A stretch of 64,000 bases of DNA from Acidobacteriota bacterium (lineage in GTDB: Bacteria; Acidobacteriota; Vicinamibacteria; Vicinamibacterales; 2-12-FULL-66-21), in NCBI GenBank assembly GCA_003222675.1, contig QHWT01000046.1:115987-179986 (forward strand), read 5' to 3'. A program made the translations under genes and the position numbers. Below the pieces are notes generated by a model. The model searched no databases, was not told where the DNA came from, and was given only the letters and a program-made list of their open reading frames with translations. Shown piece after piece: positions 1-64,000 of the stretch (its first letter is position 1; the number at the start of each line of letters is the position of its first letter).

Positions 1-1147
1 GCGGCTGCGGCGCGGTCAGCGTCGGAAACGTCCCGGGGAGCCCGACATACCCGTCGTGCCGTGCGACCTCCTCAATCAGATCGATCTCGCGCACCACGTC
101 CACGCGGAACGAGGGAATGGTGACATTCCATGATGTTCCCTCGTTGCGGACCTCGGACCTCGGACCTCGGGCTTCGACAGGTTTCACCTCGAACCCGAGC
201 GGTCCGAGGATCTTCGGCACGTCGGCGTCCTCCACCGTCTCGCCGAGCACGCGGGCGATGCGCGCGCCGCGCAGCGTCAGCGTGAGCGGCGGTTTCGGCG
301 CGGGATACCGATCGATCATCGCGCCGAGTGGATGCGCCGCGCCGATCTGGTGGAGCAGGGCGGCCGCGCGCGCGATCGCCGCTGGTGCGGCGTTGATGTC
401 GGCGCCGCGTTCGAACCTCGTCGATGCTTCCGTCTTGAGTCCCAGGTCCTTGCTCGTGCGGCGCAGCGATGATGGCTTGAAATACGCGCTCTCGAGGACC
501 ATCACCCGCGTGCCGCTTCCGATTTCGGAATCCGCTCCCCCCATGACGCCGCCGATGGCCTGCGCGCGTTCGGCATCCGCAATCACGAGCATGTCCGGCT
601 CCAGCGCGCGCTCCAGACCGTCGAGCGTGCGGATTCTCTCGCCGGGCTTCGCACGCCTGATCCTCAGCGTCGCGCCGTTCAGCCGCGCGAGGTCGAACGC
701 ATGCGTCGGATGCCCCATCTCGATCATCACGTAGTTCGTGACGTCGACGATCGCATTGATGCTGCGGACGCCCGCAGCCTCGAGCCGGTCGCGCAGCCAC
801 GCCGGCGACGCGCCGAGACTGCGCACCTCGAACATCTGTGCGCAATACCGCGGACAGAGCTCCGCGTCTTCGATGACAACCTCGAGCGGCTTCGCATCGT
901 CCGCTGGTGGCAGCGTTCGATCGGGAAGTGTCAGCGGCAGCGCATACGCCGCCGATGCCTCCCGAGCCAGACCGATCACGCTGAGACAATCGGGACGATT
1001 CGCGGTGACCTCGAAGTCGATGACGGGCTGCGCCCCCTGCTCGATTGAGGCGACCTCGAACCCGCGGAGGCCGAGCGTCGCCGCCACGCCCTCGGGATCG
1101 GCCGGAACGCTCACGAGCTCCCGCAGCCAGTGATAGGGAAGCCTCAC
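1..1147 (-). CDS. pheT: Phenylalanine-tRNA ligase beta subunit (3' end outside window)
   Basis: Beta chain of the cytoplasmic phenylalanyl-tRNA synthetase, which charges tRNA-Phe together with PheS. The frame is open from the GTG at 1147 to the window edge (382 codons), so the C-terminal half lies outside. Visible motifs are DFEVTANRPDCL at residues 44-55, IVDVTNYV at 133-140 and DLIEEVARHDGY about 15 residues downstream of VTIPSFR. The GTG overlaps the pheS stop (GTGA), so translation is coupled. Two oddities: the roughly 110-residue tRNA-binding OB (EMAP-like) domain that normally lies between the N-terminal strand and the NRPDCL motif is missing, and a loop near residues 326-334 is encoded by a tandem heptamer that also occurs in intergenic DNA. 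Identity is firm. Confidence 0.95.
   Translation of the reverse strand, partial: MRLPYHWLRELVSVPADPEGVAATLGLRGFEVASIEQGAQPVIDFEVTANRPDCLSVIGLAREASAAYALPLTLPDRTLPPADDAKPLEVVIEDAELCPRYCAQMFEVRSLGASPAWLRDRLEAAGVRSINAIVDVTNYVMIEMGHPTHAFDLARLNGATLRIRRAKPGERIRTLDGLERALEPDMLVIADAERAQAIGGVMGGADSEIGSGTRVMVLESAYFKPSSLRRTSKDLGLKTEASTRFERGADINAAPAAIARAAALLHQIGAAHPLGAMIDRYPAPKPPLTLTLRGARIARVLGETVEDADVPKILGPLGFEVKPVEARGPRSEVRNEGTSWNVTIPSFRVDVVREIDLIEEVARHDGYVGLPGTFPTLTAPQP
148..170. repeat. Tandem heptamer inside pheT
   Basis: Three copies of GGACCTC lie head to tail. On the minus strand they are read in frame and give RGPRSEVR between the GFEV and NVTIPSFR segments of PheT. The same heptamer forms intergenic arrays at 2890-2924 and 52951-52990. 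Confidence 0.8.
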
Positions 1148-2247
1148 AGCGGGAACTGCTCCAGGAAGCGCAGATCGTTCTCGTAGAAGAGCCGGATGTC
1201 TTCGACGCCCCATTTCAGGAGCGCGAGCCGCTCGATGCCGACGCCGAACGCGAAGCCGGTGTAGCGCTCCGGATCGTAGCCGACCGCCTCGAAGACCGCG
1301 GGATGTACCATCCCGCTGCCGAGCACTTCGACCCATCCGGTCTGCTTGCACATGGCACACCCGCCTTCGCCTGCCTGACGCTCGGCAGGCTTCGGCGAGA
1401 CCGACCGCGCATCCGCTGGTGCGCGGCCCGTCCCTCCACAGACGCCGCAGCTGATGTCGAGTTCGCCGCTGGGTTCGGTGTAGGGAAAGAAGCTCGGGCG
1501 GAACCGTGTCCGGCGTTCGGGTCCGAACAGATCGTGCGCGAATGTTTCGAGCGTGCCCTTGAGATCCGCGAGCGTCACATTCTCGCCGACGACCAGGCCT
1601 TCAACCTGCGTGAACATCGGCGTGTGTGTGAGATCCAGATTGTCGCGGCGATAGACGCGGCCCGGCGCGATCAAGCGCACCGGCGGCGGGAACCTTTCCA
1701 TGTAGCGCACCTGCATGCCGGAGGTGTGCGTGCGGAGGAGCGTCGCGGGGCTGCCGACCGCGGAGGTGACGGGCGACGCCAGGTACAGGGTGTCCTGCAT
1801 GTCGCGCGCGGGATGCTCCGCCGGCATGTTGAGCGCTTCGAAGTTGTGGTAATCGTCCTCGAGCTCGGGCCCTTCGACGATGAGGAACCCCTGGCGCAGG
1901 AAGAAGCTCTCGATGCGATCGCGCAGCAGCGTGAGCGGATGACGATGCCCGATGAATGGTGCCCGTCCCGCGAGCGTGACGTCGATCGCATCCGCTGCGG
2001 GTTTGCGCGCGGCTGCCTGCGCCAGACGTTCGGTGAGCTGGGTGTCGATGTGCTGCTTGAGCTCGTTCGCCTGACGGCCGAGCACGGGCCGCTGCTCGGC
2101 AGGGGCGGACGCAACGTCCTTCAGCAGGTTGGAGACCAGCCCTCCCTTGCGCGCGAGATACTTGTCGCGCAGGGCGCGCAGGTCCGCCTCGCTCGCGGCG
2201 CCGGCGAGGTCTGAAGTGAATTGCTGCTGGAGGGATGCGACGTTCAT
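1144..2247 (-). CDS. pheS: Phenylalanine-tRNA ligase alpha subunit
   Basis: Catalytic alpha subunit of phenylalanyl-tRNA synthetase (367 aa, a little longer than usual). N-terminal coiled coil at about residues 1-85, then the class II catalytic core with GPELEDDYHNFEALN (126-140), LLRTHTSGMQ (170-179), RVYRRDNLDLTHTPMF (197-212) and the C-terminal GFAFGVGIERLALLKWG. The zinc-finger-like loop has Cys267, Cys270, Cys297 and Cys300. Between the two Cys pairs, where most PheS proteins have only a few residues, there are about 22 extra residues (275-296) coded by a palindrome-bearing insert. Stop overlaps the pheT start (GTGA). Confidence 0.97.
   Translation of the reverse strand: MNVASLQQQFTSDLAGAASEADLRALRDKYLARKGGLVSNLLKDVASAPAEQRPVLGRQANELKQHIDTQLTERLAQAAARKPAADAIDVTLAGRAPFIGHRHPLTLLRDRIESFFLRQGFLIVEGPELEDDYHNFEALNMPAEHPARDMQDTLYLASPVTSAVGSPATLLRTHTSGMQVRYMERFPPPVRLIAPGRVYRRDNLDLTHTPMFTQVEGLVVGENVTLADLKGTLETFAHDLFGPERRTRFRPSFFPYTEPSGELDISCGVCGGTGRAPADARSVSPKPAERQAGEGGCAMCKQTGWVEVLGSGMVHPAVFEAVGYDPERYTGFAFGVGIERLALLKWGVEDIRLFYENDLRFLEQFPL
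1369..1390. repeat. Inverted repeat inserted in pheS
   Basis: GCCTGCC and GGCAGGC form a perfect 7-bp stem around an 8-nt loop. The hairpin sits inside the extra segment (about 1362-1425) that widens the Cys loop of PheS without breaking frame, so it looks like a small palindromic element inserted in a coding region. Confidence 0.7.
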
Positions 2248-2256
2248 GCAGTTCTA

Positions 2257-2310
2257 CAGGAGGACACAAGACCAGGAGGACGCGTTACTCCTGACCTCCT
2301 GATCTCCTGC
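2257..2310. repeat. Inverted purine-rich repeat between rplT and pheS
   Basis: Two CAGGAGG-type blocks on the left face CTCCT and CCTCCTG blocks on the right, so the spacer between rplT and pheS can fold into a hairpin. It could attenuate or terminate transcription before pheS. Nothing else is visible in this 92-bp spacer. Confidence 0.4.
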
Positions 2311-2339
2311 AGAAGATACTCACCGAGAATCCCGCGCGG

Positions 2340-2714
2340 CTAGGCGCGCGCGGCAGGCGCCGGCTTCGCATCGGCCGCTACGCGCGCGAGCCGTGCAAAT
2401 GACGCGGGAGACGACACCGCGAGCTCTGCCAGGCTCTTGCGATCGAGCGTGTTGCCGGCGGCCTTGAGACCCGCCATGAACTGGCCGTAGGTGAGGCCGT
2501 GCTCGCGCGCGGCGGCGTTGATGCGCATCACCCAGAGGCGCCGGAAATCGCGCTTCTTGCGGCGCCGCCCGACAAAGGCGTATTTCAGCGCCGTGTCGAC
2601 AGACTCCTTGGCGCTGCGATACAGCTTGCTCTTCGTCTGGTAGAACCCTTTGGCCCGGCTGAGAAGCTTCTTTCGCTTCGCGCGCCGCACATTTCCACGC
2701 TTTACTCTCGGCAT
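2340..2714 (-). CDS. rplT: 50S ribosomal protein L20
   Basis: L20 binds 23S rRNA early in assembly of the large subunit. The 124-aa product opens with the very basic [19 protein letters not shown] and contains the family signatures [30 protein letters not shown] and [18 protein letters not shown] short Ala/Pro-rich C-terminal tail extends beyond the usual 115-120 residues. It lies downstream of rpmI and infC in the conserved infC-rpmI-rplT order, followed by pheS and pheT. In bacteria such as E. coli L20 represses this operon; here the rpmI-rplT spacer has two tandem palindromes that might play a part, but this is only a guess. Confidence 0.97.
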
Positions 2715-2778
2715 CTCTGTCCTCGTTTATCAGTGCTCGCGGGGCCCCCGCTCGCTCTCGCTCGGCGCCGCCGCCTCA

Positions 2779-2829
2779 GGCCCCAACGCTGCGCGTTGGG
2801 GTCTCAGGCCCCAACGCTACGCGTTGGGG
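2779..2829. repeat. Two tandem palindromes in the rpmI-rplT spacer
   Basis: Two near-identical 28-bp units occur side by side, each with CCCCAACGC / GCGTTGGGG arms (9 bp) and a 3-nt loop at 2781-2801 and 2809-2829. They lie in the 220-bp spacer between rpmI and rplT and would form two strong RNA hairpins on either strand. Confidence 0.75.
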
Positions 2830-2889
2830 TCCCCTTGCGGTTCACTCCCTCGCTCGCTCGGGCCGCGGGCGCTGTTGCTTGCTTGTTGA

Positions 2890-2924
2890 ACCTCGGATCT
2901 CGGACCTCGGACCTCGGACCTCGG
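2890..2924. repeat. Tandem heptamer array CCTCGGA x5
   Basis: Five consecutive 7-bp units (CCTCGGA with one TCTCGGA variant and a final CCTCGGT) directly downstream of rpmI. Same unit as in pheT and before queG. Confidence 0.85.
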
Positions 2925-2934
2925 TACGCGAGGA

Positions 2935-3126
2935 CTACGGCAGCATCCTGCGCAGCTTTGCCTGATCGGCGGCCGCGGCGACGACCGTGCCCTTCAGGCC
3001 GCGCTTGCGGCTGCGGGTCTTGCTCGTCAGGATGTGCTGCTTGAACGCCTTGCTCCGGACGAATTTCCCCGTCCCGGTCTTCTTGAACCGCTTGGCCGCC
3101 CCACGATGACTTTTCAGTTTCGGCAT
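2935..3126 (-). CDS. rpmI: 50S ribosomal protein L35
   Basis: 63-aa basic ribosomal protein of the large subunit. [20 protein letters not shown], the lysine-rich [11 protein letters not shown] segment and the terminal KLRRMLP are diagnostic. It starts 2 nt after the infC stop, within the infC-rpmI-rplT operon. Confidence 0.97.
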
Positions 3127-3128
3127 AA

Positions 3129-3713
3129 TTACGCGCTGCTCTCGGTCTCCCGCGACGGCTTCGGCGCGGGCCGCTTGCCTCCCGCTTTCTGCGAGAGAAT
3201 CGTGTGCATCTGGTTGCCTTCCTGCCGCGGCGCGGTCTCGGCGACCGCCACCTCCGACAGCTCCTCGATCAAGCGCTCGAGGATCCGCCGCCCGATCTCG
3301 GGATGCGCCATCTCGCGCCCGCGGAAGAAGATCGTTGCCTTGACCTTGTCCCCATCGGACAGGAAGCGCTCGATGTGCTTCTTCTTGAACTGGTAATCGT
3401 GCTCGTCGACCTTCGGCCGGAACTTGATTTCCTTGACCTCGATGATCTTCTGGTGCTTTTTGGCCGAGCGCGCCCGCTTCTGTTCCTGGTACTGGTAGCG
3501 CCCGAAATCCATGATGCGGCAGACCGGCGGGGTCGCCGTTGCCGCAATCTCCACGAGGTCCAGCCCCTTCTGCCGCGCAATCGCCAGTGCCTGCGGCGGC
3601 GGCATGATGCCGAGCTGTTCGCCGTTTTCATCGATGACCCGGACTTCCCGGACCCGGATGCGTTCGTTCACCCGCGTGCGATCGTCACGCCGCGGGCTGC
3701 GGTCGAATGCGAT
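3129..3713 (-). CDS. infC: Translation initiation factor IF-3, probable ATC start
   Basis: IF-3 binds the 30S subunit and checks start-codon and initiator-tRNA pairing. Signatures: [38 protein letters not shown], the linker [14 protein letters not shown], and the C-domain [17 protein letters not shown]. The first ordinary in-frame start is a GTG at 3671, but the frame stays open upstream and an AGGAGG (3719-3724) lies 5 nt before an in-frame ATC at 3713. That start adds [14 protein letters not shown], which resembles the usual basic N-terminus of IF-3. Rare AUU/AUA/AUC starts are a known autoregulatory trait of infC, so I prefer ATC (194 aa). The GTG at 3671 remains possible and lacks a good ribosome binding site. 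Confidence 0.93.
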
Positions 3714-3730
3714 AACAACCTCCTACTTAC

Positions 3731-3805
3731 GTGGGGCTCCGCCCCACACCCCGGCTCGTCGCTCGCGGGGACCCTGCGCCCCGCGCCGCTCCTCGCAGGC
3801 GCCCC
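3731..3805. repeat. Dispersed GC-rich repeat, copy 1
   Basis: Begins with the palindrome GGGGCTCCGCCCC and continues ACCCCGGCTCGTCG and CGCGGGGACCC. A clearly related copy follows acnA at about 51985-52055. It fills most of the thrS-infC spacer. Confidence 0.65.
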
Positions 3806-3845
3806 GTGGGCGCCTCGAATCGCGAGCCGATACGCCGAAAGCCGG

Positions 3846-5798
3846 TCAGCTGGCGGCCGCCAGCCCCGGATCGGTTTCACCCTTCGCCGCCATTTCCGCC
3901 AGCGCCGCCCCGACGAAATCCACGATCGGCCGACTGCCCTGGTCGCCGCCGGCGCGGCTTCGCACCGACACGGTTCCTTCCGCGGCTTCGCGATCGCCGG
4001 TTACCAGCATGTACGGGATCTTCTGTAACTGGGCCTCGCGGATCTTATATCCGATCTTTTCCTGGCGGCCGTCCAGCTCGGCGCGGATGCCCGCCTCGGC
4101 CAGCCGGTCCCGCACCGTCCGGGCGTAGTCGACGTGCCGGTCAGCGATCGGCAGGAGAATCGCCTGCACCGGCGCGAGCCAGAGGGGGAACGCGCCCGCG
4201 TAATGCTCGACCAGGATGGCGATGAACCGCTCGAAGCTGCCGACGATGGCCCGGTGGATGACTACGGGCCGGTGCTCCGAGTTGTCCGCGCCGACGTACT
4301 TCAGATCGAAGTTCTCCGGCTGCTGGTAATCGAGCTGGATCGTGGCGCACTGCCATTTCCGGCCCAGCGCGTCGGTAATGTCGAAGTCGATCTTCGGACC
4401 GTAGAAGGCGCCGTCCTTCGCATTCAGTTCGTAGGACAGCTGCGCACGATCGAGCGCGGCCTTGAGCTGCGCTTCCGCGTGGTCCCATGTCGCGATCTCG
4501 CCCAGGAATTCATCAGGGCGCGTCGAGAGCTTCGCGGTGAACGGCAGGCCGAAATCGGCGTACACACGCTGCACGAGCCGGATCAGCCGCTCGACCTCTT
4601 CGCCGATCTGCTCCTGCGTCACGAAGCAGTGCGCGTCGTCCTGCGAGAACTGACGCACACGCGTCAGGCCGGACAGAACGCCGGATGGTTCGTTGCGATG
4701 CAGCGGCGTCTGCTCGTGGTAGCGGATCGGCAGGTCGCGATAGCTTCGCACCTCGCTCGCGTACGTCAGAAAGTGTCCGGGGCAGTTCATCGGCTTGATG
4801 CTCATCGTCTCTCCTTCGGATTCGATGAGGAACATGTTCTGCCGATAATGTTTCCAGTGCCCGGATCGCTCCCACAACGCCTTGTTGTAGACGAGCGGCG
4901 TCTTGACCTCGACGTAGCCGGCGGGAAAGAGCACGTCGCGCATGTAATTTGCGAGCGTGTTGTAGAGCGTCGTCCCTTTCGCGAGCCAGAACGCCGCGCC
5001 CGGGGCCCACTGATGGAACGTGAACAGCCCGAGCTCGCGACCGAGCTTCCGGTGATCGCGCTTTTTGGCTTCCTCGATCCGCTGCAGGTGCGTCTGCAGT
5101 TCCTTGTCGGTGAAGAACGCGGTGCCGTAGACGCGCTGCATCGGCTGGTTGTGCGCGTCGCCCTTCCAATACGCGTTGGAGGTCGTCAGCAGCTTGAACC
5201 CCTTCAGCCGCCCCGTTGACGGAACGTGGGGTCCGATGCAGAAATCGACGAACGTGTCGCGATCCTTGATCGTGTAGCAGGAGACTTCCGCCTGGCCGGC
5301 CGTCTTCTCCTCGATCAGTTGCACCTTCAGCGGCTCGCCGCGCTCCGTGAAGAAGCGGATGGCCTCTTCGCGCGGCCACATCTGCCGCTCGTACGGCAGG
5401 TCCTGCGACGCGAGCTCCTTCATCTTCTTCTCGATTGCGTCGAGATCTTCCGGTACGAATGGGCGCGGGACAACGAAATCGTAGAAGAAACCTTCGTCAG
5501 TGGCGGGACCGATGCCGCACTGGACGCCGTGGAACAGATTCGTGACCGCCGCGGCGAGCAGGTGCGCCGTGCTATGGCGGTACACATGCAGCGCCTCAGG
5601 GCTGTCCGTGGTGACGATCGTGACGAGCGCGTCCTTCGTCAACGGGAACGTCAGGTCCACCATGCGTCCATCAACGGTCGCCGCGAGCGCGGCCTTGGCG
5701 AGACGCGGAGAGATCCCGGCCGCAATGTCAGCGGGCGTGCTGCCCGCCGGCACTCGACGGCTCGAGCCGTCCGGCAGCGTGACGGAAATCTCACTCAT
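3846..5798 (-). CDS. thrS: Threonine-tRNA ligase
   Basis: Class II synthetase that charges tRNA-Thr (650 aa from the ATG at 5798, normal length). N-terminal TGS domain starts MSEISVTLPDGS. The editing domain has HSTAHLLAAAV and, further on, DFCIGPHVPSTGRLKGF. The catalytic core has MSIKPMNCPGHFLTY (zinc-binding Cys), RYHEQTPLHRNEPSG and GLTRVRQFSQDDAHCF. The anticodon-binding domain is at the C-terminus. An upstream in-frame extension to 5999 runs through repeat DNA and is rejected because the TGS domain begins exactly at 5798. It lies upstream of infC on the same strand. Confidence 0.96.
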   Translation of the reverse strand: MSEISVTLPDGSSRRVPAGSTPADIAAGISPRLAKAALAATVDGRMVDLTFPLTKDALVTIVTTDSPEALHVYRHSTAHLLAAAVTNLFHGVQCGIGPATDEGFFYDFVVPRPFVPEDLDAIEKKMKELASQDLPYERQMWPREEAIRFFTERGEPLKVQLIEEKTAGQAEVSCYTIKDRDTFVDFCIGPHVPSTGRLKGFKLLTTSNAYWKGDAHNQPMQRVYGTAFFTDKELQTHLQRIEEAKKRDHRKLGRELGLFTFHQWAPGAAFWLAKGTTLYNTLANYMRDVLFPAGYVEVKTPLVYNKALWERSGHWKHYRQNMFLIESEGETMSIKPMNCPGHFLTYASEVRSYRDLPIRYHEQTPLHRNEPSGVLSGLTRVRQFSQDDAHCFVTQEQIGEEVERLIRLVQRVYADFGLPFTAKLSTRPDEFLGEIATWDHAEAQLKAALDRAQLSYELNAKDGAFYGPKIDFDITDALGRKWQCATIQLDYQQPENFDLKYVGADNSEHRPVVIHRAIVGSFERFIAILVEHYAGAFPLWLAPVQAILLPIADRHVDYARTVRDRLAEAGIRAELDGRQEKIGYKIREAQLQKIPYMLVTGDREAAEGTVSVRSRAGGDQGSRPIVDFVGAALAEMAAKGETDPGLAAAS

Positions 5799-6142
5799 CG
5801 GAAGTTGGCAGTTCGCAATCTGCAGTATGCGCTTCGCCGTTCCACTGTTGCGTCGGAGGCCGGTGCAGAGCCGTGGCGCAGTCCGTGGAACTGCCAACTG
5901 CCACAGAAGAACTCTGAACAACACAGATAAAGAAACCGCGCTTTTGTGTTCCGGTGCTTCTCTGTAGAACAAACGCGCGAAAACGTGTTTTCCTGACAAG
6001 AATGCGTTTGTTCTACGAGATCGGCGGGCCCACGGGTCCTGCCGCTAGCGCTGATGCGCCACGGGTTTGGTTGCGGCGCAGCCGCGCTGTGTTTCTCTGT
6101 GTTTTTCTGTGGTCGCCAACTGCTTACCGCCAACTGAATTGT
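5799..6142. repeat. Repeat-filled spacer upstream of thrS
   Basis: No gene seen in these 344 bp. AGTTGGCAGTT near 5803 is answered by AACTGCCAACT near 5889. A perfect 13-bp inverted repeat GTAGAACAAACGC / GCGTTTGTTCTAC lies at 5964-5976 and 6004-6016. An outer imperfect pair with CCACAGAAGAAC (5901-5912) and TTTTTCTGTGG (6102-6112) brackets an element of about 210 bp, resembling a small non-autonomous repeat. Confidence 0.6.
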
Positions 6143-6218
6143 TGGTAGGCGCGGGTGGAGTCGAACCACTGACCTCCTGCGTGTCAAGCAGGCGCTCTAA
6201 CCACTGAGCTACGCGCCT
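6143..6218 (-). tRNA. tRNA-Val (GAC), CCA encoded
   Basis: The minus strand folds as a cloverleaf: acceptor AGGCGCG / CGCGCCT, D-arm GCTC..GAGC, anticodon arm CCTGC-TTGACAC-GCAGG with anticodon GAC, T-loop TTCGACT closed by GTGG/CCAC, discriminator A at 6146 and genomic CCA at 6143-6145. Only the outermost T-stem pair (A-C) is mismatched. Confidence 0.95.
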
Positions 6219-6413
6219 ATGTCTTGAAAACACAGGCCTTGCCGGAACGATCAGTCTAGCAGAGCACGGCGCGCAGGGTCAATCCGGGATGGGGCCTCGA
6301 GACTCAGGGCTCACGGCTCAGGACGGCTCGATCCAGCAGCCGGCCGAAGGCATGAGTCACCATCAGCCGTGAGATATCAGCGTGCGAGCGCGAAACATGG
6401 GAGCGCGTACATG

Positions 6414-6455
6414 CCAACGCGCACACCGACAAGATGTCTGACGTGTGCGCGTTGG
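6414..6455 (-). terminator. Hairpin after the S8 protease gene
   Basis: Perfect 13-bp inverted repeat CCAACGCGCACAC / GTGTGCGCGTTGG with a 16-nt loop, 20 nt past the protease stop. It probably ends the long operon starting near 15.8 kb. The rest of the 256-bp spacer to the tRNA holds imperfect GGCTCA-type heptamers near 6300-6335 and no gene. Confidence 0.6.
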
Positions 6456-6474
6456 GGACGAGCGAAGGACTGAG

Positions 6475-7824
6475 TTATCTCAGGACGCGCTGCAGGGCGG
6501 CGTACAGATCCAACCGCCCCTCGCCCATGTCCTGCCCGATCCGCTTTGCGCGACTCAGCGCCTCCTGCGCATTGTTCGGCTCGATGCCCGGCACCAGCTG
6601 TTCGAGGAGCGCCGCCGCGCCGGTGACGAGCGCGGCGCTGAACGACGTACCCGAGACCGCGGCGTAGCGGCCTCCAGGGAACGCCGTGATTAATCCCTCG
6701 CCCGGCGCAGCCAGACGCACAAGCCCGTTGCCATAGTTCGAGAAGGCGCTGCGCTGATCCAGGTTGTTGCTCGAGCCGACGCCGATCACGTGCCGGAACG
6801 CGGACGGAAACACCAGCGTCTCTTCCCCATTGTTGCCCGCGGACGCCACGCAGATCACATCGTGCTCGTTCGCGTAGTTGACCGCGCGCAGGAGCTCGGC
6901 GGACCAGTTCTGGAGACTGAAGCTCATATTGATAACTTTTGCGCCGTGATCGACCGCGTAGTAGATCGCCCGCACCACGTCGAAGACGTCTCCGGCGCCG
7001 TCCGCCGTGAATGCCGTCAACGGCATGATTTGCGTCGTCGGCGCGACGAGCCTGATGAGACCCGCCACCATCGTGCCGTGTCCGAACGCGGGCGGCAGGC
7101 CCTCCCCTTCGAGGATCGCCGCGGTGGACTGCTCGAGGATCGCCGCCGTGGACTGGTTCACGTTCGCGGCCTGCATCGGTTCGCCGATGCGTTCGCCTTC
7201 GAGGATTGCCGCGGTCGATTGCGACACGCTGCCGAGATCCGACGTGATCGCGACCTGGTTGCGGATGAAATCGTAACCGGGGACGATCGCCCCCGCGAGC
7301 GCGGGATGGTTGACGTCAATGCCGGTGTCGATGATCGCGACGGTGCCGCCGCCCGTGGCAAACAACGTGTGGACAATCGGCGCGTTGATCAGCATTGCCG
7401 CGGGCTGATACGCGTAACCGCGCCAGACATTCCGTCCGTAGTACGGGATGATCGTGCGGTCGGGCAGCGTTTCCAGGATCGCGGCGGTTGATTGGGCCAG
7501 ACGCGGATGAATTGCCTCCGGCACGCGGACCGAGCGGTTTTCCTCGAAGGCGGTGATCTCGGTGTCGGCGTTGAAATCCTGGGAGAGCCCCGGTGTGTCC
7601 ATTGCAGGGACAGCCAGGAACATGATCACGCCGCTGCCGTCGTTGACTTGACCCACGATCGACAACCCGTGTCGCGCCGCCACTATCGGCGCATTGTCTG
7701 GCGTCGCCCGAAGCAGGAATTGCGGCGGCCCTCCGTTTCCGGGACCCGGACCCTGGCCTGCCACCACCGGCGCACCCGCGACCGCGAGGAGGCCAATCAG
7801 CAGGAGTCTGCGCAGGTTCCGCAT
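6475..7824 (-). CDS. Secreted S8 subtilisin-family protease with four QSTAAILE repeats
   Basis: Exported subtilase (449 aa from the ATG at 7824, which lies just after the preceding stop at 7835). Signal peptide at residues 1-24 (RRLLLIGLLAVAGAPVVAG), a propeptide-like region to about 145, then the catalytic domain with Asp166 (AIIDTGID), His249 (GHGTMVAG), oxyanion Asn331 or Asn332 (SAGNNG) and Ser394 (SGTSFSAAL). The octapeptide QSTAAILE occurs four times: 111-118 at the end of the pro-region and 202-209, 224-231 and 232-239 in an inserted loop just before the catalytic His. The four copies differ only at synonymous positions. It is the last gene of a seven-gene chain with a TPR-CHAT protein and a sigma factor. 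Target unknown; an active extracellular or periplasmic protease is likely. Confidence 0.93.
   Translation of the reverse strand: MRNLRRLLLIGLLAVAGAPVVAGQGPGPGNGGPPQFLLRATPDNAPIVAARHGLSIVGQVNDGSGVIMFLAVPAMDTPGLSQDFNADTEITAFEENRSVRVPEAIHPRLAQSTAAILETLPDRTIIPYYGRNVWRGYAYQPAAMLINAPIVHTLFATGGGTVAIIDTGIDVNHPALAGAIVPGYDFIRNQVAITSDLGSVSQSTAAILEGERIGEPMQAANVNQSTAAILEQSTAAILEGEGLPPAFGHGTMVAGLIRLVAPTTQIMPLTAFTADGAGDVFDVVRAIYYAVDHGAKVINMSFSLQNWSAELLRAVNYANEHDVICVASAGNNGEETLVFPSAFRHVIGVGSSNNLDQRSAFSNYGNGLVRLAAPGEGLITAFPGGRYAAVSGTSFSAALVTGAAALLEQLVPGIEPNNAQEALSRAKRIGQDMGEGRLDLYAALQRVLR
7108..7494 (-). repeat. Four QSTAAILE-coding 24-bp repeats
   Basis: Copies at 7108-7131, 7132-7155, 7198-7221 and 7471-7494 each encode QSTAAILE. 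Their DNA differs at several third codon positions (for example CAG/CAA, TCC/TCG/TCA, GAA/GAG) but the peptide is identical, which points to selection on the peptide. Confidence 0.9.
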
Positions 7825-7834
7825 GACGAACCTC

Positions 7835-8506
7835 TTACGTTTCACGTCCGGCATTTTCATGATTCGAAGCGGGCTTGAGGAGCCGTGACAGCGGCACGTC
7901 GAGTCCCGTTTGCTCTCCAAACAGAATGCGCAGCCGCATTTGCGCGTGGGCGTCGTAGTCGAAATGGAATTCGCCGAACGCATTCACTGACGGACGCGCC
8001 ACGACGTTCCGCCGATCGATCAGCAAGACCGATACCGGGTCGATCGGCGTCCCGGCGCGCGTTTCCATGCGCGGCGTAACCTGTCCGACGATCGACACAC
8101 GACGCACACCGTGTTCTCGGTCGATACGCAAATCAATGAAGAAGTCATCCGCGCGGTAGAGAACACGACGCGTGACACTGTTGCTGGCGCGCACGCCCGC
8201 GGGCAACGGCTGGCGCAAGCTGTCGAAAATCAGCCGCGGCAGCAGACGATGTGTCAGCGGTTCGACTCGGCGTGACGGGATCGCAAAGATGTCCGCCGCG
8301 CGGGCGATTACCGTGGATGGGGGATCCCATTGCCCCTCGTCGCGCGCTGTCGACGCAATCTGACGGTACAGCGTCACGGCACGCGGGCAACGTCCGCACC
8401 CGGTGGCCAGGTGCCGCTCGATCCGCCGGCGCACGGCCGGCGCTGACACACCGCGCACGAAATCGGCCGCATCTGTCGCAGTCAGATGTTTAACCAATCG
8501 CTTCAT
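7835..8506 (-). CDS. Zinc-finger (ZAS/HC2-like) protein with C-terminal beta-rich domain
   Basis: A 223-aa soluble protein without signal peptide or membrane segment. The N-terminus resembles anti-sigma zinc fingers: RIERHLATGCGRC gives His32-x4-Cys37-x2-Cys40, one residue longer than the classic His-x3-Cys-x2-Cys spacing. Residues from about 110 to 210 look beta-rich and resemble the carboxypeptidase-regulatory-like domains often joined to such fingers in acidobacteria. It sits 76 nt after the CHAT gene and 10 nt before the S8 protease gene. It may be the anti-sigma or adaptor partner of the sigma factor at 11441-12046, but lacking a membrane anchor it would act in the cytoplasm. Function is inferred from context. 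Confidence 0.7.
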   Translation of the reverse strand: MKRLVKHLTATDAADFVRGVSAPAVRRRIERHLATGCGRCPRAVTLYRQIASTARDEGQWDPPSTVIARAADIFAIPSRRVEPLTHRLLPRLIFDSLRQPLPAGVRASNSVTRRVLYRADDFFIDLRIDREHGVRRVSIVGQVTPRMETRAGTPIDPVSVLLIDRRNVVARPSVNAFGEFHFDYDAHAQMRLRILFGEQTGLDVPLSRLLKPASNHENAGRET

Positions 8507-8582
8507 TCCTCTCGCCTTGGGGGATTTGACGCTCGTGCATGAGGGGATTCAGCTTCATCGGAAGATATAGGGGGACGCGAAC

Positions 8583-11444
8583 TTAATTTGCGTTCCGCCG
8601 CCTCTGGCGGGCGCCGATCAGTACAAATGGCGCCCAGTGATAGGGATGCGGGTCTTCCTCACGCGTCGCGAGCATCGCGTCGCGAAGGGCGCCGGCCCGA
8701 TCAGGCGTCTGGCGAAGCCGCTGATAGAAGCGCCCCATCAGGCTCGCCGTGCTCCGATCGTTGACGTCCCACAGCGACACCAGGACCGACTGCGCCCCCG
8801 CGTAGAGCCATCCTCGCACGAGCCCCAGCAGCTCGTCGCCGCCAATCAGGGCGTTCAGGCCGGTACCGCAACCGCTCAAGGTCACGAGCTCGGCCGAAAT
8901 CCGGAGGTCGTAGAGGTCGAAGAGACTGAGCGGCGCGTCTGCCAGCTGGATCGCCGAGAACATCGGGTTGTCCACGCGAAAAGCCGCATGCGTGGCGACG
9001 TGGATGATCCCGCTGCGCGGCGCTTCGCGCTGGAGACGGGCGACGGTTGCGCGGCGTCCTCTGAATACGCGTGATCGCGGCAGCGCCGCCGCGACCGCGT
9101 TCACCTCAGCGTCGATGTGTGGCGTAGCCTCGTCAGAGACTCCGAGGACAAGTGACGTGTGGCGCTGCGTGCCGCGCTTCTGCCGGCACAAGTGCAGCAC
9201 GCTCGCGCTCGGTGCGTAGCAGATCGGCGCCGCGTCAATCAGGTACGCCGCACCGTCATGCAATGCATGGAAGGGAACGTAGTGCAGGAATCCGTGCGGC
9301 ACGACGATCAACGAGCGTCCATCGAGCCGATCGCGCACCGGCGCGATCAGCCTCTGGTACAGCGCCTGCAGATGCGCGGTGGTCGCGGCTTCGATTGCCG
9401 GCGCAAACTGACGCTGATAGTCGGGGCCGAGCCGGAACTTCGACAGCTGGAACTGCAGCAGCTGCGCGTGCTCGCGTATGTCGTCCAGTCCTCCGAGCGG
9501 CACGATATCGAAGGAATGGGGCCCGATCAGGCACGCGCAGAGCGCGCCGCGCGCGGCGTAGTACTCGATGATGATTTCATCCGCGGCAAGCGACGTCTGC
9601 ACGGCGGGCAGGTCGACAATGCCCGCGTTCTGGAGCGCGGCATATTCGGTGTCGGCGACGCGGATCTGCGTCAAGGCCCGCGCGATTTCGCTTTCGAGCT
9701 GGCGCGCGCGTGCGCGCAGCGGCTCAACGCGCGTGCGCGACCGGTCCGCGCTCAACTCGCGGATGTCGATCTCGCGGTAGCACCAGTTCAACGACTCGCG
9801 GAGCTGATGCAGACGCCGGACGGGCACTCGCGTGCCGGCGGTGCGGGCAGACATCGCGTGCGCGCGGAACGCGATCAGATCGGCGAGGCTGCGCGACTTC
9901 GCCTGTTCGATGAACGTGAATGCGCCGGCCCGACTCACTCTCGGTCCGCCGGCGAGCGCGACAGCGACGACGCTCTCGTACACGACGAGCTTGTCCTTCA
10001 GGAACGCAATCTTGATCTCGTCGGCACGCAGATCCGTGCGCACGCTTTCGAGCCACGCGTGCGCATCGAGGTACGCGTCGGCTGCCGCATCCGCGCGTCC
10101 CATCGCTTCCGCGATCTGTCCCAGGACGAAACTCGCCTGGAACCGCAGCGCCGGCGCCTGCGTGGTCGCGAGCCGCTCGAGCGCTGCATGACACCAGCGC
10201 TCCGCGGTCGTCGGGTCGCCCGCACGCAACGCGACGCGTGCAAGCACCAGCTCGGCGAGCGCGGCCTTGGCCGCGAGAGCAGTCTCGAGAAACACGAGCT
10301 GCGCCGCCTCCGCGAGCTCGCGTGCCTCGTGCAACCGGTCAGCGTCGAGCAGCACGATTGCCTCGTAGAGATCCAGCAGCGCGAGCCATGGGCGGTTGCG
10401 CTCGCGGCGGAAGCGGTGACGCGCCTGCGCGAAGCTGTGCAGCGCCTGTTCCGGCTCTCCGGACTGCGTCGCCGCGATCGCGCGCCACGTGAGCGCTTTC
10501 GCGGCTTCGTAGTGCATCCCGAGCTCGTCGAAGCGCAAGAACGCCTGTCGGCCGAGGCGTGCGCCTTCTTCCGTGAGGTTCAGTTCGAGCGACAGCTCGG
10601 ACTGGTCCAGATCGCAGAGCGCCTGGTGATAACGATCGCCGAGCCGCACGCAGCGCCGCCGGGTCGCCTCGTACAGCTCGATGGCGCGCGAATATTCGCC
10701 GCGGAGGTAGTACAGGTACGCGATGTTGTAGTCCGCTTCGGCGACGAGCAGCGGAAGCGTGTGGCGTTCGCTGTAGCGACGCGCCTGCTGATAGGTCGCC
10801 TGAGCCTGATCGAAGTGATTCAGGCTGATGAGACAAACGGCGAGGTTGCGCAGCGCAATCGCCACGTCGTTTGGCGCGCCGACGCGCGCCAGCATCCGGT
10901 GCGCGCGCCGATACAGCGCGAGCGCTTCTTCGAACCGATCCTGCCGGTAGAGGACGTTGGCAAAATTGGAGTCGAGCCGCGCGAGACGGAGCCGATCGCC
11001 GGCGCGCTCAAAGATCGTGCGGGCCTGTCGCGCCCACGACTGGGCGGTCGCATACCGCCCGAGATAGATGAGGGCCTGCAGGCCGCCGCTGCGCGTGATG
11101 GCTTCCTCGAGCGGCTTGCGTGCCTTGCGAAACCGCACTATCGCGGCTTGATAGGCGACGACCGCGGCTTCGGAACGCCCTTCGAGGAGGAACACATGGC
11201 CCATCGCGCGCAGCGACCGGCCGGCCGCGTGGTCGCTGCCGATCGAGGCGGCGAGCCACTCGGCCGATTCGGCGAGCCGCTGCGCCTGCGGGAGGTCGAC
11301 GCGGCCGCGTATCGGGACGAGATCGGTAATCCGCTCGAGCAGCGCGACATCGCGGGGCACCTTCGATCGATCGAGCGCGCGGCGTCGCAGCTCCTCGTCG
11401 GCCGTTGTCGCAAGCACTTCGATGAGGCGATCGGCGGGGCTCAT
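8583..11444 (-). CDS. TPR-CHAT protein (caspase-fold protease with tetratricopeptide repeats)
   Basis: A 953-aa cytoplasmic protein. Residues from about 70 to 520 are helical TPR repeats (for example FANVLYRQDRFEEALALYRRA, NIAYLYYLRGEYSRAIELYE). The C-terminal third is a CHAT domain: IVVPHGFLHYVPFHAL, IIHVATHAAF with catalytic His819, VTLSGCGTGL with catalytic Cys859, and the terminal PYHWAPFVLIGA. The dyad is intact, so peptidase activity is likely. The ATG at 11444 overlaps the sigma factor stop (ATGA), so the two are translationally coupled; the upstream in-frame extension to 11603 lies inside the sigma gene and is rejected. CHAT proteins are caspase relatives that cut defined partner proteins when the TPR part senses a signal. 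A downstream partner could be the S8 protease or the zinc-finger protein, but that is speculation. Confidence 0.9.
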   Translation of the reverse strand: MSPADRLIEVLATTADEELRRRALDRSKVPRDVALLERITDLVPIRGRVDLPQAQRLAESAEWLAASIGSDHAAGRSLRAMGHVFLLEGRSEAAVVAYQAAIVRFRKARKPLEEAITRSGGLQALIYLGRYATAQSWARQARTIFERAGDRLRLARLDSNFANVLYRQDRFEEALALYRRAHRMLARVGAPNDVAIALRNLAVCLISLNHFDQAQATYQQARRYSERHTLPLLVAEADYNIAYLYYLRGEYSRAIELYEATRRRCVRLGDRYHQALCDLDQSELSLELNLTEEGARLGRQAFLRFDELGMHYEAAKALTWRAIAATQSGEPEQALHSFAQARHRFRRERNRPWLALLDLYEAIVLLDADRLHEARELAEAAQLVFLETALAAKAALAELVLARVALRAGDPTTAERWCHAALERLATTQAPALRFQASFVLGQIAEAMGRADAAADAYLDAHAWLESVRTDLRADEIKIAFLKDKLVVYESVVAVALAGGPRVSRAGAFTFIEQAKSRSLADLIAFRAHAMSARTAGTRVPVRRLHQLRESLNWCYREIDIRELSADRSRTRVEPLRARARQLESEIARALTQIRVADTEYAALQNAGIVDLPAVQTSLAADEIIIEYYAARGALCACLIGPHSFDIVPLGGLDDIREHAQLLQFQLSKFRLGPDYQRQFAPAIEAATTAHLQALYQRLIAPVRDRLDGRSLIVVPHGFLHYVPFHALHDGAAYLIDAAPICYAPSASVLHLCRQKRGTQRHTSLVLGVSDEATPHIDAEVNAVAAALPRSRVFRGRRATVARLQREAPRSGIIHVATHAAFRVDNPMFSAIQLADAPLSLFDLYDLRISAELVTLSGCGTGLNALIGGDELLGLVRGWLYAGAQSVLVSLWDVNDRSTASLMGRFYQRLRQTPDRAGALRDAMLATREEDPHPYHWAPFVLIGARQRRRNAN

Positions 11445-12046
11445 AGTGCGAACCCCGCGCGGCCGAGCGCGCGCTCGAGCTTCCTGAGGCACCGCCCGCG
11501 GATGAACCCGATGGACCCGGTCGCGAGACCGAGGCGCCGCGCGACGTCGGCATAGGAGAGCGGCGGGTCCTCGTAGAAGAGCAGCCGGATCATCTCGCGG
11601 CATCGCGGCGGAAGACCGCGAACCGCGTCACGCAGGATCTGCTCGCGTTCCGCGGCTTCGATGATCTCTGGCGGTACCGGCTCGTTGCCGCGCGAGGTGT
11701 CCGGTTCGATCTCAGTCCCCTCGCGCGTCGCGCGCTTCACGGCGCGCCGCTTCCAATGGAATGCCTGGTGCGCGGTCACCGAAATCAGCCACGACCGGAG
11801 GCTCTCGACCTTGCGCAGCCGCGGAAGCTCCGCGTACAGCTCGAGGCACACGGCCTGGAAGATATCTGCGGCGTCCGCCGGCTGCGCCCCGTAGCGCGCC
11901 GGGATGGAATAAATCAGGCGGCGATAGCGGTGAATGAGGACGGACCAGGCCTCCTGATCTCCGTCCCGACATGCCTGGATCAGCCGTCCATCGTCCCAAT
12001 CCTCGCGTTCCGGCCGCCGCGGCGCGACTGTAGACCGTGCTGCCAT
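11441..12046 (-). CDS. ECF-like RNA polymerase sigma factor
   Basis: 201-aa sigma-70 family factor of region 2 plus region 4 type. Region 2 is at about residues 25-100 (AWSVLIHRYRRLIYSIPARY, DIFQAVCLELY, LRSWLISVTAHQAF) and region 4 at about 135-195 (LPPRCREMIRLLF, LSYADVARRLGLATGSIGF, RGRCLRKLERAL). It directs RNA polymerase to its own promoters, probably including this operon. The ATG at 12046 overlaps the stop of the upstream binding-protein gene (TGATG); a TTG one codon earlier is possible. Its stop overlaps the CHAT start. No membrane-bound anti-sigma gene is adjacent; the zinc-finger gene two positions downstream is the only candidate. Confidence 0.88.
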   Translation of the reverse strand: MAARSTVAPRRPEREDWDDGRLIQACRDGDQEAWSVLIHRYRRLIYSIPARYGAQPADAADIFQAVCLELYAELPRLRKVESLRSWLISVTAHQAFHWKRRAVKRATREGTEIEPDTSRGNEPVPPEIIEAAEREQILRDAVRGLPPRCREMIRLLFYEDPPLSYADVARRLGLATGSIGFIRGRCLRKLERALGRAGFAL

Positions 12047-13791
12047 CAACGGTCTGGCGCCTGACGCCAGTACAGCTCCTCGACATTCCAGAGGGTGTAG
12101 TGAGGAAGGATCGCGGGCTTGAAATTGGCCAACCCAGCCCGCGCCGCCGCGAGGATGTCCGGGCTCGCCAGGAAGATCATCGGTTCATGCTCGGCGATCA
12201 GCGCCTGCACACGGTCGAAGAGTGTCTTGCGGTCGGCAAATGTACGCGCGCTGATCTGCTGCCGCATCAACGAATCGATCTCCGCCTCCCAAGGCGTCGC
12301 TGGTTTCGCCGCCGACGGGTTCCAGAAGTGGTGATCGCCGCTCGATAACCAGACGGGCATGTCCACGTTTGGATCGGCATCGCCACCCCCAAGGCCGAGA
12401 ATGCAGGCGTCGTAGTCGCGCGTCCTCTGCACGCGATCCACCACCGCCCGCGAATCGAGCGGCACGATGGTGACGCCGATGCCGAGCTGCGCCAGGTCAT
12501 TCTCTATGATCGTGGCCATTTGCTTTCGCGGAACGCTGGTCGCCTGCACGAGGACGGAGAACTCGACGGGCTTGCCGTCCTGATCCTTGAGGGCGCCATC
12601 ATCGCGCCACGAGAAACCCGCCTCTTTGAGCAGCGCTCGCGCGCGCTCGAGCGACCGTGCCGGCCGCGGCAGCGCTCTGTTGTACCACGTGGCGTTGCCG
12701 CGTGTGACCGGCCCCCATAGCGGTTCGCCTTGCCCGCGGTAGACGATCGATACCATGGCCGCGCGATCGATGGCCGCGGACACAGCATGCCTGAACTTCT
12801 CCTCGCGGAACCACCGTTGCCGCGTCGCCAACGCCGGGAGCGTCGCGGCATTGACGTCGTTCAAGTTGAAGAACAGGAAATTGTACTGGAGGCTCGGTCC
12901 GGCGTCGGCGGTTTGATAGCCGCTGCCCGATGACAACGATGCCAACTGATCGCCAGTCAGCTGGCTCACGATGTCGATCTCGCCGGCCTTGAAGCGCAGG
13001 AACTCCGCATCGGAGCTTGGCACAGTCACAAAGACGAGCCGATCGAGGTACGGCAGGGTGCCGCCGTCGCGATCGCGTTTCCAATAATACGGATTACGTT
13101 CGAGCACGATGCGCTGGCCAGGCACGTTCTCGCGAAGCCGAAATGGTCCTGTGCCCACGATCGATTCCGGAGGCGCATCGACGCCCCACGTCCGCGGCAG
13201 CGCTCGCTTCGCGAACGCCTCGCCGAGCACGTGCTTCGGCAGAATCGCAATGGTGTCGAAGATGCGTTCTCCAACGGCATAGGGTTCGGGCATTTTCACG
13301 ACGATGGTCTTGTCGTCCTTCTTTCGGACGTCGATCGGCTTGCCGCCGACGAGGAGCAGGTCGCGCTGCGGCGCGTGGACAGATTCGTCGAGGTACACGT
13401 CGAACGAAAACACCACGTCATCTGCCGTGCATGGATGACCGTCCGAGAATTTCAGATCCGGCCGCAGGTTGATCGTGTACTCGAGGCCGTCTGTCGAAAC
13501 GGACCACGACGAGGCGAGCGCAGGCTCGGTCTTCAGCGTCTGCCGGTTGATGTGGACGAGATCCGCGAACAGCCGATCGAGCACGGCGTGTGTCTGCGCG
13601 TCAGCCGCCAGAACGGGATTGAAGGTGCTGGGCGGCGTCCGCTCGGCGACAACGATCTGGCCTCCGTGCGTCGGTCCGGCGGGTTCGGCGCGGCGTTGAG
13701 TCGCGGGGGCGCCGAGACACACGACAAGGCAGAGGGCGACGCTTCCTGCGCGCACCACTGAGGTGCGCGACGCACCCGTGGAAACCGACAT
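12046..13791 (-). CDS. Peptide-type ABC transporter substrate-binding protein
   Basis: Family 5 extracellular solute-binding protein (581 aa). Signal peptide near residues 10-35 (VVRAGSVALCLVVCLGA). Family motifs include GGQIVVAERTPPSTFNPV, LASSWSVSTDGLEYTINLRP, LKFSDGHPCTADDVVFSFD and FRHAVSAAIDR. It would capture oligopeptides or similar solutes in the periplasm and pass them to the two permeases immediately upstream. The ATG at 13791 lies 10 nt after the permease stop; its own stop overlaps the sigma factor ATG. This tie between an importer component and a regulatory/protease module is unusual. Confidence 0.92.
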   Translation of the reverse strand: MSVSTGASRTSVVRAGSVALCLVVCLGAPATQRRAEPAGPTHGGQIVVAERTPPSTFNPVLAADAQTHAVLDRLFADLVHINRQTLKTEPALASSWSVSTDGLEYTINLRPDLKFSDGHPCTADDVVFSFDVYLDESVHAPQRDLLLVGGKPIDVRKKDDKTIVVKMPEPYAVGERIFDTIAILPKHVLGEAFAKRALPRTWGVDAPPESIVGTGPFRLRENVPGQRIVLERNPYYWKRDRDGGTLPYLDRLVFVTVPSSDAEFLRFKAGEIDIVSQLTGDQLASLSSGSGYQTADAGPSLQYNFLFFNLNDVNAATLPALATRQRWFREEKFRHAVSAAIDRAAMVSIVYRGQGEPLWGPVTRGNATWYNRALPRPARSLERARALLKEAGFSWRDDGALKDQDGKPVEFSVLVQATSVPRKQMATIIENDLAQLGIGVTIVPLDSRAVVDRVQRTRDYDACILGLGGGDADPNVDMPVWLSSGDHHFWNPSAAKPATPWEAEIDSLMRQQISARTFADRKTLFDRVQALIAEHEPMIFLASPDILAAARAGLANFKPAILPHYTLWNVEELYWRQAPDR

Positions 13792-13801
13792 TGTGTTGTC
13801 T

Positions 13802-14824
13802 CTAGAGGCGCGAAACCAGGGGACCCGATCGCAGCGTGCGCGCCAGCGTGTAGTACATAACACAAATGCCGACCAATCCGACGACCGGTGCGAGCAGCCA
13901 CCAGGCTTCTACCAGGACCTGTGGCCGTTGAGCACTCGCCAGCAGCGTGCCCCAGCTCGGGGCCGGTTCCGGCACGCCGAGGCCGAATAACGAAAGTGTT
14001 GTCTCGCCGAGAATGAATTGCGGCACGAGCTGCAGCGCCAGCGGAACGAGCACGACAGGAAGCTGTGGCAGCAGGTGACGGCGCAGCACGTGAGGAGTGG
14101 AGGCGCCCGCTGTCCGCGCGGCGGTTACATAATCGTTCGCTCTGGCGCTTGCAACCACGGCGCGCACGAGACGCGCGGGCCGCGCCCACCCGATCGCGCC
14201 CAGCAGCGCCATGATGATCACGAACGCTTCGGTCGGCGTGAGCGACAGCGGCATGGCTGCCCGGGCGGCGAGCAGCAGATACAGCCATGGGAGCGCGAGC
14301 ACGAGCTCGGTGGCGCCGGAGACGATCGCGTCAACCGTTCCCCCCATATAGCCGGCGAGCGAACCGAGCACGACGCCGAGCGCCAGCGACAGACAGACCG
14401 CGGAAATCGACATCACGAGCGAGATCCGTGCGCCAACCAGCACGCGCGAGAACACGTCCCGGCCGAATTCATCGGTGCCGAACAGGAACATCTCCCCCGG
14501 TTCGTCGACGCTGAACAGGCGCAGGCTCTCGCGCGTGGTGAATCCTGCCGCCGTCGTGCGGCGGACCAACCAGCGGACGAAGTACCTCCTCGAACAGTCT
14601 TCTGTGTAACGAAACGGGATGGCGGTCGACGGCTCGATCGCGCAGACGAACGGCCGAAGATGCCATCGGCCCTGGGCGTCGATCGCATGCACGCGGCTGG
14701 GCGGCGCAAACGCGAGCAGGCGCTGCTGGGCGGCCGGATCGTAGGGGACGAGCCACGGCGCCGCGAGCACGATCGCGTGCACGGCAACGACGACGATCAG
14801 GATCGCCCGTCGCGCCCGTATCAT
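13802..14824 (-). CDS. Peptide-type ABC transporter permease (DppC-like)
   Basis: 340-aa inner-membrane permease. First membrane segment at residues 5-25 (AILIVVVAVHAIVLAAPWLV), then an unusually long periplasmic stretch of about 85 residues with two cysteines before the family motif FGTDEFGRDVFSRVLVGARI. The EAA loop that contacts an ATPase is present (YVTAARTAGASTPHVLRRHL). The ATG at 14824 overlaps the stop of the first permease (ATGA). No ATPase gene is in the cluster, so it must borrow one encoded elsewhere or act without transport. Confidence 0.92.
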   Translation of the reverse strand: MIRARRAILIVVVAVHAIVLAAPWLVPYDPAAQQRLLAFAPPSRVHAIDAQGRWHLRPFVCAIEPSTAIPFRYTEDCSRRYFVRWLVRRTTAAGFTTRESLRLFSVDEPGEMFLFGTDEFGRDVFSRVLVGARISLVMSISAVCLSLALGVVLGSLAGYMGGTVDAIVSGATELVLALPWLYLLLAARAAMPLSLTPTEAFVIIMALLGAIGWARPARLVRAVVASARANDYVTAARTAGASTPHVLRRHLLPQLPVVLVPLALQLVPQFILGETTLSLFGLGVPEPAPSWGTLLASAQRPQVLVEAWWLLAPVVGLVGICVMYYTLARTLRSGPLVSRL

Positions 14825-15813
14825 TGCGCCGTCCGGGCCCGGGGATCGGTGACGTAGAGGACCGCGTCTCCGATCGCATTGCCGCACACCAGGAACAGGG
14901 TCGACACGATGGTGGCGCCGACGATCACGTATTCATCGCGCGAACTGACGGCTTCGAGCAGCAGCGCGCCGAGGCCGGGCCATCCGACCAGCGCTTCGAC
15001 CAGGAGCGACGCGCTGAGCAGCGTGCCGAGCGACAGGCCGCCCAGCGCGGCGAGCGGCGCGGCCGCGAGCCGAAGCGCGTGTCGAACGATCACGCGACGA
15101 CGGGGGAGCCCCCGCGCGGTCAGCGCGAGCGCGAGCGGAAACGGCACGGCCTCCGCCAGCGCGTGCCGGACGTGCTGCAGCAAGCCCGGTGCAATCGAGA
15201 TCACGAGGATGATGACCGGCACCGTCATGTGCCGCGCGAGGTCCACAGCCGCAGCGGTCAGGCCAGGCGCCCGGGCGAGCGATGACATGCCGCCCGCCGG
15301 CAGCCAGCCGGAATGCGCGGCGATCGACAGCAGCACGAGCGTGATGAGCACGTCGGGGAGCGCCAGCAGCGCTGCGGCGAATCCCCCGGCAAGTCGATCC
15401 GGCCAGCGACGGTTCGTCACCGCCGTCGCCAGGCCGACCCCGAGCGCAAGAAGCCACGCAAGTGCGAGCGCGACACCCGTCAGCAGCAGTGTGTTCCCGG
15501 CACGATGCCACAGCAGGCGCTCGACGGGGACGCGGTACTGAAGCGAGTAACCGAAGTGTCCGTGCAGCGCCGCCGTGACCCAGCGCGCATATCGCGTCAT
15601 GAGCGGCGCGTCGAGACCGTACTCCGCGCGCAGCGCCGCGATCGTCGCCGGGCTGATCTGGCGATTCAGCCGCAGCTCGTCGAAGAAGTCGCCCGGTGCC
15701 GCTTCGAGCAGGAGAAAACTGAGAAGGGAGACGCCGAAGAGCAGTACCGCGGCGCGGATCGCGCGTTCGAGGAGGACACGCACGGATGGAAGGGAGCGCG
15801 CGGTTCGCAACAC
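14821..15813 (-). CDS. Peptide-type ABC transporter permease (DppB-like)
   Basis: Inner-membrane permease with about six membrane segments (AAVLLFGVSLLSFLLLEAAPGD, LLLTGVALALAWLLALGVG and others), the family signature YGLDAPLMTRYARWV, and an EAA loop ALTARGLPRRRVIVRHALRL. First gene of the chain that ends with the S8 protease. The start is uncertain: TTG 15813 or GTG 15816 lies right at the hairpin that follows the HU gene, while GTG 15783 gives the more typical N-terminus MRVLLERAIRAAVLLFG (320 aa). No clear ribosome binding site is seen for any of them. Confidence 0.9.
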   Translation of the reverse strand: MLRTARSLPSVRVLLERAIRAAVLLFGVSLLSFLLLEAAPGDFFDELRLNRQISPATIAALRAEYGLDAPLMTRYARWVTAALHGHFGYSLQYRVPVERLLWHRAGNTLLLTGVALALAWLLALGVGLATAVTNRRWPDRLAGGFAAALLALPDVLITLVLLSIAAHSGWLPAGGMSSLARAPGLTAAAVDLARHMTVPVIILVISIAPGLLQHVRHALAEAVPFPLALALTARGLPRRRVIVRHALRLAAAPLAALGGLSLGTLLSASLLVEALVGWPGLGALLLEAVSSRDEYVIVGATIVSTLFLVCGNAIGDAVLYVTDPRARTAQ

Positions 15814-15840
15814 CGGGCCGGACGACCGACGTCCGGCCCG
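15814..15840 (-). terminator. Hairpin after the HU gene
   Basis: Perfect 11-bp inverted repeat CGGGCCGGACG / CGTCCGGCCCG with a 5-nt loop, 12 nt past the HU stop. It separates HU from the permease gene and probably limits read-through into it. Confidence 0.75.
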
Positions 15841-15851
15841 ACGGCGGACGC

Positions 15852-16124
15852 TTAGTTGAGCGCGGTCTTGAGCGCCTTACCGGCGCTGAAGCGCACGACG
15901 CGGCGCTTCGGAACCTTGATCGCGGCGCCCGTCTGCGGGTTGCGCGCGGTGCGCGCCTTACGCTGCGCGGTCTTGAACGTGCCGAAGCCGACGAAGGTAA
16001 TCGGCTGGCCTTTCTTCAGCGACTTGGTGATGCCTTCGAAGAACGAGTCCACGGCGGCCGCCGCGTTCGTCTTGGTGATGCCGGTGTCCTGTGCAATCTT
16101 CGCGATCAGTTCCTGTCTGTTCAT
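15852..16124 (-). CDS. HU-family DNA-binding protein
   Basis: 90-aa nucleoid protein that bends DNA as a dimer. The sequence MNRQELIAKIAQDTGITKT, ITFVGFGTFKTAQRKARTAR and the arm NPQTGAAIKVPKRRVVRFSAGK match the bacterial HU/IHF family throughout. The ATG at 16124 is preceded by GGAGGG at good spacing; an in-frame extension to 16193 is not supported. Single gene, closed by the hairpin at 15814-15840. Confidence 0.96.
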   Translation of the reverse strand: MNRQELIAKIAQDTGITKTNAAAAVDSFFEGITKSLKKGQPITFVGFGTFKTAQRKARTARNPQTGAAIKVPKRRVVRFSAGKALKTALN

Positions 16125-16208
16125 GAGCCCTCCGAGTGCAAAGCCGTGCAATGGATGTGCTTCGGTTATACGACGCACACCGCGGAAGGTCAACAGGAAA
16201 CGGATCGG

Positions 16209-17387
16209 TCAGGCGGCGATTTTGTGGACGTGTTCAATCGCGGCATCGAGGATGGGATCGCCAGCGGGGGACGACTCGCCGATCTCGAACGCCTCGGGCT
16301 CATCGATCGCGACATCGGGATTGAGGCCCTTGCCCTGGATCGCATCGCCGCCCGGTGTGAGATAGCGCGCGTAGGTCAACCAGAGTCCACGGCCATCTGC
16401 CAGGCGCACGAGTTTCTGCACGCCCGCGCGACCGAGCGTGCGCTCGCCGATGAGGTCTGCGCGCTTGTTGCCGTCGAGCGCTGCGGCAAAGAGTTCCGCC
16501 GCGCCTGCCGTGCCGGTCGTAACCAGGAGCGTCACTGGAAGCGTAATCGCACCGTCGCCACTGCGCGCCGCGATCGTTTCGCGCGCAGCCTTGTCGCCAC
16601 GGCCCGCCTTCACCGCAAGCGTCCCGGATTTCACGAAGAGCCTGGCAGCGTCGAGACCCGCCTCGAGGGGGCCTTCTGCGGTGCGCCGCACATCGATGAC
16701 CAGGTGTTTCGCGCCGCCGTTCTCGAGCGCCGCCGCCTGATCGCGCAGGTGGGCGATGACATCGCCAGTGAACGACCCGATCCGGATGTAGCCGACGTCG
16801 GCGCCGATCAATTTTCCCGAGACCAGCACGCCGGCCGGCGTCTTTTCGCGCACGAGGCCAATCTGCTTGGGCTCGGCGGCGTTGCCGCGAATGATGGTGA
16901 GCGTGACTTTCGATCCTGGCGTGCCGCGTAGCAGCCGCATGCCTTCGAACACGGAAAGGTCGCGCGTGGGCTTGCCGTCGATCGCACGCACGTAATCACC
17001 GGTCTGCAGTCCCGCCTTTGCGGCGGGCGATCCGTCGCGCGCCGCGATCACGCGGAGATAGTACTGCCGCGTCAACTCGATGCCGACGTCTGCCGGCGCC
17101 GCCGCGCTCGCGCCGGCTTCGGCGACTTTCACGAGCTTCGGGTCGAGATACGCGCTGTCGGGATCGAGCCCGTCCGCAAGGCCGCGCATCGCGCCGTCCA
17201 TCACGCGATCCACCTTCACGTCCTCGACATAGTTATTCACGATCAACGACACAACATCGTCGAATACGCGCAGGTGCTGGAGCTTCTCGTCGCCGGTTGA
17301 CGCCCTGCCGAGCAGGCCGCCGAGCACGACGAACGCCAGCGCCGGCGTGGAAATGAGGAGCACGGAAAGGCGGGTTCTTGTCGTCAT
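16209..17387 (-). CDS. S41 (CtpA-like) peptidase homologue with replaced catalytic residues
   Basis: 392-aa carboxy-terminal-processing protease homologue exported by an N-terminal signal anchor (LSVLLISTPALAFVVLGGLLG). PDZ domain at about residues 95-185 (GSPAAKAGLQTGDYVRAIDG), S41 core at about 190-365. The site that normally reads G-S-A-S-A-x-E is G-T-A-G-A-A-E here, putting Thr293 where the catalytic Ser should be, and the usual GKG is GRAG with Arg320 at the Lys position. It is therefore probably inactive as a peptidase and may act as a scaffold. The ATG at 17387 overlaps the original stop of the EnvC-like gene (ATGA). EnvC-like / CtpA pairs are a standard cell-envelope arrangement. Confidence 0.85.
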   Translation of the reverse strand: MTTRTRLSVLLISTPALAFVVLGGLLGRASTGDEKLQHLRVFDDVVSLIVNNYVEDVKVDRVMDGAMRGLADGLDPDSAYLDPKLVKVAEAGASAAAPADVGIELTRQYYLRVIAARDGSPAAKAGLQTGDYVRAIDGKPTRDLSVFEGMRLLRGTPGSKVTLTIIRGNAAEPKQIGLVREKTPAGVLVSGKLIGADVGYIRIGSFTGDVIAHLRDQAAALENGGAKHLVIDVRRTAEGPLEAGLDAARLFVKSGTLAVKAGRGDKAARETIAARSGDGAITLPVTLLVTTGTAGAAELFAAALDGNKRADLIGERTLGRAGVQKLVRLADGRGLWLTYARYLTPGGDAIQGKGLNPDVAIDEPEAFEIGESSPAGDPILDAAIEHVHKIAA

Positions 17388-18498
17388 CGCTTCAGCCATT
17401 GTAAGGGATCGACCGGTTTTCCGTCGATGCGTAACTCGAAATAGAGGGATGGATTGCCGGCCGGGTTGCGCCCGGCCAGCCCGACGGTACTCGACGCCGC
17501 AACGCGATCCCCCTGGTGCACCGACAGGCTGCCGAGGTGTCCATAGAGCGAATACGCTTGCCGTCGTGCACCGCGCGGACGGCCTCGCCTTCGGCCAGCG
17601 AGAGCTCCATGCCGCTGCTCGACTGCCGGCCGAAGCGCTTCATGACTACGCCGTCCGCCGGCCAGGGCAGGGCGCCCTGGAACGGACGAAGGGGCAAGCC
17701 GACGGCAGGCGCCGTTCGCCCCGCGGCCATCTGCGCGACCGACGATTGCAGCCGCTGCTGCGCTTCCTGGAGCTCGCCCGAGAGTTGTGCGTTCAGATCG
17801 CGCCTCGCATCGATGGCGGCGACGCGCGCCGTACGCGCGCCGACGGCGCGCTCGACCGCCGCGCGCGCATCGCGCGCGCGCGATTGCAGAGCCCGCAGCT
17901 CGGCGACGCGGGCTTCGAGCGCCTTGCGCTCGCGCGCGAGCGCCGCCACGGTGCGGCGGTGTTCTTCGATGCGGTCGCGATCGATCCGTCCGAGCGCCGA
18001 CGCCGTGCGGTACGCGCGTCCCAGCTGCCGCAGATCGTCGACGTCGAGCAGCAGCCGCCAGTAGCCCGCGCGGCCCATCTTGTACAGCTGCACGAGGCGC
18101 GCTTCGACGTCGGGACGCTGCCGATCCGCCTCCCCCTGCAGCGCCTGCGCGCGCGCGGTCGTCGCGTCGAGCTGACGCTGAACGCCGCCGGACTCCGCCT
18201 GGATCGCGGCGAGCTTTTCCGCTTTGATTTGTCGATCCAGTTCGAGCTTGCGGAGCTCAACGAGCAGCGTCTGCTCCTGCGAAGCGAGCGCTTCCGCCTC
18301 GCGCTGGAGCGCCGCGAGACGATCCGCCGCGCGCTTCGACAAGGCTTCGGTCTGGGCGCGGTCGGCCGGCGGGGGCGCCGGAGGCTGAGCGTACACAGAA
18401 ACGGTGACAGTCACAGTTACCGCCAGAAGTGTGACGGTCACTGTTTTCAGAACTGTGAGTGTCACCGTTTCGGAGCCTCTAGAACAGGGATTTGCCAT
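17384..18498 (-). pseudogene. EnvC-like M23-domain factor, frameshifted by a deletion
   Basis: Starts with a signal peptide and a long coiled coil (residues about 40-250, many ALxxREAEAL-type repeats), then the start of a degenerate LytM/M23 domain (LPWPADGVVMKRFG, VRAVHDGK). At about 17552-17560 the frame changes. After it, the domain end YSLYGHLGSLSVHQGDRV through LYFELRIDGKPVDPLQWLK continues in another frame to a TGA at 17384-17386 that overlaps the S41 ATG. About 20-25 residues normally found between these parts (the G-x-L-V-I-x-H-G segment) are missing. The raw frame instead runs to 17392 with an unrelated tail. This is either a real inactivating deletion or an assembly error. EnvC proteins activate amidases at division. 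Confidence 0.8.
18404..18465. repeat. Three GTGAC-N-GTCAC-type palindromes
   Basis: GTGACAGTCAC (18404-18414), GTGACGGTCAC (18431-18441) and GTGAGTGTCAC (18455-18465) are spaced 27 and 24 bp apart within the codons for the TVTVTV-rich signal peptide of the EnvC-like protein. They may be a by-product of repeated Thr-Val codons or may be a protein-binding site. Confidence 0.45.
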
Positions 18499-20569
18499 CG
18501 ATGTCGGTAGGAATGGTGACGCCGAAATATTTCAGTACGGTCGGGGCGATGTCGATGATGCGCGGAGTCGTCGTCCCAATCGGGCGATTCGAGACGAGCA
18601 CGCCGGACGTGATCGCGTAGTCGTACCCGCCGTGATCGGCGCTCCACTTTTTCGTGTTCGGGTACACGATCCCCTGCGGCGATCCCCCGAGCGTCGTCTG
18701 CCACGAGACTCGATAGCCGTCGTTCATGCCCACCTGGAGCTCCGCGGCATTCTGCAGATAGCCGCCGGAGTAGATGTCGTCGCGTTTGTAGACGGCGCGG
18801 ATGATCGGCGTGCCGTCCTCCGGATCGTTCAGCGTCAGCAGCTTCGCGCTCAATTCCCCGGCGAGCTGCTTCGCCTCGGCTCCGGGACTGACGATCCCTT
18901 TGGATTCACGGCCGCGCAGGTTGAAATAGATCTGGCCGATGCCCATCGCGTAGGCGCGCGTGCGGCTCCAGTCCACGTTCTCCCAGAACGTGCCGCCGCC
19001 GAAGAGATCCGCGAGCTTCTTGTCGCCCGGCTGCTGTCCCTGCAGCACCATGTAACCCTGCTGCACGAGCCACGTATCGAGGTTCACGGCCTTCCGCCAT
19101 GAATGGAACCCGTGATCCGACACCACGAGAACGGCCACGTCAGGGCCGATGCGCCTGACCACTTCGCCAACGAAGTCGTCGGCGCGGCGGTAGACCCGTT
19201 CAATCGCGTCGCCGAACGCGGCGGCGAGCTTCGCGTCGTACATCGGATGCTTTGGATCCGTCAGCCGCCACATCATGTGCTGCACGCGGTCGGTGGACTC
19301 GATGACGCCGACGAGCACGTCCCAGTTCTTCGCATCCACGCGATCGAGAATCACCTTCGCGCGATCGTTGAAGGCGACGAACAGATCGTCCATGAACGTT
19401 TTCTCGTCCATGCGATCCTCGTTGAGCGGCCACGTCGCTTCGGCCCATCCAAGCGTCCGGTAGTACCCGAGGCGCTTGAACAGCTCGCCGGCAAAAGCTT
19501 CTGGGTATGAAATCGGCAGCGGCGGATTGTCCGGCTTGAAGTTGACGGGGGACACGTAGAGCTGCAGCTCGTTCCCCGCATTCATCAACAGCATTTGCGC
19601 CATGCCGTGCAGCCGCACGAGCATGTTGATCTTGAACGTGAGGTCGATCCACGGAGACCACTGGCCCTGGATCAGCCTGATGGATTCCCCTTCGATCTCG
19701 ACGGTCGCCGCTTTCGCACCGCGATCCCACCGGATCGTGAACGGGACGTGCACGTCCTGGATGGCCTGGAGCTCGGCGAGCTCCGCGCGGTCGGCGTCGC
19801 TCAGCGTCGGTCCTTTCCGTCGAATGGCCTCGATCTTCTGGCGCACGAGCGGGTTCGGGGGGCCGACGAGCTCGGCATTCGCGACATCTCCCTCGAACAC
19901 CAGGCGTCGCAGGATGCCGCCCATCTCCGTATTGCCTTCCTCGTAGCGGCTCAGATCCGTGGCGTAGTACGAGAAGGTTCCCATCGTCCCGCGTATGTCG
20001 GGTAGCGGAAGTCCCGCGAGCATCTCGCCATTCGGCACCGTCTCGGGCGGAAACGTCACCGGGACGGTGAGGACGCTCGACTGCACGCCGGCCTTTCCCG
20101 CAGTGACCCAGAACGATGTGCCTCCACGAATCGATTCGAGCTTCGGTTTCGATGTCGGGATGTAGTTGAACAGGAACGTCGGCGGCGTACGCTTCACCAT
20201 GCCGAGATCCGGCAGGTACGTCGTGATGTCGCGGACAAGGAAATCGTAGATGTTGTGCTTGCCCGCGTTGACGCCCGTCGCAAACGACGCCCATGCCGTC
20301 GGCGATTCCGGGGAATGTGTGGTCGCCAGGGGGAACATGCCCCCTTTCTTGGCGAGCGCGGACAGATGGGGAAGCTTGCCTTCGTGCATCCAACGCTCGA
20401 CGAGCTGCGGGTCCATGCCGTCGAAGCCAAGAATCACGAGCTTCTGCGCGTACTGCGATGGGCCTCGACGCGGGCCGCCGCCGCACGCGACGAGCAGCGC
20501 CATCGCGACACTCGTAGTGAGAATGCCGAGGGCACTCGTGAGCGCGAGGAGCCTTCCGGATGAGCGCAT
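18479..20569 (-). CDS. Alkaline-phosphatase-superfamily phosphodiesterase-like lipoprotein
   Basis: 696-aa exported protein with a lipobox-like end to its signal sequence (MALLVACGG, Cys at about residue 29). The fold is the type I phosphodiesterase / nucleotide pyrophosphatase group: metal-binding LVILGFDGMDP at about residues 44-54, nucleophile region SPTAWASFATG, then VVSDHGFHSW and DHGGYDYAITSG with the second-metal Asp and His residues. The C-terminus TVLKYFGVTIPTDIDGKSLF is also typical. It probably hydrolyses phosphodiesters or phosphoglycans in the envelope; substrate unknown. A TATAAT 10 nt before the ATG suggests leaderless transcription, back to back with ruvX. Confidence 0.9.
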   Translation of the reverse strand: MRSSGRLLALTSALGILTTSVAMALLVACGGGPRRGPSQYAQKLVILGFDGMDPQLVERWMHEGKLPHLSALAKKGGMFPLATTHSPESPTAWASFATGVNAGKHNIYDFLVRDITTYLPDLGMVKRTPPTFLFNYIPTSKPKLESIRGGTSFWVTAGKAGVQSSVLTVPVTFPPETVPNGEMLAGLPLPDIRGTMGTFSYYATDLSRYEEGNTEMGGILRRLVFEGDVANAELVGPPNPLVRQKIEAIRRKGPTLSDADRAELAELQAIQDVHVPFTIRWDRGAKAATVEIEGESIRLIQGQWSPWIDLTFKINMLVRLHGMAQMLLMNAGNELQLYVSPVNFKPDNPPLPISYPEAFAGELFKRLGYYRTLGWAEATWPLNEDRMDEKTFMDDLFVAFNDRAKVILDRVDAKNWDVLVGVIESTDRVQHMMWRLTDPKHPMYDAKLAAAFGDAIERVYRRADDFVGEVVRRIGPDVAVLVVSDHGFHSWRKAVNLDTWLVQQGYMVLQGQQPGDKKLADLFGGGTFWENVDWSRTRAYAMGIGQIYFNLRGRESKGIVSPGAEAKQLAGELSAKLLTLNDPEDGTPIIRAVYKRDDIYSGGYLQNAAELQVGMNDGYRVSWQTTLGGSPQGIVYPNTKKWSADHGGYDYAITSGVLVSNRPIGTTTPRIIDIAPTVLKYFGVTIPTDIDGKSLF

Positions 20570-20579
20570 GGATCGGCAA

Positions 20580-20599
20580 ATTATAGCGTGTGCTACGCT
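20580..20599. promoter_or_regulatory. Divergent -10 elements for the phosphodiesterase gene and ruvX
   Basis: The whole intergenic space is 37 bp (20570-20606). On the minus strand TATAAT (20580-20585) lies 10 nt before the ATG at 20569. On the plus strand TACGCT (20594-20599) lies 7 nt before the GTG at 20607. No ribosome binding site fits in either direction. Confidence 0.6.
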
Positions 20600-20606
20600 C
20601 GATTTC

Positions 20607-21068
20607 GTGCGCGCGCTCGGAATAGATTACGGCGAGCGGCGGATCGGCCTCGCGCTGTCGGATGCCACGGGACTGATCGCCTCGCCGTGGAAGACGGTCG
20701 CCAACGATGCAAACGTGGGCAAGGCCGCCGAGCGTCTCGCGGCAGAGATCCGCGCCCTGCAGACGGACGATTCCGGGATCGGTGCCATCGTCCTCGGGCT
20801 GCCGCGGCGTCTGAGCGGCGAGCCCAACGCGCAGACTGCCCGGGTTCAGAAGCTCGCCGATCTGCTGGCGACGATGATTGTGATCCCGATTACGTTTCAG
20901 GATGAGCGGCTGACGAGCCGCGAGGCGGAGGAGCGTCTTTCGGCGCGGGAGCGCGATTGGCGCCGCCGGAAAACCCGGGTCGATGCGCTGGCGGCGGCGA
21001 TCATTTTGCAGGATTACCTCGACAGCCGGCCGCGTCCCGTGGCTGCCGAGGAGAGCGACTCCCAGTGA
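20607..21068 (+). CDS. ruvX: Putative Holliday junction resolvase / pre-16S rRNA nuclease (YqgF)
   Basis: 153-aa RNase H-fold nuclease of the YqgF/RuvX family, which trims 16S rRNA precursors in E. coli. Begins RALGIDYGERRIGLALSD with the first catalytic Asp, has IVLGLPRRLSGEPNAQT, DERLTSREAEERL (catalytic Glu) and ends VDALAAAIILQDYLD (final Asp). GTG start, no ribosome binding site, TACGCT -10-like box 7 nt upstream. Its stop overlaps the mltG start (GTGA), a common gene pair. Confidence 0.95.
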   Translation: MRALGIDYGERRIGLALSDATGLIASPWKTVANDANVGKAAERLAAEIRALQTDDSGIGAIVLGLPRRLSGEPNAQTARVQKLADLLATMIVIPITFQDERLTSREAEERLSARERDWRRRKTRVDALAAAIILQDYLDSRPRPVAAEESDSQ

Positions 21069-22096
21069 AACGTTTTGCGGCGTTCGTCTTCATTCTCGTG
21101 CTCGTGGGCGCGGCGGCCGGCGCGTGGCTCTACATCGGGGTCAGCCGTCCATATAAAGGTTACGAGGCGGCGGAGCAGTTCGTCGACATTCCCGCCGGTG
21201 CGGGACCGAGCTCGATAGGCCGGCGGCTCGCTGACGCGGGCGTCGTGCGCGACGTCAACAGCTTCAGGTTCGCGGTGTGGCTGTCGCGCCAGGGACGGCG
21301 TCTGCAGGCGGGGGAGTATCGCTTCGATCGTCCGGTCTCGGCTCGCGAGGTCGTCGACAAGATCGCGCGCGGCGAGGTCTACGTGCTGCCGATCACGTTC
21401 CGCGAGGGACTGACGATCAAGCAGATGGCGTCGTTGTTCGAGAGCAGGGGATTTGGCCCCGCGGACGCGTTCGTGCGCGCATCGAAGAACGTCGATCTCG
21501 TGCGCGCGCTCGATCCCGAGGCGCAGGATCTCGAAGGCTACCTGTTTCCCGAGACTTATTCGCTGCCACGCAAGGCGACAGCCGATCAACTCGTCGCTCG
21601 CATGGTGTCCGCGTTCGAGAAGGCGCTGACACCGGATATCCGAGACCAGGCCTCGGCGCGCGGCATCGGCCTGCGGCAGCTCGTGACCCTCGCGTCAATC
21701 GTGGAGAAGGAAACCGGTAGTCCAGCCGAGCGTCCGCTGGTTGCCGCGGTCTACGCGAACCGTCTCAGGATCGGGATGGGACTGCAGTGCGATCCGACCG
21801 TGATCTACGCGCTCGATCGCGTGGGCCGTTACCACGGGAACCTGACGCGCGAAGACCTTCACTTCGATTCGCCTTACAATACCTACCGCTATTCGGGCCT
21901 GCCGCCCGGACCGATTGCCTCGCCCGGGCGCGCCTCGCTCGCCGCGGCGGCGGCACCGGCTGACGTTCCCTACATTTATTTCGTCAGCCGCAACGACGGG
22001 TCGCACGCCTTCGCGACCACGCTCGACGAGCACAACCGCAACGTGCAGCAGTATCAGCGCCAGTACTTCATCGACAGGCGCCGGGAAGCCCAATAG
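21065..22096 (+). CDS. mltG: Endolytic murein transglycosylase MltG
   Basis: 343-aa inner-membrane protein that cuts nascent glycan strands and sets their length. One N-terminal membrane anchor (AAFVFILVLVGAAAGAWLYIG), a LysM-like region (DIPAGAGPSSIGRRLADAGVV), then the YceG domain with the catalytic Glu in ASIVEKETG and the signatures GLQCDPTVIYAL and YNTYRYSGLPPGPIASPG. GTG start coupled to ruvX. The coding region ends directly at a large heptamer array. Confidence 0.96.
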   Translation: MKRFAAFVFILVLVGAAAGAWLYIGVSRPYKGYEAAEQFVDIPAGAGPSSIGRRLADAGVVRDVNSFRFAVWLSRQGRRLQAGEYRFDRPVSAREVVDKIARGEVYVLPITFREGLTIKQMASLFESRGFGPADAFVRASKNVDLVRALDPEAQDLEGYLFPETYSLPRKATADQLVARMVSAFEKALTPDIRDQASARGIGLRQLVTLASIVEKETGSPAERPLVAAVYANRLRIGMGLQCDPTVIYALDRVGRYHGNLTREDLHFDSPYNTYRYSGLPPGPIASPGRASLAAAAAPADVPYIYFVSRNDGSHAFATTLDEHNRNVQQYQRQYFIDRRREAQ

Positions 22097-22290
22097 GGGT
22101 TCACGGTTCACGGTTCACGGTTCACGGTTCACGGTTCACGGGTTCACGGGTTCACGGGTTCACGGGTTCACGGGTTCACAGGTTCGGTTCATCGTTTTCG
22201 AAACCTTGAACCTTGAACCTTGAACCTTGAACCTTGAACCTTGAACCTTGAACCATGAACCGTGAACCGTGAACCGTGAACCGTGAACCC
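22097..22290. repeat. Heptamer arrays in inverted orientation at a convergent junction
   Basis: The spacer between convergent mltG and nadK is wholly repeat: GGTTCAC units (later GGGTTCAC) at 22097-22180, CCTTGAA units at 22204-22252 and CCGTGAA units at 22259-22290. The left block is the reverse complement of the right one, so the transcript from either side folds into a long hairpin. It may serve as a two-way terminator. Confidence 0.85.
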
Positions 22291-22291
22291 G

Positions 22292-23176
22292 TTAGGGCGT
22301 GCTCCCACCCCATCGGAGCTTGCTGCGCAGCACTTCGAAGTACGTGCGGTTCGCCGCTTTGATGATCTGAAGCGATCGTGGCGCGCGGCGGACGCTGACG
22401 ATGTCGCTCGATTGGAGCGGAAAGCCGGACTGCCCGTCGAAGGTCACGAACACTTCGCTGTTCGAGTCCATGATCGGGCGGACGTGAACTTCCGAGGAGG
22501 CGGGAATCACCACGGGACGGTTTGACAGCGTGTGCGGCGCGATCGGCGTCAGCAGGATCGCGTCTAGCGCGGGGTGCACGATCGGTCCGCCGGCGGCGAG
22601 ATTGTAAGCGGTCGAACCCGTGGGACTCGCGATGATCAATCCGTCGGCGCGCACGCGCGTGACGGGGTCGTCTCCGACCGATATCGAAATCTCGACGATC
22701 CGCGAGAGTGCTCCTTTCGTGATCACGATGTCGTTGAGCACCGCGTGTTCGGAGAAGGGCTCATTGTTACGCACCGTCCTCGCGAGCAGCATCATCCGCG
22801 AATCGATCTCCGCCGTGCCTGCCAGCGCCGACTCCAGCGCATCGTGGAGCTCGGGCAGCGTGATCTCCGTGAGGAACCCGAGACTTCCGAAATTCACGCC
22901 GAGGATCGGCACGTCGGTGCCGGCCTGCGCGATGCGCCCGGCCATGCCGATGAGCGTGCCGTCGCCGCCAAGAATCACGACGAGGTCGCACGCCTTCGGC
23001 AGTTCGTCGCGCGTGCTCGTCGGACGTCCCGCCGGCAGACCGACGAGTTTCGCGGTTTCGACCTCGAACACGGCTCGCACGTCGCGCGCCTCGAGCCAGC
23101 CCGCCAGTTCGGCGAGGATATTCGCCGCGGCATCGAGGCCGCGCTTGGCGACCAATCCAACACGCGTGATCGGCAT
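22292..23176 (-). CDS. nadK: NAD kinase
   Basis: 294-aa ATP-dependent NAD kinase that makes NADP. Diagnostic LVVILGGDGTLIGMAGR with the GGDGT motif, GVNFGSLGFLTE, LNDIVITKGALSR, the DGLIIASPTGSTAYNLAAGGPIV loop (key residues GSTAY) and HTLSNRPVVIPASS. The ATG at 23176 overlaps the tlyA stop (TGATG). Last gene of the ymdB-xseA-xseB-ispA-tlyA-nadK run. Confidence 0.97.
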   Translation of the reverse strand: MPITRVGLVAKRGLDAAANILAELAGWLEARDVRAVFEVETAKLVGLPAGRPTSTRDELPKACDLVVILGGDGTLIGMAGRIAQAGTDVPILGVNFGSLGFLTEITLPELHDALESALAGTAEIDSRMMLLARTVRNNEPFSEHAVLNDIVITKGALSRIVEISISVGDDPVTRVRADGLIIASPTGSTAYNLAAGGPIVHPALDAILLTPIAPHTLSNRPVVIPASSEVHVRPIMDSNSEVFVTFDGQSGFPLQSSDIVSVRRAPRSLQIIKAANRTYFEVLRSKLRWGGSTP

Positions 23177-23949
23177 CAGTCGGAGGTTCGAGGTTCGACG
23201 TCCGAGGTCCGTCGGAGGTGCAGAAAGAACTCGCGGTTGCCTTCGGCTCCGGTAATGGGGGAATCGGTCGCGGCCACGCGTGTCAATCCTAGCGCATCGG
23301 CGGCACGCGCGACGTCCTCCACGACGCGCGCCTGCACGCCGGCGTCGCGCACGAGGCCGCCTTTGCCGATTTCTTCGCGGCCTGCCTCGAACTGCGGTTT
23401 GACGAGCGCGACGAGATCCGCGCGCGGCGCGAGCAGCGGGACGATTGCCGGCAACACCTGCCGCAGCGAAATGAACGATAGATCCATCGTAACGATATCG
23501 AACGCGCGTGCCTCTTGCGGCAATTGATCCGGGCTCAGCGTGCGGGCGTTGATCCGCTCGATGACGATCACGCGCGCGTCGTTACGCAGCTTCCAGTCGA
23601 GTTGCCCGTGGCCGACGTCGAGCGCGACCACCAGGCGCGCGCCGCGGCGAAGGAGGACGTCCGTGAAGCCGCCGGTGGAAGCGCCCACGTCGAGCGCCAG
23701 CCGCCCGACAACCGGAATGGCGAACGCGTCGAGCGCGTGAGCGAGCTTGACGCCGCCGCGTCCGACGTAGGGATGATCGGGCTCGATCAGCGAGAGCTCG
23801 GCATCCCCGGGTACGTTCGCGCCCGCTTTCGAGACGACCTGCCCGTTGACGCGCACCTGCCCGGCGAGGATCAGCGCGCGCGCCCGCTCCCGCGACGGCG
23901 CAAGCCCCTTGTCGACGACCGCGATATCGAGCCGTGTCTTGCCTTTCAA
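23176..23949 (-). CDS. tlyA: TlyA-family rRNA 2'-O-methyltransferase
   Basis: 257-aa protein with an N-terminal S4 RNA-binding domain (RLDIAVVDKGLAPSRERARALI) and a FtsJ/RrmJ-type methyltransferase domain: YVGRGGVKLAHALD, SAM-binding LALDVGASTGGFTDVLL, then IVTMDLSFISL and VALVKPQFEAGRE. TlyA methylates 16S and 23S rRNA. The TTG start overlaps the ispA stop (TTGA). The last 12 residues (RRTSDVEPRTSD) are coded by a degenerate GAGGTTC/GAGGTCC heptamer array that also holds the stop codon, so the original C-terminus may have been replaced. Confidence 0.94.
   Translation of the reverse strand: MKGKTRLDIAVVDKGLAPSRERARALILAGQVRVNGQVVSKAGANVPGDAELSLIEPDHPYVGRGGVKLAHALDAFAIPVVGRLALDVGASTGGFTDVLLRRGARLVVALDVGHGQLDWKLRNDARVIVIERINARTLSPDQLPQEARAFDIVTMDLSFISLRQVLPAIVPLLAPRADLVALVKPQFEAGREEIGKGGLVRDAGVQARVVEDVARAADALGLTRVAATDSPITGAEGNREFFLHLRRTSDVEPRTSD
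23182..23211. repeat. Degenerate heptamer array at the tlyA 3' end
   Basis: GAGGTTC, GAGGTTC, GACGTCC and GAGGTCC follow one another in the last codons of tlyA, 6 bp from the nadK start. Confidence 0.6.
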
Positions 23950-24890
23950 CTGGTGCGCGCGATCACCCACTGCGCGATCGCGGGAAGCTGGCCCGCGAGT
24001 CGCTTGGCGCGGAGCGCTTCGAGCGCCCGCTCGACGCACGCGGCTGCCATCGCCCGCGAGGCATCGAGGCCGTAGAGCGCTGGATATGTCGGTTTGTTGG
24101 CGGCAGCATCCTTGCCGGCGGTCTTCCCAAGATCCTGCGAGGCTCCTTCGACGTCGAGGATGTCGTCGACGATCTGAAACGCGAGACCCAGCTCGTCGCC
24201 GTAGCATTGGATGGCGTGCAGCTGCGCCTCGTCTGCGCCCGCCATCACGGCGCCCGCAAGCGCCGACGCGCGGATCAACGCGCCCGTCTTGCGCGCATGC
24301 ATCGCGCGAAGGCCCTCGCCATCGACGCTGCGCCCGGTGCCCGCCGCTTCCAGATCGATCGCCTGGCCGCCGACCATGCCGCACGGCCCGGCGGCGTCCG
24401 CCACTATCTGCAGCGTGCGCAGCTTGCGGACCGCGACCGTCTCATCGGCCACATCGTCACCACGCTGCGGCTCCCGCGCGATGAGCGCGAACGCTTCGGT
24501 CAGCAGCGCGTCTCCCGCGAGGATCGCCATGCCTTCGCCGAACACGACGTGATTGGTGGGACGTCCTCGGCGCAGCGTGTCGTCATCCATGGCCGGCAGA
24601 TCGTCGTGGACGAGCGAGTAGGTATGAATCAGTTCGAGCGCGCAGGCGACCGGCATCGCGAGCGCGCGCGCGCTGTCCGCTGCGGCGCCCCGCGCGGCAG
24701 CCGCGGCTTCGGCGGACGCGAGCGCGAGCACGGGGCGCAGACGCTTGCCCCCGGCGAACAGGCTGTAGCGCATGGCCTCGCCGACGCGCGGCGGGCACGC
24801 GGGCGCGGAAGGCAGGAACCGTTCCAGCGCGCCGTCGATATCCGTGCGCCGGGCTTCGAGCCACGCGCGGAGATCCGCGTCGGCGCTCAC
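23946..24890 (-). CDS. ispA: Polyprenyl diphosphate synthase (farnesyl/geranylgeranyl type)
   Basis: 314-aa trans-prenyltransferase that condenses IPP with allylic diphosphates for quinones and undecaprenyl carriers. First Asp-rich motif VHDDLPAMDDD and second QIVDDILDVEG; also FAGGKRLRPVL, GMVGGQAIDLE and KTGALIRAS. GTG start overlaps the xseB stop (GTGA) and its stop overlaps the tlyA start. The xseA-xseB-ispA-tlyA order is commonly conserved in bacteria. Confidence 0.94.
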   Translation of the reverse strand: MSADADLRAWLEARRTDIDGALERFLPSAPACPPRVGEAMRYSLFAGGKRLRPVLALASAEAAAAARGAAADSARALAMPVACALELIHTYSLVHDDLPAMDDDTLRRGRPTNHVVFGEGMAILAGDALLTEAFALIAREPQRGDDVADETVAVRKLRTLQIVADAAGPCGMVGGQAIDLEAAGTGRSVDGEGLRAMHARKTGALIRASALAGAVMAGADEAQLHAIQCYGDELGLAFQIVDDILDVEGASQDLGKTAGKDAAANKPTYPALYGLDASRAMAAACVERALEALRAKRLAGQLPAIAQWVIARTS

Positions 24891-25147
24891 CGCGTGCGAT
24901 CGCCCTCGTCGTCCAGGCCGAGCGCCACCGGCGCCGGCTTGACCTCGCCGCGCTCGGTCAGAATGTCCACGCGCCGCTCCGCCTCTTCGAGCCTCGAGTG
25001 GCAGAACCGCGAGAGCTGCACGCCGCGTTCGAACAGCGCGAGCGACTTTTCGAGCGCCAGGTCACCTTCTTCGAGGGTCTTGACGATCGTCTCGAGCTCC
25101 GCGATGGCAGACTCGAAATCCTTGATGGTTGGGTCCATATCGATCAT
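24887..25147 (-). CDS. xseB: Exodeoxyribonuclease VII small subunit
   Basis: 86-aa helical subunit with the family core DFESAIAELETIVKTLEEGDLALEKSLALFERGVQL, read here in parts: FESAIAELETIV and LEEGDLALEKSL. It assembles with XseA into a single-strand exonuclease. Start chosen at the ATG 25147 (MIDMDPTIK); ATG 25138 is equally possible. A longer frame to 25339 would read through the repeat array and is rejected. Confidence 0.93.
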   Translation of the reverse strand: MIDMDPTIKDFESAIAELETIVKTLEEGDLALEKSLALFERGVQLSRFCHSRLEEAERRVDILTERGEVKPAPVALGLDDEGDRTR

Positions 25148-25149
25148 TA

Positions 25150-25277
25150 AGAAGGTTCCAGGGTTCCGGTGGTTCCCTCGTTCCACACGTTCTGGTTCTC
25201 GGTTCTCGGTTCTGGGTTCTGGGTTCTTGAACCCCGGAACTATGGAACCCTTGAACAAGAACTTGGAACCCGGGAAC
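25150..25277. repeat. Heptamer array between xseA and xseB
   Basis: GGTTCTC and GGTTCTG units repeat five times at 25194-25228; imperfect GGAACCC/GGAACTC units follow at 25235-25290 in the opposite sense. The array fills the spacer and touches the C-terminal codons of xseA. Confidence 0.75.
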
Positions 25278-26696
25278 TCAGGAACCCGAGGAACCCTCTC
25301 TGCTATCAGCAACGGTGCACGAGAGCTCGCCGTTCGCAAGCGTCACGCGGACGGTATCGCCGGCGGTCACCGCTCCCGCGCTGCGGATAATGGCGGTTTT
25401 GTCCCCGTTCCAGCAAACAGCATAGCCGCGGCCAAGCACCGCGAGCGGACTCAGATTCTCGAGCCGACCCGCCAGCGCACGGAATCGCGCGTCGGAGCGA
25501 TGCTGCGTGCGTCTCGCGGCGGCCGTCAACCGACCTTCGGCCGCGGTCAGCCGCGAGTGGATTGACGCAAGCCGCCGTGCGAGGTCGCGCGCCTCGAGCC
25601 GCTGCTTGAGCGTGCGAAAGTCGCGCGCCTGCTGCGCGATCAGCGTGCGTGCGGCGCCGCGCAGGTGATGCGTGAGCTCCGCCGCATGACGCCCACGCAA
25701 GGCGAGGCGCGCCGGGAATGCCGCCAGACCGCGTCGGCTCGACAGCAGGTGAACGGCATTGCGACGGCGCTCCAGGCTACTTCTGGCCGATGCCCGAAGC
25801 CGGCCGGCGAGGCGATCGATCCGATGGCAGAACTCGTCGTTCGCGGCCACGACCATCTCGGCCGCCGCCGACGGCGTGGGTGCGCGCACGTCGGCCACAA
25901 AATCCGAGATCGTCACGTCCGCCTCGTGGCCTACGGCGGAGATTACGGGCACCGGCGATGCGGCAATCGCCCGCGCCACGCGCTCTTCGTTGAACGCCCA
26001 CAGGTCCTCGACGGATCCTCCGCCGCGACCGACGATGACGACATCGATACCCTTGGCGCGCACGATGGCTTTCAGCGCTCGCGCGATGTCTTCCGCGGCC
26101 CCCTCGCCCTGCACGCGCGCCGGACGGATCAGCACGCTCGCATTGGGCGCGCGACGGCGCAGCACTTTGAGGATGTCGCGTATGGCTGCGCCATCGAGCG
26201 AGGTCACGACGCCTATCTTGCGCGGAAGCGCCGGCAGCGATCGCTTGCGGTCCGCGGCGAACAATCCCTCCGCCTGCAGGCGCTTCTTCAGCTGCTCGAA
26301 CGCGAGCTGCAGCGCGCCCAGACCCCGCGGCTCCAGGTGCTCGCAGACGATCTGGTATTCGCCTTTCGGCTCGTACACCCCGAGCCGTGCGCGGGCGATC
26401 ACGTGGACTCCGTCCTCCGGCTTGAACCGGAGATAGCGCACGGCGGTTCGGAACATCACCGCCTTGATCTGCGCGGTGCCGTCTTTCAACGTGAAATACA
26501 GGTGACCTGTATTCCACACACGGCAGTTCGAGATTTCCCCTTCGACCCAGATGTCGCCGAAGCTGGATTCGAGCAGGCCACGGACGGCCGCCGTGAGTTC
26601 GGCGACGGAGTAGACGCGGCGCTCGATCCGCTGCGGCGGCGCCGGGATACCCGGGTCCGCGTCTTCTTCGAACGGGATGTCGAACAGGTCCGGCAC
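25278..26696 (-). CDS. xseA: Exodeoxyribonuclease VII large subunit
   Basis: Catalytic subunit (472 aa from the GTG at 26696). N-terminal OB domain: YSVAELTAAVRGLLESSFGD, VWVEGEIS-like DIWVEGEISNCR and GHLYFTLKD. Catalytic region: RKIGVVTSLDGAAIRDIL, VIVGRGGGSVEDLWAFN, PVISAVGHEADVTISDFVAD and RAPTPSAAAE. Then a long helical stretch and GRGYAVCW near the end. Start chosen 1 nt after the ymdB stop; a TTG at 26741 would overlap ymdB. The final residues GSSGS lie next to the repeat array. Confidence 0.95.
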   Translation of the reverse strand: MPDLFDIPFEEDADPGIPAPPQRIERRVYSVAELTAAVRGLLESSFGDIWVEGEISNCRVWNTGHLYFTLKDGTAQIKAVMFRTAVRYLRFKPEDGVHVIARARLGVYEPKGEYQIVCEHLEPRGLGALQLAFEQLKKRLQAEGLFAADRKRSLPALPRKIGVVTSLDGAAIRDILKVLRRRAPNASVLIRPARVQGEGAAEDIARALKAIVRAKGIDVVIVGRGGGSVEDLWAFNEERVARAIAASPVPVISAVGHEADVTISDFVADVRAPTPSAAAEMVVAANDEFCHRIDRLAGRLRASARSSLERRRNAVHLLSSRRGLAAFPARLALRGRHAAELTHHLRGAARTLIAQQARDFRTLKQRLEARDLARRLASIHSRLTAAEGRLTAAARRTQHRSDARFRALAGRLENLSPLAVLGRGYAVCWNGDKTAIIRSAGAVTAGDTVRVTLANGELSCTVADSREGSSGS

Positions 26697-26697
26697 C

Positions 26698-27519
26698 TCA
26701 GGGCTCCGTGACGCTCTTGGCGGCGAGCGCTTCGACGTCAACGGCGGACAGATTCAACCGCTCGATTGCGGTGGCGCGGCCGGTGCCGCGGTCCGCGGTG
26801 ACGATCACGGCATTGAGACGGCCGGGTCCCGTCGCCGATTCGAATTTCGCGGGCATGCTCGTGAGAAAACGTCCGAGCGCGACTTCCGTCGTCACGCCGA
26901 TGATTGAATCGTGCGGGCCGGTCATCCCGGCATCGGTGAGGTAGGCGGTGCCGTTGGGCAGGATGCGCTCGTCGGCGGTCTGCACGTGCGTGTGCGTCCC
27001 GAAGACGGCGGTCGCACGTCCGTCCAGGTGCCAGCCCATCGCCATCTTCTCCGATGTCGCCTCGGCATGAAAGTCCACGATGATGACACGCGCCTTCGGC
27101 CGAAGCGCATCGATTTCACGGCGGACGATGGCGAACGGATCATCGAGCGGCTGCATGAAAATGCGCCCCATGACATTCACGACGCCGATCGGTTCGCCGG
27201 TACGCGTGCGCCCGAGATAACTGCCGCGTCCTGGAACGCCGGCGGGAAAATTGGCCGGCCGCAGCAGCTTCGGTTGGCGCGGAATGTAATCCAGCACTTC
27301 TTTCTTGTCCCAGACGTGATTGCCGGTCGTCATCGCATCGACGCCGTAGCTGAGAATCGTTTCCGCGATGTCGCCGGTGACACCGAACCCCGCCGCAGAA
27401 TTCTCGACGTTGGCAATGACGAAGTCGAGCGACTCACGCTCGATCAACGCGGGCACCGCGCGGCGCGCGATTTCGCGCCCGGATTTGCCGAAGATGTCGC
27501 CGATGAAGAGGATGCGCAT
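26698..27519 (-). CDS. ymdB: YmdB-family metallophosphoesterase
   Basis: 273-aa calcineurin-like enzyme of the TIGR00282 group (2',3'-cyclic nucleotide phosphodiesterase in Bacillus). Metal ligands are seen in MRILFIGDIFGKSGR, NVENSAAGFG, TTGNHVWDKKE, VDFHAEATSEK and FGTHTHVQTAD. The ATG at 27519 lies 1 nt after the Hsp20 stop; the upstream extension is rejected because the fold begins at this Met. Roles in other bacteria include control of biofilm and sporulation; role here unknown. Confidence 0.93.
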   Translation of the reverse strand: MRILFIGDIFGKSGREIARRAVPALIERESLDFVIANVENSAAGFGVTGDIAETILSYGVDAMTTGNHVWDKKEVLDYIPRQPKLLRPANFPAGVPGRGSYLGRTRTGEPIGVVNVMGRIFMQPLDDPFAIVRREIDALRPKARVIIVDFHAEATSEKMAMGWHLDGRATAVFGTHTHVQTADERILPNGTAYLTDAGMTGPHDSIIGVTTEVALGRFLTSMPAKFESATGPGRLNAVIVTADRGTGRATAIERLNLSAVDVEALAAKSVTEP

Positions 27520-27520
27520 G

Positions 27521-27958
27521 CTACGCGCGAACAGGGATGCGGATTTCCTTGCCGCGTCGCTCCTCGATGCGCGGCATGGTGATGCGGAGCTCGCCGGAGG
27601 TGAACGACGCGCTTGCGCGGCCAGCGTCGAACGCCCCGTCGAGGCGCACCGCGCGCGCGAAACGCCCGAACGAGCGCTCGGCGAGGTGGAACGCCGCCTC
27701 GCGGTGTTCGCACGCCGGAGCGATCTTCTCTCCCGCAATCATCAGTACGTTGCGCGCGGACATGACGTGGACGGCGTCGGGCGACACGCCCGGCATGTCG
27801 ATCACGATCTCGATGCCAGTTTCGGTCTCGATGACGTCAAGCGGGGGACTGCATTCCGCTGCCGATCCCGGGCGATCCGACGGCCCCTCGCGAATCATGT
27901 CGAAGAGCCGTTGGAGATCCTCCGGCAAGTCTCGACGTTCAAAGTAAATCCGCGCCAC
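27521..27958 (-). CDS. Hsp20/alpha-crystallin family protein (divergent copy)
   Basis: 145-aa small heat-shock protein. The alpha-crystallin domain covers residues 35-135 (PPLDVIETETGIEIVIDMPGV, VLMIAGEKIAP, ERSFGRFARAVRLDGAFD, GELRITMPRIEERRGKEI). It lacks the usual C-terminal I-x-I/V after the domain except KEIRIPV. GTG start with TAGAAT 9 nt upstream. It is read divergently from two further Hsp20 genes, sharing their 145-bp control region, and leads into ymdB. Confidence 0.92.
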   Translation of the reverse strand: MARIYFERRDLPEDLQRLFDMIREGPSDRPGSAAECSPPLDVIETETGIEIVIDMPGVSPDAVHVMSARNVLMIAGEKIAPACEHREAAFHLAERSFGRFARAVRLDGAFDAGRASASFTSGELRITMPRIEERRGKEIRIPVRA

Positions 27959-27967
27959 TGAAGGGGA

Positions 27968-28064
27968 ATTCTAGCACCCTTGATTAGATCCGCTGATTTT
28001 GTCGAATGTGAGCGTGTATAACGCATATTAGATGCTTGACAAGCACTCAGATGCTTATTATATT
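27968..28064. promoter_or_regulatory. Divergent heat-shock promoter region
   Basis: AT-rich compared with the rest of the window. Plus strand: TTGACA (28036-28041), 17-bp spacer, TATATT (28059-28064), a near-consensus vegetative promoter. A perfect palindrome GCTTGACAAGC (28034-28044) overlaps the -35 box, and AGATGCTT is repeated on either side of it, which would suit a repressor. Minus strand: TAGAAT (27968-27973) serves the divergent Hsp20 gene. Confidence 0.75.
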
Positions 28065-28103
28065 GGAAAAGCTTGAATGTTTTGACTCTCTTTAGAGGAG
28101 GAA

Positions 28104-28547
28104 ATGACTATGACCCTGGTTCGCTGGGATCCGATTCGCGAGCTGGCGTCGATGGAAGTCGACCGGCTCAACCGTATGTTTACTGATTTTTATGGCGGCC
28201 TCGGCCATTCATGGGTGCCCGCCGTCGACGTGTACGAGACCGATAACCACGAATTCGTGCTCAAGGCTGAACTCCCGGAGATCAAGCGCGAAGACATCGC
28301 CATCACGTACGACAATGGCGTGCTGACGCTGAAAGGGGAGCGCAAGGCGGAGCTCGAGACCGCGCGTGAGAACTATCATCGCGTCGAGCGGCAGCATGGC
28401 AGCTTCACGCGTTCGTTCACGCTGCCCGCGACGGTCGACGCCGGTCGAATCCAGGCTTCTTATAAGGATGGCGTGCTGACGGTCCGCGTGCCGCAGCGTG
28501 AGGAAGCGAAACCGAAGCAGATCGAGATCGAGGAGAAAGCATCATGA
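28104..28547 (+). CDS. Hsp20/alpha-crystallin family protein
   Basis: 147-aa small heat-shock protein, an ATP-independent holdase. N-terminal RWDPIRELASMEVDRLNRMF, alpha-crystallin domain at residues 38-140 (VPAVDVYETDNHEFVLKAEL, GVLTLKGERK, FTRSFTLPATVDAGRIQA, GVLTVRVPQRE) and the C-terminal KQIEIEEK with an I-x-I motif. AGAGGAGG lies 4-6 nt before the ATG, a strong ribosome binding site, and the promoter at 28036-28064 is close. Its stop overlaps the next Hsp20 gene (ATGA). Confidence 0.96.
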   Translation: MTMTLVRWDPIRELASMEVDRLNRMFTDFYGGLGHSWVPAVDVYETDNHEFVLKAELPEIKREDIAITYDNGVLTLKGERKAELETARENYHRVERQHGSFTRSFTLPATVDAGRIQASYKDGVLTVRVPQREEAKPKQIEIEEKAS

Positions 28548-28984
28548 CGCAGTGGGATCTGATGCGCGAGCTCGCGACGATGCAGGATCGAATGAATCGC
28601 ATCTGGGGCAACGTCTACGACCGCGGCCGGGAAGATGTGTCCGGCGCGGGCGCCTGGCTGCCCGCCGTCGACATCTACGAGACCGGCGAAAAAGAAGTCG
28701 TGCTGAAGGCCGAATTGCCCGGACTGAAGCGTGAAGACATCGATCTCACGGTCGAGAACAACACGCTGACTATCCGTGGCGTGCGCCGGCAGGACGACGG
28801 AATCGCCGAGGCGCAGTATCACCGCAGCGAGCGTGTCTACGGCGCCTGCTCGCGGTCGTTCACGCTGCCGAACACCGTCGACCCCTCACGCGTGAAAGCG
28901 GAGTATCGCGACGGTGTGCTGACGGTGCGGCTGCCGCTGCGCGAGGACGCGAAACCGCGGCAAATCGCTGTCGATGTAGACTAA
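28544..28984 (+). CDS. Hsp20/alpha-crystallin family protein
   Basis: 146-aa paralogue of the preceding gene, translationally coupled to it by ATGA. Same architecture: LMRELATMQDRMNRIW, LPAVDIYETGEKEVVLKAEL, NTLTIRGVRRQD, CSRSFTLPNTVDPSRVKA, GVLTVRLPLREDAKPRQI. The pair may form hetero-oligomers. Followed after 4 nt by rpoZ. Confidence 0.96.
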   Translation: MTQWDLMRELATMQDRMNRIWGNVYDRGREDVSGAGAWLPAVDIYETGEKEVVLKAELPGLKREDIDLTVENNTLTIRGVRRQDDGIAEAQYHRSERVYGACSRSFTLPNTVDPSRVKAEYRDGVLTVRLPLREDAKPRQIAVDVD

Positions 28985-28988
28985 CAGG

Positions 28989-29246
28989 ATGGCCGACAAC
29001 GACATCCAGGGGACGGACGCGGCGCAGGACGCGAACGGCACGCCTGCGCCGCCCATCACCAGCCGGTTCCTTTTCGTCGACGTAGCCGCGCAGCGCGCCA
29101 AGCAGTTGCGCCGTGGCGCGCTGCCGCGCATCGAGCGCCAGCCGGTTGGCCCGCACAAGCTCGAGCGAGTGGCGATGGAGGAAGTCCGCAAGGGGGCCAT
29201 CCAGTACACGCTTCCAACGGGGTACGCTGGCGGCGAACACCGGTGA
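28989..29246 (+). CDS. rpoZ: DNA-directed RNA polymerase subunit omega
   Basis: 85-aa omega subunit that helps fold beta-prime. Core SRFLFVDVAAQRAKQLRRGA and KLERVAMEEVRKGAIQYTLP match the short omega type of acidobacteria. The N-terminal 20 residues are low-complexity. It sits 4 nt after the second Hsp20 gene, so it may be transcribed from the heat-shock promoter, and its stop overlaps the next start (GTGA). Confidence 0.85.
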   Translation: MADNDIQGTDAAQDANGTPAPPITSRFLFVDVAAQRAKQLRRGALPRIERQPVGPHKLERVAMEEVRKGAIQYTLPTGYAGGEHR

Positions 29247-29512
29247 GCGATCTTCTTCGGCTCGTGCTCGGCGCGCTGCAGGGGTTCACGGTCAGTTCGC
29301 TCTTTGTGCTCGCGCTGTTCATCGGCTTCTGCGTGTTGTTCAATCTGCGGAAGCTCAAGCCTCGCGGCCGCGGCGCCCGCGTCGTCCGCAATCTGGACGA
29401 GCGGCTCGGCGCTCCGCCGCGCTACATTCCCCCGCACGTGCCGCGCGGCCCGGTCGATCAGCTCGACACCCCGGAACTTCAAGAAGCCCAGCAGCGTAAA
29501 CGATCCGCATAG
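29243..29512 (+). CDS. Small membrane protein of unknown function
   Basis: 89 aa with one membrane segment at residues 8-34 (LGALQGFTVSSLFVLALFIGF) and a basic, proline-rich cytoplasmic tail. GTG start overlaps the rpoZ stop, which supports its reality. I recognise no family. Confidence 0.65.
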   Translation: MSDLLRLVLGALQGFTVSSLFVLALFIGFCVLFNLRKLKPRGRGARVVRNLDERLGAPPRYIPPHVPRGPVDQLDTPELQEAQQRKRSA

Positions 29513-29520
29513 GGGGACGC

Positions 29521-29811
29521 ATGGACTTCGCGTTCGGGGCGGTGGTGCTGGTCGCGGCGCTCGCGGTTATCTTCGTTGCGCTGGCGTTCATCAAACTCGT
29601 CGTGCGACTGATCCTTCTGCCGCTGCTGCTGATCAAATTGATTGCCGGCGCGATCCTCACCTTGATCGTTGGTCCGGTGGTGTTCATTGTTGCCGCGATC
29701 ATCGCGATCGTGCTCGCGGCCGTGGTGTTGGTGCCGCTCCTGCCGTTTCTCTTCGTCGCAGGCCTGGCGTGGCTGCTGGTGAGGTCTAACCGGCGTCCCG
29801 CGGTGGCGTGA
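29521..29811 (+). CDS. Hydrophobic small membrane protein
   Basis: 96 aa, almost wholly hydrophobic, with three likely membrane segments (residues 5-28, 30-50 and 50-87), built from Ile, Val, Leu and Ala. GGGGGAC lies 5 nt before the ATG. The last 26 bp overlap the 3' end of the convergent GNAT gene. Function unknown; phage-shock-like or envelope-stress small proteins are similar in character. Confidence 0.6.
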   Translation: MDFAFGAVVLVAALAVIFVALAFIKLVVRLILLPLLLIKLIAGAILTLIVGPVVFIVAAIIAIVLAAVVLVPLLPFLFVAGLAWLLVRSNRRPAVA

Positions 29812-30577
29812 ATACGCACACGCGTCCGACTTCCTGAAAGTCCAGTCTGCGCGCGAGCGACAACGACGGGATGTTCGCGACGGTTGCGCCCCACACCGGC
29901 GCTCGTCCGGTCCGCCACATGTACCGCGCCATCGCGCGCACCGCGCGCGCAGCGTGTCCCTGCCGTTGATACGCTTCCAGCGTTTCAATCGAGACATCCC
30001 ACCACGACTCGGTCCTCAGTGCCGGATAGCAGAACGACACCGGCCGACCGGCGCTCCACGACGCCGCGATCGGCATGGGCTCGAGCGGCGGCGGAACGTC
30101 GCGATCCGGTAAGGCGCCCGGGACGAACCGTGCCGTCGTGCGTCCGCGCAACGCGTCGATGAGTTCGCGACGCAGTACGGGCGGCACGTGCGCGAGCGAC
30201 GGTGCGTCGGCGGCGTGGAAGATGCGCGTCTCCGGCTCGAGATCGTCCGCCCACGAAGGATGCGAGCGCAGCGCGTGCAGGATCGCCAGGGTGCGCATCC
30301 AGCCGGCAAGCGCGGCGCCCACGTGCGGAGCGTCCGCCGGCTGACAGAGCACGTTGACGTCTCCCTCGAGGTCATCGATCGTGTCGCGGATCAGCGCGCC
30401 TGGCGGACGGCCGACGATTGAGACGAGCGCCGCGTCCGCCATGCAGACGAGAAAACCATCCGCTGCGCTTTCCGGCGTCGACGGGAACCTCACCTCGGCG
30501 CGTCCGGAGAGCAGCATCCCGCGCGTATCGATGCGCCAGGGATCGTCGGGCACACGCTCGAGGGCGCTGTCAATCAT
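29786..30577 (-). CDS. GNAT-family N-acetyltransferase
   Basis: 263 aa. The C-terminal half shows the acetyl-CoA-binding loop of GNAT enzymes (YQRQGHAARAVRAMARYM) followed by the beta-5/alpha-4 segment VWGATVANIPSLSLARRLDFQEVG. The N-terminal half matches nothing I know. ATG at 30577 overlaps the gatA stop (ATGA); the longer frame to 30610 lies in gatA and is rejected. Substrate unknown. Confidence 0.8.
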   Translation of the reverse strand: MIDSALERVPDDPWRIDTRGMLLSGRAEVRFPSTPESAADGFLVCMADAALVSIVGRPPGALIRDTIDDLEGDVNVLCQPADAPHVGAALAGWMRTLAILHALRSHPSWADDLEPETRIFHAADAPSLAHVPPVLRRELIDALRGRTTARFVPGALPDRDVPPPLEPMPIAASWSAGRPVSFCYPALRTESWWDVSIETLEAYQRQGHAARAVRAMARYMWRTGRAPVWGATVANIPSLSLARRLDFQEVGRVCVFTPPRDAG

Positions 30578-32031
30578 GGCGCGAAGATGGGCGGTCGTTC
30601 CATGGCCCACGACGTCCTCCGCTCGAGAGCGTCGGCCACGCGCAGCAGCGTGGCTTCATCGAAGGCGCGCGCCGTCAGCTGCAGCGCCGCGGGCAGCCGT
30701 TCGCTGGTGAGGCCGCATGGGATTGAGATCGCGGGCAGCCCTGCGAGATTCGCGCTGACAGTGAACACGTCCGACAAATACATCTGGATCGGATCGGCGG
30801 CGCGTTCGCCGAGTCGGAATGCGGCAGTGGGACTCGTCGGCACCGCGACAACGTCGACCTCGGCGAATGCGCGCTCGTAGTCGCGGCGGATCAGCGTGCG
30901 GACCTGCTGGGCCTTCAGGTAGTACGCATCGTAGTAGCCCGCGCTCAGCACGTAGGTGCCGATCATGATTCGCCGCTTCACTTCGGCGCCGAACCCCCGG
31001 TCCCGCGTGCGCGCGTACATGTCGTGCGTGGTCGCGGCCTCCGCGCGGACGCCGTAGCGCACGCCGTCGTAGCGCGCGAGGTTCGAGCTCGCTTCGGCGT
31101 TGCCGATCAGGTAGTAGACGGCGATCGCCAGGTCGGCGTGCGGCAGCGTCACGTCGTTCAGCTTCGCGCCCGCGTGCTCGAGCTCGTCGAGCGCGCGATC
31201 GAACGCGGCGGCGATGTCCGGCTCGACGCCGGTTGCAAGGAGATGACGCGGCACACCGACCCGCAATCCGCGAAGGTCGCCGGTGAGCGCGGCACGATAG
31301 TCGGGAACCGGCGCATCCACCGACGTGGCATCCTGTGGATCGTGGCCGGCAATGATGGCGAGCACGTCGGCGGCATCCCGCGCCGTGCGCGTGATCGGAC
31401 CAATCTGATCGAACGACGAGGCGAACGCGATCAGGCCGAAGCGCGAGACACGGCCGTAGGTAGGCTTCAACCCGAGCACGCCGCACAACGCGGCGGGCTG
31501 ACGAATGGACCCGCCCGTATCGGAGCCCAGCGCGACCGGTACCATCCCGCTTGCGACCGCGGCAGCGGATCCGCCGCTCGATCCTCCAGGCGTCCGATCG
31601 AGCCCCCACGGATTCCGCGTCGGCCCGAATGCGGAGTTCTCCGTCGATGATCCCATCGCGAATTCGTCGCAGTTCGTCTTCCCGACGATCACCGCGCCGG
31701 CGCGCGTCAGGCGCTGAATCACGGTTGCGTCGTAGGGAGCCACGTAGCCGTCGAGCACGCGCGAGCACGCCGTCGTCTCGCTCGAGACCGTGCAGATGTT
31801 GTCCTTGATTGCGATGGGAACGCCGCCAAGCGCGGCATCGCCTGGCAGTCCGCCGGCGTCGAGCGATGCGGCGCGGCGTCGTACCTCGTCGCCGGTGACC
31901 TGGTGAAACGCGTGAAGGTCCGGATCGAGCCGGGCGATGGCGTCGAGCGCGTGCGTGCACACGGCGACGGCAGAGGTCTCGCCGCTCGCAATCGCGGCGC
32001 GGATTTCGCTGGCGTCCCGCTTTGGCGTCAT
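30574..32031 (-). CDS. gatA: Asp-tRNA(Asn)/Glu-tRNA(Gln) amidotransferase subunit A
   Basis: 485-aa amidase subunit that releases ammonia from glutamine for the transamidation of mischarged Glu-tRNA(Gln) or Asp-tRNA(Asn). Amidase-signature catalytic Lys in GVPIAIKDNI, the Gly/Ser-rich loop PGGSSGGSAAAVASGM with the cis-Ser, and GSDTGGSIRQPAALCGVLG with the nucleophile Ser. Also KPTYGRVSRFGLIAFASS. Coupled to gatC by ATGA. gatB is not in this window. Confidence 0.97.
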   Translation of the reverse strand: MTPKRDASEIRAAIASGETSAVAVCTHALDAIARLDPDLHAFHQVTGDEVRRRAASLDAGGLPGDAALGGVPIAIKDNICTVSSETTACSRVLDGYVAPYDATVIQRLTRAGAVIVGKTNCDEFAMGSSTENSAFGPTRNPWGLDRTPGGSSGGSAAAVASGMVPVALGSDTGGSIRQPAALCGVLGLKPTYGRVSRFGLIAFASSFDQIGPITRTARDAADVLAIIAGHDPQDATSVDAPVPDYRAALTGDLRGLRVGVPRHLLATGVEPDIAAAFDRALDELEHAGAKLNDVTLPHADLAIAVYYLIGNAEASSNLARYDGVRYGVRAEAATTHDMYARTRDRGFGAEVKRRIMIGTYVLSAGYYDAYYLKAQQVRTLIRRDYERAFAEVDVVAVPTSPTAAFRLGERAADPIQMYLSDVFTVSANLAGLPAISIPCGLTSERLPAALQLTARAFDEATLLRVADALERRTSWAMERPPIFAP

Positions 32032-32333
32032 GATCCAATGACCCGCGGCACCGTGAAGAGTCCTGCATCGGCATCGCCGTCAGGCGCTTCGCGCAGCAGG
32101 ACGTCACGATCGAGGGACGGCCGCGGCGCGTCCTCCCGCAACGGGGCGGCGGCAAGGCCGGCGACCTGGGCGGTAGGCGGGACGTCGGTCGTGTCCGCGC
32201 GGCGCAGGTCCTCGAAATATGACAGGATTGCGCCGAGCTGTTCGGCGAACAGCGTCGTCTCCTCGGGCGTGAGCTCGAGCCGCGCCAGCGCGGCGATGCG
32301 CGCGACCTCCGCGCGTGTCAGGTTCGTCGGCAT
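32028..32333 (-). CDS. gatC: Asp-tRNA(Asn)/Glu-tRNA(Gln) amidotransferase subunit C
   Basis: 101-aa subunit that wraps GatA and GatB. Typical VARIAALARLELTPEET, QLGAILSYFEDLRRADTTDV, PLREDAPRPSL and GLFTVPRVI. Start at the ATG 32333; TACCAT (32342-32347) lies 8 nt upstream on this strand, overlapping the start of the divergent MEMO-like gene. Confidence 0.96.
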   Translation of the reverse strand: MPTNLTRAEVARIAALARLELTPEETTLFAEQLGAILSYFEDLRRADTTDVPPTAQVAGLAAAPLREDAPRPSLDRDVLLREAPDGDADAGLFTVPRVIGS

Positions 32334-32341
32334 GTGAGCGC

Positions 32342-33199
32342 ATGGTAGCAGGGAACAGACCCGCGGCGGTCGCCGGGACGTGGTACCCCGGCACTGCGGG
32401 CGCGCTGATCCGCGAGGTGGACGCGTATCTCGCGGATGTCGAGATCGTGCCGCAAGGCCGTCTCGACGCCCTCGTGGCGCCGCACGCGGGTCTGATGTTC
32501 TCGGGCCCCATCGGTGCGCATGCCTACAAGGCAGCAGCGGCCTGTGGGCCGTACGCCGCCGCCATCCTGGTGGGTCCATCGCATTTCGTCGCATTCGATG
32601 GCGTCGCACTGTATCCATCGGGTGCGTTCGAATCCCCGCTCGGTCCCGCGGCGATCGACGAGGCGCTCGGACGGGACCTGCGCGAGCTCTCGGCCGTCAT
32701 CGTGGAGCGGCCCGAGGCGCACGGCCGCGAGCACTCGCTCGAAATGCAGTTGCCGTTTCTGAAGCGCCTCCTGCCCGATCTCCCGATCGTACCGTTGCTC
32801 ATGGGCTTTCAAACGCGCGCAACAATCGAAGCGCTCGCGGACGCGCTCTCCCGCGTCGCCAACGACCGCCGCGTGCTGCTCGTCGCGAGCTCGGACCTTT
32901 CGCATTATCTTGATGCGACCGCCGCCGCCACTCACGATCGCCGCGTGTCGTCGTGTGCCGCGGCGTTCGATCCGGAGCGGCTGCTGGGTCTTTTCGAGCA
33001 GTATCCGGAACGGGAGCGCGGACGCTACGTCGCGTGCGGCGGTGGTCCGTTGATCGCCGTCATGCTGGCTGCGCGGCGCCGCGGCGCGCGCGAGGGACGC
33101 GTGCTCAAGTACGGGCACTCGGGGGAGGTCTCGGGCGACAACAGCGGCGTCGTGGGGTATCTTGCCGCCGCGTTCGGCACGTTTACGGATGTTCACTGA
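32342..33199 (+). CDS. amrB: AmmeMemoRadiSam system protein B (MEMO1 family)
   Basis: 285-aa MEMO-like protein. Family motifs GTWYPGTAGALIREVDAYL, LVAPHAGLMFSGPIGAHAY, ILVGPSHFVAFDGVALYPSG, HGREHSLEMQLPFLK, LLVASSDLSHY and the closing GDNSGVVGYLAAAFG. The metal-binding His residues of the HAGLMFSG and SHY motifs are present. In many bacteria and archaea MEMO, AMMECR1 and a radical SAM protein are encoded together; here A follows B but no radical SAM gene is in the window. Biochemical role is unsettled. Confidence 0.93.
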   Translation: MVAGNRPAAVAGTWYPGTAGALIREVDAYLADVEIVPQGRLDALVAPHAGLMFSGPIGAHAYKAAAACGPYAAAILVGPSHFVAFDGVALYPSGAFESPLGPAAIDEALGRDLRELSAVIVERPEAHGREHSLEMQLPFLKRLLPDLPIVPLLMGFQTRATIEALADALSRVANDRRVLLVASSDLSHYLDATAAATHDRRVSSCAAAFDPERLLGLFEQYPERERGRYVACGGGPLIAVMLAARRRGAREGRVLKYGHSGEVSGDNSGVVGYLAAAFGTFTDVH

Positions 33200-33806
33200 C
33201 GCTGAGAAGCGCGCGCTGCTGGAAATCGCCCGCGCCGCGGTGATCGCGCAGGTTACCGGACGGCTGGCGTCAGACCACGGTCGCTCCCAGGACTGGGGTC
33301 AGACCCCCGCCGTCCGGTTACCCACAGGTGGGCAACGTGACGACTGGGGTCAGACCCCGGACGTTCCGTTACACACCGGCGCCAGCGGGGCGTTCGTGAC
33401 GCTCAAGCGCAACGGCGAGCTGCGGGGTTGCCTGGGGACGCTCGAGTGCCGGCGTCCGCTCGAGGAAGAAGTCGCGCGCCTCGCCGCGAGCACCTCCCAC
33501 CAGGACCCGCGCTTCGAACCCGTTCGCAGCTGGGAACTCGCCGACCTTCACTTCGAAGTTTCCGTCCTCGGCCCGCTTGAAGCCATCGATCCCCGCGCAC
33601 TTGACGCCTTCGTCATCGGACGCCACGGTCTCGTCGTCGAGCAGGGCTCGCGGCGTGGGCTGCTGCTGCCGCAGGTCGCAACGGAGTGGAAATGGAACCG
33701 CGAGGAGTTCCTCGCGCATACCTGCCGCAAGGCAGGACTTCCGGGCGACGCATGGCAGCGTGCCGCCAGCGTCTACCGCTTCGATGCCGAGGTCTTCGGA
33801 GACTGA
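33189..33806 (+). CDS. amrA: AmmeMemoRadiSam system protein A (AMMECR1 family)
   Basis: 205-aa AMMECR1-domain protein: FVTLKRNGELRGCLGTLE with the LRGC-type motif, HQDPRFEPVRSWEL, FEVSVLGPLEAI, GRHGLVVEQGSRRGLLLPQV and CRKAGLPGDAW. The ATG at 33189 overlaps the end of the MEMO gene by 11 nt. Residues about 25-60 are atypical: SQDWGQTP and RDDWGQTP come from two copies of a palindromic element inserted in frame. The 3' end overlaps the convergent nfo gene by 34 bp. Confidence 0.9.
   Translation: MFTDAEKRALLEIARAAVIAQVTGRLASDHGRSQDWGQTPAVRLPTGGQRDDWGQTPDVPLHTGASGAFVTLKRNGELRGCLGTLECRRPLEEEVARLAASTSHQDPRFEPVRSWELADLHFEVSVLGPLEAIDPRALDAFVIGRHGLVVEQGSRRGLLLPQVATEWKWNREEFLAHTCRKAGLPGDAWQRAASVYRFDAEVFGD
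33290..33360. repeat. Two palindromic REP-like copies inside the AMMECR1-type gene
   Basis: GACTGGGGTCAGACCCC occurs at about 33291-33308 and 33341-33357; its core GGGGTC-A-GACCCC is a perfect palindrome. Both copies are read as DWGQTP in frame. This sequence resembles REP elements spread by REP-associated tyrosine transposases in other phyla, as I recall. Confidence 0.75.
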
Positions 33807-34678
33807 TCGATCAGAGCGCGCAATGTCGCGAGGTTGATCTTGTCCAGCGGATCGATGTCGCTACGTCGCCGGCTTTCAGGCGTATCGAGCTTGGGCGTCT
33901 CGAGCAGCATCGGCAGCTTTGCAAATCGTTTGTCGTTCAGGATCCGTCGAAACGGCTCGAGGCCAAGACACCCTCTGCCGATGTGCTCGTGACGATCCAC
34001 GCGGCTCGCGCACGGTTTCTTCGAGTCATTCATATGAAACGCCTTCAACCGCGAGAACCCGACGATGCGGCCGAATGCGCTGAAGGTGTCGCGATACCCC
34101 TCCTCCGAGCAGATGTCATAACCTGCCGTCAGCAGATGGCACGTATCGAGGCACACGCCCACGCGCGGGGAGCCACCGAGCCGATCGATGACGGCCGCGA
34201 GATGCTCGAACCGATGTCCCAGGTTCGTCCCCTGGCCGGCGGTGTGTTCGAGCAGGATCATCGTTTCAGCATCGGGTCGCGCCGCGAGGATTTCGGCGAG
34301 CCCATCGGCGATCAGTTGCAGTCCCTGCTGCTCGGTGCCCGACGTGTACGAACCCGGATGCATGATGAGGCCATCGAGGCCGAGCCGGTCGGCGCGATCG
34401 AGCTCGTCGCCTAGCGCCTCGATGGACTTCCGTCGCAGCGCGGGATCGGCGGCGGCAACATTGATCAAATAGCTGTTGTGCGCCACGACCGGGCGCACGC
34501 GCGTTTGACGCACGCGACGGCGGAACAGCGCGACTTCCTCGTCGGGCAGCTCGCGCGCGCGCCACTGTCCCGCGGATTTCGTGAAGATCTGCAGCGCCTC
34601 GCATCCACTCGCTTCGGCGCGATCGACCGCGCGCGGCAGTCCGCCGGCAATCGAAAGGTGCGCGCCGATGCGAGGCAT
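33773..34678 (-). CDS. nfo: Endonuclease IV (AP endonuclease)
   Basis: 301-aa zinc-dependent AP endonuclease of base excision repair. TIM-barrel signatures: PRIGAHLSIAGGLPRAVDRA, ALQIFTKSAGQW, VVAHNSYLINVAA, GLIMHPGSYTSG, ILLEHTAGQGTNLG, VGVCLDTCHLLTAGYD, KAFHMNDSKKPC and DRHEHIGRGCLG. The metal ligands His, Glu and Asp in these motifs are all present. Start at the ATG 34678 with TACATT 9 nt upstream; the longer frame to 34984 is antisense to the next gene and is rejected. Confidence 0.96.
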   Translation of the reverse strand: MPRIGAHLSIAGGLPRAVDRAEASGCEALQIFTKSAGQWRARELPDEEVALFRRRVRQTRVRPVVAHNSYLINVAAADPALRRKSIEALGDELDRADRLGLDGLIMHPGSYTSGTEQQGLQLIADGLAEILAARPDAETMILLEHTAGQGTNLGHRFEHLAAVIDRLGGSPRVGVCLDTCHLLTAGYDICSEEGYRDTFSAFGRIVGFSRLKAFHMNDSKKPCASRVDRHEHIGRGCLGLEPFRRILNDKRFAKLPMLLETPKLDTPESRRRSDIDPLDKINLATLRALIDQSPKTSASKR

Positions 34679-34684
34679 CTGTCG

Positions 34685-34693
34685 TGTAATGTA
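34685..34693. promoter_or_regulatory. Interlocked divergent -10 elements
   Basis: The 21-bp space between nfo (minus) and the secreted-protein gene (plus) holds TAATGT (34687-34692), 7 nt before the plus ATG at 34700, and on the other strand TACATT (34688-34693), 9 nt before the minus ATG at 34678. The two hexamers overlap almost completely. Confidence 0.55.
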
Positions 34694-34699
34694 CCCGCC

Positions 34700-35584
34700 A
34701 TGCGCAAATTGATTCCAGTCGCGCTCCTGGCGCTCGCCTTGAGCGCGTCGCGTGCGGTTCCCGCGGACGCGTGGGGCTTCACGGTGCACAAGTTCATCGC
34801 GGATCGCGCGATCGTGCTGCTGCCGGCGGCAATTCGTCCGTTCTTCGACATGTACCGTACGACCTTCGTCGAGCACGCGATCGATCCCGACACGTATCGC
34901 ACCATGGGATGGATCGACGAGCCTCCCCGTCACTTCCTCGACATGGACGCGTACGGACCGTTCCCGTTCACCGCGGTTCCCCACGACTTCAACCAGGCGG
35001 TCGCCGCACGCGGCGCCGCCTTCGTCAGCAAGAACGGCCTGCTGCCGTGGCGCACGCAGGACATCTCGGATCGCCTGCGCGACGCCTTCAAGCAGACGAC
35101 GCCGTACGCGCGCGACGACATCGCGCTGTTCTCAGCCGTTATCGCGCACTACGTCGGCGACGCGTTCCAGCCGTTTCACGCCGCGGTGAATTACGACGGC
35201 CAGCTCACCGGGCAAAAAGGTATTCACGCGAGATTCGAGACGGAGATGTTCGATCGCTACATGGACAAGCTGCGCATTGCCGCCGAACCGATCCAGCCAA
35301 TCACCAGCGCCCGCGAGTTCACCTTCGCGACGCTGACCGACAGCTTCACGTTCGTCGAGCCCATCCTCGCCGCCGATCGCGCTGCGGTGCAGGGAAAGGA
35401 GGAATACGACGCCGCGTACTTCGACGCAATGCTAGAGAAGACGCGCCCGATTCTCGAGAAGCGGATCTCGCAGGCGATCACCGGGGTCGCATCGGTGATT
35501 ACCGCCGCATGGATCGAAGCCGGGAAGCCGCCCCTGCCGTTGGAGGCGTCACGAACCGTGCGAAAGGTCCAACACGATCGCTGA
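34700..35584 (+). CDS. Secreted S1/P1 nuclease- or phospholipase C-like zinc protein
   Basis: 294 aa with a signal peptide (residues 1-24, LIPVALLALALSASRAVPADA). Mature start AWGFTVHKFIADRAIVLLP is typical of the S1/P1 nuclease / zinc-dependent phospholipase C fold, whose N-terminal Trp and His bind zinc. HYVGDAFQPFHAAVNYDGQ and HARFETEMFDRY supply further His and Asp ligands. It could be a nuclease or a phospholipase. TAATGT 7 nt before the ATG and no ribosome binding site. Confidence 0.82.
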   Translation: MRKLIPVALLALALSASRAVPADAWGFTVHKFIADRAIVLLPAAIRPFFDMYRTTFVEHAIDPDTYRTMGWIDEPPRHFLDMDAYGPFPFTAVPHDFNQAVAARGAAFVSKNGLLPWRTQDISDRLRDAFKQTTPYARDDIALFSAVIAHYVGDAFQPFHAAVNYDGQLTGQKGIHARFETEMFDRYMDKLRIAAEPIQPITSAREFTFATLTDSFTFVEPILAADRAAVQGKEEYDAAYFDAMLEKTRPILEKRISQAITGVASVITAAWIEAGKPPLPLEASRTVRKVQHDR

Positions 35585-35718
35585 CAAACTGGCTCATGGC
35601 TCATGGCCCCATGCTGGCTCACGCACGCGCCGGGTCTGAAGACCCGACCGTGCCGTGAGTGTGTAGGGCGGACCTTTAGGTCCGCCGTTTTGAGCCGACT
35701 TGAGGCGTGAGCCCTGAG
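35585..35718. repeat. Hairpin-rich convergent junction
   Basis: Between a plus gene and convergent mgtC. Imperfect ATGGCTC heptamers at 35590-35625, then the hairpins CGGGTCT-GA-AGACCCG (35631-35646) and GGCGGACCT-TT-AGGTCCGCC (35667-35686), the second followed by GTTTT. The second is a plausible intrinsic terminator for the plus gene. Related hairpins occur at 52127-52170 and in queG. Confidence 0.75.
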
Positions 35719-36168
35719 TCATTCCGCATCGTGCCCGCCATGGCGAACGTCCACACGCCGCTCGAGCGCCCGCTCGATGGGCGCGACGATCAGGAGAACG
35801 GCCAGCGTGATCGCCCCTCCCACGGCGGCAACGTGGTACTGTCCCGCGCCGGCCGCGACACCCAATGCCGCGTTGACCCACACGGTTGCCGCCGTCGTCA
35901 GACCATGCACGCGATTTTCCGTGCGCAGGATTGCGCCCGCGCCGAGAAAGCCGATGCCCGTCACAATCTGCGCCGCGATGCGTGTTGGATCCGACGACGC
36001 TGGCGCCAGCGCGAGCGACAGGATCGTGAAGATGGCCGATCCTATGGCGATCAGGATATTGGTGCGGAACCCCGCGCTCTTCTGCCGGAACTCGCGTTCG
36101 GCCCCGAGCAGCCCGCCGAGCAACGCCGCGAGCACCAATCGTCGGATCAATTCGGCGTCGGTCAACAT
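35719..36168 (-). CDS. mgtC: MgtC/SapB family membrane protein
   Basis: 149 aa from the ATG at 36168, four to five membrane segments. Family motifs: LIRRLVLAALLGGLLGAERE, FRTNILIAIGSAIFTILS, IAAQIVTGIGFLGAGAIL, LTTAATVWVNAALGVAAG. MgtC proteins affect Mg2+ homeostasis and bind the F-type ATPase in some pathogens; here only the short family core is present without a C-terminal ACT-like domain. Confidence 0.92.
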   Translation of the reverse strand: MLTDAELIRRLVLAALLGGLLGAEREFRQKSAGFRTNILIAIGSAIFTILSLALAPASSDPTRIAAQIVTGIGFLGAGAILRTENRVHGLTTAATVWVNAALGVAAGAGQYHVAAVGGAITLAVLLIVAPIERALERRVDVRHGGHDAE

Positions 36169-36242
36169 GGTTGAGTCAGCTGACTGGTACCTGGCTTGCA
36201 CCATACGCGCGCGGAGCGGATTGCGTCATTCAGGAGGCCGTG

Positions 36243-36386
36243 ATGCTCTGGACGATCGTGGTATTGCTGCTGATTCTATGGTTGCTGGGGTTCACCATGC
36301 ACGTCGCGGGCGGACTCGTTCACATCCTGCTCGTGGTCGCGCTGGTCGTCATCGTGCTGCGACTGCTGACCGGGCGCCGCGTCTGA
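36243..36386 (+). CDS. lmo0937-type small membrane protein
   Basis: 47 aa: MLWTIVVLLLILWLLGFTMH, AGGLVHILLVVALVVIVLRL and a basic end GRRV. This is the known short two-helix family of unknown function often induced by stress. AGGAGG lies 7 nt before the ATG, which fixes the start; a longer frame from 36171 is not supported. Confidence 0.85.
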   Translation: MLWTIVVLLLILWLLGFTMHVAGGLVHILLVVALVVIVLRLLTGRRV

Positions 36387-36393
36387 TCCGGCG

Positions 36394-36954
36394 CTACGGC
36401 ATCAGCCAGAACCGCGTGCGGTCGAGTGGCACCTCGATGTCGGGGTGCCACGTCGTCTGCCCGTCGCGCCGCACGCGCAGGTCGTAGCGGCCGGCGGGCA
36501 CCACGAACAGCGCGTAATCAGGACCGGTGGCGAACCGCGCCGCTTCCTGCTGACGCGAGCCGGTCGCGAAGATTGCGACGTCGGGCGTCCCCGGCTCCTG
36601 TGCCCGCACTTCAAGCGCGCCAAATCCGTTCTGCAGGTTGATCACCTCCAGATGCCGGCCGGCCTCGTCGGGATACCCCATCACGAGCAGGCGTTCCACC
36701 CATTTGATTGCCACGACCCGCCCGTCGCGCTCGCGGATCGCCTGCGCGTCGTACGACCCCGGCGCGACGGATGCGTCGAGCGTCGTTCCGGGGCGCGACT
36801 CCGCGACCGGCGATTGGCGCTCCCCCGCCTTGAACACCGTGACGCGCGTATCCGTCGATACTTCTTCAGACCCGCTGAACACGCGAATGTGCAACGACAG
36901 CATCGCCGACGAGGGCGTTGTGAGCGCGAGGGCGACGAGCCACGCGGATCGCAT
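36394..36954 (-). CDS. Exported protein of unknown function
   Basis: 186 aa with a signal peptide (MRSAWLVALALTTPSSA). The rest appears beta-rich with several APGSYD- and PAGRYDLRV-type strands, like carboxypeptidase-regulatory or PEGA-like beta domains. No catalytic motif seen. Convergent with the small membrane protein, 7 bp apart. Confidence 0.7.
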   Translation of the reverse strand: MRSAWLVALALTTPSSAMLSLHIRVFSGSEEVSTDTRVTVFKAGERQSPVAESRPGTTLDASVAPGSYDAQAIRERDGRVVAIKWVERLLVMGYPDEAGRHLEVINLQNGFGALEVRAQEPGTPDVAIFATGSRQQEAARFATGPDYALFVVPAGRYDLRVRRDGQTTWHPDIEVPLDRTRFWLMP

Positions 36955-37035
36955 GCGCGATGTTAGGAATGCGATGGACCGAGTGTCAAGCGCACGGCGG
37001 CTTCCGCGAGACGGGTGTTATCGTTAATTGACGAC

Positions 37036-37719
37036 ATGGACGTGTTCCTGGTGCCGGTGGCGTCCGATCGCTACGAGTTGTATTGCGAAGAGCCCGACGA
37101 GCCGCAGCCGCAGGACGTCGCGCCACCGACCGGAATCGTCCGCCGACTGGTCCACCGGTTTCGCGAACTGCTCGCCGAGGCGGAGCGCGAACGCCGCCAC
37201 GGCGCCAGCACCAGGGGTGACGCGCCGCAGCGCTTTACGGCGCGCGTCCGTGCGCGCATCATGCGGTACGCCGCCGAATCGATCGCCGAGCAGCGGCTGC
37301 TCTGGCAGCTGCGCGGCCGAACGGACGCCGCCCTGCTCTATCCCGACGATCTCACCGATGCCCACGCGCGCGAGATTCTTCGTCGTCAGTTGAACCGCGA
37401 TTTCGAGCGCCATCGGTTCTGGCTCGCCATCGACAGCGTCGGCCTGATCGCCTCCGGCGCGCTGATGCTGCTGCCTGGGCCCAATATCGTGGCGTATTAC
37501 TTTGCGTTCCGCATCGTCGGGCACTTTCTCTCGGTACGCGGCGCGCGACAAGGCATCGTGGCGGTGAAATGGACGACCGAGGCGAGTACGCCGCTCTCCG
37601 CACTGCGCGGGATGGTCGGCGTGCCCCCGGACGTGCGGGCGGACCGCGTGCACGAAGTCGCGACAACGCTGCGTCTCGAACACCTCGCGGCCTTCTTTCA
37701 GCGAACGGCCATTCCCTGA
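37036..37719 (+). CDS. Membrane protein resembling mitochondrial K+-H+ exchange-related family
   Basis: 227 aa. N-terminal MDVFLVPVASDRYELYCEE, a helical middle, then a hydrophobic hairpin FWLAIDSVGLIASGALMLLPGPNIVAYYFAFRIVG (key residues LPGPN, YYFAFR) and SVRGARQG. The LPGPN-x-YY-x-x-R pattern recalls the eukaryotic Mit_KHE1 family and its rare bacterial relatives. The match is by eye only. Start at ATG 37036 rather than 37015 because the conserved N-terminus begins there; TTAATT lies 6 nt upstream. Confidence 0.6.
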   Translation: MDVFLVPVASDRYELYCEEPDEPQPQDVAPPTGIVRRLVHRFRELLAEAERERRHGASTRGDAPQRFTARVRARIMRYAAESIAEQRLLWQLRGRTDAALLYPDDLTDAHAREILRRQLNRDFERHRFWLAIDSVGLIASGALMLLPGPNIVAYYFAFRIVGHFLSVRGARQGIVAVKWTTEASTPLSALRGMVGVPPDVRADRVHEVATTLRLEHLAAFFQRTAIP

Positions 37720-37727
37720 CCGTTCCG

Positions 37728-37755
37728 GGTTGACGGTTGACGGTTGACGGTTGTC
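37728..37755. repeat. Heptamer array GGTTGAC x4
   Basis: GGTTGAC three times then GGTTGTC, 9 bp after the preceding stop. The remaining stretch up to lpxD holds only the -10 element described next. Confidence 0.85.
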
Positions 37756-37845
37756 GGGCGGGACCCGAGATAGCTGCTTCTCCGTGGGCCTCGCGCGGGC
37801 CGCAGGTGCTCTCGTGCGGTCGGGCGGCGACACGCCTGCCTTCTG

Positions 37846-37851
37846 TATACT
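37846..37851 (+). promoter_or_regulatory. TATACT -10 element of lpxD
   Basis: TATACT lies 7 nt before the TTG start of lpxD, with no ribosome binding site between them, implying a leaderless transcript. No -35 box is evident. Confidence 0.55.
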
Positions 37852-37858
37852 GATTTCA

Positions 37859-38887
37859 TTGAAGCTCCGAGATTTGGCAGAGCGCCTCGAGTGCCGGCTG
37901 GAAGGCGACAGCGAGATCGACGTCCGTCGGGTCAGCGGGCTTGATACTGCCGAACCAGGCGACCTCACCTTCTTTGCGAACCCGAAGTACGCGGCGGACC
38001 TGCACACGACGCGGGCATCGGCGGTGATTCTGTCAGACAAGGCCGATGCCGCGCCGTGCGCAATGCTTCGCTGCGCGAATCCATATCTGACCTTCGCGCG
38101 CGCGGTGGAGATCTTCGCGCCGGCGAACGCCGTTCGCGCGGGTGTGCACCGCCTCGCGGACGTCTCCGCTTCGGCCTCCATCGCGTCGGATGCCTCGATC
38201 GCCGCGTTCGTCAGCATTGGCGCCGATGTGCGCGTCGGCGCGCGGACGATCGTCCACCCCCACGTCACAATCGGTCCCGGCGCGCGCATCGGAGACGATT
38301 GCGTCATACACGCGCGTGTGTCGATCCGCGAGCGCGTGACGATGGGCGATCGCGTGGTCGTGCAGGACGGTGCCGTCCTTGGCAGCGACGGGTTCGGTTT
38401 CGCGCGACGCGACGATGGCACGCATCACAAGATTCCCCAGGTCGGCGGCCTCGTGATCGAGGACGACGTGGAGATCGGCGCGAACACGACGATCGATCGA
38501 CCCGCCGTCGGCGAGACGCGGATTGGCGCCGGCACGAAAATCGACAACCTCGTCCAGATCGCGCACGGCGTCAAAATCGGCCGCGATGTGCTGCTCGCCG
38601 CGCAAGTGGGGATTGCAGGCAGCACGACCATCGAAGATCGCGTGACGCTGTCCGGACAAGTCGGCGTGGCAGGTCACCTGACGGTGGGCAAGGGAGTCGT
38701 CGCGACCGCGCAGAGCGGCATTCCCAATTCCGTTGATGCCGGTGCCTTCATTTCCGGCTATCCCGCCATTGAGAACAAGGACTGGCTCAAGGCCTCGGCG
38801 GTATTTCGTCGTCTTCCCGAATTGCGAAGGACGCTTTCCGAGCTTCAGCGGCGCCTGGAGGCTTTGGAACAGCGGCTCATGCCATAA
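37859..38887 (+). CDS. lpxD: UDP-3-O-acylglucosamine N-acyltransferase
   Basis: 342-aa lipid A biosynthesis enzyme that adds the N-linked acyl chain. N-terminal uridine-binding domain ([31 protein letters not shown]), then left-handed beta-helix hexapeptide repeats at about residues 100-290 and [52 protein letters not shown] with the catalytic His. The C-terminal helix ends the protein. TTG is the best start because the domain begins there and a TATACT box precedes it. Confidence 0.95.
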
Positions 38888-38897
38888 TCGATCCCAC

Positions 38898-40271
38898 ATG
38901 TCTTACCAGGTTCGTCTGAGGCGCCTCGCCGCTGCCATGGTGGTTGCGGCGGCGGTCGGCGCTGTGCCATTCGTCCATGCGGCCGCTCGTCCTCCGAAGC
39001 TCGATTACACGATGACGACGCTACCGAACGGGTTGAATGTGGTTTTCCTGGAAGATCATTCCACGCCGATCGTGCACCTCCAGATCTGGTATCACGTGGG
39101 ATCGAAAAACGAGAAGGCCGGGCGCACCGGTTTTGCGCACCTCTTCGAGCACATGATGTTCAAGTGATCGAAAAACGTCGAGCCCGAGGGACATCCGTCT
39201 TATATCTCCAGCGTCGGCGGGCAGAGTAACGCCTACACCACGGAAGACGCGACGGTCTTCTGGGAAACGGTTCCGTCGCAGTACTTACCGCTGGTGCTCT
39301 GGCTCGAAGCGGACCGGATGGCATCGCTTCGCATAGAAGAGAAGACCTTCAAAACCGAGCGCGAGGTCGTCAAGGAAGAGCGGCGCATGCGCGTCGAGAA
39401 TCAGCCGTACGGCCGGCTGCAGGAGATCATTGCCGACAAGGCCTTCACGGTGCACCCCTACAAGCACCCGGTAATCGGCAGCATGCAGGATCTCGAGTCG
39501 GCGTCAATCGACGATGTCCGCGACTTCTTCCGGACCTACTACGTGCCGAACAACGCGACGGCGGTGCTGGTCGGGGACTTCGACAGCAAGGAAGCGCTCG
39601 CGCTCGTCTCGCAGTATCTCGGCCGCGTGCCGAAATCCGACAAACCGGTGCCGCGCGACATCCCGAAGGAGCCGCCGCAGACGAAAGAGCGGCGCCTGAC
39701 GCTCGAGGAGAGCTGGCCGCTGCCCGCGGTCGTCGTCGCCTACCACATCACGTACGATGGCAATCCGGACTCATATCCACTGCACATCGCCTCGAAGATC
39801 CTGTCGGACGGACAGAGCTCGCGCATCTATCGCAAGCTCGTTTACGAGAAGGGCATCGCGCTCGCCGCGTTCGGCGGCGGCAACATCATCGAGGATCCGA
39901 ACCTGTTCTTCGCGGTCGCGATCGTACAGCCGGGACACACCCCCGAAGAGGCCACGAACGCGCTGATCACCGAGCTCGATCGCCTCCGAGGCGAACCGGT
40001 CAGCGCCGCGGAATTGCAGCAGGCCAAGAACCAGTTTGCGCGCGACTACATCCTCGGACGCGAGTCGGACCAGAACAAGGCGGAGGTGCTCGGCCACGCG
40101 GCCGTGATCCACAACGACATGAAGACGGCGGACGGCGAATTCGATATCTTCCAGAATCTCACGCAGGCCGATGTGCAGCGCGTCGCGCGGACGTATTTCA
40201 CGCCCGAGAACCGGCTCGTGCTCACGATCTTGCCGAAGGCGAACGGCCCGGCGCCCGAGGGATCACGATGA
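38898..40271 (+). pseudogene. M16 zinc protease interrupted by an in-frame TGA
   Basis: Signal peptide (residues 1-29) and the M16 N-terminal domain with the inverted zinc motif GFAHLFEHMMFK (His81, Glu84, His85). Codon 90 (39165-39167) is TGA where the family has GGA for Gly in MMFKGSKN. The same frame then continues without break: SKNVEPEGHPSYISSVGGQSN, NAYTTEDATVFWE, EREVVKEERRMRVEN with the third zinc ligand, and the second M16 domain. A single G-to-T change explains it. Either the gene is newly inactivated, the stop is read through, or the base is a sequencing error. It is coupled to the second M16 gene (ATGA). Confidence 0.88.
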
Positions 40272-42457
40272 AGCGGATCACGTGTCTCCTCTCCGCGATC
40301 GCCTGTGCGGTGGCGTTTGCCGCGCCGGTCACGGCGCAGGTGCGGAACTGGCCCTCGGAGCGGCCGCCGCGGCCGCTCGCGGCGCACGACGTGAAGTTCC
40401 CGCCCTATGCGGTGAAGACGCTCACGAACGGTCTGGAAGTCATCGCGGTCTCACACCACGAGCAGCCGGCGGTCAGTCTCCGCCTGATCGTTCGTGCCGG
40501 CGCCGCGCAGGATCCGGAGAACCGGCCGGGTCTCGCGTCGCTGTCGGCGACGCTGCTCGACCAGGGCACGACGTCCAAATCAGCGGAGCAGATCGCTGAC
40601 GCGATCGACTCGATCGGCGGCGCGCTGGGAACCGGCGCGGGATCCGATCTCTCCTTTATCAATGCGGTCGTGATGAAGGACAGCCTGAACGTGGGGCTGG
40701 ACCTCGTCTCGGACCTGGCGCAGCACCCCGCGTTCGCCAGTGAAGAAATCGAACGACAGCGGCAACAGCTGCTGTCTGGACTGCGCGTCAGCTACGACGA
40801 TCCCGAGTACCTCGCAAACATGGTATTCGACAGGCTCGTCTACGGGTTTCACCCCTACGGCAAGCCACAGACGGGCACGCCGTCAACCGTCAGCGCGATC
40901 GGCCGCGACGATCTGATCGCGTTTCACAAGAAATGGTTCGGCGCGAACAATGCGATTCTCGCGATCGTCGGCGACGTCACCCCGGAGGAAGCATTTGGGG
41001 GTGCCGAGCGCGCATTTGGCGGCTGGGTGCGCGCCCAGGTCGAAGCGGCCAGGCCGACGGATCCGCCGCCGCCAACCCGCCGCCTGGTGATCATCGACAA
41101 GCCGGGCGCCGTGCAGACGGAAATCCGCGTCGGCCACATCGGCATCGCGCGCAGGAGCAACGACTATATGGCGCTCGATCTTGCGGTCAAGATCCTGGGC
41201 GGCGAGGGGGCGAACCGACTTCACCGCGTGCTGCGGACCGAGCGCGGGCTCACCTATGGCGCGTCCGCCGACATGAACGGCCTCAAGCAGGCGGGGGACA
41301 TCGTCGCCGAGACCAACACGCGGTCGGAGACCACCGGCGAAACGCTGCGGCTGATCGTCGACGAGTACTGGAAGCTGCTGCGCGACCGCGTGAGCGAACG
41401 CGAGCTGTCGGGTGCGCAGGATTATCTGACGGGCGCCTTTCCGCTGACGATTGAAACGCCGAGCCAGATCGCGCTCCAGATCCTCAACGCGGTGTTCTAC
41501 GGCCTCAACCTGAACGAGCTGCAGACGTATCGCGAGCGCGTGGATGCGGTCAGCGTGGACGACATACAGCGGGTCGCGCGGGAGTACCTGCACCCGGATC
41601 GCCTCACGATTGTGCTCGTTGGCGATGCCGCGTCGTTCGTGAGCCAGCTTCCGGGCGCGGGGTTCGACAAATTCGAGCGCATTCCGGCCGCCGATCTCGA
41701 CCTGTCTGCCGCCGACCTCCGGCGAAAGCCCGCGACGCCCGCGGCAGTAGGCCGCGTGAAGCCGATCGCGTTCCGGACGATTGAACCACCTTCAGTTGAG
41801 CCTGAAGCAGATTCGAGCCGCGCGCTTCTGGATAAGGTCATCACAGCCAAGGGCGGCCTCAAGCGGTTGAAGGCCATTCGCACGGTGCGCGCCGAAGCGG
41901 TCGCACGCGTCAACATGGCGGGAGAGGACCGATCGATTGCGACGACGACGTCGATCGAGTACCCGGATCGATACCGTGTCGATGCGGAAACCGCGGCGGG
42001 TCCGCTGGTGCAGGTCTACGCGGAAGGGCGCTACTGGGTACGCGACGACCGTGGCGTGAACGAACCATCGCCCGAAGTTCGCGACGACATCAAGGGCAGC
42101 GTGCAGCGCGATCTGGTGCCGCTCCTGCTGCGCGCCGCGGCCGGCAAGGTGCGCGTGCGCGAAGAGGCGATCGAAAATCCCGAGCAGGCGGCGCTCGCGT
42201 TCCACGCCGACGACATGGCGCCCGTGACGCTCGTCATCAGCCGCTCGAGCGGTCTGGTGCTCCGACAGCAATACCGCCCGGCTGCCACCGAGGGACTCGC
42301 TGTGGACGAGTACTCCGACTACCGCAGCGTCGACGGCCTGCAGGTTCCCTTCAAGGCAATCGTCCGGCGTCCGGGCGCGCCGCTGCTCGAGCGCGTCATC
42401 AGGAAGCTCGAGTACAACGTCGCGCTGCCGCCCGGCCTCTTCACGCGCCCGAGCTGA
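40268..42457 (+). CDS. M16-family subunit without catalytic motif, fused to an LolA-like domain
   Basis: 729-aa exported protein (signal peptide residues 1-23). Two M16 folds at about residues 45-460 (FPPYAVKTLTNGLEVIAVSH, RPGLASLSATLLDQGTTSKS, IAFHKKWFGANNAILAIVGD, LTYGASADMNGLKQAGD). The HxxEH motif is absent, as in the non-catalytic partner of M16 dimers, so it should pair with the preceding active-site protein. From about residue 515 a separate domain (LLDKVITAKGGLKRLKAIRT, YPDRYRVDAETAAGPLVQVY) resembles LolA/LolB-type outer-membrane lipoprotein sorting folds. Start coupled by ATGA. Confidence 0.9.
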   Translation: MKRITCLLSAIACAVAFAAPVTAQVRNWPSERPPRPLAAHDVKFPPYAVKTLTNGLEVIAVSHHEQPAVSLRLIVRAGAAQDPENRPGLASLSATLLDQGTTSKSAEQIADAIDSIGGALGTGAGSDLSFINAVVMKDSLNVGLDLVSDLAQHPAFASEEIERQRQQLLSGLRVSYDDPEYLANMVFDRLVYGFHPYGKPQTGTPSTVSAIGRDDLIAFHKKWFGANNAILAIVGDVTPEEAFGGAERAFGGWVRAQVEAARPTDPPPPTRRLVIIDKPGAVQTEIRVGHIGIARRSNDYMALDLAVKILGGEGANRLHRVLRTERGLTYGASADMNGLKQAGDIVAETNTRSETTGETLRLIVDEYWKLLRDRVSERELSGAQDYLTGAFPLTIETPSQIALQILNAVFYGLNLNELQTYRERVDAVSVDDIQRVAREYLHPDRLTIVLVGDAASFVSQLPGAGFDKFERIPAADLDLSAADLRRKPATPAAVGRVKPIAFRTIEPPSVEPEADSSRALLDKVITAKGGLKRLKAIRTVRAEAVARVNMAGEDRSIATTTSIEYPDRYRVDAETAAGPLVQVYAEGRYWVRDDRGVNEPSPEVRDDIKGSVQRDLVPLLLRAAAGKVRVREEAIENPEQAALAFHADDMAPVTLVISRSSGLVLRQQYRPAATEGLAVDEYSDYRSVDGLQVPFKAIVRRPGAPLLERVIRKLEYNVALPPGLFTRPS

Positions 42458-42465
42458 TCGTACCG

Positions 42466-43638
42466 TTGTCCTCGCGCCTGCGCGTGATGATCTCGTGCGG
42501 CGAGCCGTCGGGCGATCTCTATGCCGGTGCGCTTGCGGCGGAGATCAAAACCATCCAGCCGGACGCGCTCGTCAGCGGGTTTGGCGGGGATCGGCTGCAG
42601 CAGGCGGGCGGCTCTCTCGTCCACCATTTCAGTGGACTGTCGGTGACGGGGCTGACCGAAGCAGTACGCGTGCTGCCGCGCGCCTGGGGAATCTATCGCG
42701 ATCTCGTGCGCTCCGCGCGTCGCGATCGACCTGACGTGTTCGTAGCCATTGATTTTCCTGACTTCAACTTCGTCCTCGCGCGCGCCATCCACAAGCTCGG
42801 CATTCCCGTCGTGTACTACATCAGCCCTCAGCTCTGGGCGTGGCGACGCGGCCGGCTGAAGACGATGAAGCGGATGGTCGATCGCGTGCTGGTGATCTTT
42901 CCCTTCGAGGCGCCGTTCTACGAGATCGCGGGCGTGCCCGTGACCTTCGTCGGGCATCCACTCATCGAGATGACCGCGGTGGGTCAGCCGCGCGATGCCT
43001 TCATGCGCGCCCACGCCTTCGATCCCACGCAGCCGCTCGTCGGGTTGCTTCCCGGCAGCCGGCGTAACGAGCTGCGCACGATCCTGCCGGATCTCGTGCG
43101 TGCGGCCGGATTGATTGCCGCGCGCGTGCCGCAGGCACAATTCGTCGTCGCGCGGGCGCCGCACCTGCCCGAGGAGGTGTTCACGCCGCTTGCCGGCTGG
43201 CCTGCGAACGCGAGGCCTCCGGTCACCCTCGAGCACGCGGCCGACGACGCACTGGCGAGCGCCGATGTCGCGATCGTCGCATCCGGCACCGCAACCGTGC
43301 AGGCGGCGATCCACGGATGCCCGATGGTCGTCGTCTATCGTCTCGCGCCGCTGACGTATCGGCTCGGCAAGCCATTCGTTCACGTGGATACGTATGCGAT
43401 GGCGAATCTCGTGGCCGGGCGGCGCGTGGTGCCAGAGTTGATCCAGGAGTCCTTTACGGCCGAAGCCGTTGCCGCCGACGCGCTGCGCGTGCTGACCGAT
43501 CCCGCGCACGCCGCACGCGTCCGTGCCGATCTCGCCGACGTGCGCGAGCGTTTGGGCGCCGCGGGCGCAAGCCGCCGGGCTGCGGAGGAAGTGCTGGCCG
43601 TCGCGAGAGGTAAGACCGCGCGGGCCAACGAAGGTTGA
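42466..43638 (+). CDS. lpxB: Lipid-A-disaccharide synthase
   Basis: 390-aa GT19 glycosyltransferase joining UDP-2,3-diacylglucosamine and lipid X. Diagnostic MISCGEPSGDLYAGALAAEI, SGFGGDRLQQAGGSL, VFVAIDFPDFNFVLAR, VVYYISPQLWAWRRGR, VTFVGHPLIE, LLPGSRRNELR, VASGTATVQAAIHGCPMVVVYR and VPELIQESFTAEAV. A TTG at 42466 is used; the ATG at 42487 (MISCGEP) is an alternative. Eight nt after the M16 stop, so one envelope operon lpxD-M16-M16-lpxB is likely. Confidence 0.96.
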   Translation: MSSRLRVMISCGEPSGDLYAGALAAEIKTIQPDALVSGFGGDRLQQAGGSLVHHFSGLSVTGLTEAVRVLPRAWGIYRDLVRSARRDRPDVFVAIDFPDFNFVLARAIHKLGIPVVYYISPQLWAWRRGRLKTMKRMVDRVLVIFPFEAPFYEIAGVPVTFVGHPLIEMTAVGQPRDAFMRAHAFDPTQPLVGLLPGSRRNELRTILPDLVRAAGLIAARVPQAQFVVARAPHLPEEVFTPLAGWPANARPPVTLEHAADDALASADVAIVASGTATVQAAIHGCPMVVVYRLAPLTYRLGKPFVHVDTYAMANLVAGRRVVPELIQESFTAEAVAADALRVLTDPAHAARVRADLADVRERLGAAGASRRAAEEVLAVARGKTARANEG

Positions 43639-43642
43639 CGGA

Positions 43643-43945
43643 GGAAACGGATCTCAAACACGAAGCAACGAAGGCACCGGAGCAAACGGAGCAGTGAACG
43701 CCGAGCGCGCGCACACGCCGCTTGTGCACGTCCGCCGTGGTCCGGCCTTCGGCCGGCCGCTGGAGAACACGCGAATCTGGGAATACAAGCCACTGTCAAC
43801 CGGCGTCTGGCTTGTATTCCCAGATTCGCGTGTTCTCAGCCGCGCGTAGCGCGGCACGGCGAAGTGCTCACGCGGCGCTCCCATCACCATCTCCTTCGTT
43901 CGTCTTCGTTTTCTTCGTTGCTTCGTTTCGAGGGTCCGTTCCCTT
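43643..43945. mobile_element. MITE-like element with a 30-bp perfect inner inverted repeat
   Basis: No gene fits in 43639-43997. A perfect 30-bp inverted repeat lies at 43763-43792 and 43808-43837 (15-nt loop), starting GAGAACACGCG and ending CGCGTGTTCTC. Outer arms at about 43643-43675 and 43915-43945 also match in inverted order (ACGAAGCAACGAAG / CTTCGTTGCTTCGT core). The T-rich right arm runs up to the next promoter. The nested symmetry suggests a non-autonomous mobile element. Confidence 0.6.
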
Positions 43946-43985
43946 CGTGTCTAGCGTCTTCTCCGTCTCCCCCGGGCGGCTCTGA

Positions 43986-43991
43986 TACACT
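43986..43991 (+). promoter_or_regulatory. TACACT -10 element
   Basis: TACACT lies 6 nt before the ATG at 43998, no ribosome binding site between. Probable leaderless start of the three-gene secreted-protein operon. Confidence 0.55.
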
Positions 43992-43997
43992 CGCCGA

Positions 43998-44552
43998 ATG
44001 CGTCGAATCGCGCGCTCTTTCTTGCTGCTGTTCGTCACAATCCCGCTTCATGCCACCGTTCTCCTCCCGATTGAATTCCGCGAGCTCGTGACGATTGCGC
44101 CGGTCATCGTGCACGGCCAGGTCGTCGACGTGCACTCGGAGTGGGTCGATGGACGCCGTTCGGTGGAGACGTTCGTCACCGTGGAAGCTGCCGAATATCT
44201 GAAAGGGAATCTCGGCGAGCAGTTCACGTTCAAGGTGCCAGGCGGGCAGCTCGGACGGTATCGCACGGTGTTCGTCGGCGCGCCGATCTTTCAGGTCGGC
44301 GATGAGGTGGTGCTGTTCCTCAAGTCGACGGGCTCGTCGTTCCCGTTCATCATCGGTCTCAGCCAGGGCGTGTTCCGCGTCGTCACCGACACGCAAAGCG
44401 GGCGGCGCGTCGTGACACCGCCGGCCGTGATGAGCGTCGGCGGCGCGGATCCCGCGCGCGTGGTCCGTGGCGATCCCGCGCGGAAGACCGTGTCGATCGA
44501 GGTGTTCCGCGACGTTGTACGCCAGGTGTTGAGTGAAGGAGCCGCGCGATGA
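43998..44552 (+). CDS. Exported protein of unknown function
   Basis: 184 aa, signal peptide MRRIARSFLLLFVTIPLHA. Beta-rich body with VIVHGQVVDVHSEWVDGRR, TFVTVEAAEYLKGNLGE and FQVGDEVVLFLKS, the pattern of small secreted beta-barrel proteins commonly encoded beside metalloproteases. Its stop overlaps the matrixin start (ATGA), so the two products probably act together. No enzymatic motif is visible. Confidence 0.75.
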   Translation: MRRIARSFLLLFVTIPLHATVLLPIEFRELVTIAPVIVHGQVVDVHSEWVDGRRSVETFVTVEAAEYLKGNLGEQFTFKVPGGQLGRYRTVFVGAPIFQVGDEVVLFLKSTGSSFPFIIGLSQGVFRVVTDTQSGRRVVTPPAVMSVGGADPARVVRGDPARKTVSIEVFRDVVRQVLSEGAAR

Positions 44553-45547
44553 GGCGCATCGCCTCCCTTCTGGTGTGCCTCGTGTGCGTCGTGGTGTTTG
44601 GCGGTGGTGTCGAGGCGTACCTCAAGCTCGGCACGCGGGCGAACGGGCGGTCAATTTCGCTGCAGTGGAAGCAGCTTCCAATTCGCTATTTCGTGACCAA
44701 CCGCAGCGTGTCCGGGGTCACGGCCACGCAGTTCCAGCAGACGATCGCGCACGCATTCTCGACGTGGGATTCTGTCGAGGGCGTGGCGCTCTCGTCGCAG
44801 TTCGCCGGATTCACGTCGGCCCCACCGCTCGATGACGACAGCGTGAGCGTCATCGGCTTCGCGAACCGCCCCAATCTCGACCGGGTGCTGGGACAGACAT
44901 CTTTCACATTCGACGTGGTGACGGGCGAACTGGTCGAGTCGGACATTTTTTTCAACGCAAGCTTCCAATGGTCAGTCGCGCAAGCCGGAGAGACCGATCG
45001 CTTCGATCTCGAGTCGATTGCGCTGCACGAGATCGGCCACCTGCACGGCCTCGGTCACTCTGGGCTGGGCGAAACGGAGCTCCGCGCCGGCGGCCGGCGC
45101 GTGCTCGGGGCGGAGGCCGTCATGTTTCCGATCGCGTTTTCGGCCGGCACGACGCTCGACCGCACGCTGCGCGCCGACGACATCGCGGGCATCAGGGATC
45201 TCTACGGCACGGACACGTCGCGGCGCGCGACGGGCAGCATCAGCGGCCGTGTGACGAAGAACGGCGTGGGGGTCGCCGGCGCGCACGTCGTCGCATTCAA
45301 TCCATCGAACGGAAAGCTCGTTGGCGGGTTCACGCTCGATGACGACGGGAGCTTCGTGATTGCCGGCCTGGATCCGGGTCCGCAGGTGCTCCGCGCGGAA
45401 CCACTGGACGACGCGGAAACCGACAGCTTTTTCGACGCGACGGTCAACGTCGACGTGAACTTCAAGCCGGCATTCTCCACGCGGCTCATCGTGGTCCCGA
45501 TTGGTGGAACGGCTCGCAATGTCGAAATCAAAGTGGTGCCGAAGTGA
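44549..45547 (+). CDS. Secreted matrixin-type (M10-like) metalloprotease
   Basis: 332 aa with a signal peptide (residues 1-23). Zinc motif HEIGHLHGLGHS (HExxHxxGxxH) at about residues 158-169 with Glu as catalytic base, and a Met-turn AVMFPIAF. N-terminal IRYFVTNRSVSGVTATQFQQ and FSTWDSV are typical of the matrixin fold. Residues about 230-325 form a carboxypeptidase-regulatory-like beta domain (GSISGRVTKNGVGVAGAHVVAF). Coupled to both neighbours. Probably degrades extracellular protein. Confidence 0.93.
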   Translation: MRRIASLLVCLVCVVVFGGGVEAYLKLGTRANGRSISLQWKQLPIRYFVTNRSVSGVTATQFQQTIAHAFSTWDSVEGVALSSQFAGFTSAPPLDDDSVSVIGFANRPNLDRVLGQTSFTFDVVTGELVESDIFFNASFQWSVAQAGETDRFDLESIALHEIGHLHGLGHSGLGETELRAGGRRVLGAEAVMFPIAFSAGTTLDRTLRADDIAGIRDLYGTDTSRRATGSISGRVTKNGVGVAGAHVVAFNPSNGKLVGGFTLDDDGSFVIAGLDPGPQVLRAEPLDDAETDSFFDATVNVDVNFKPAFSTRLIVVPIGGTARNVEIKVVPK

Positions 45548-46218
45548 GCCGGCCGGCGATCGCGATCTGCGCGGCCATGCTGGTCGTCCCCTCGATCGCG
45601 CGAGCGCAGCTGGTCGGCCGCGACCTGCCGCGCATGGGCACGTTCGAGATCAGCGGCGGCGCGCTCTGGTCGGGCGGCTACAGCTTCGAAACGGCGCTTG
45701 CGAACGAAACGAGAAATCCTACGACCGGCACCGCTCCGCTGACGCTTTTTCAGGGAAAGCCGCGCCTCGATACAGCCACCGGCGCGGAAGCGCATCTCGG
45801 GATGTACCTGGGACGCCGCGTATCGATCGAGGGAGGCGTGCAGTTCTCCCGTCCATCATTGACCGTGCGCACCTCCGCCGACTTCGAAAATGCCCCCGAG
45901 ACCACAGCGGCAAGTCCGATCACGCAGTATGTCATTGATGGATCGCTGCTCTATCAGTTCCGCAGCGGACGCCTGGGGCCGTTCGTGTCGGTGGGCGCGG
46001 GCTACCTCCGGCAGATTCTCGAAAACAACTCGATCGTTGAAACGGGCAATGAGATCCACGGCGGAGGAGGTGTGAAGTACTGGTTTGGCGGCGGGCGACG
46101 ATTCGGATTCCGCGCCGAAGCGCGCGTCTCGTCGCGCAGCGGCGGCGTCAGCCTCGATGCATTGGCCAAGCGTCGCCTGGTTCCTGCCGTCAGCGCGGGA
46201 TTGGTGTATCTCTTCTAG
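45544..46218 (+). CDS. Outer-membrane beta-barrel-like protein
   Basis: 224 aa, signal peptide (residues 1-22, PAIAICAAMLVVPSIARA), then alternating amphipathic strands with GGYSFETALANET, HLGMYLGRRVSIEGGVQFSR, LLYQFRSGRLGPFVSVGAGY and a terminal VPAVSAGLVYLF ending in Phe, as in outer-membrane barrels. GTG start overlaps the matrixin stop (GTGA). Role unknown; perhaps a surface partner of the protease. Confidence 0.8.
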   Translation: MSRPAIAICAAMLVVPSIARAQLVGRDLPRMGTFEISGGALWSGGYSFETALANETRNPTTGTAPLTLFQGKPRLDTATGAEAHLGMYLGRRVSIEGGVQFSRPSLTVRTSADFENAPETTAASPITQYVIDGSLLYQFRSGRLGPFVSVGAGYLRQILENNSIVETGNEIHGGGGVKYWFGGGRRFGFRAEARVSSRSGGVSLDALAKRRLVPAVSAGLVYLF

Positions 46219-46333
46219 TTGCCAGTTGCCAGTTGCCAGTTGCCAGTTGCCAGTTGCCGGTGTTGACGGTTGTCGGATGCCGGTTGTCGGGAAACCCCGA
46301 GCCTTTCCGTCCTCCGACCTCCGTCAACCGTCC
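46217..46333. repeat. Heptamer array AGTTGCC x6 at a convergent junction
   Basis: Six AGTTGCC units at 46217-46258, then GGTTGTCGG-type units facing CCGTCAACC-type units near 46310-46330 in inverted order. It fills the spacer between convergent genes. Confidence 0.8.
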
Positions 46334-46591
46334 TCAGATCTTGGTATTCAGCGTCGCATCGTCAGCGGGCATGACGGCATCGTCGGGCCCTTCCTTCCCT
46401 TCGACGCGCGCCCGCTCCGGCGTCACCGTCGCGCCTCCCTGCGGACGGCCGCCGCCGAGCCCGCCATTGCTGATGGTCGTCGCATCGGAGACGCGCGTGT
46501 TCTCGACGCGCGTCGGATCGTCGGAGAACGGTCTCCGTTCGACCGCCTGTTCCTGATCGCGCGGATCGGAGAGGTGCTTGGGGTCGGTCAT
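46334..46591 (-). CDS. Small hydrophilic protein of unknown function
   Basis: 85 aa, charged and Gly-rich (ATTISNGGLGGGRPQGGATV), no signal peptide, no membrane segment, likely disordered. It starts 5 nt after the next small gene, forming a two-gene unit. Small proteins of this kind are often stress-induced, but I recognise no family. Confidence 0.5.
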   Translation of the reverse strand: MTDPKHLSDPRDQEQAVERRPFSDDPTRVENTRVSDATTISNGGLGGGRPQGGATVTPERARVEGKEGPDDAVMPADDATLNTKI

Positions 46592-46596
46592 GATCG

Positions 46597-46815
46597 TTAC
46601 CCGGCGTGGGTGCCGTCTTTACGATCGCCGCGCTCCGGCACCTGCTCCTGATTCTCCATCTCTTCACCGAGCGGCCGGTTCGTGATGCCGCCGCCCTCCG
46701 ACGTGCCCTCGCCCCATTCCGAGCGACGGGTCGTATCGGTATTGGCGACGGTGTCGCGATCCCCTTCCGCCTTTTCCATGTTCGACGAACGGGTCGGTGT
46801 GTCCTTTTCTGCCAT
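46597..46815 (-). CDS. Small hydrophilic protein of unknown function
   Basis: 72 aa, highly charged, low complexity (RSSNMEKAEGDRDTVANTDT). GAGGAGGCGG lies close before the ATG, a strong ribosome binding site that supports expression. First of a two-gene unit, divergent from the osmoprotectant transporter. Confidence 0.55.
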   Translation of the reverse strand: MAEKDTPTRSSNMEKAEGDRDTVANTDTTRRSEWGEGTSEGGGITNRPLGEEMENQEQVPERGDRKDGTHAG

Positions 46816-46838
46816 TCCGCCTCCTCACCGGGCAGAGT

Positions 46839-46889
46839 GCATACCGCATACCGCCAACCGTCAACCACCAACCGTACCAGTGATACAGT
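46839..46889. promoter_or_regulatory. Heptamers and TACAGT -10 element before the osmoprotectant operon
   Basis: CATACCG twice and CCAACCG-type units lie at 46839-46877. TACAGT (46884-46889) is 8 nt before the ATG at 46898 with no ribosome binding site. Confidence 0.5.
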
Positions 46890-46897
46890 CCTGCTCG

Positions 46898-47665
46898 ATG
46901 GAAACGTCCGCGGCGATTGAATTGCGTGGCGTTCACTTATCGCGCGGCGCGGCCGGGAGCGTGCTGCGTGGGGTGAACCTCTCGATTTGCTCGGGAGAAA
47001 CGGTCGCGCTCGTCGGGCGGAGCGGCGCGGGCAAGAGCACGATCCTCAAGCTGATCAACGGCCTGCTGACGGCTGACGCGGGTCACGTGATCGTGGACGG
47101 ACGCGACACACGTGAGTGGAACGCATACGAATTGCGGCGCCGCATCGGTTACGTGCTGCAGGATGTCGGTCTCTTTCCGCACATGACGGTCGCAACGAAC
47201 GTCGGCGTCGTGCCGCGGCTGCTCGGATGGGATCCGGCGCGCATCGACGCGCGCGTCGACGAGGTTCTTGCGCTCGTCGGCCTGCCGGCGGGTGTCTTCG
47301 CGACACGATGGCCGCACGAGCTCTCGGGTGGACAACGCCAGCGCGTCGGCGTCGCCCGCGCGCTCGCGGCCGACCCGCCCGTCCTGTTGATGGACGAGCC
47401 CTTCGGCGCGCTCGATCCCGTCACGCGCGCGGAGCTCCATCGCGAGTTCCGCCGCATCCAGGCAGAGGTTCGGAAGACCGTCGTGATCGTCACGCACGAC
47501 ATGGGGGAGGCGTTTGCACTCGGCTCGCGCGTCGGCGTACTCGCGGACGGTGCGATCGCGGAGATCGCATCGCCGGCGCGCCTCGCGCGATCGATGGACC
47601 CGCGCGTCCGGCCGCTGCTTGAACCGCTGTTCGAGGCCGGCGCACTCGTCGGACGCGAGGCGTGA
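46898..47665 (+). CDS. Osmoprotectant (OpuC/ProU-type) ABC transporter ATP-binding protein
   Basis: 255-aa ABC ATPase: Walker A GRSGAGKST, Q-loop YVLQDVGLFPHMTV, signature LSGGQRQRVGVARAL, Walker B VLLMDEPFGALDPVTR and H-loop VIVTHD. The DVGLFPHMTV and PVTRAEL features match the glycine-betaine/choline group, though the C-terminal CBS pair found in many of these is absent. Its stop overlaps the start of the fused permease-binding protein (GTGA). Confidence 0.93.
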   Translation: METSAAIELRGVHLSRGAAGSVLRGVNLSICSGETVALVGRSGAGKSTILKLINGLLTADAGHVIVDGRDTREWNAYELRRRIGYVLQDVGLFPHMTVATNVGVVPRLLGWDPARIDARVDEVLALVGLPAGVFATRWPHELSGGQRQRVGVARALAADPPVLLMDEPFGALDPVTRAELHREFRRIQAEVRKTVVIVTHDMGEAFALGSRVGVLADGAIAEIASPARLARSMDPRVRPLLEPLFEAGALVGREA

Positions 47666-49215
47666 CGCTCGTCCAGTTCCTGGCGGGGCACCGCGCCGAG
47701 TTCTTCGGCCTGCTCATGCAGCACATCGTGCTCGTCGGTGCGTCCACGGCGGTCGCCGTTCTCATCGGCGTGCCGACCGGCATCCTGGCGGCGCGACGGC
47801 CGCGTGTCGGCGCGCCCATCGTCTGGCTCGCAAACGTCGTCCAGACGATTCCGAGCCTCGCGATGTTCGGATTCCTTCTGCCGCTGCCGCTCGTTGGCGG
47901 CCTCGGTGCGCGCGTGGCGATCCTCGTCCTCATTCTTTATGCATTGCTGCCAATCGTCAGGACCACCGCGGCGGGACTTCGCGGGCTCGATCCGGCGCTC
48001 ATCGAAGCGGGCACGGCGCTCGGCCTGACGCCGCGTCAGCTGCTCTGGCAGGTCGAACTGCCGCTGGCGCTGCCGGCGATCGTCGCCGGCATCAGGGTTG
48101 CGGCGGTGATCGGCGTCGGCACGGCGACGATTGCGGCGGCGGTCGGCGCCGGGGGCCTGGGTGAATACATCTTCCGCGGTCTGTCGATGGTCGATCCCAC
48201 GGTGATCCTCGCCGGCGCGGTGCCGGCGGCAGTGCTCGCGCTCACGGCCGACGGATTGCTGCTGTGGATCGAACGCGCCTTCGGACGGCGCGGGAACCGG
48301 CGCGTGCCGCGCGCGGTGCCGGCAGCGGTTGCCATCACGAGCATCCTGTTGATCGTCGTGGCGGCGACCACCGCGTCGCGCCGGACCGGCCCGGTGATCA
48401 GAATCGGATCGAAGAATTTCACCGAGCAGATCGTGCTCGGCGAGATCATCGCGCAGGCGATCGAGCGCAACGCGCACGTCACGGTCGAGCGCCGCTTGAA
48501 CCTTGGCGGTACGTTCATCTGCGACAAGGCGATCAGGGCAGGAGACATCGACGTCTACGTCGAATACACGGGCACCGCCGATACGGCGATCTTCAAGGAG
48601 CAGGTGGACACCGATCCCGCCCGCGTGTTCGCCCGCGTGCGCGAGCATTACGCGGACGCGGGCCTGACGCTGCTGGCGCCGCTCGGGTTCGAGAATACCT
48701 TCGCGATTCTCGTGCGCGGCGACGATGCGCGTCGGCTCGGGCTGAAGACGATCGACGACGCCCGGTCCGCCGCGCGATCGTGGCAGGCGGGCTTCGGGTA
48801 CGAGTTCCTGCAGCGCGCTGACGGCTATCCAGGGCTTGCCAATCGCTACGGTCTTCGATTCGGGTCACCCCCCCGCGCGATGGACCTGTCGCTGATCTAT
48901 CGCGCTCTGGCCCGCCGGCAAGTGGATCTCATCGCAGGCGATGCGACCAGTGGCCTCATTTCCGCGTACGACCTCGTGATGCTCGAGGACAACCGCCGGT
49001 ACTTTCCTCCCTATGATGCGGCTGCCGTGGCGCGAAGCGCCACGCTGTTGCGCTATCCGGAAGTCAGGTTGGCGCTGGAAGGGCTCTCGGGACGGATCAG
49101 CATGGGGGACATGCGTCAGATGAATCGTGCCGTAGACGCCGGACACGACGATCCGGCCGCGGTGGCGAGGGCGTTTCTCGCGCGGCTTGAACGGGGACGT
49201 CAGAGTAAAGGATGA
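47662..49215 (+). CDS. Osmoprotectant ABC transporter, permease fused to substrate-binding domain
   Basis: 517 aa. Residues 1-210 are an OpuCB-type permease with about five membrane segments and an EAA loop ([20 protein letters not shown]). One more membrane helix at about 222-240 leads to an OpuCC/ProX-like binding domain at 245-515: [58 protein letters not shown]. It likely imports glycine betaine, choline or carnitine under osmotic stress, the binding domain being tethered on the periplasmic side. Confidence 0.93.
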
Positions 49216-49222
49216 TCAGCAG

Positions 49223-51979
49223 ATGGTCTCGCAGAATTCGTTCAACACTCGCACGTCGCTCACGGCGGGGGGCAACCGCTACACGTATTACAGCCTGCCC
49301 GCGCTCGAGAAGGCCGGCTACAGCGGTCTCGCGCGGCTGCCCTATTCACTGAGGATCCTGCTCGAAAATCTCCTGCGCCGGGAGGATGGCCGCTTCGTCG
49401 ACCGCGACGACATTCAGACGCTCGCGCAATGGGACGTCGCGTCGAAGGCGCAGAAAGAGATTGCGTTCATGCCGGCGCGTGTCCTGCTGCAGGACTTCAC
49501 CGGCGTGCCGGCCGTCGTCGATCTCGCTGCGATGCGCGACGGCGTCATCAGGCTCGGCGGCGATCCGAAGAAAGTGAACCCGCTGCAGCCCGTCGAACTC
49601 GTCATCGATCATTCCGTGCAGGTCGATCACTTCGCCGAACGGAACGCCTTCGAGCTGAACGCGCAACTCGAGTTCGTGCGCAACAAGGAGCGATACACGT
49701 TTCTTCGGTGGGGCCAGACCGCGTTCCAGAATTTCCGGGTCGTCCCGCCCGACACCGGAATCGTCCACCAGGTGAATCTGGAGTACCTCGCGCGCGTCGT
49801 GTTCAGCGAGCAGATCGGCGGCGAGTGGGTCGCCTATCCGGACACGCTCGTCGGCACCGATTCGCACACGACGATGGTCAACGGTCTCGGCGTGGTCGGA
49901 TGGGGCGTGGGAGGCATCGAGGCGGAGGCCGCGATGCTGGGGCAGCCGATCTCGATGCTCATCCCGGAAGTCGTGGGCTTCCGGCTGATGAATCGTCTGC
50001 CGGAAGGCGCGACGGCAACCGATCTCGTGCTGACGATCACCGAACGACTCCGCAAGCTCGGCGTCGTCGGCAAGTTCGTGGAGTTCTATGGGCCGGGACT
50101 CGAGTTCCTGACGATCGCGGATCGCGCGACGCTCGGCAACATGTCGCCGGAGTACGGCGCGACGATCGCCATCTGCCCGATCGACGAGATGACGCTCGAT
50201 TACCTGCGGCTGACCGCGCGGGACGAGTCGCGCGTGAGGCTGGTCGAAACCTACGCGAAGGAACAGGGACTGTTCCGCACGGGGGAAACGCAGGATGCCG
50301 TATACACGACATCGATCGAGCTCGACCTGTCCACCGTCGAGCCGAGCCTCGCGGGACCGAAGCGTCCGCAGGATCGCGTGTCGCTCAACCAGGCGAAGCT
50401 CAGTTTCCAGAAGGCGCTCGACGTCATGCTGGCCGAGCGCAAGGCCAAGATAGTCGCGGTGCACAAGCCAGGCGAAACGACCCATCCGTCGGAAACAAGG
50501 CGCGCAGTGGCGCCCGGCGTGGTGGCGACGGCCGGCGAACTGATCCCCGGCATGGAGGGTCTCGATCACGGCGCGGTGGTGATCGCGGCGATCACGAGCT
50601 GCACGAACACGTCGAATCCGAGCGTGATGATTGGCGCCGGATTGCTGGCGCAGAAGGCCGTCAGGCGCGGGCTGAAGACCAAGCCGTGGGTGAAGACGAG
50701 CCTGGCGCCCGGCTCGATCGTCGTCACCGAGTACCTGCGCGCGGCCGGCGTGCTGGAGGACCTCGCGGAGCTCGGGTTCAATCTCGTCGGCTACGGCTGC
50801 ACGACATGCATCGGCAACAGCGGACCGCTGCCAGAGCCGGTGTCGTCGATCGTGAAGGAGAACAACCTGGTCGTGGTATCGGTGCTGTCAGGCAATCGAA
50901 ACTTCGAGGGACGCATTCAGTCGCAGGTGCGCGCGAACTACCTCGCGTCGCCGCCGCTCGTCGTCGCGTATGCGATTGCCGGCAAGATGCAGGTGGATCT
51001 CACGTGCGACCCCATCGGCATCGATGCGAGCGGGCAACCGGTGCATCTGCGCGAGATCTGGCCGACGGAGCGCGAGATCCAGGAGGCGATGCTCAAGGCG
51101 GTCAAGCAGGAGATGTTCCAAACGACGTACGCACAAGTGTTCGAAGGCGATCAGCGGTGGAAGACGCTTCCGGTTCCACGAGGAGAGCGGTTCAACTGGG
51201 AAGAGGACTCCACCTACATTCGCAACCCGCCGTTCTTCGACGGGGTGACTCTCCAGCCCGACCCGCCACGCGACATCACCGGCGCGCGCGCGCTGGCGCT
51301 GCTTGGCGACAGCGTGACGACCGATCACATCTCGCCGGCGGGTTCGATTCCGGCCGAGAGTCCGGCGGGCAGATATCTCATCGCGCATGGCGTGCAGCCG
51401 CGCGACTTCAACTCGTACGGCGCGCGCAGAGGCAATCACGAAGTGATGATGCGCGGCACGTTTGCCAACATCCGGTTGAAGAACCAGCTCGCGCCAGGCA
51501 CCGAGGGGGGCTGGACGGTTCTGCTGCCCTCCGATGACGTGACGACCATCTACGACGCATCGGTGAGATATCGCGAGCGGGGCGTGCCGCTCATCGTGAT
51601 CGCGGGCAAGGAATACGGATCGGGATCATCACGGGACTGGGCCGCCAAGGGCACGCTCCTGCTCGGAGTGAAAGCGGTCCTCGCCGAAAGCTTCGAGCGC
51701 ATCCACCGTAGCAATCTCGTGAACATGGGCGTGCTGCCGCTCCAGTTCAAGGACGGACAGAACGCGGCGACGCTGAAGCTGACGGGCCGCGAGACATACG
51801 CAATCGTGGGGTTGGCCGACACGCTGAGGCCCGCGGGTGAGGTCGCCATCCGCGCCACGGATGCGGACGGCACGGTCAGAGAGATCACCGCGATCGCGCG
51901 CATCGACACGCCCGAGGAGCTCGTCGCCTACCGTCACGGCGGCATACTGCCTTACGTCCTCAGACAGCTCGTGGCTTGA
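49223..51979 (+). CDS. acnA: Aconitate hydratase A
   Basis: 918-aa TCA-cycle enzyme that converts citrate to isocitrate. Cluster-binding Cys460 ([13 protein letters not shown]), Cys526 and Cys529 ([14 protein letters not shown]). Also [65 protein letters not shown] and [16 protein letters not shown]. The ATG at 49223 is preceded by AAAGGA; an earlier in-frame start at 49187 would overlap the transporter gene. AcnA in other bacteria also binds RNA when its cluster is lost. Confidence 0.97.
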
Positions 51980-52245
51980 TCAACCGGGGCTCCGCCCCGG
52001 ACCCCGGCTCAGTCGTTCGCGGGAGCCCATGCCCCGCTCCGCTCCCTCGCGCTTCTGTGATTTGATGATTGAGTGATTTGGTGATTGGGCTTGCGCTGAG
52101 CGCTGCCCTGTACGGATCGTTTGTAGGCCGGGTCTTTAGACCCGGCGAACAGGACGGACCTAAGGGTCCGCCCTACAAAAGCGCGGGCGGGAGCCCGCAC
52201 AAGCAAAATCACCAGATCACCATATCGACAAATCACCAGATCAAG
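51980..52245. repeat. Repeat-filled convergent junction after acnA
   Basis: No gene. Contents in order: dispersed GC-rich repeat copy 2 (about 51985-52055, GGGGCTCCGCCCC start); TGATTTG-type octamers (52057-52090); an element bounded by TTTGTAGG (52120-52127) and CCTACAAA (52172-52179) holding the hairpins GCCGGGTCT-TT-AGACCCGGC (52127-52146) and GGACC-TAAG-GGTCC (52156-52169); then CAAATCACC octamers (52203-52245) in the opposite sense to the first set. Confidence 0.7.
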
Positions 52246-52829
52246 TCACCGTTGATAGCCGCGCCGCGCCGTCACTTGTCCGCGGCTGTTCCTGCGCGTA
52301 ACGTCAATGGCGTGCCAGCCCCCCTCGACTCCTGACGGCATGTAGCTGAGGAGATATCGTTGGCGGAACTCGCCGACGATGCGCTCGAAGGTCGCCGGCA
52401 GCCCTTTCATGTCGGTGATGAGCAGATCGCCCCCGGTGCGTTCGGCGATCGATCGTCAGTGCTTCGGTGAAGTCGTGCGCCGCCGAGGCGAACTGCCGTG
52501 GGTCACCCGCGAGCGCGTCTCCCTGGACGCAGCCGGCGTACTCCGATGCGATGCCGCTTGCGAGCAAGGTGCATGAGCGCCGCGTCGGTCTCGAGCATTG
52601 CGGCCGCGGCGAGATCATCCCACGTCCATCGGGTCGCGGCATTCACCGCATCCGCCACCTCCTTCTCGTGCGCCGCCGGCGGAAGAAGCAGAACACGCGC
52701 GACCGCCTCGTCGGGCGCGGTCCGGTAGAGCGTTGCGATGTCCCGATAATCGGTGGACGCAGTATCTTGCGCGAGGAGAGAGCAGCCTGCGGAGATCACG
52801 AGGGCGATGAACACAGCCAGGGAACGCAC
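52246..52829 (-). pseudogene. Chimeric remnant: exported N-terminus and VWFA-related C-terminus
   Basis: From the ATG at 52829 an intact signal peptide and start are seen (MRSLAVFIALVISAGCSLLA, then DYRDIATLYRTAPDEAVARV), resembling acidobacterial TPR-type exported proteins, until about 52570. In another frame near the 3' end (52246-52450) lies a clear VWFA-related tail: IAERTGGDLLITDMKGLPAT, FERIVGEFRQRYLLSYMPSG, GWHAIDVTRRN and a final TARRGYQR. The two parts belong to different families, and the middle and frame are lost. A decayed locus, perhaps a fusion made by deletion. Confidence 0.7.
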
Positions 52830-52950
52830 GAGCGCTTCAATTTAGCATGCAGCTTCTTCCGCCTGAAGGCGGGAGCCACCCGCCTTCGCCGCTTCGCGGC
52901 TTCCACCTTCGCGCCTCGCGCTTCGATGGACAAGTCGGCGCGGCAAGCAC

Positions 52951-53001
52951 CTCGGACGTCAGACCTCGGCCCTCGGACCCCGGACTTCGGACACCTATAA
53001 T
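52951..53001. promoter_or_regulatory. CTCGGAC heptamers and TATAAT before queG
   Basis: CTCGGAC-type units (CTCGGAC, GTCAGAC, CTCGGCC, CTCGGAC, CCCGGAC, TTCGGAC) occupy 52951-52992. A perfect TATAAT (52996-53001) follows, 6 nt before the GTG start of queG, so transcription should begin at or next to the start codon. Confidence 0.7.
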
Positions 53002-53007
53002 CAGAGA

Positions 53008-54096
53008 GTGACTTCTTCCGAGGTGAAGCAGAAGGCGGCTGAGCTCGGGTTCGATCTCTGCGGGGTGGCGCCGGCTAAGGGCTTTACAGAGCTCGCGTTT
53101 CTCCAGGAATGGCTCGCACGTGGAAACGCGGGCGACATGCACTACCTCCATCGATCCGCCGATCGTCGAGCCGACGTGCGCGCCGTGATGCCGTCCGCGC
53201 GATCGGTGATTGCGCTCGGCACTCTCTACAACGTCGAGCGGCCGTATTCGACCGAGATCGCCAGCCCCGCGACGGCGCTGATCGCGCGATACGCCTGGGG
53301 CGACGACTACCACATCGTGATCGAACAGCGCATGGACGCACTCGTCGCGTGGATGCGCGAGCAGTGCGGTTCCGAGCTGGAGGCGCGCGCGTACGTCGAC
53401 ACCGGCCCGGTGCAGGAGCGCGTGTATGCGCAATACGCGGGGCTCGGCTGGATCGGGCGCAACACGTGCCTGATCAATCCCGAGCTCGGCTCGTGGTTGT
53501 TTCTCTCCGAGATCATCAGCAACCTGCCGCTCGAGCCCGACACGCCGTCGCTCGATCAGTGCGGCACCTGCACGCTCTGCATCGAAGCATGTCCGACCGG
53601 CGCGATCCTGGAACCGTACGTGCTCGATGCGACGACGTGTCTGTCGTATCTCACGATTGAAGTGAAAGGCGCCATTCCCGAGGCGCAACGGGCCGCCGTT
53701 GGCTCGCATGCTTACGGATGCGATATTTGCCAGGAGGTCTGTCCGTGGAACCTGCATGCGCCGGTTGCGAATGCGACGGAGTCCGCGTGGCGGCCGCGCG
53801 CGATGTTCGATAACCGCACGCTCGCCGAACTCTGGCGAACGCCAGACGCGGAACTGCGTGCATCGCTGAAGGGGAGCGCCATGACGCGGGCCGGCGTCAA
53901 GCGCCTGAGGCGCAATATTGCTGTCTGTGCGGGGGCAACCTCCGATGAAGACGCGCTCGCGGCGCTCGACGAGGTGCGCGAACCGTCATGCGACGAACCG
54001 CTCGTCGCCGAGCACGTCGCATGGGCCCGCGCTGTCGGGCTGAAGCCGGACACCACGAACGTCCGGCTCAAGCGCGAAGAGCGGCAGCATGGCTAA
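53008..54096 (+). CDS. queG: Epoxyqueuosine reductase QueG
   Basis: 362-aa cobalamin- and iron-sulfur-dependent enzyme that completes queuosine in tRNA wobble positions. Motifs: LGFDLCGVAPAKG, GDMHYLHRSADRRADVR, YVDTGPVQERVYAQYAGLGW, IGRNTCLINPELGSWLFL and two 4Fe-4S sets CGTCTLCIEACPTGAI and GCDICQEVCPWN. Leaderless-type GTG start. The C-terminal VGLKPDTTNV comes from a palindromic element (54034-54051) of the kind seen between genes. Overlaps udgX by 8 nt. Confidence 0.95.
   Translation: MTSSEVKQKAAELGFDLCGVAPAKGFTELAFLQEWLARGNAGDMHYLHRSADRRADVRAVMPSARSVIALGTLYNVERPYSTEIASPATALIARYAWGDDYHIVIEQRMDALVAWMREQCGSELEARAYVDTGPVQERVYAQYAGLGWIGRNTCLINPELGSWLFLSEIISNLPLEPDTPSLDQCGTCTLCIEACPTGAILEPYVLDATTCLSYLTIEVKGAIPEAQRAAVGSHAYGCDICQEVCPWNLHAPVANATESAWRPRAMFDNRTLAELWRTPDAELRASLKGSAMTRAGVKRLRRNIAVCAGATSDEDALAALDEVREPSCDEPLVAEHVAWARAVGLKPDTTNVRLKREERQHG
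54034..54051. repeat. Palindromic element in the queG 3' end
   Basis: GTCGGGCT-GA-AGCCGGAC, an imperfect hairpin with the same CT-NN-AG centre as the intergenic hairpins at 35631-35686 and 52127-52146, read in frame as VGLKPDT. Confidence 0.55.
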
Positions 54097-54751
54097 GCGG
54101 AACGACGCGGGGGGCGACGGTCCGCCAGTTCCGGATCTGATTCCCGATCGTCCAAGCCTCAAGACCGTTCGCGATGCTGCGCGAGACTGCCAGGCGTGCG
54201 ACCTTTACAAGCGCGGCACGCAAACGGTGTTCGGCGAAGGCCCCCGCCGCGCCGAAGTGATGATGGTGGGCGAGCAGCCGGGTGACGCCGAGGATCTGGC
54301 AGGACATCCGTTCGTGGGTCCCGCGGGCAAGCTGCTCGATCGCGCGCTCGTCGAGGCCGGCATCGATCGCGCGGTCGTCTACGTGACGAACGTGGTGAAG
54401 CACTTCAAGTGGGAGCCGCGCGGCAAGCGCCGCATCCACGCCAAACCGAACGGCGCGGAGATTGCGGCCTGCCGTCCCTGGCTCGAGACGGAGATCGCGC
54501 TCGTAAAGCCGCGCGTGGTCGTACTGCTTGGCGCCACCGCCGCGCAGGCGTTGCTCGGACGAGGGTTCAAGGTGTCGCAGCAGCGAGGCATGTTCGTGCC
54601 GTCACCAATCGCGCCGCGAGTAACCGCGACAGTGCACCCGTCATCGATTCTTCGCGCCCCCGATGACGAGAGCCGACGCGCGGAGATGAAGCGTTTCGTG
54701 GCCGACTTGAAGCGCGTGGCCGCTGAGCTCGGCAAACCCGGAGCGAAGTAA
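54089..54751 (+). CDS. udgX: UdgX-type uracil-DNA glycosylase
   Basis: 220-aa uracil-DNA glycosylase of the family 4-related UdgX group. Motif A GEQPGDAEDL at residues 61-70, the UdgX-specific loop KRRIH at 113-117 (here GKRRIHAKP), and motif B HPSSILR at 183-189. In UdgX the His of KRRIH forms a covalent bond with the uracil-bearing DNA site. Cluster-type cysteines at 34, 37 and 128. Overlaps queG and is followed by yqgE (TAATG), so co-transcribed. Confidence 0.92.
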   Translation: MAKRNDAGGDGPPVPDLIPDRPSLKTVRDAARDCQACDLYKRGTQTVFGEGPRRAEVMMVGEQPGDAEDLAGHPFVGPAGKLLDRALVEAGIDRAVVYVTNVVKHFKWEPRGKRRIHAKPNGAEIAACRPWLETEIALVKPRVVVLLGATAAQALLGRGFKVSQQRGMFVPSPIAPRVTATVHPSSILRAPDDESRRAEMKRFVADLKRVAAELGKPGAK

Positions 54752-55296
54752 TGACCGAATCTTTCCGTCCCGCTCTGCTGCTCTCGATGCCGCAACTGCA
54801 GGACCCGAATTTCGCAAAGACCGTCGTCCTCCTCTGCGAATACAACCCTGATGGCGCGTTCGGCGTTGTCGTGAATCGTCCGACCGACGTGGCCGCGACC
54901 TCGATGGTGCGGCTCGATCCGCCGGTCACCGATGGCAACGACATGCCGCTGTATATCGGTGGCCCCGTGGAACCGCAGCGCGGCTGGATTCTCCTGAGCG
55001 ATGAACCCGACACGGAGTTCAAGACCATACGCGATGGTTTGTATCTGTCCACATCGCCGACGCTGCTCCGTCACGTGCTCGAAACGCGTCCCGCGCCGCG
55101 CGCGCGTGTGCTCGCGGGCTACGCGGGCTGGGGACCAGGACAGCTCGACGAGGAGCTCGCGCAATCCGCCTGGTTGATGAGTGATATCGAGCTCGACTTG
55201 ATTTTCGAGGTCAGCGCAAGCGCGATGTGGGAGACCGCGATTCGCCGGCTCGGCGCGGATCCGTCAACGCTAACGATGGGACACGGGGTGCACTAG
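54751..55296 (+). CDS. yqgE: YqgE/AlgH family protein
   Basis: 181-aa conserved protein of unknown biochemical function. Family signatures: PALLLSMPQLQDPNFAKTVV, GAFGVVVNRPTD, LYIGGPVEPQRGWIL, RVLAGYAGWGPGQLDEEL and SAWLMSDIELDLIF. In other bacteria yqgE is often next to ruvX (yqgF), which lies 33 kb away here. Start coupled to udgX (TAATG). Confidence 0.95.
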   Translation: MTESFRPALLLSMPQLQDPNFAKTVVLLCEYNPDGAFGVVVNRPTDVAATSMVRLDPPVTDGNDMPLYIGGPVEPQRGWILLSDEPDTEFKTIRDGLYLSTSPTLLRHVLETRPAPRARVLAGYAGWGPGQLDEELAQSAWLMSDIELDLIFEVSASAMWETAIRRLGADPSTLTMGHGVH

Positions 55297-55478
55297 TCTT
55301 TAACAATCGAAGGCTCGAAGGAAAACGAAGTCTCGAAGGAGCACTGATTTCTTTAATAGTTCACCTTCGACATTTGGTGGTTCTCCTCCGATGCTTCGGG
55401 CTGCCTTCGGCACTTCGATTGTCAAGATCAGGATACGGCCCACGGTTTGCACAACAGCCTCGACATTCAGGAGGACTC

Positions 55479-55985
55479 ATGCCGAACGCAACCGAAAATC
55501 CGCTGCAGGAACTTCTCGTCGAACAGTTGAAGGATCTCTACAGCGCCGAAAACCAGATCATCAAAGCGCTGCCCAAGATGGCGAAGAACGCGACCAACCC
55601 TGAGTTGCGTGCGGCCTTCGAGACGCATCTCGAGGAGACGCGCGGACAGGTCGAGCGCCTCGAGCAGATCGCCGATGAGATGGATATCCGGACGCTCAAG
55701 GGAAAGAAGTGCAAGGGCGCGGAAGGTCTGATCGAAGAAGGCAAGGAAGTGATGGACGAGTTCGAGGAAGACGTGCTCGATGCGGGACTGATCGGCGCCG
55801 CGCAGAAAGTGGAGCACTACGAGATCGCAGCTTACGGCACCGCACGTACCCACGCGAACATGCTCGGGCTGAAGAAGGTCGCCCGTCTTCTCCAGCAGAC
55901 ACTCGATGAAGAAGGAAGGACCGACAAGAAGCTCACGCAGCTCGCCGAGAATATCGTCAACATCGAGGCGCTGCAGGAAGCCTGA
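55479..55985 (+). CDS. DUF892 (YciE/YciF) ferritin-like protein
   Basis: 168-aa four-helix protein: LLVEQLKDLYSAENQIIKAL, LRAAFETHLEETRGQVERLE, AGLIGAAQKVEHYEIAAYGT and LLQQTLDEEGRTDKKLTQLA. The Glu and His spacing (EN, HxxE, EHYE, DEE) fits a di-iron ferritin-like site. These are general stress proteins. AGGAGG at 55469-55474 precedes the ATG. The 180 bp upstream hold GAAGG/CTCGAAGG-type imperfect repeats and no gene. Confidence 0.93.
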   Translation: MPNATENPLQELLVEQLKDLYSAENQIIKALPKMAKNATNPELRAAFETHLEETRGQVERLEQIADEMDIRTLKGKKCKGAEGLIEEGKEVMDEFEEDVLDAGLIGAAQKVEHYEIAAYGTARTHANMLGLKKVARLLQQTLDEEGRTDKKLTQLAENIVNIEALQEA

Positions 55986-56096
55986 CGGGATTTGATGATG
56001 TCACGATTTGGTGATTTGGTGATGTGAGGCACGGACCGGGCTCGCCAATCACCAAATCACCAAATTACCCAATCACCAAATTACCCGATCGCCAAA
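55986..56096. repeat. Octamer arrays in inverted orientation at a convergent junction
   Basis: GATTTGGT units at 55989-56022 face AATCACCA and AATTACCC units at 56048-56100, so the spacer between convergent genes can fold back on itself. Confidence 0.8.
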
Positions 56097-56975
56097 TCAC
56101 CTGCCGAGCACTTCGGCGAAGAAGTCGAGTGCTCGGGGATCATGTGTTTGTCCGAGCCAGAACATCGCCTGCTTGCGCACCGCGGGGTTCTTGTTGTTCC
56201 TGGCCACCTGAATCAGCAGCGGGATCCCTTCGTCCTTTGGAAGCTGGCTGAGTGCGAACACCGCACGCTTCTTGACGTCCGTATCGGGATCCTGCTCGAT
56301 CGCGGCGGTGATCTCTCCGGCCGCTTTCTGACCCGCCTTCTGCGCGAGCCAGAAAATCGCCTCGCCGCGCACCTTCGCGCTCGCGTCCTGACGCGCGAGG
56401 CGGATGAGCGTGCTGTCTGCTGACGGATCGCGGTGCATGGAGATGGCGGCGAGCGCCCCGTTCGTCACTCGATCGCGTTTCTGCTCGTCGCGCGAGACCA
56501 GGCTCGCGAGCAGCGCGATCGAATCGGCCGGTGCCACCCCCTCGAGCCAATGAATCGTGCGGCCGCCGGCATCGAGCTCGCAGTCCGGCGTGAACGTACG
56601 GATCTTCTGCACGGCTTTTTCGTCGACGCGGTAGAGCACGATCATCGATTCGGGACCTTCCAGACGAACCGGCCCGATGGTCGCGGTCCGTGGCTGGTCC
56701 TGAATGCGTCCGCGCGTGTCCGGCGGCTCGAGCCCGCAAGAGGTCATCCAGCCGTTCCCATAGCAGCACATCGTGCGATCCCCGGCCGTGATCGGGACGG
56801 CGTAGCCGATCCACGCGGGCTCCGTCTGCGCGGTGACGAGATCGCGGAAGGTGCGGTCGAGCCCCTGGCCGGCCGTGTGGGGCGCCAGGCGGCCGTTAAT
56901 GATGCGTGGCTGCGCCAGCGCGGGCGCAGCGAGCGCGAGAGTCACGAGCGTTGACGCGATGACATGGCGCGGCAT
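56097..56975 (-). CDS. Exported HEAT-repeat protein
   Basis: 292 aa, signal peptide (residues 1-21). Residues about 22-140 form a region with two Cys pairs (TMCCYGNGWMTSCG). Residues about 150-292 are HEAT/armadillo repeats (ALAAISMHRDPSADSTLIRL, GEAIFWLAQKAGQKAAGEIT, VKKRAVFALSQLPKDEGIPL, VRKQAMFWLGQTHDPRALDF). Last gene of a sigma / anti-sigma / HEAT / HEAT operon. Role unknown, perhaps a periplasmic scaffold for envelope-stress sensing. Confidence 0.85.
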   Translation of the reverse strand: MPRHVIASTLVTLALAAPALAQPRIINGRLAPHTAGQGLDRTFRDLVTAQTEPAWIGYAVPITAGDRTMCCYGNGWMTSCGLEPPDTRGRIQDQPRTATIGPVRLEGPESMIVLYRVDEKAVQKIRTFTPDCELDAGGRTIHWLEGVAPADSIALLASLVSRDEQKRDRVTNGALAAISMHRDPSADSTLIRLARQDASAKVRGEAIFWLAQKAGQKAAGEITAAIEQDPDTDVKKRAVFALSQLPKDEGIPLLIQVARNNKNPAVRKQAMFWLGQTHDPRALDFFAEVLGR

Positions 56976-57004
56976 GATTTCTCCCGGCGGACTTGAGGTC
57001 CACC

Positions 57005-58480
57005 CTACTTGCTCAAAATTTCCAGGAGGTAGTCCGTCGCGACCTTCGAGCGCATCAGCGACAGCTTCTGGACGATTTCTTTCTTCATCGTCGTGTCCTG
57101 CTCCTTGCGCGCGATCGCGACGAGCGACTCGGCGTTGTTCTGAATGAAGAGCGCGTTCACCACCGCCTTCTTGATCTCCGGGTCTTTGTCCGCCGCGTAG
57201 ATTTCCGCGAGCGCGTCCGCCGTGCGCTTCGAGCCGAGCAGTCCGAGGTTGCGCACAGCTATTCGACGCAACTCGGGGTTCTGCTCGCTCTTCGCGAGAT
57301 CGATCAGCTTGGTCGAGTTACCGCCAACGAACATCGCCTGCAGGATCTGCTTCTTGACTTCGAGCGAGGACTCCTTCTGGTAGAGCCTCCATAGCTCGTC
57401 GTGCGCGCCCATGACGCCGAGCTGGCGGACCGCCTCCGACCGAAGGTCCGCGTTTTGCTCGCTCTGCGCGGCCGTCATCAGCCGATCCTTCTCGCCGGAA
57501 ACCATGAACGCGCGCAGGATGCGCCGCTTCACATCGACGTCGCTGCTGCTCGAATAGATGTCGCCCAGCGCGGCCCGGCTTTCACTGTTGCCGTGGACGC
57601 CGAGATACTGGATCGCTTTCATCTGCAGATCCGGCGTCGAGCCGCCCTTCGCGATGCCCACGAGCACCGCGCGCGCCTTCGCCGAGTCGCTCTGCGCGAG
57701 CACGAACAGCGCGCGTTCCTTCAGCCTCGGCGAGCTCGTGCCCTGCAGGATTTTCTGCAGCATCGGCACCGCCTCCTCGGGCGCGGAGTTCTGCAGCGCC
57801 TGGAGCGCGAGCAGCTTCATCTCTTCGTCGCTTTCCGACTCGGGGCGAACGGGTTGTCCCGCGTCGCGGCGCACTTCCACTTCCAGCGCCTTCGCCTGTT
57901 CGAGATAACGGCTCTTCGGGAACTCCTTGATCATCGCAGCGATGGTTCCGAGCGCCTCGGCGCGCTGACCCTGCTTGTTCTGCGCGTAGGCCTTCCAATA
58001 GAGCGCCGCGTCCGCCTTCGTCCCCTTCATCTCGGCGACGCGGTCGAAGCTCGACGCCGCACGATCCCATCGCGAAGAATCGAGCGCGGATATCCCCTGG
58101 TCGTAATACCGCGCCTCCTGCTCGCGCTCGCGGTCTTTCTGCTCGCGCTCGCGATCTTTCTGCTCCCGTTCGCGGTCGCGCTGCTCCTGCTCGCGTTCGC
58201 GCTCCCTGCTCTGATCGAACAACGCCGCGGGTCCGTGATCGAGGAGAGGAGTCAGCTCCCTCAGTGACATGAGACTACGGCGGGCTTCGAGCTCGCTCTG
58301 CCTCAGTTGAACGAGCAGCGTGGCGGGATCGAAGTCAAGGACGGGACTCAGTTCCGGCGGTCCGGCTGGTCGCTTCGACTGTGCGACAGCCGGCGCGGCA
58401 AGAGCCAGCAGGCTCGCGATGATAACCGCTCCGTGCCTCAGGCTTCGGACTTGGATGACGCTCAGTATCTGTCTTTTCAT
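57005..58480 (-). CDS. Exported HEAT-repeat protein with charged tandem-repeat linker
   Basis: 491 aa, signal peptide (residues about 17-34). Residues about 90-125 are a charged tandem heptapeptide stretch (DREREQK repeated, coded by 21-bp repeats at about 58120-58200), then TPR-like helices (YYDQGISALDSSRWDRAAS, ALYWKAYAQNKQGQRAEALG), then at least eight HEAT repeats from about 215 to 490 (RLKERALFVLAQSDSAKARA, LRRIAVRNLGLLGSKRTADA). Encoded 10 nt after the anti-sigma gene. Confidence 0.87.
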   Translation of the reverse strand: MKRQILSVIQVRSLRHGAVIIASLLALAAPAVAQSKRPAGPPELSPVLDFDPATLLVQLRQSELEARRSLMSLRELTPLLDHGPAALFDQSREREREQEQRDREREQKDREREQKDREREQEARYYDQGISALDSSRWDRAASSFDRVAEMKGTKADAALYWKAYAQNKQGQRAEALGTIAAMIKEFPKSRYLEQAKALEVEVRRDAGQPVRPESESDEEMKLLALQALQNSAPEEAVPMLQKILQGTSSPRLKERALFVLAQSDSAKARAVLVGIAKGGSTPDLQMKAIQYLGVHGNSESRAALGDIYSSSSDVDVKRRILRAFMVSGEKDRLMTAAQSEQNADLRSEAVRQLGVMGAHDELWRLYQKESSLEVKKQILQAMFVGGNSTKLIDLAKSEQNPELRRIAVRNLGLLGSKRTADALAEIYAADKDPEIKKAVVNALFIQNNAESLVAIARKEQDTTMKKEIVQKLSLMRSKVATDYLLEILSK

Positions 58481-58490
58481 GATGGGTATC

Positions 58491-59294
58491 TCAGCTCTTG
58501 GTTGTATCGAGCGTCCGCTGGCCCGTCCGCTCCTGAATGGCGGCCTTCTGCCGTTCGCGCACTTCCGACGAAACGACTCTCACCCGGAACAACAGTCCCT
58601 TCGACTCGATGCGGCGCCGCACCGTGTCGAGGTCTTCCTGCGACACCGTCGATGGGCTTGCCGCGACATCGACGAGCACGCGCTCCAATTCGTCGAGCAC
58701 CGCGGCGACCGTCGCATCACCGTTGGTCGCGGCCGTCTGCCGATACAGCCGGTTCGACGCGAGCAGTTGCTGCGCGCGCGCCTGTTCCGAGGAAATGTCC
58801 ACGCTGCCCGTGTTCTCGGAGCTCACCAGCTCCACGAGCACCATCTGCGATCGATCGAGGTGATCGCCCAGGTCCACGAGCAGAATCCGTTCACGAACTC
58901 TTTCGGCCGACGCCGGCGCGGGCGCGCCTGCTGACGGCGTCGTCGCGGGCGTCAGTCGTCCCGCCATGAACGCGCCAATAACGAGCACGACGACCAGTGC
59001 TGCCCACGCGAGCCGCGCGGGGGACAACACGAACCACGACAGCCATCCTCCGCGACGCGGGGGAAGCGCCGGTTCGAGCCGCGCCCATGCGACGCGCTCG
59101 AATCCGTCCGGAGCCTCTCCGATCGGCGCGCTGTCGACGAACGCAAGCACGCGGGTGAGGCGCCCGTAGTTCTGCTGGCATTCGTGACACTCGACGAGAT
59201 GACCGGCCGCGCGGTGTTCCTCCGATGCGGTCATTTCCCCGTAGTAGTGCAGCGCGAGATCGTCGTCCGACAGGTGGACCATGGACATTGGCAT
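58491..59294 (-). CDS. Anti-sigma factor with zf-HC2 finger and one membrane segment
   Basis: 267 aa. N-terminal zinc finger HLVECHEC gives His32-x3-Cys36-x2-Cys39. One membrane segment at about residues 94-113 (LAWAALVVVLVIGAFMAGRL) separates it from a periplasmic helical domain (VRERILLVDLGDHLDRSQMV, AVLDELERVLVDVAASPSTV). It should hold the adjacent ECF sigma factor until an envelope signal arrives. The ATG at 59294 overlaps the sigma stop (TAATG). Confidence 0.92.
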   Translation of the reverse strand: MPMSMVHLSDDDLALHYYGEMTASEEHRAAGHLVECHECQQNYGRLTRVLAFVDSAPIGEAPDGFERVAWARLEPALPPRRGGWLSWFVLSPARLAWAALVVVLVIGAFMAGRLTPATTPSAGAPAPASAERVRERILLVDLGDHLDRSQMVLVELVSSENTGSVDISSEQARAQQLLASNRLYRQTAATNGDATVAAVLDELERVLVDVAASPSTVSQEDLDTVRRRIESKGLLFRVRVVSSEVRERQKAAIQERTGQRTLDTTKS

Positions 59295-59860
59295 TAACTT
59301 TCGACAAAAGGTTCGAGCGCGAGGCGCATCTTGCGCACGGCCCTGAACACGCTGTGTTTCGCCGCGTTGGCCTTCAATCCCAGTGCGCGGCTGATTTCTT
59401 CAATCGACTGCCCTTCGAAGTGCCGCAGCACGAACGCCGCGCGCTCCATGTCACTCAATGACGCCATCGCGGCGCCGACGCGCTCCTGCACCTCGGTGCT
59501 GAGCATCAGCCGTTCGGGCGACGGGTCGACGCGGTCCTCGGCGGCGGCCTCGAAGTATTCGAGGTCCGCGGCATCCGCGCCGGACTCCTGGTGCCTGCGC
59601 GAACGAATGAGATCGATTGAACAGTTCACGGCGATTCGATGGAGCCACGTGCCGAAGTTGGCACGCGACTCGAAACGGCCCAACTGCCGGTACGCCCGCA
59701 GGAACGTTTCCTGGACGACATCCTCGGCGTCGTGTGGATTGCCGGTCATACGGTGCGCGAGCCTGTAGACGGCGCAGCTGTGACGCTCGACGAGCGATCG
59801 AAAAGCTTCGCTATCTCCATCGCGGGCCAGCGCGACGGCGGCGGCGTCCGTATGCGGCAT
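59294..59860 (-). CDS. ECF RNA polymerase sigma factor
   Basis: 188 aa. Region 2 includes FRSLVERHSCAVYRLAHRMT, HDAEDVVQETFLRAYRQL and TWLHRIAVNCSIDLIRSRR; region 4 includes MERAAFVLRHFEGQSIEEIS and LGLKANAAKHSVFRAVRKMR. It belongs to the canonical RpoE-like group, with its anti-sigma factor directly downstream. TCTAAT lies 7 nt before the ATG at 59860, a possible leaderless start. The 108 bp between this gene and the next small gene show nothing. Confidence 0.95.
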   Translation of the reverse strand: MPHTDAAAVALARDGDSEAFRSLVERHSCAVYRLAHRMTGNPHDAEDVVQETFLRAYRQLGRFESRANFGTWLHRIAVNCSIDLIRSRRHQESGADAADLEYFEAAAEDRVDPSPERLMLSTEVQERVGAAMASLSDMERAAFVLRHFEGQSIEEISRALGLKANAAKHSVFRAVRKMRLALEPFVES

Positions 59861-59968
59861 CCGAATGATTAGACGGGAGTTGTGCTGGGCGGTTAGCCCG
59901 CGGATGAGGCCGGTTTTACGCGGTTCGTATTGACCCGCGACAGGCAGCGACTGGCGGCTGTCATCGCC

Positions 59969-60166
59969 TCAAACCTCACTCGGACGTCGCGCGGCTGGAT
60001 CCGCCTTCTGCTTCGTATCCCTGTCGGCAGGTCCCGGAACTGCCACGGACTGCACATGATTCAGGATCTCGCGCATTCGCGAAATCTCAGCGTGCAGCGC
60101 CGCGATGCAGGCTTCCTGCGTTTCGTGCGCGACATCAGAGCCCACGCCGCAGTACGGGCATTTCAT
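59969..60166 (-). CDS. Small zinc-ribbon-like protein
   Basis: 65 aa. MKCPYCG at the start gives one Cys-x2-Cys, followed by His14 and Cys19, so one zinc site is possible; the middle is a short coiled coil (CIAALHAEISRMREILNHVQ) and the end is polar. Function unknown. Confidence 0.5.
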   Translation of the reverse strand: MKCPYCGVGSDVAHETQEACIAALHAEISRMREILNHVQSVAVPGPADRDTKQKADPAARRPSEV

Positions 60167-60227
60167 TCGCGGTTCTTAGGCGAATCGCAGGGAGCATCGA
60201 TCGAAGGCTGCAAGAAGCTCACCGTCG

Positions 60228-61160
60228 TTAACTCATCGATGTCAGTGTCCGCTCGAGGCCGTCTTCGAGCGGCGTGATGCGTAGCCGCAGCGCGTCAATC
60301 GCGGCCTCGCTCTCGAGCGGCCAGTCATGACGAAAAATATGCACGATCCCCCGAGTCAGCAGCGGCGGACGCTTCGTGAGCGCGGCGCGTGCTTCTTCGA
60401 CGAGCGCCGCAGCTGTCGCGACCCCATACGGGATGCGGAGGGGAAGCGTGCGCCCCCGAGTCCGCTTCAAAAAATCGAAGATCGCGGCCTGCGGCGCGTT
60501 CACGCCGCCGACGATGTACTCGCGCGCTGGAGCGGGATGGGCAAGCGCCTCGACGTGGGCCCCTGCCACGTCGTCAATGAACGCGTATGACCACAGGTGC
60601 TCGACGCCAATCACGCCCGGCAGCTGCCCGGCGAGATGATCCCGCATCAACCGGCCGACGAGGTTGCCTTCCGTCGCGGGCCCCGGACCATAGATGACTC
60701 CGGGATACAACGTGACGACCGGCAGGCCGTCAGCGGCGGCACGCCGCGCGACGTCGCGCGCCGCCACTTTCGTGCGCTGGTAGTGGTTCGCCGTCAGCGG
60801 CCGAGGACTGTCGGCGGGCGGCAGCGCGAGAAACGACGACGTGTAGACGATGCGCGGCGTGTGGTGCGCCCGCGCCGCGGCGAGCACGGACTGCAACCCG
60901 CCGACATTGATTGCGTCGAACTCCGCGGGGTCCCGCCGCCACACGGCGACGAGGGCCGCCGTGTGACAGATTGCGTCGCACCCGTCAGCCGCGCGGGTCA
61001 CCGCGGGGGTCTCGCGAATGTCGCCGTCGATGGCGCGCCCGGGCAGCGACGCGGCCGTCGCGCGGCGCGCGAACACCACGGGCTCGTGCCCCGCGCGGTC
61101 CAGCGAACGCACGATCGCCGATCCGAGATAGCCGGTTCCACCGGTGACGAGCACGCGCAT
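60228..61160 (-). CDS. NAD-dependent epimerase/dehydratase family protein
   Basis: 310-aa extended SDR enzyme. Rossmann motif VLVTGGTGYLGSAIV at residues 3-17, VYTSSFLAL with the Ser, and YQRT-K (HYQRTKVAARD) with the Tyr-x3-Lys pair. Resembles the hopanoid-associated / dihydroflavonol-reductase-like sugar or lipid epimerases. Substrate unknown. Single gene. Confidence 0.85.
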   Translation of the reverse strand: MRVLVTGGTGYLGSAIVRSLDRAGHEPVVFARRATAASLPGRAIDGDIRETPAVTRAADGCDAICHTAALVAVWRRDPAEFDAINVGGLQSVLAAARAHHTPRIVYTSSFLALPPADSPRPLTANHYQRTKVAARDVARRAAADGLPVVTLYPGVIYGPGPATEGNLVGRLMRDHLAGQLPGVIGVEHLWSYAFIDDVAGAHVEALAHPAPAREYIVGGVNAPQAAIFDFLKRTRGRTLPLRIPYGVATAAALVEEARAALTKRPPLLTRGIVHIFRHDWPLESEAAIDALRLRITPLEDGLERTLTSMS

Positions 61161-61213
61161 ACGTACAAATAACGTGACGGCGTGTCAATGCCGCCTGGTG
61201 AATGCCGAATGCC

Positions 61214-61290
61214 ATTCAGCAAATCACCAAATCACCAAATCACCAAATCACCAAATCGCCAATCACCAACTCGCCAATCGCGAAACCGCC
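61214..61290. repeat. Octamer array AAATCACC
   Basis: At least four exact CAAATCAC units (61220-61255) and further CAATCACC/CAACTCGCC variants before the rhomboid gene. Same unit family as at 52203-52245 and 56048-56100. Confidence 0.8.
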
Positions 61291-61301
61291 GGGTTACAAA
61301 G

Positions 61302-61307
61302 TACACT
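61302..61307 (+). promoter_or_regulatory. TACACT -10 element of the rhomboid gene
   Basis: TACACT lies 7 nt before the ATG at 61315, no ribosome binding site between. Confidence 0.55.
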
Positions 61308-61314
61308 GGCCGGT

Positions 61315-62166
61315 ATGTTCAGGCAGAGGACCGGCTCGGTTGTCTGTGCATCGTGCGGATCCCTGGTCGGCGTCAACGACGATCGCTGTTACAACTGTGG
61401 CCGGCGCAACCCAGGACTGTGGGGCTTCGGACCCGCGTTGCGGCGGTTCGGCAATGACCTCGGATTCCTCTCACTGGTCCTCTACGGCTGTTCCGCGTTG
61501 TACCTGGTATCGCTCGCGATGACGGTCGCGACGGGCGGCAACCTCTTCTCGGGATCGGTGTTCTCGATGCTGGGACCGAACCAGTATTCGCTGCTGGTGC
61601 TCGGTGCGAGCGGTGCGTGGCCCGTCTTCGGCGTCGGCCGCTGGTGGACGGTGTTGAGCGCGGGGTGGCTGCACGGCGGAGCACTGCACATCCTGTTCAA
61701 CATGATGTGGGTGCGCCAGCTGGGGCCTGCCGTCGCGGACATGTACGGCGCGGCGCGCATGATCATCATCTACACCATCGCGAGCGCCACCGGTTTTCTT
61801 CTCAGCTCATTCATGGGCGCGTACCTGCCCATCCCATTCTTCGGCGGCGGCGCCGTGACCATCGGCGCGTCCGCGCCGATCTTCGGCCTGCTCGGCGCGC
61901 TGGTGTATTACGGTCGCCGCGGCGGCAGCAGCCTCGTAGGCTCCGAAGCGCTCGGCTATGCGCTGACGATGGGCGTGTTCGGCCTCGTCATGCCGGGAAT
62001 TGACAACGCCGCGCACGCCGGCGGCTTCGTGGGCGGCTACATTGCGGGGATGTGGCTGGATCCGCTGAAACGCGAACGCATGGATCATTTCGTCGGCGCC
62101 GCGATCTGCCTGCTGGTCACGGCCCTCAGCATCGTCTGGTCGATCGCCACGGTGTATATCCACTGA
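61315..62166 (+). CDS. Rhomboid-family intramembrane serine protease with N-terminal zinc ribbon
   Basis: 283 aa. N-terminal zinc ribbon CASCGSLV...DRCYNCGRRNP (Cys-x2-Cys twice, residues 11-31), then six to seven membrane helices. Rhomboid features: WRTVLSAG-like RWWTVLSAGWLHGGALHILFN (key residues HGG, HILFN), the catalytic Ser in TIGASAPIFGLLGA and catalytic His in AAHAGGFVGGY. The usual GASG is GASA here, with the catalytic Ser kept. Probably active. Substrates unknown. Confidence 0.9.
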   Translation: MFRQRTGSVVCASCGSLVGVNDDRCYNCGRRNPGLWGFGPALRRFGNDLGFLSLVLYGCSALYLVSLAMTVATGGNLFSGSVFSMLGPNQYSLLVLGASGAWPVFGVGRWWTVLSAGWLHGGALHILFNMMWVRQLGPAVADMYGAARMIIIYTIASATGFLLSSFMGAYLPIPFFGGGAVTIGASAPIFGLLGALVYYGRRGGSSLVGSEALGYALTMGVFGLVMPGIDNAAHAGGFVGGYIAGMWLDPLKRERMDHFVGAAICLLVTALSIVWSIATVYIH

Positions 62167-62194
62167 TTGCACTCGCCATTGATACGGACAATAA

Positions 62195-62269
62195 CCACGG
62201 ATCACAGGGATTGCACGGATCAAGCCGGTGCTTCTGCGGCGTGAGATTCGTGGGATCCGTGGCTATAAT
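62195..62269. promoter_or_regulatory. Inverted repeat and TATAAT before the threonine dehydrogenase-like gene
   Basis: CCACGGATC (62195-62203) and GATCCGTGG (62254-62262) form a 9-bp inverted repeat. A TATAAT (62264-62269) abuts the right arm, 8 nt before the GTG at 62278. Confidence 0.6.
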
Positions 62270-62277
62270 TTTTGGTT

Positions 62278-63294
62278 GTGCGTAAACCTGTCGTTCTCAT
62301 CACGGGCGCCGGCGGCGAGATCGGTCACGGACTCATCGATGGTCTGGCCCAGCGCGGCGACCGCGCGATCGTCACCATCGACATCTCGCGACTCGACGAC
62401 ACCATCGCGAAGAAAGTCGATCGCGAGGTGACCGGATCCATCCTGGATCGCGCGCTCCTCGAGCGGCTGATGGCGGAGTACGAGATCGATCTGATCTTCC
62501 ATCTCGCGGCGCTGCTGTCCACGCGGTCCGAGTTCACGCCCGTTGCTGCGCACCAGGTGAACGTCGAAGGCACCTTGAGCCTGCTCGAATTCGCCCAGCA
62601 CGAGGGGGAATCGCACGGGCGCCCCGTCGTGTTCATCTATCCCTCGTCCATTGCGGCCTACGGACTGCCGAGTCTCGACGAGAAGCAGAATGCCGGCAAG
62701 GTATCGGAAGACCAGTATCTGCACCCGACCACGATGTACGGGTGCAACAAGCTGTATTGCGAGTTGATCGGGACCTACTACGCGCGCAATTACAAGCAGC
62801 TCGCGGCGGAATCGCACAGCGGCCGCGTGGATTTCAGATGCGCGCGGTTCCCGGGGCTCATCTCCGCACTCACGCTGCCGGCGGGCGGCACGTCGGATTA
62901 CGCGCCCGAAATGATCCATGCTGCCGCGCGAGGGGAGAACTACGGCTGCTTCGTGCGGTCCGACACGCAGATTCCGTTCATGGCGATGCCCGACGGCGTC
63001 GACGCGCTGCTGGCGCTTGCGTCTGCGCCGCGCGACGGCCTGCAGCGGACGGCGTATAACGTGGGCGCGTTCAGTCCGACCGCCGAGGACATCCGCAACG
63101 TCGTCGTGAAGGCGTTTCCCGGGGCGGAGATTGCGTGGGCGACCGACGATAAACGCCAGCGGATCGTGGATTCATGGCCTGCGGACGTCGACGACAACGC
63201 GGCGCGGCGCGACTGGGGATTCTCGCCGCGCTATGATTTTCACCGCGCGTTCAGCGAGTACCTGATCCCGACGATTCGAAAACGATATGCATAG
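62278..63294 (+). CDS. SDR-type L-threonine 3-dehydrogenase-like protein
   Basis: 338 aa from the GTG at 62278. NAD-binding VLITGAGGEIGHGLIDGL, SIAAYG and the catalytic pair in MYGCNKLYCE (Tyr-x3-Lys). FRCARFPGLISALTLPAGGT, SDYAPEMIHAAA and CFVRSDTQIPFMAMPDGVDAL match the SDR threonine dehydrogenase group, which oxidises L-threonine to 2-amino-3-ketobutyrate. A nucleotide-sugar epimerase is a less likely alternative. A TTG at 62272 is also in frame. Confidence 0.85.
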   Translation: MRKPVVLITGAGGEIGHGLIDGLAQRGDRAIVTIDISRLDDTIAKKVDREVTGSILDRALLERLMAEYEIDLIFHLAALLSTRSEFTPVAAHQVNVEGTLSLLEFAQHEGESHGRPVVFIYPSSIAAYGLPSLDEKQNAGKVSEDQYLHPTTMYGCNKLYCELIGTYYARNYKQLAAESHSGRVDFRCARFPGLISALTLPAGGTSDYAPEMIHAAARGENYGCFVRSDTQIPFMAMPDGVDALLALASAPRDGLQRTAYNVGAFSPTAEDIRNVVVKAFPGAEIAWATDDKRQRIVDSWPADVDDNAARRDWGFSPRYDFHRAFSEYLIPTIRKRYA

Positions 63295-63317
63295 CGTCCA
63301 GGAGGGATGGAGCCCGC

Positions 63318-63677
63318 ATGGCGAAGCTGACTGTGGAAGGTTACCGGACCGTTGAAGTCCCGTCGGGGAAGCGCCTCGTCAGGGCGATTGAAGAGGATGC
63401 CCGCGTCGATATCCTCCACGCGTGCGGCGGCAACGCGCGGTGCACGACGTGCCGGATCGAATTCATCGCGGGTGAACCGGAAAGGATGACGGAAGCGGAG
63501 CGCGACGTGCTCAACGCGAAAGGCGTCGTCGGCGCGCGCCTGTCGTGCCAGATGACGTGCGACCACGACATGGTCGTCCGCGCGATCAGCCGCCTCGAGG
63601 GCAGCGGCCGGCCGGATCCGGGCCCGACACCGGAGCCCACCATCCAGCCGCCGCCGGTGTGGATCCCGAAACAGTGA
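63318..63677 (+). CDS. 2Fe-2S ferredoxin
   Basis: 119 aa with the plant-type cluster motif: HACGGNARCTTCR (Cys-x5-Cys-x2-Cys) and a fourth Cys in LSCQM. A Pro-rich tail (PDPGPTPEPTIQPPPVW) is unusual. GGAGG lies about 8 nt before the ATG. Electron carrier; partner unknown. Confidence 0.92.
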   Translation: MAKLTVEGYRTVEVPSGKRLVRAIEEDARVDILHACGGNARCTTCRIEFIAGEPERMTEAERDVLNAKGVVGARLSCQMTCDHDMVVRAISRLEGSGRPDPGPTPEPTIQPPPVWIPKQ

Positions 63678-63699
63678 CCGGATCCGCGGAGACGGCTTT

Positions 63700-63831
63700 A
63701 CTCAGAGGCCACGGAGGTCATGGAGTTCGTTAGGCAAAAGAATTCTCAGTGTTCTCGCCGAGATCCTCTGACTCAATGGTCGCGGAGCGCTTTAATAAAA
63801 GAATTCTCCGTGGTCTCCGTGGCCTCTGAGT
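63700..63831. mobile_element. Short element with near-perfect 26-bp terminal inverted repeats
   Basis: The left end (63700-63725, starts ACTCAGAGGCCACGGAG) and right end (63806-63831, ends CTCCGTGGCCTCTGAGT) match in inverted order with only two mismatches. AAAGAATTCTC occurs twice inside. No ORF. It fills the convergent spacer between the ferredoxin gene and the SulP-like gene; MITE-like. Confidence 0.65.
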
Positions 63832-63853
63832 GAACAGGCTCTGCGGCTTCTAC

Positions 63854-64000
63854 TCACGCGGCGCGCGTCGCGATCACTTCCGCAGCGCGCGTCAGCGCGG
63901 CGGCGATATTCGGGCAGATGTTCCCGTCGCCGATGTGCTGATGGAAGCGCGCCTGACGCATGACGGCGGCCGGTTGCTCGCGGGCGCCACACAGCAACAG
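63854..64000 (-). CDS. C-terminal end of a SulP-type transporter or STAS-domain protein (5' end outside window)
   Basis: The minus-strand frame open at the window edge reads LLLCGAREQPAAVMRQARFH, then IGDGNICPNIAAALTRAAEV and stops at 63854. This matches the last strand and helix of STAS domains at the end of SulP anion transporters. Only 48 codons are visible, so a free-standing STAS protein cannot be excluded. Confidence 0.7.
   Translation of the reverse strand: MLLCGAREQPAAVMRQARFHQHIGDGNICPNIAAALTRAAEVIATRAA

Follow-up and report, generated by a model that had tools for sequence, protein, structure and literature searches.

A candidate peptide-pheromone circuit built from an octapeptide-bearing subtilase, a TPR-CHAT protein and an ECF sigma factor in Acidobacteriota

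In the RRNPPA systems of Bacillota, a secreted precursor holds one or more short peptides forming a lineage-specific signal, and tandem Phr propeptides are known (PMC11343458). Extracellular proteolysis releases the peptide (subtilisin-type proteases make CSF), Opp re-imports it and the receptor is a TPR protein, with an N-terminal HTH or a Rap three-helix bundle as effector and the small Phr encoded alongside the receptor. In Craspase (Csx29-Csx30-CASP-sigma, type III-E), a TPR-CHAT protease, a sigma inhibitor and an ECF sigma factor are encoded together, the trigger is guide-RNA-bound Cas7-11, and cleavage of the inhibitor has been proposed to free the sigma factor (PMC10028731). According to the portions of the ECF54 description drawn on here (PMC8999054), sigma factors of this group have a subtilase, a CHAT protein and a carboxypeptidase-domain protein as conserved neighbours, sigma proteolysis without an anti-sigma factor has been proposed, and neither an importer nor a peptide is mentioned. 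Sensor-fused ZAS anti-sigma factors such as ChrR, RskA and RsiW share a zinc-ligand pattern and a helical N-terminus, ChrR having a second, C-terminal domain. A literature search for peptide signalling in Acidobacteriota found no described system.

The window, a stretch of 64,000 nucleotides of Acidobacteriota DNA, holds a seven-gene unit with the following features:

15811..15843, minus strand: hairpin at the 5' edge, folding much better than shuffled sequences (z -3.2)
14821..15813, minus strand: OppB-like peptide ABC permease, GTG start (Pfam BPD_transp_1 and BPD_transp_1_N; synteny)
13802..14824, minus strand: OppC-like peptide ABC permease (Pfam BPD_transp_1)
12046..13791, minus strand: peptide-type solute-binding protein (Pfam SBP_bac_5, E 3.6e-90; synteny)
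11441..12046, minus strand: ECF sigma factor with a gene context like that of ECF54 (Sigma70_r2/r4; TIGR02937)
8583..11444, minus strand: TPR-CHAT protein (Pfam TPR_12 and CHAT, E 3e-64)
8542..8569, minus strand: conserved two-part promoter-like element TATATCTT-N16-CCCT between the CHAT and anti-sigma genes
7835..8506, minus strand: ZAS-type anti-sigma factor, the "zinc-finger protein" (profile and fold comparison)
6475..7824, minus strand: secreted pro-subtilisin (S8) with embedded octapeptides (Pfam Peptidase_S8, E 1e-40)
6414..6455, minus strand: terminator-like hairpin at the 3' edge, folding much better than shuffled sequences (z -3.4)

On re-reading, the seven minus-strand genes and the six junctions that the sequence-only reading had given were all borne out: the permease genes overlap in ATGA, 10 nt separate permease and binding protein, the binding protein and sigma genes meet in TGATG and the sigma and CHAT genes in ATGA, and gaps of 76 nt and 10 nt precede the zinc-finger and S8 genes, respectively. 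The two flanking hairpins that it had described are likewise real by the comparison with shuffled sequences. The one at the 5' edge is most likely the terminator of the upstream HU gene, and the OppB-like permease gene lies between this hairpin and the ATGA overlap. The top NCBIfam match of the OppC-like permease was Opp4C, under the cut-off.

We found the order sigma-CHAT-zinc finger-subtilase repeated in many Acidobacteriota genomes at about 40–55% protein identity, which argues that the arrangement is not due to chance. The importer, far from always lying apart, goes with these genes as had been suggested: OppBC-like permeases and a peptide-binding protein adjoin them in about 20 loci from several Acidobacteriota classes, and co-location is retained where the order is re-arranged (divergent in L064 and L186, sigma relocated in L045). 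OppDF ATPases are present in about 10 of these 20 or so importer-bearing loci. In the window no ATPase gene adjoins the importer, and the genome's only OppDF pair, on contig C50, is common to several permease sets. The same genome has a paralogous locus on contig C33.

The sequence-only reading had overlooked that locus, as well as the four octapeptide copies described below and the promoter-like element in the 76-nt gap. About 20 loci have in common a TATAT(T/C)T with CCCT or CTCT at near-fixed spacing. Strict matches to the element in the 7.16-Mb genome numbered two, solely at its two such loci, and the element pattern gave 19 matches in 21 other genomes versus 10 in the reversed control. 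With a conserved promoter-like element in the gap, the anti-sigma and subtilase genes may, judging from the sequences, form a second transcription unit, though one kept together with the system. A conserved RNA structure in the gap was ruled out (z +1.7).

The S8 protein (449 aa) has a signal-peptide-like N-terminus, a propeptide and the catalytic triad D166, H249 and S394, and its fold matched pro-subtilisin E (Foldseek, E 3e-24). It contains four exact copies of the octapeptide QSTAAILE:

7471..7494, minus strand: copy 1, residues 111–118, at the boundary of prodomain and catalytic domain
7198..7221, minus strand: copy 2, residues 202–209, in the Asp-His insertion
7132..7155, minus strand: copy 3, residues 224–231, in tandem with copy 4
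7108..7131, minus strand: copy 4, residues 232–239

The AF2 model has a low-confidence loop by copy 1, adjoining residues 108–113, and pLDDT below 50 for the segment 211–240 holding copies 3 and 4. An exported protease had been suggested as the maker of the peptides; the S8 protein is of secreted type and, with identical octapeptides embedded in it, itself appears to be their source.

At least two octapeptide copies (range 2–17) were found in 38 of the 45 distinct S8 genes of the family, and a repeated octapeptide before the catalytic His in none of about 50 other S8 proteins. Exact repeats were absent from seven family members, some of them importer-bearing (L045, L196); L064 has its copies in another part of the protein, and the 17 copies of L194, with their spacers, resemble a polypeptide-hormone precursor. 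Twin S8 genes of one locus carry one octapeptide (QSTAGILE in both genes of L191, QSTAGILD in both of L052). The 30 distinct octapeptides showed 98% identity within and 62% between genes, while their flanks showed 33–59%. Without L194, 546 of the codon differences between copies were silent and 23 changed the amino acid, against the 1:2.7 that mutation would offer, and the observed ratio is biased by the picking of copies by similarity (at least 5 of 8 to the commonest 8-mer); these numbers argue that the repetition does not stem from recent DNA duplication. A motif-pattern scan of 16 genomes found family genes only, save one site, and nothing in the reversed control. That stray match outside the family (G033, contig C40) falls within a protein that is unrelated and not of S8 type, and we regarded it as a chance hit; a literature search for the octapeptide sequence gave no match. 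The residues preceding non-tandem copies were L, V or I at -2 in 92% and D, E, N or Q at -1 in 75% (background 17%), and the unit ends in a similar L/V-acidic/amide pattern, so that both sides have like boundaries; this signature is supported statistically, with A or S in place of D/E/N/Q before two of the four copies in the window.

What had been called a zinc-finger protein is, by ligands, profiles and fold, a ZAS-type anti-sigma factor with predicted sigma binding. The zinc ligands H7, H32, C37 and C40 are invariant in 12 sequences and fit the (H/C)-x~25-H-x3-4-C-x2-C pattern of ZAS factors, and profile searches matched RskA, RsiW and DdvA. The AF2 model combines a four-helix N-terminus with a C-terminal beta-sandwich domain, and Foldseek placed SigE-ChrR at rank 2, weakly (E 0.027). 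A Pfam search of the window protein gave no match; a relative matched CarboxypepD_reg weakly. The second domain recalls ChrR, but it is a carboxypeptidase-regulatory-like beta-sandwich here, and no membrane span was seen.

The TPR-CHAT protein, with no signal-peptide-like N-terminus, consists of a TPR superhelix (about residues 50–500) and a caspase-like CHAT protease (about 690–945) whose His-Cys dyad, H819/C859, is conserved in 25 of 25 loci. Its TPR profile matched RapF (E 2e-6) and RapJ (2e-4) alongside many other TPR proteins, being no closer to Rap receptors than to these, and the protein gave a distant match to the Csx29 model NF041237, well short of the cut-off (E 1.5e-15, 57 bits versus 300). 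Octapeptide distance was correlated with that of TPR residues 151–325 (r 0.52, permutation p 0.0002; when a single locus represents each distinct peptide, r 0.49, p 0.0008), compared with r 0.31 for the S8 catalytic part (0.15, p 0.15, in that reduced set) and 0.17 (p 0.10) for the CHAT domain. It is thus supported statistically that octapeptide divergence follows the TPR part better than the S8 or CHAT domains, with the qualification that in the most restricted locus set the partial peptide-TPR correlation drops to 0.17–0.20 against S8 or sigma, that the compared loci are related and that covariation can come out too high in partial Mantel-type tests. A role in anti-phage defence was rejected, PADLOC giving merely weak generic CHAT/subtilase matches.

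Our main reading, to which we assign a probability of about 55%, is a self-contained peptide-pheromone circuit. The exported subtilase would be the precursor and probably the maturation protease of the octapeptide signal (QSTAAILE here), carried as several copies in flexible segments, and a cut after [L/V]-[D/E/N/Q] at either side would free the unit. The Opp-type binding protein and permeases would import it, driven by local or shared OppDF ATPases, and binding of the cognate octapeptide by the TPR superhelix would switch on the CHAT protease, which would cut the anti-sigma factor encoded next to it. The freed ECF sigma factor would then transcribe genes behind the TATATTTT-N-CCCT element, among them the anti-sigma-subtilase pair, giving feedback, together with outputs, for instance glycosyltransferases or a secreted protease.

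Parts of this circuit could be explained otherwise. It is unlikely that the copies are maturation sites only, cut by the subtilase or a partner for activation, with the importer serving nutrient peptides. Recognition by the processing protease would then keep the copies identical; a copy is often found right where prodomain and catalytic domain join, the boundary resembles a P4-P1 site (A-x-L-[DN]), and the closest NCBIfam relative of the S8 protein is mycosin, in which an inserted loop is cut during maturation. However, about 15 genes have no copy at the junction and others carry up to 6 in tandem or 17 in total, beyond the need of maturation; within a gene all eight positions stay constant rather than P4-P1 alone, octapeptide divergence is closer to that of the TPR than to that of the S8 catalytic part, and the importer association is left unexplained. 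We consider it quite improbable that the subtilase is instead a substrate of CHAT, docked by the TPR and cut after D/E in the copies in an activating or inactivating cascade with no import. The copies do end in D/E, as at a caspase P1, the TPR covariation would equally fit substrate docking, and Csx29 recognises a neighbouring substrate (PMC10028731), but with a signal-peptide-like N-terminus on S8 and none on CHAT the two could meet solely before export, CHAT-domain divergence does not follow the octapeptide, and the importer again has no part.

That the importer and the sigma/CHAT/S8 genes lie side by side but work separately, nutrient uptake beside a stress regulon, seems more doubtful still. 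Three loci with octapeptide repeats (L011, L044, L046) have no adjoining importer, and there is none at the sigma-CHAT-S8 loci from Actinobacteria (L071) and Planctomycetes (L068). Yet the latter two are likewise without octapeptides, and co-location has been kept at about 40–55% identity, in several classes and through re-arranged orders. By this synteny, the view of importer, sigma, CHAT and S8 as one peptide-sensing circuit is well supported.

The pheromone circuit is best modelled as RRNPPA-like quorum sensing with a Craspase-like output, belonging to neither family. With RRNPPA it would share the secreted precursor, lineage-specific signal, extracellular proteolysis, Opp re-import (inferred here) and TPR receptor, but the precursor is a full-size subtilase, the effector is a C-terminal CHAT protease, the phylum is Gram-negative and the output is an ECF sigma factor. 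It has the same trio of TPR-CHAT protease, sigma inhibitor and ECF sigma as Craspase, whereas the proposed trigger is a peptide, the searches run showed no relation of the anti-sigma factor to Csx30, and a Pfam domain search found no Cas7-11 gene within the unit. The ECF sigma stands beside CHAT and subtilase genes, and weakly a carboxypeptidase-like domain, as in ECF54; here the carboxypeptidase-type protein bears an anti-sigma domain, and the locus has an importer and octapeptides besides. The earlier statement that no described system has the full set is partly wrong: ECF54 loci with subtilase, CHAT and carboxypeptidase-domain proteins have been described, with neither importer nor peptide in the portions cited above.

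Tentatively, and at slightly less than even odds, we regard this as a categorically new Gram-negative architecture, in which the releasing protease itself stores the pheromone in tandem copies, a peptide-activated caspase-like receptor frees an ECF sigma factor, and dozens of distinct octapeptide "languages" exist across Acidobacteriota. If true, there would be imported-peptide quorum sensing in Acidobacteriota, a dominant soil phylum, ECF54 sigma loci would gain a signal and a mechanism, and there would be a TPR-CHAT protease whose activator is a peptide and not CRISPR RNA. The signals would be readable from genomes, each locus naming its own octapeptide, open to synthesis and testing.

The seven minus-strand ORFs at 15813-6475, with their overlaps and gaps and a hairpin on either flank, are as the sequence-only reading described them. 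Pfam identifies a pair of Opp-type permeases, a binding protein of the SBP_bac_5 family, a sigma factor of the ECF type, a protein with TPR and CHAT domains and a subtilase of family S8, and returns no match for the zinc-finger protein. The set recurs in other Acidobacteriota at ~40-55% identity, and the question which that reading had raised, whether the importer is part of it, is answered by many Acidobacteriota loci with all seven genes in a single order (e.g., L048, L058, L060, L061, L127, L179, L182, L188, L191, L193, L194 and L196). The order is rearranged in L045, L064 and L186, some further loci are interrupted by contig ends, and the importer is absent beside the unit in L011, L044 and L046. 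Nor is it adjacent to a second locus in the window's genome, on contig C33 (identity 62% for sigma, 49% for CHAT, 34% for the zinc-finger protein and about 46-49% for S8). The seven-gene unit is real and conserved.

The window's S8 protein contains the octapeptide QSTAAILE four times, at residues 111-118 (the prodomain junction) and three times between the catalytic Asp166 and His249. Its AlphaFold model has a pro-subtilisin fold (mean pLDDT 79), and as residues 108-113 and 211-240 fall below pLDDT 50, most copies are predicted to lie in flexible segments. At least two copies were found in 38 of 45 distinct family S8 genes, 51 of the total of 142 being followed directly by another, while in about 50 other S8 proteins no 7-mer recurred ahead of the catalytic His. 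In 16 whole genomes, matches to a degenerate motif pattern were confined, with one exception, to family S8 genes, and the reversed control gave none. The 30 distinct octapeptides have the general form Q-S-T-x-x-I-L-[DE], vary most between genes at positions 4 and 5, and are 98% identical within genes and 62% between them (flanks, 33-59%). Codon differences between copies, counted without L194, were 546 silent vs. 23 amino-acid changing against a mutational opportunity of 1:2.7, so that the sameness is maintained at the protein level, with the reservation that the copies had been picked by similarity. Twin adjacent S8 paralogues carry one identical octapeptide (QSTAGILE in L191, QSTAGILD in L052), and in L064 (Holophagae) both copies precede the catalytic domain. 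The L194 S8 (from 10041, contig C43 of genome G382) has 17 QSTGAILD-type copies grouped into blocks, with the spacer GATRKQFGSARGIHRN recurring between them, and is a polyprotein-like precursor.

In copies lacking a preceding copy, position -2 is L/V/I in 92% and position -1 is D/E/N/Q in 75% (background 17%), and the last two residues of the octapeptide are L-[DE] or V-[DE]. With a similar boundary at both ends, the unit would be freed by any protease that cleaves after [L/V]-[acidic or amide]; two of the four window copies show the pattern. Of the regions compared, TPR residues 151-325 gave the strongest correlation with octapeptide distance between loci (r 0.52 over 20 loci, permutation P 0.0002; r 0.49, P 0.0008 when each octapeptide was represented by a single locus). 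The correlation was weaker for the catalytic part of S8 (0.31; 0.15) and for sigma (0.30; 0.24), and weakest for the CHAT domain (0.17; 0.24), whose catalytic dyad is fully conserved. Because the TPR advantage shrinks in the most restricted locus set, this covariation supports, and does not prove, TPR-CHAT as the receptor.

Opp ATPases adjoin the permeases in about ten loci, completing the importer there. Only a single OppDF-type ATPase pair is encoded in the window's genome, on contig C50 (L224) with no Opp permease beside it, and several permease/binding-protein sets elsewhere are without ATPases, making a shared ATPase plausible.

The zinc-finger protein, with invariant H7, H32, C37 and C40, profile matches to the anti-sigma factors RskA, RsiW and DdvA and a weak fold match to ChrR, is a ZAS anti-sigma domain plus beta-sandwich. 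The CHAT/anti-sigma gaps of about 20 loci share TATAT(T/C)T and, at a promoter-like distance from it, CCCT or CTCT, including in the window:

8542-8569, promoter-like element in the CHAT/anti-sigma gap, strict match

The only other strict match in the window's genome precedes a divergent glycosyltransferase at the C33 locus, and is retained in the relative G001. At L201, L208, L182, L206, L216 and L211 the genes downstream of TATATTTT-N-CCCT are candidate regulon members: glycosyltransferases (including those of L182 and L206), an M36 metalloprotease (L216) and an HD-GYP response regulator (L211). The pattern gave 19 matches in 21 other genomes vs. 10 for the reversed control, and lone sites outside the loci are therefore leads only.

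A lone family S8 in L050 (9648-11039, genome G070), with neither sigma nor CHAT nearby, has lost the entire Asp-His segment, including octapeptides and catalytic His, in apparent decay. The family S8 proteins of L044, L046 and L047 are extended at the C-terminus by long stretches of repeated domains (WYLAEGAT...NPG) that may serve in surface anchoring. The sigma-CHAT-S8 loci of L071 (Modestobacter) and L068 (Planctomycetota) have no importer and no octapeptides, and judging from these single loci the octapeptide may be an Acidobacteriota addition.

A published account already describes the sigma-CHAT-subtilase-carboxypeptidase context as ECF54 (PMC8999054). RRNPPA systems combine tandem pheromones, extracellular protease processing, Opp import and TPR receptors (PMC11343458), and in Csx29-Csx30 a TPR-CHAT protease cuts a sigma inhibitor (PMC10028731). 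Functional counterparts of all three come together in this locus, but it has neither the HTH/Rap effector nor the small propeptide of RRNPPA systems and does not belong with Craspase. The sequence facts behind the unit are strong, and they most likely describe a peptide-pheromone circuit whose signal is built into the subtilase, in which S8 would release the peptide, the importer take it up, and TPR-CHAT sense it and cleave the anti-sigma factor, freeing the ECF sigma.
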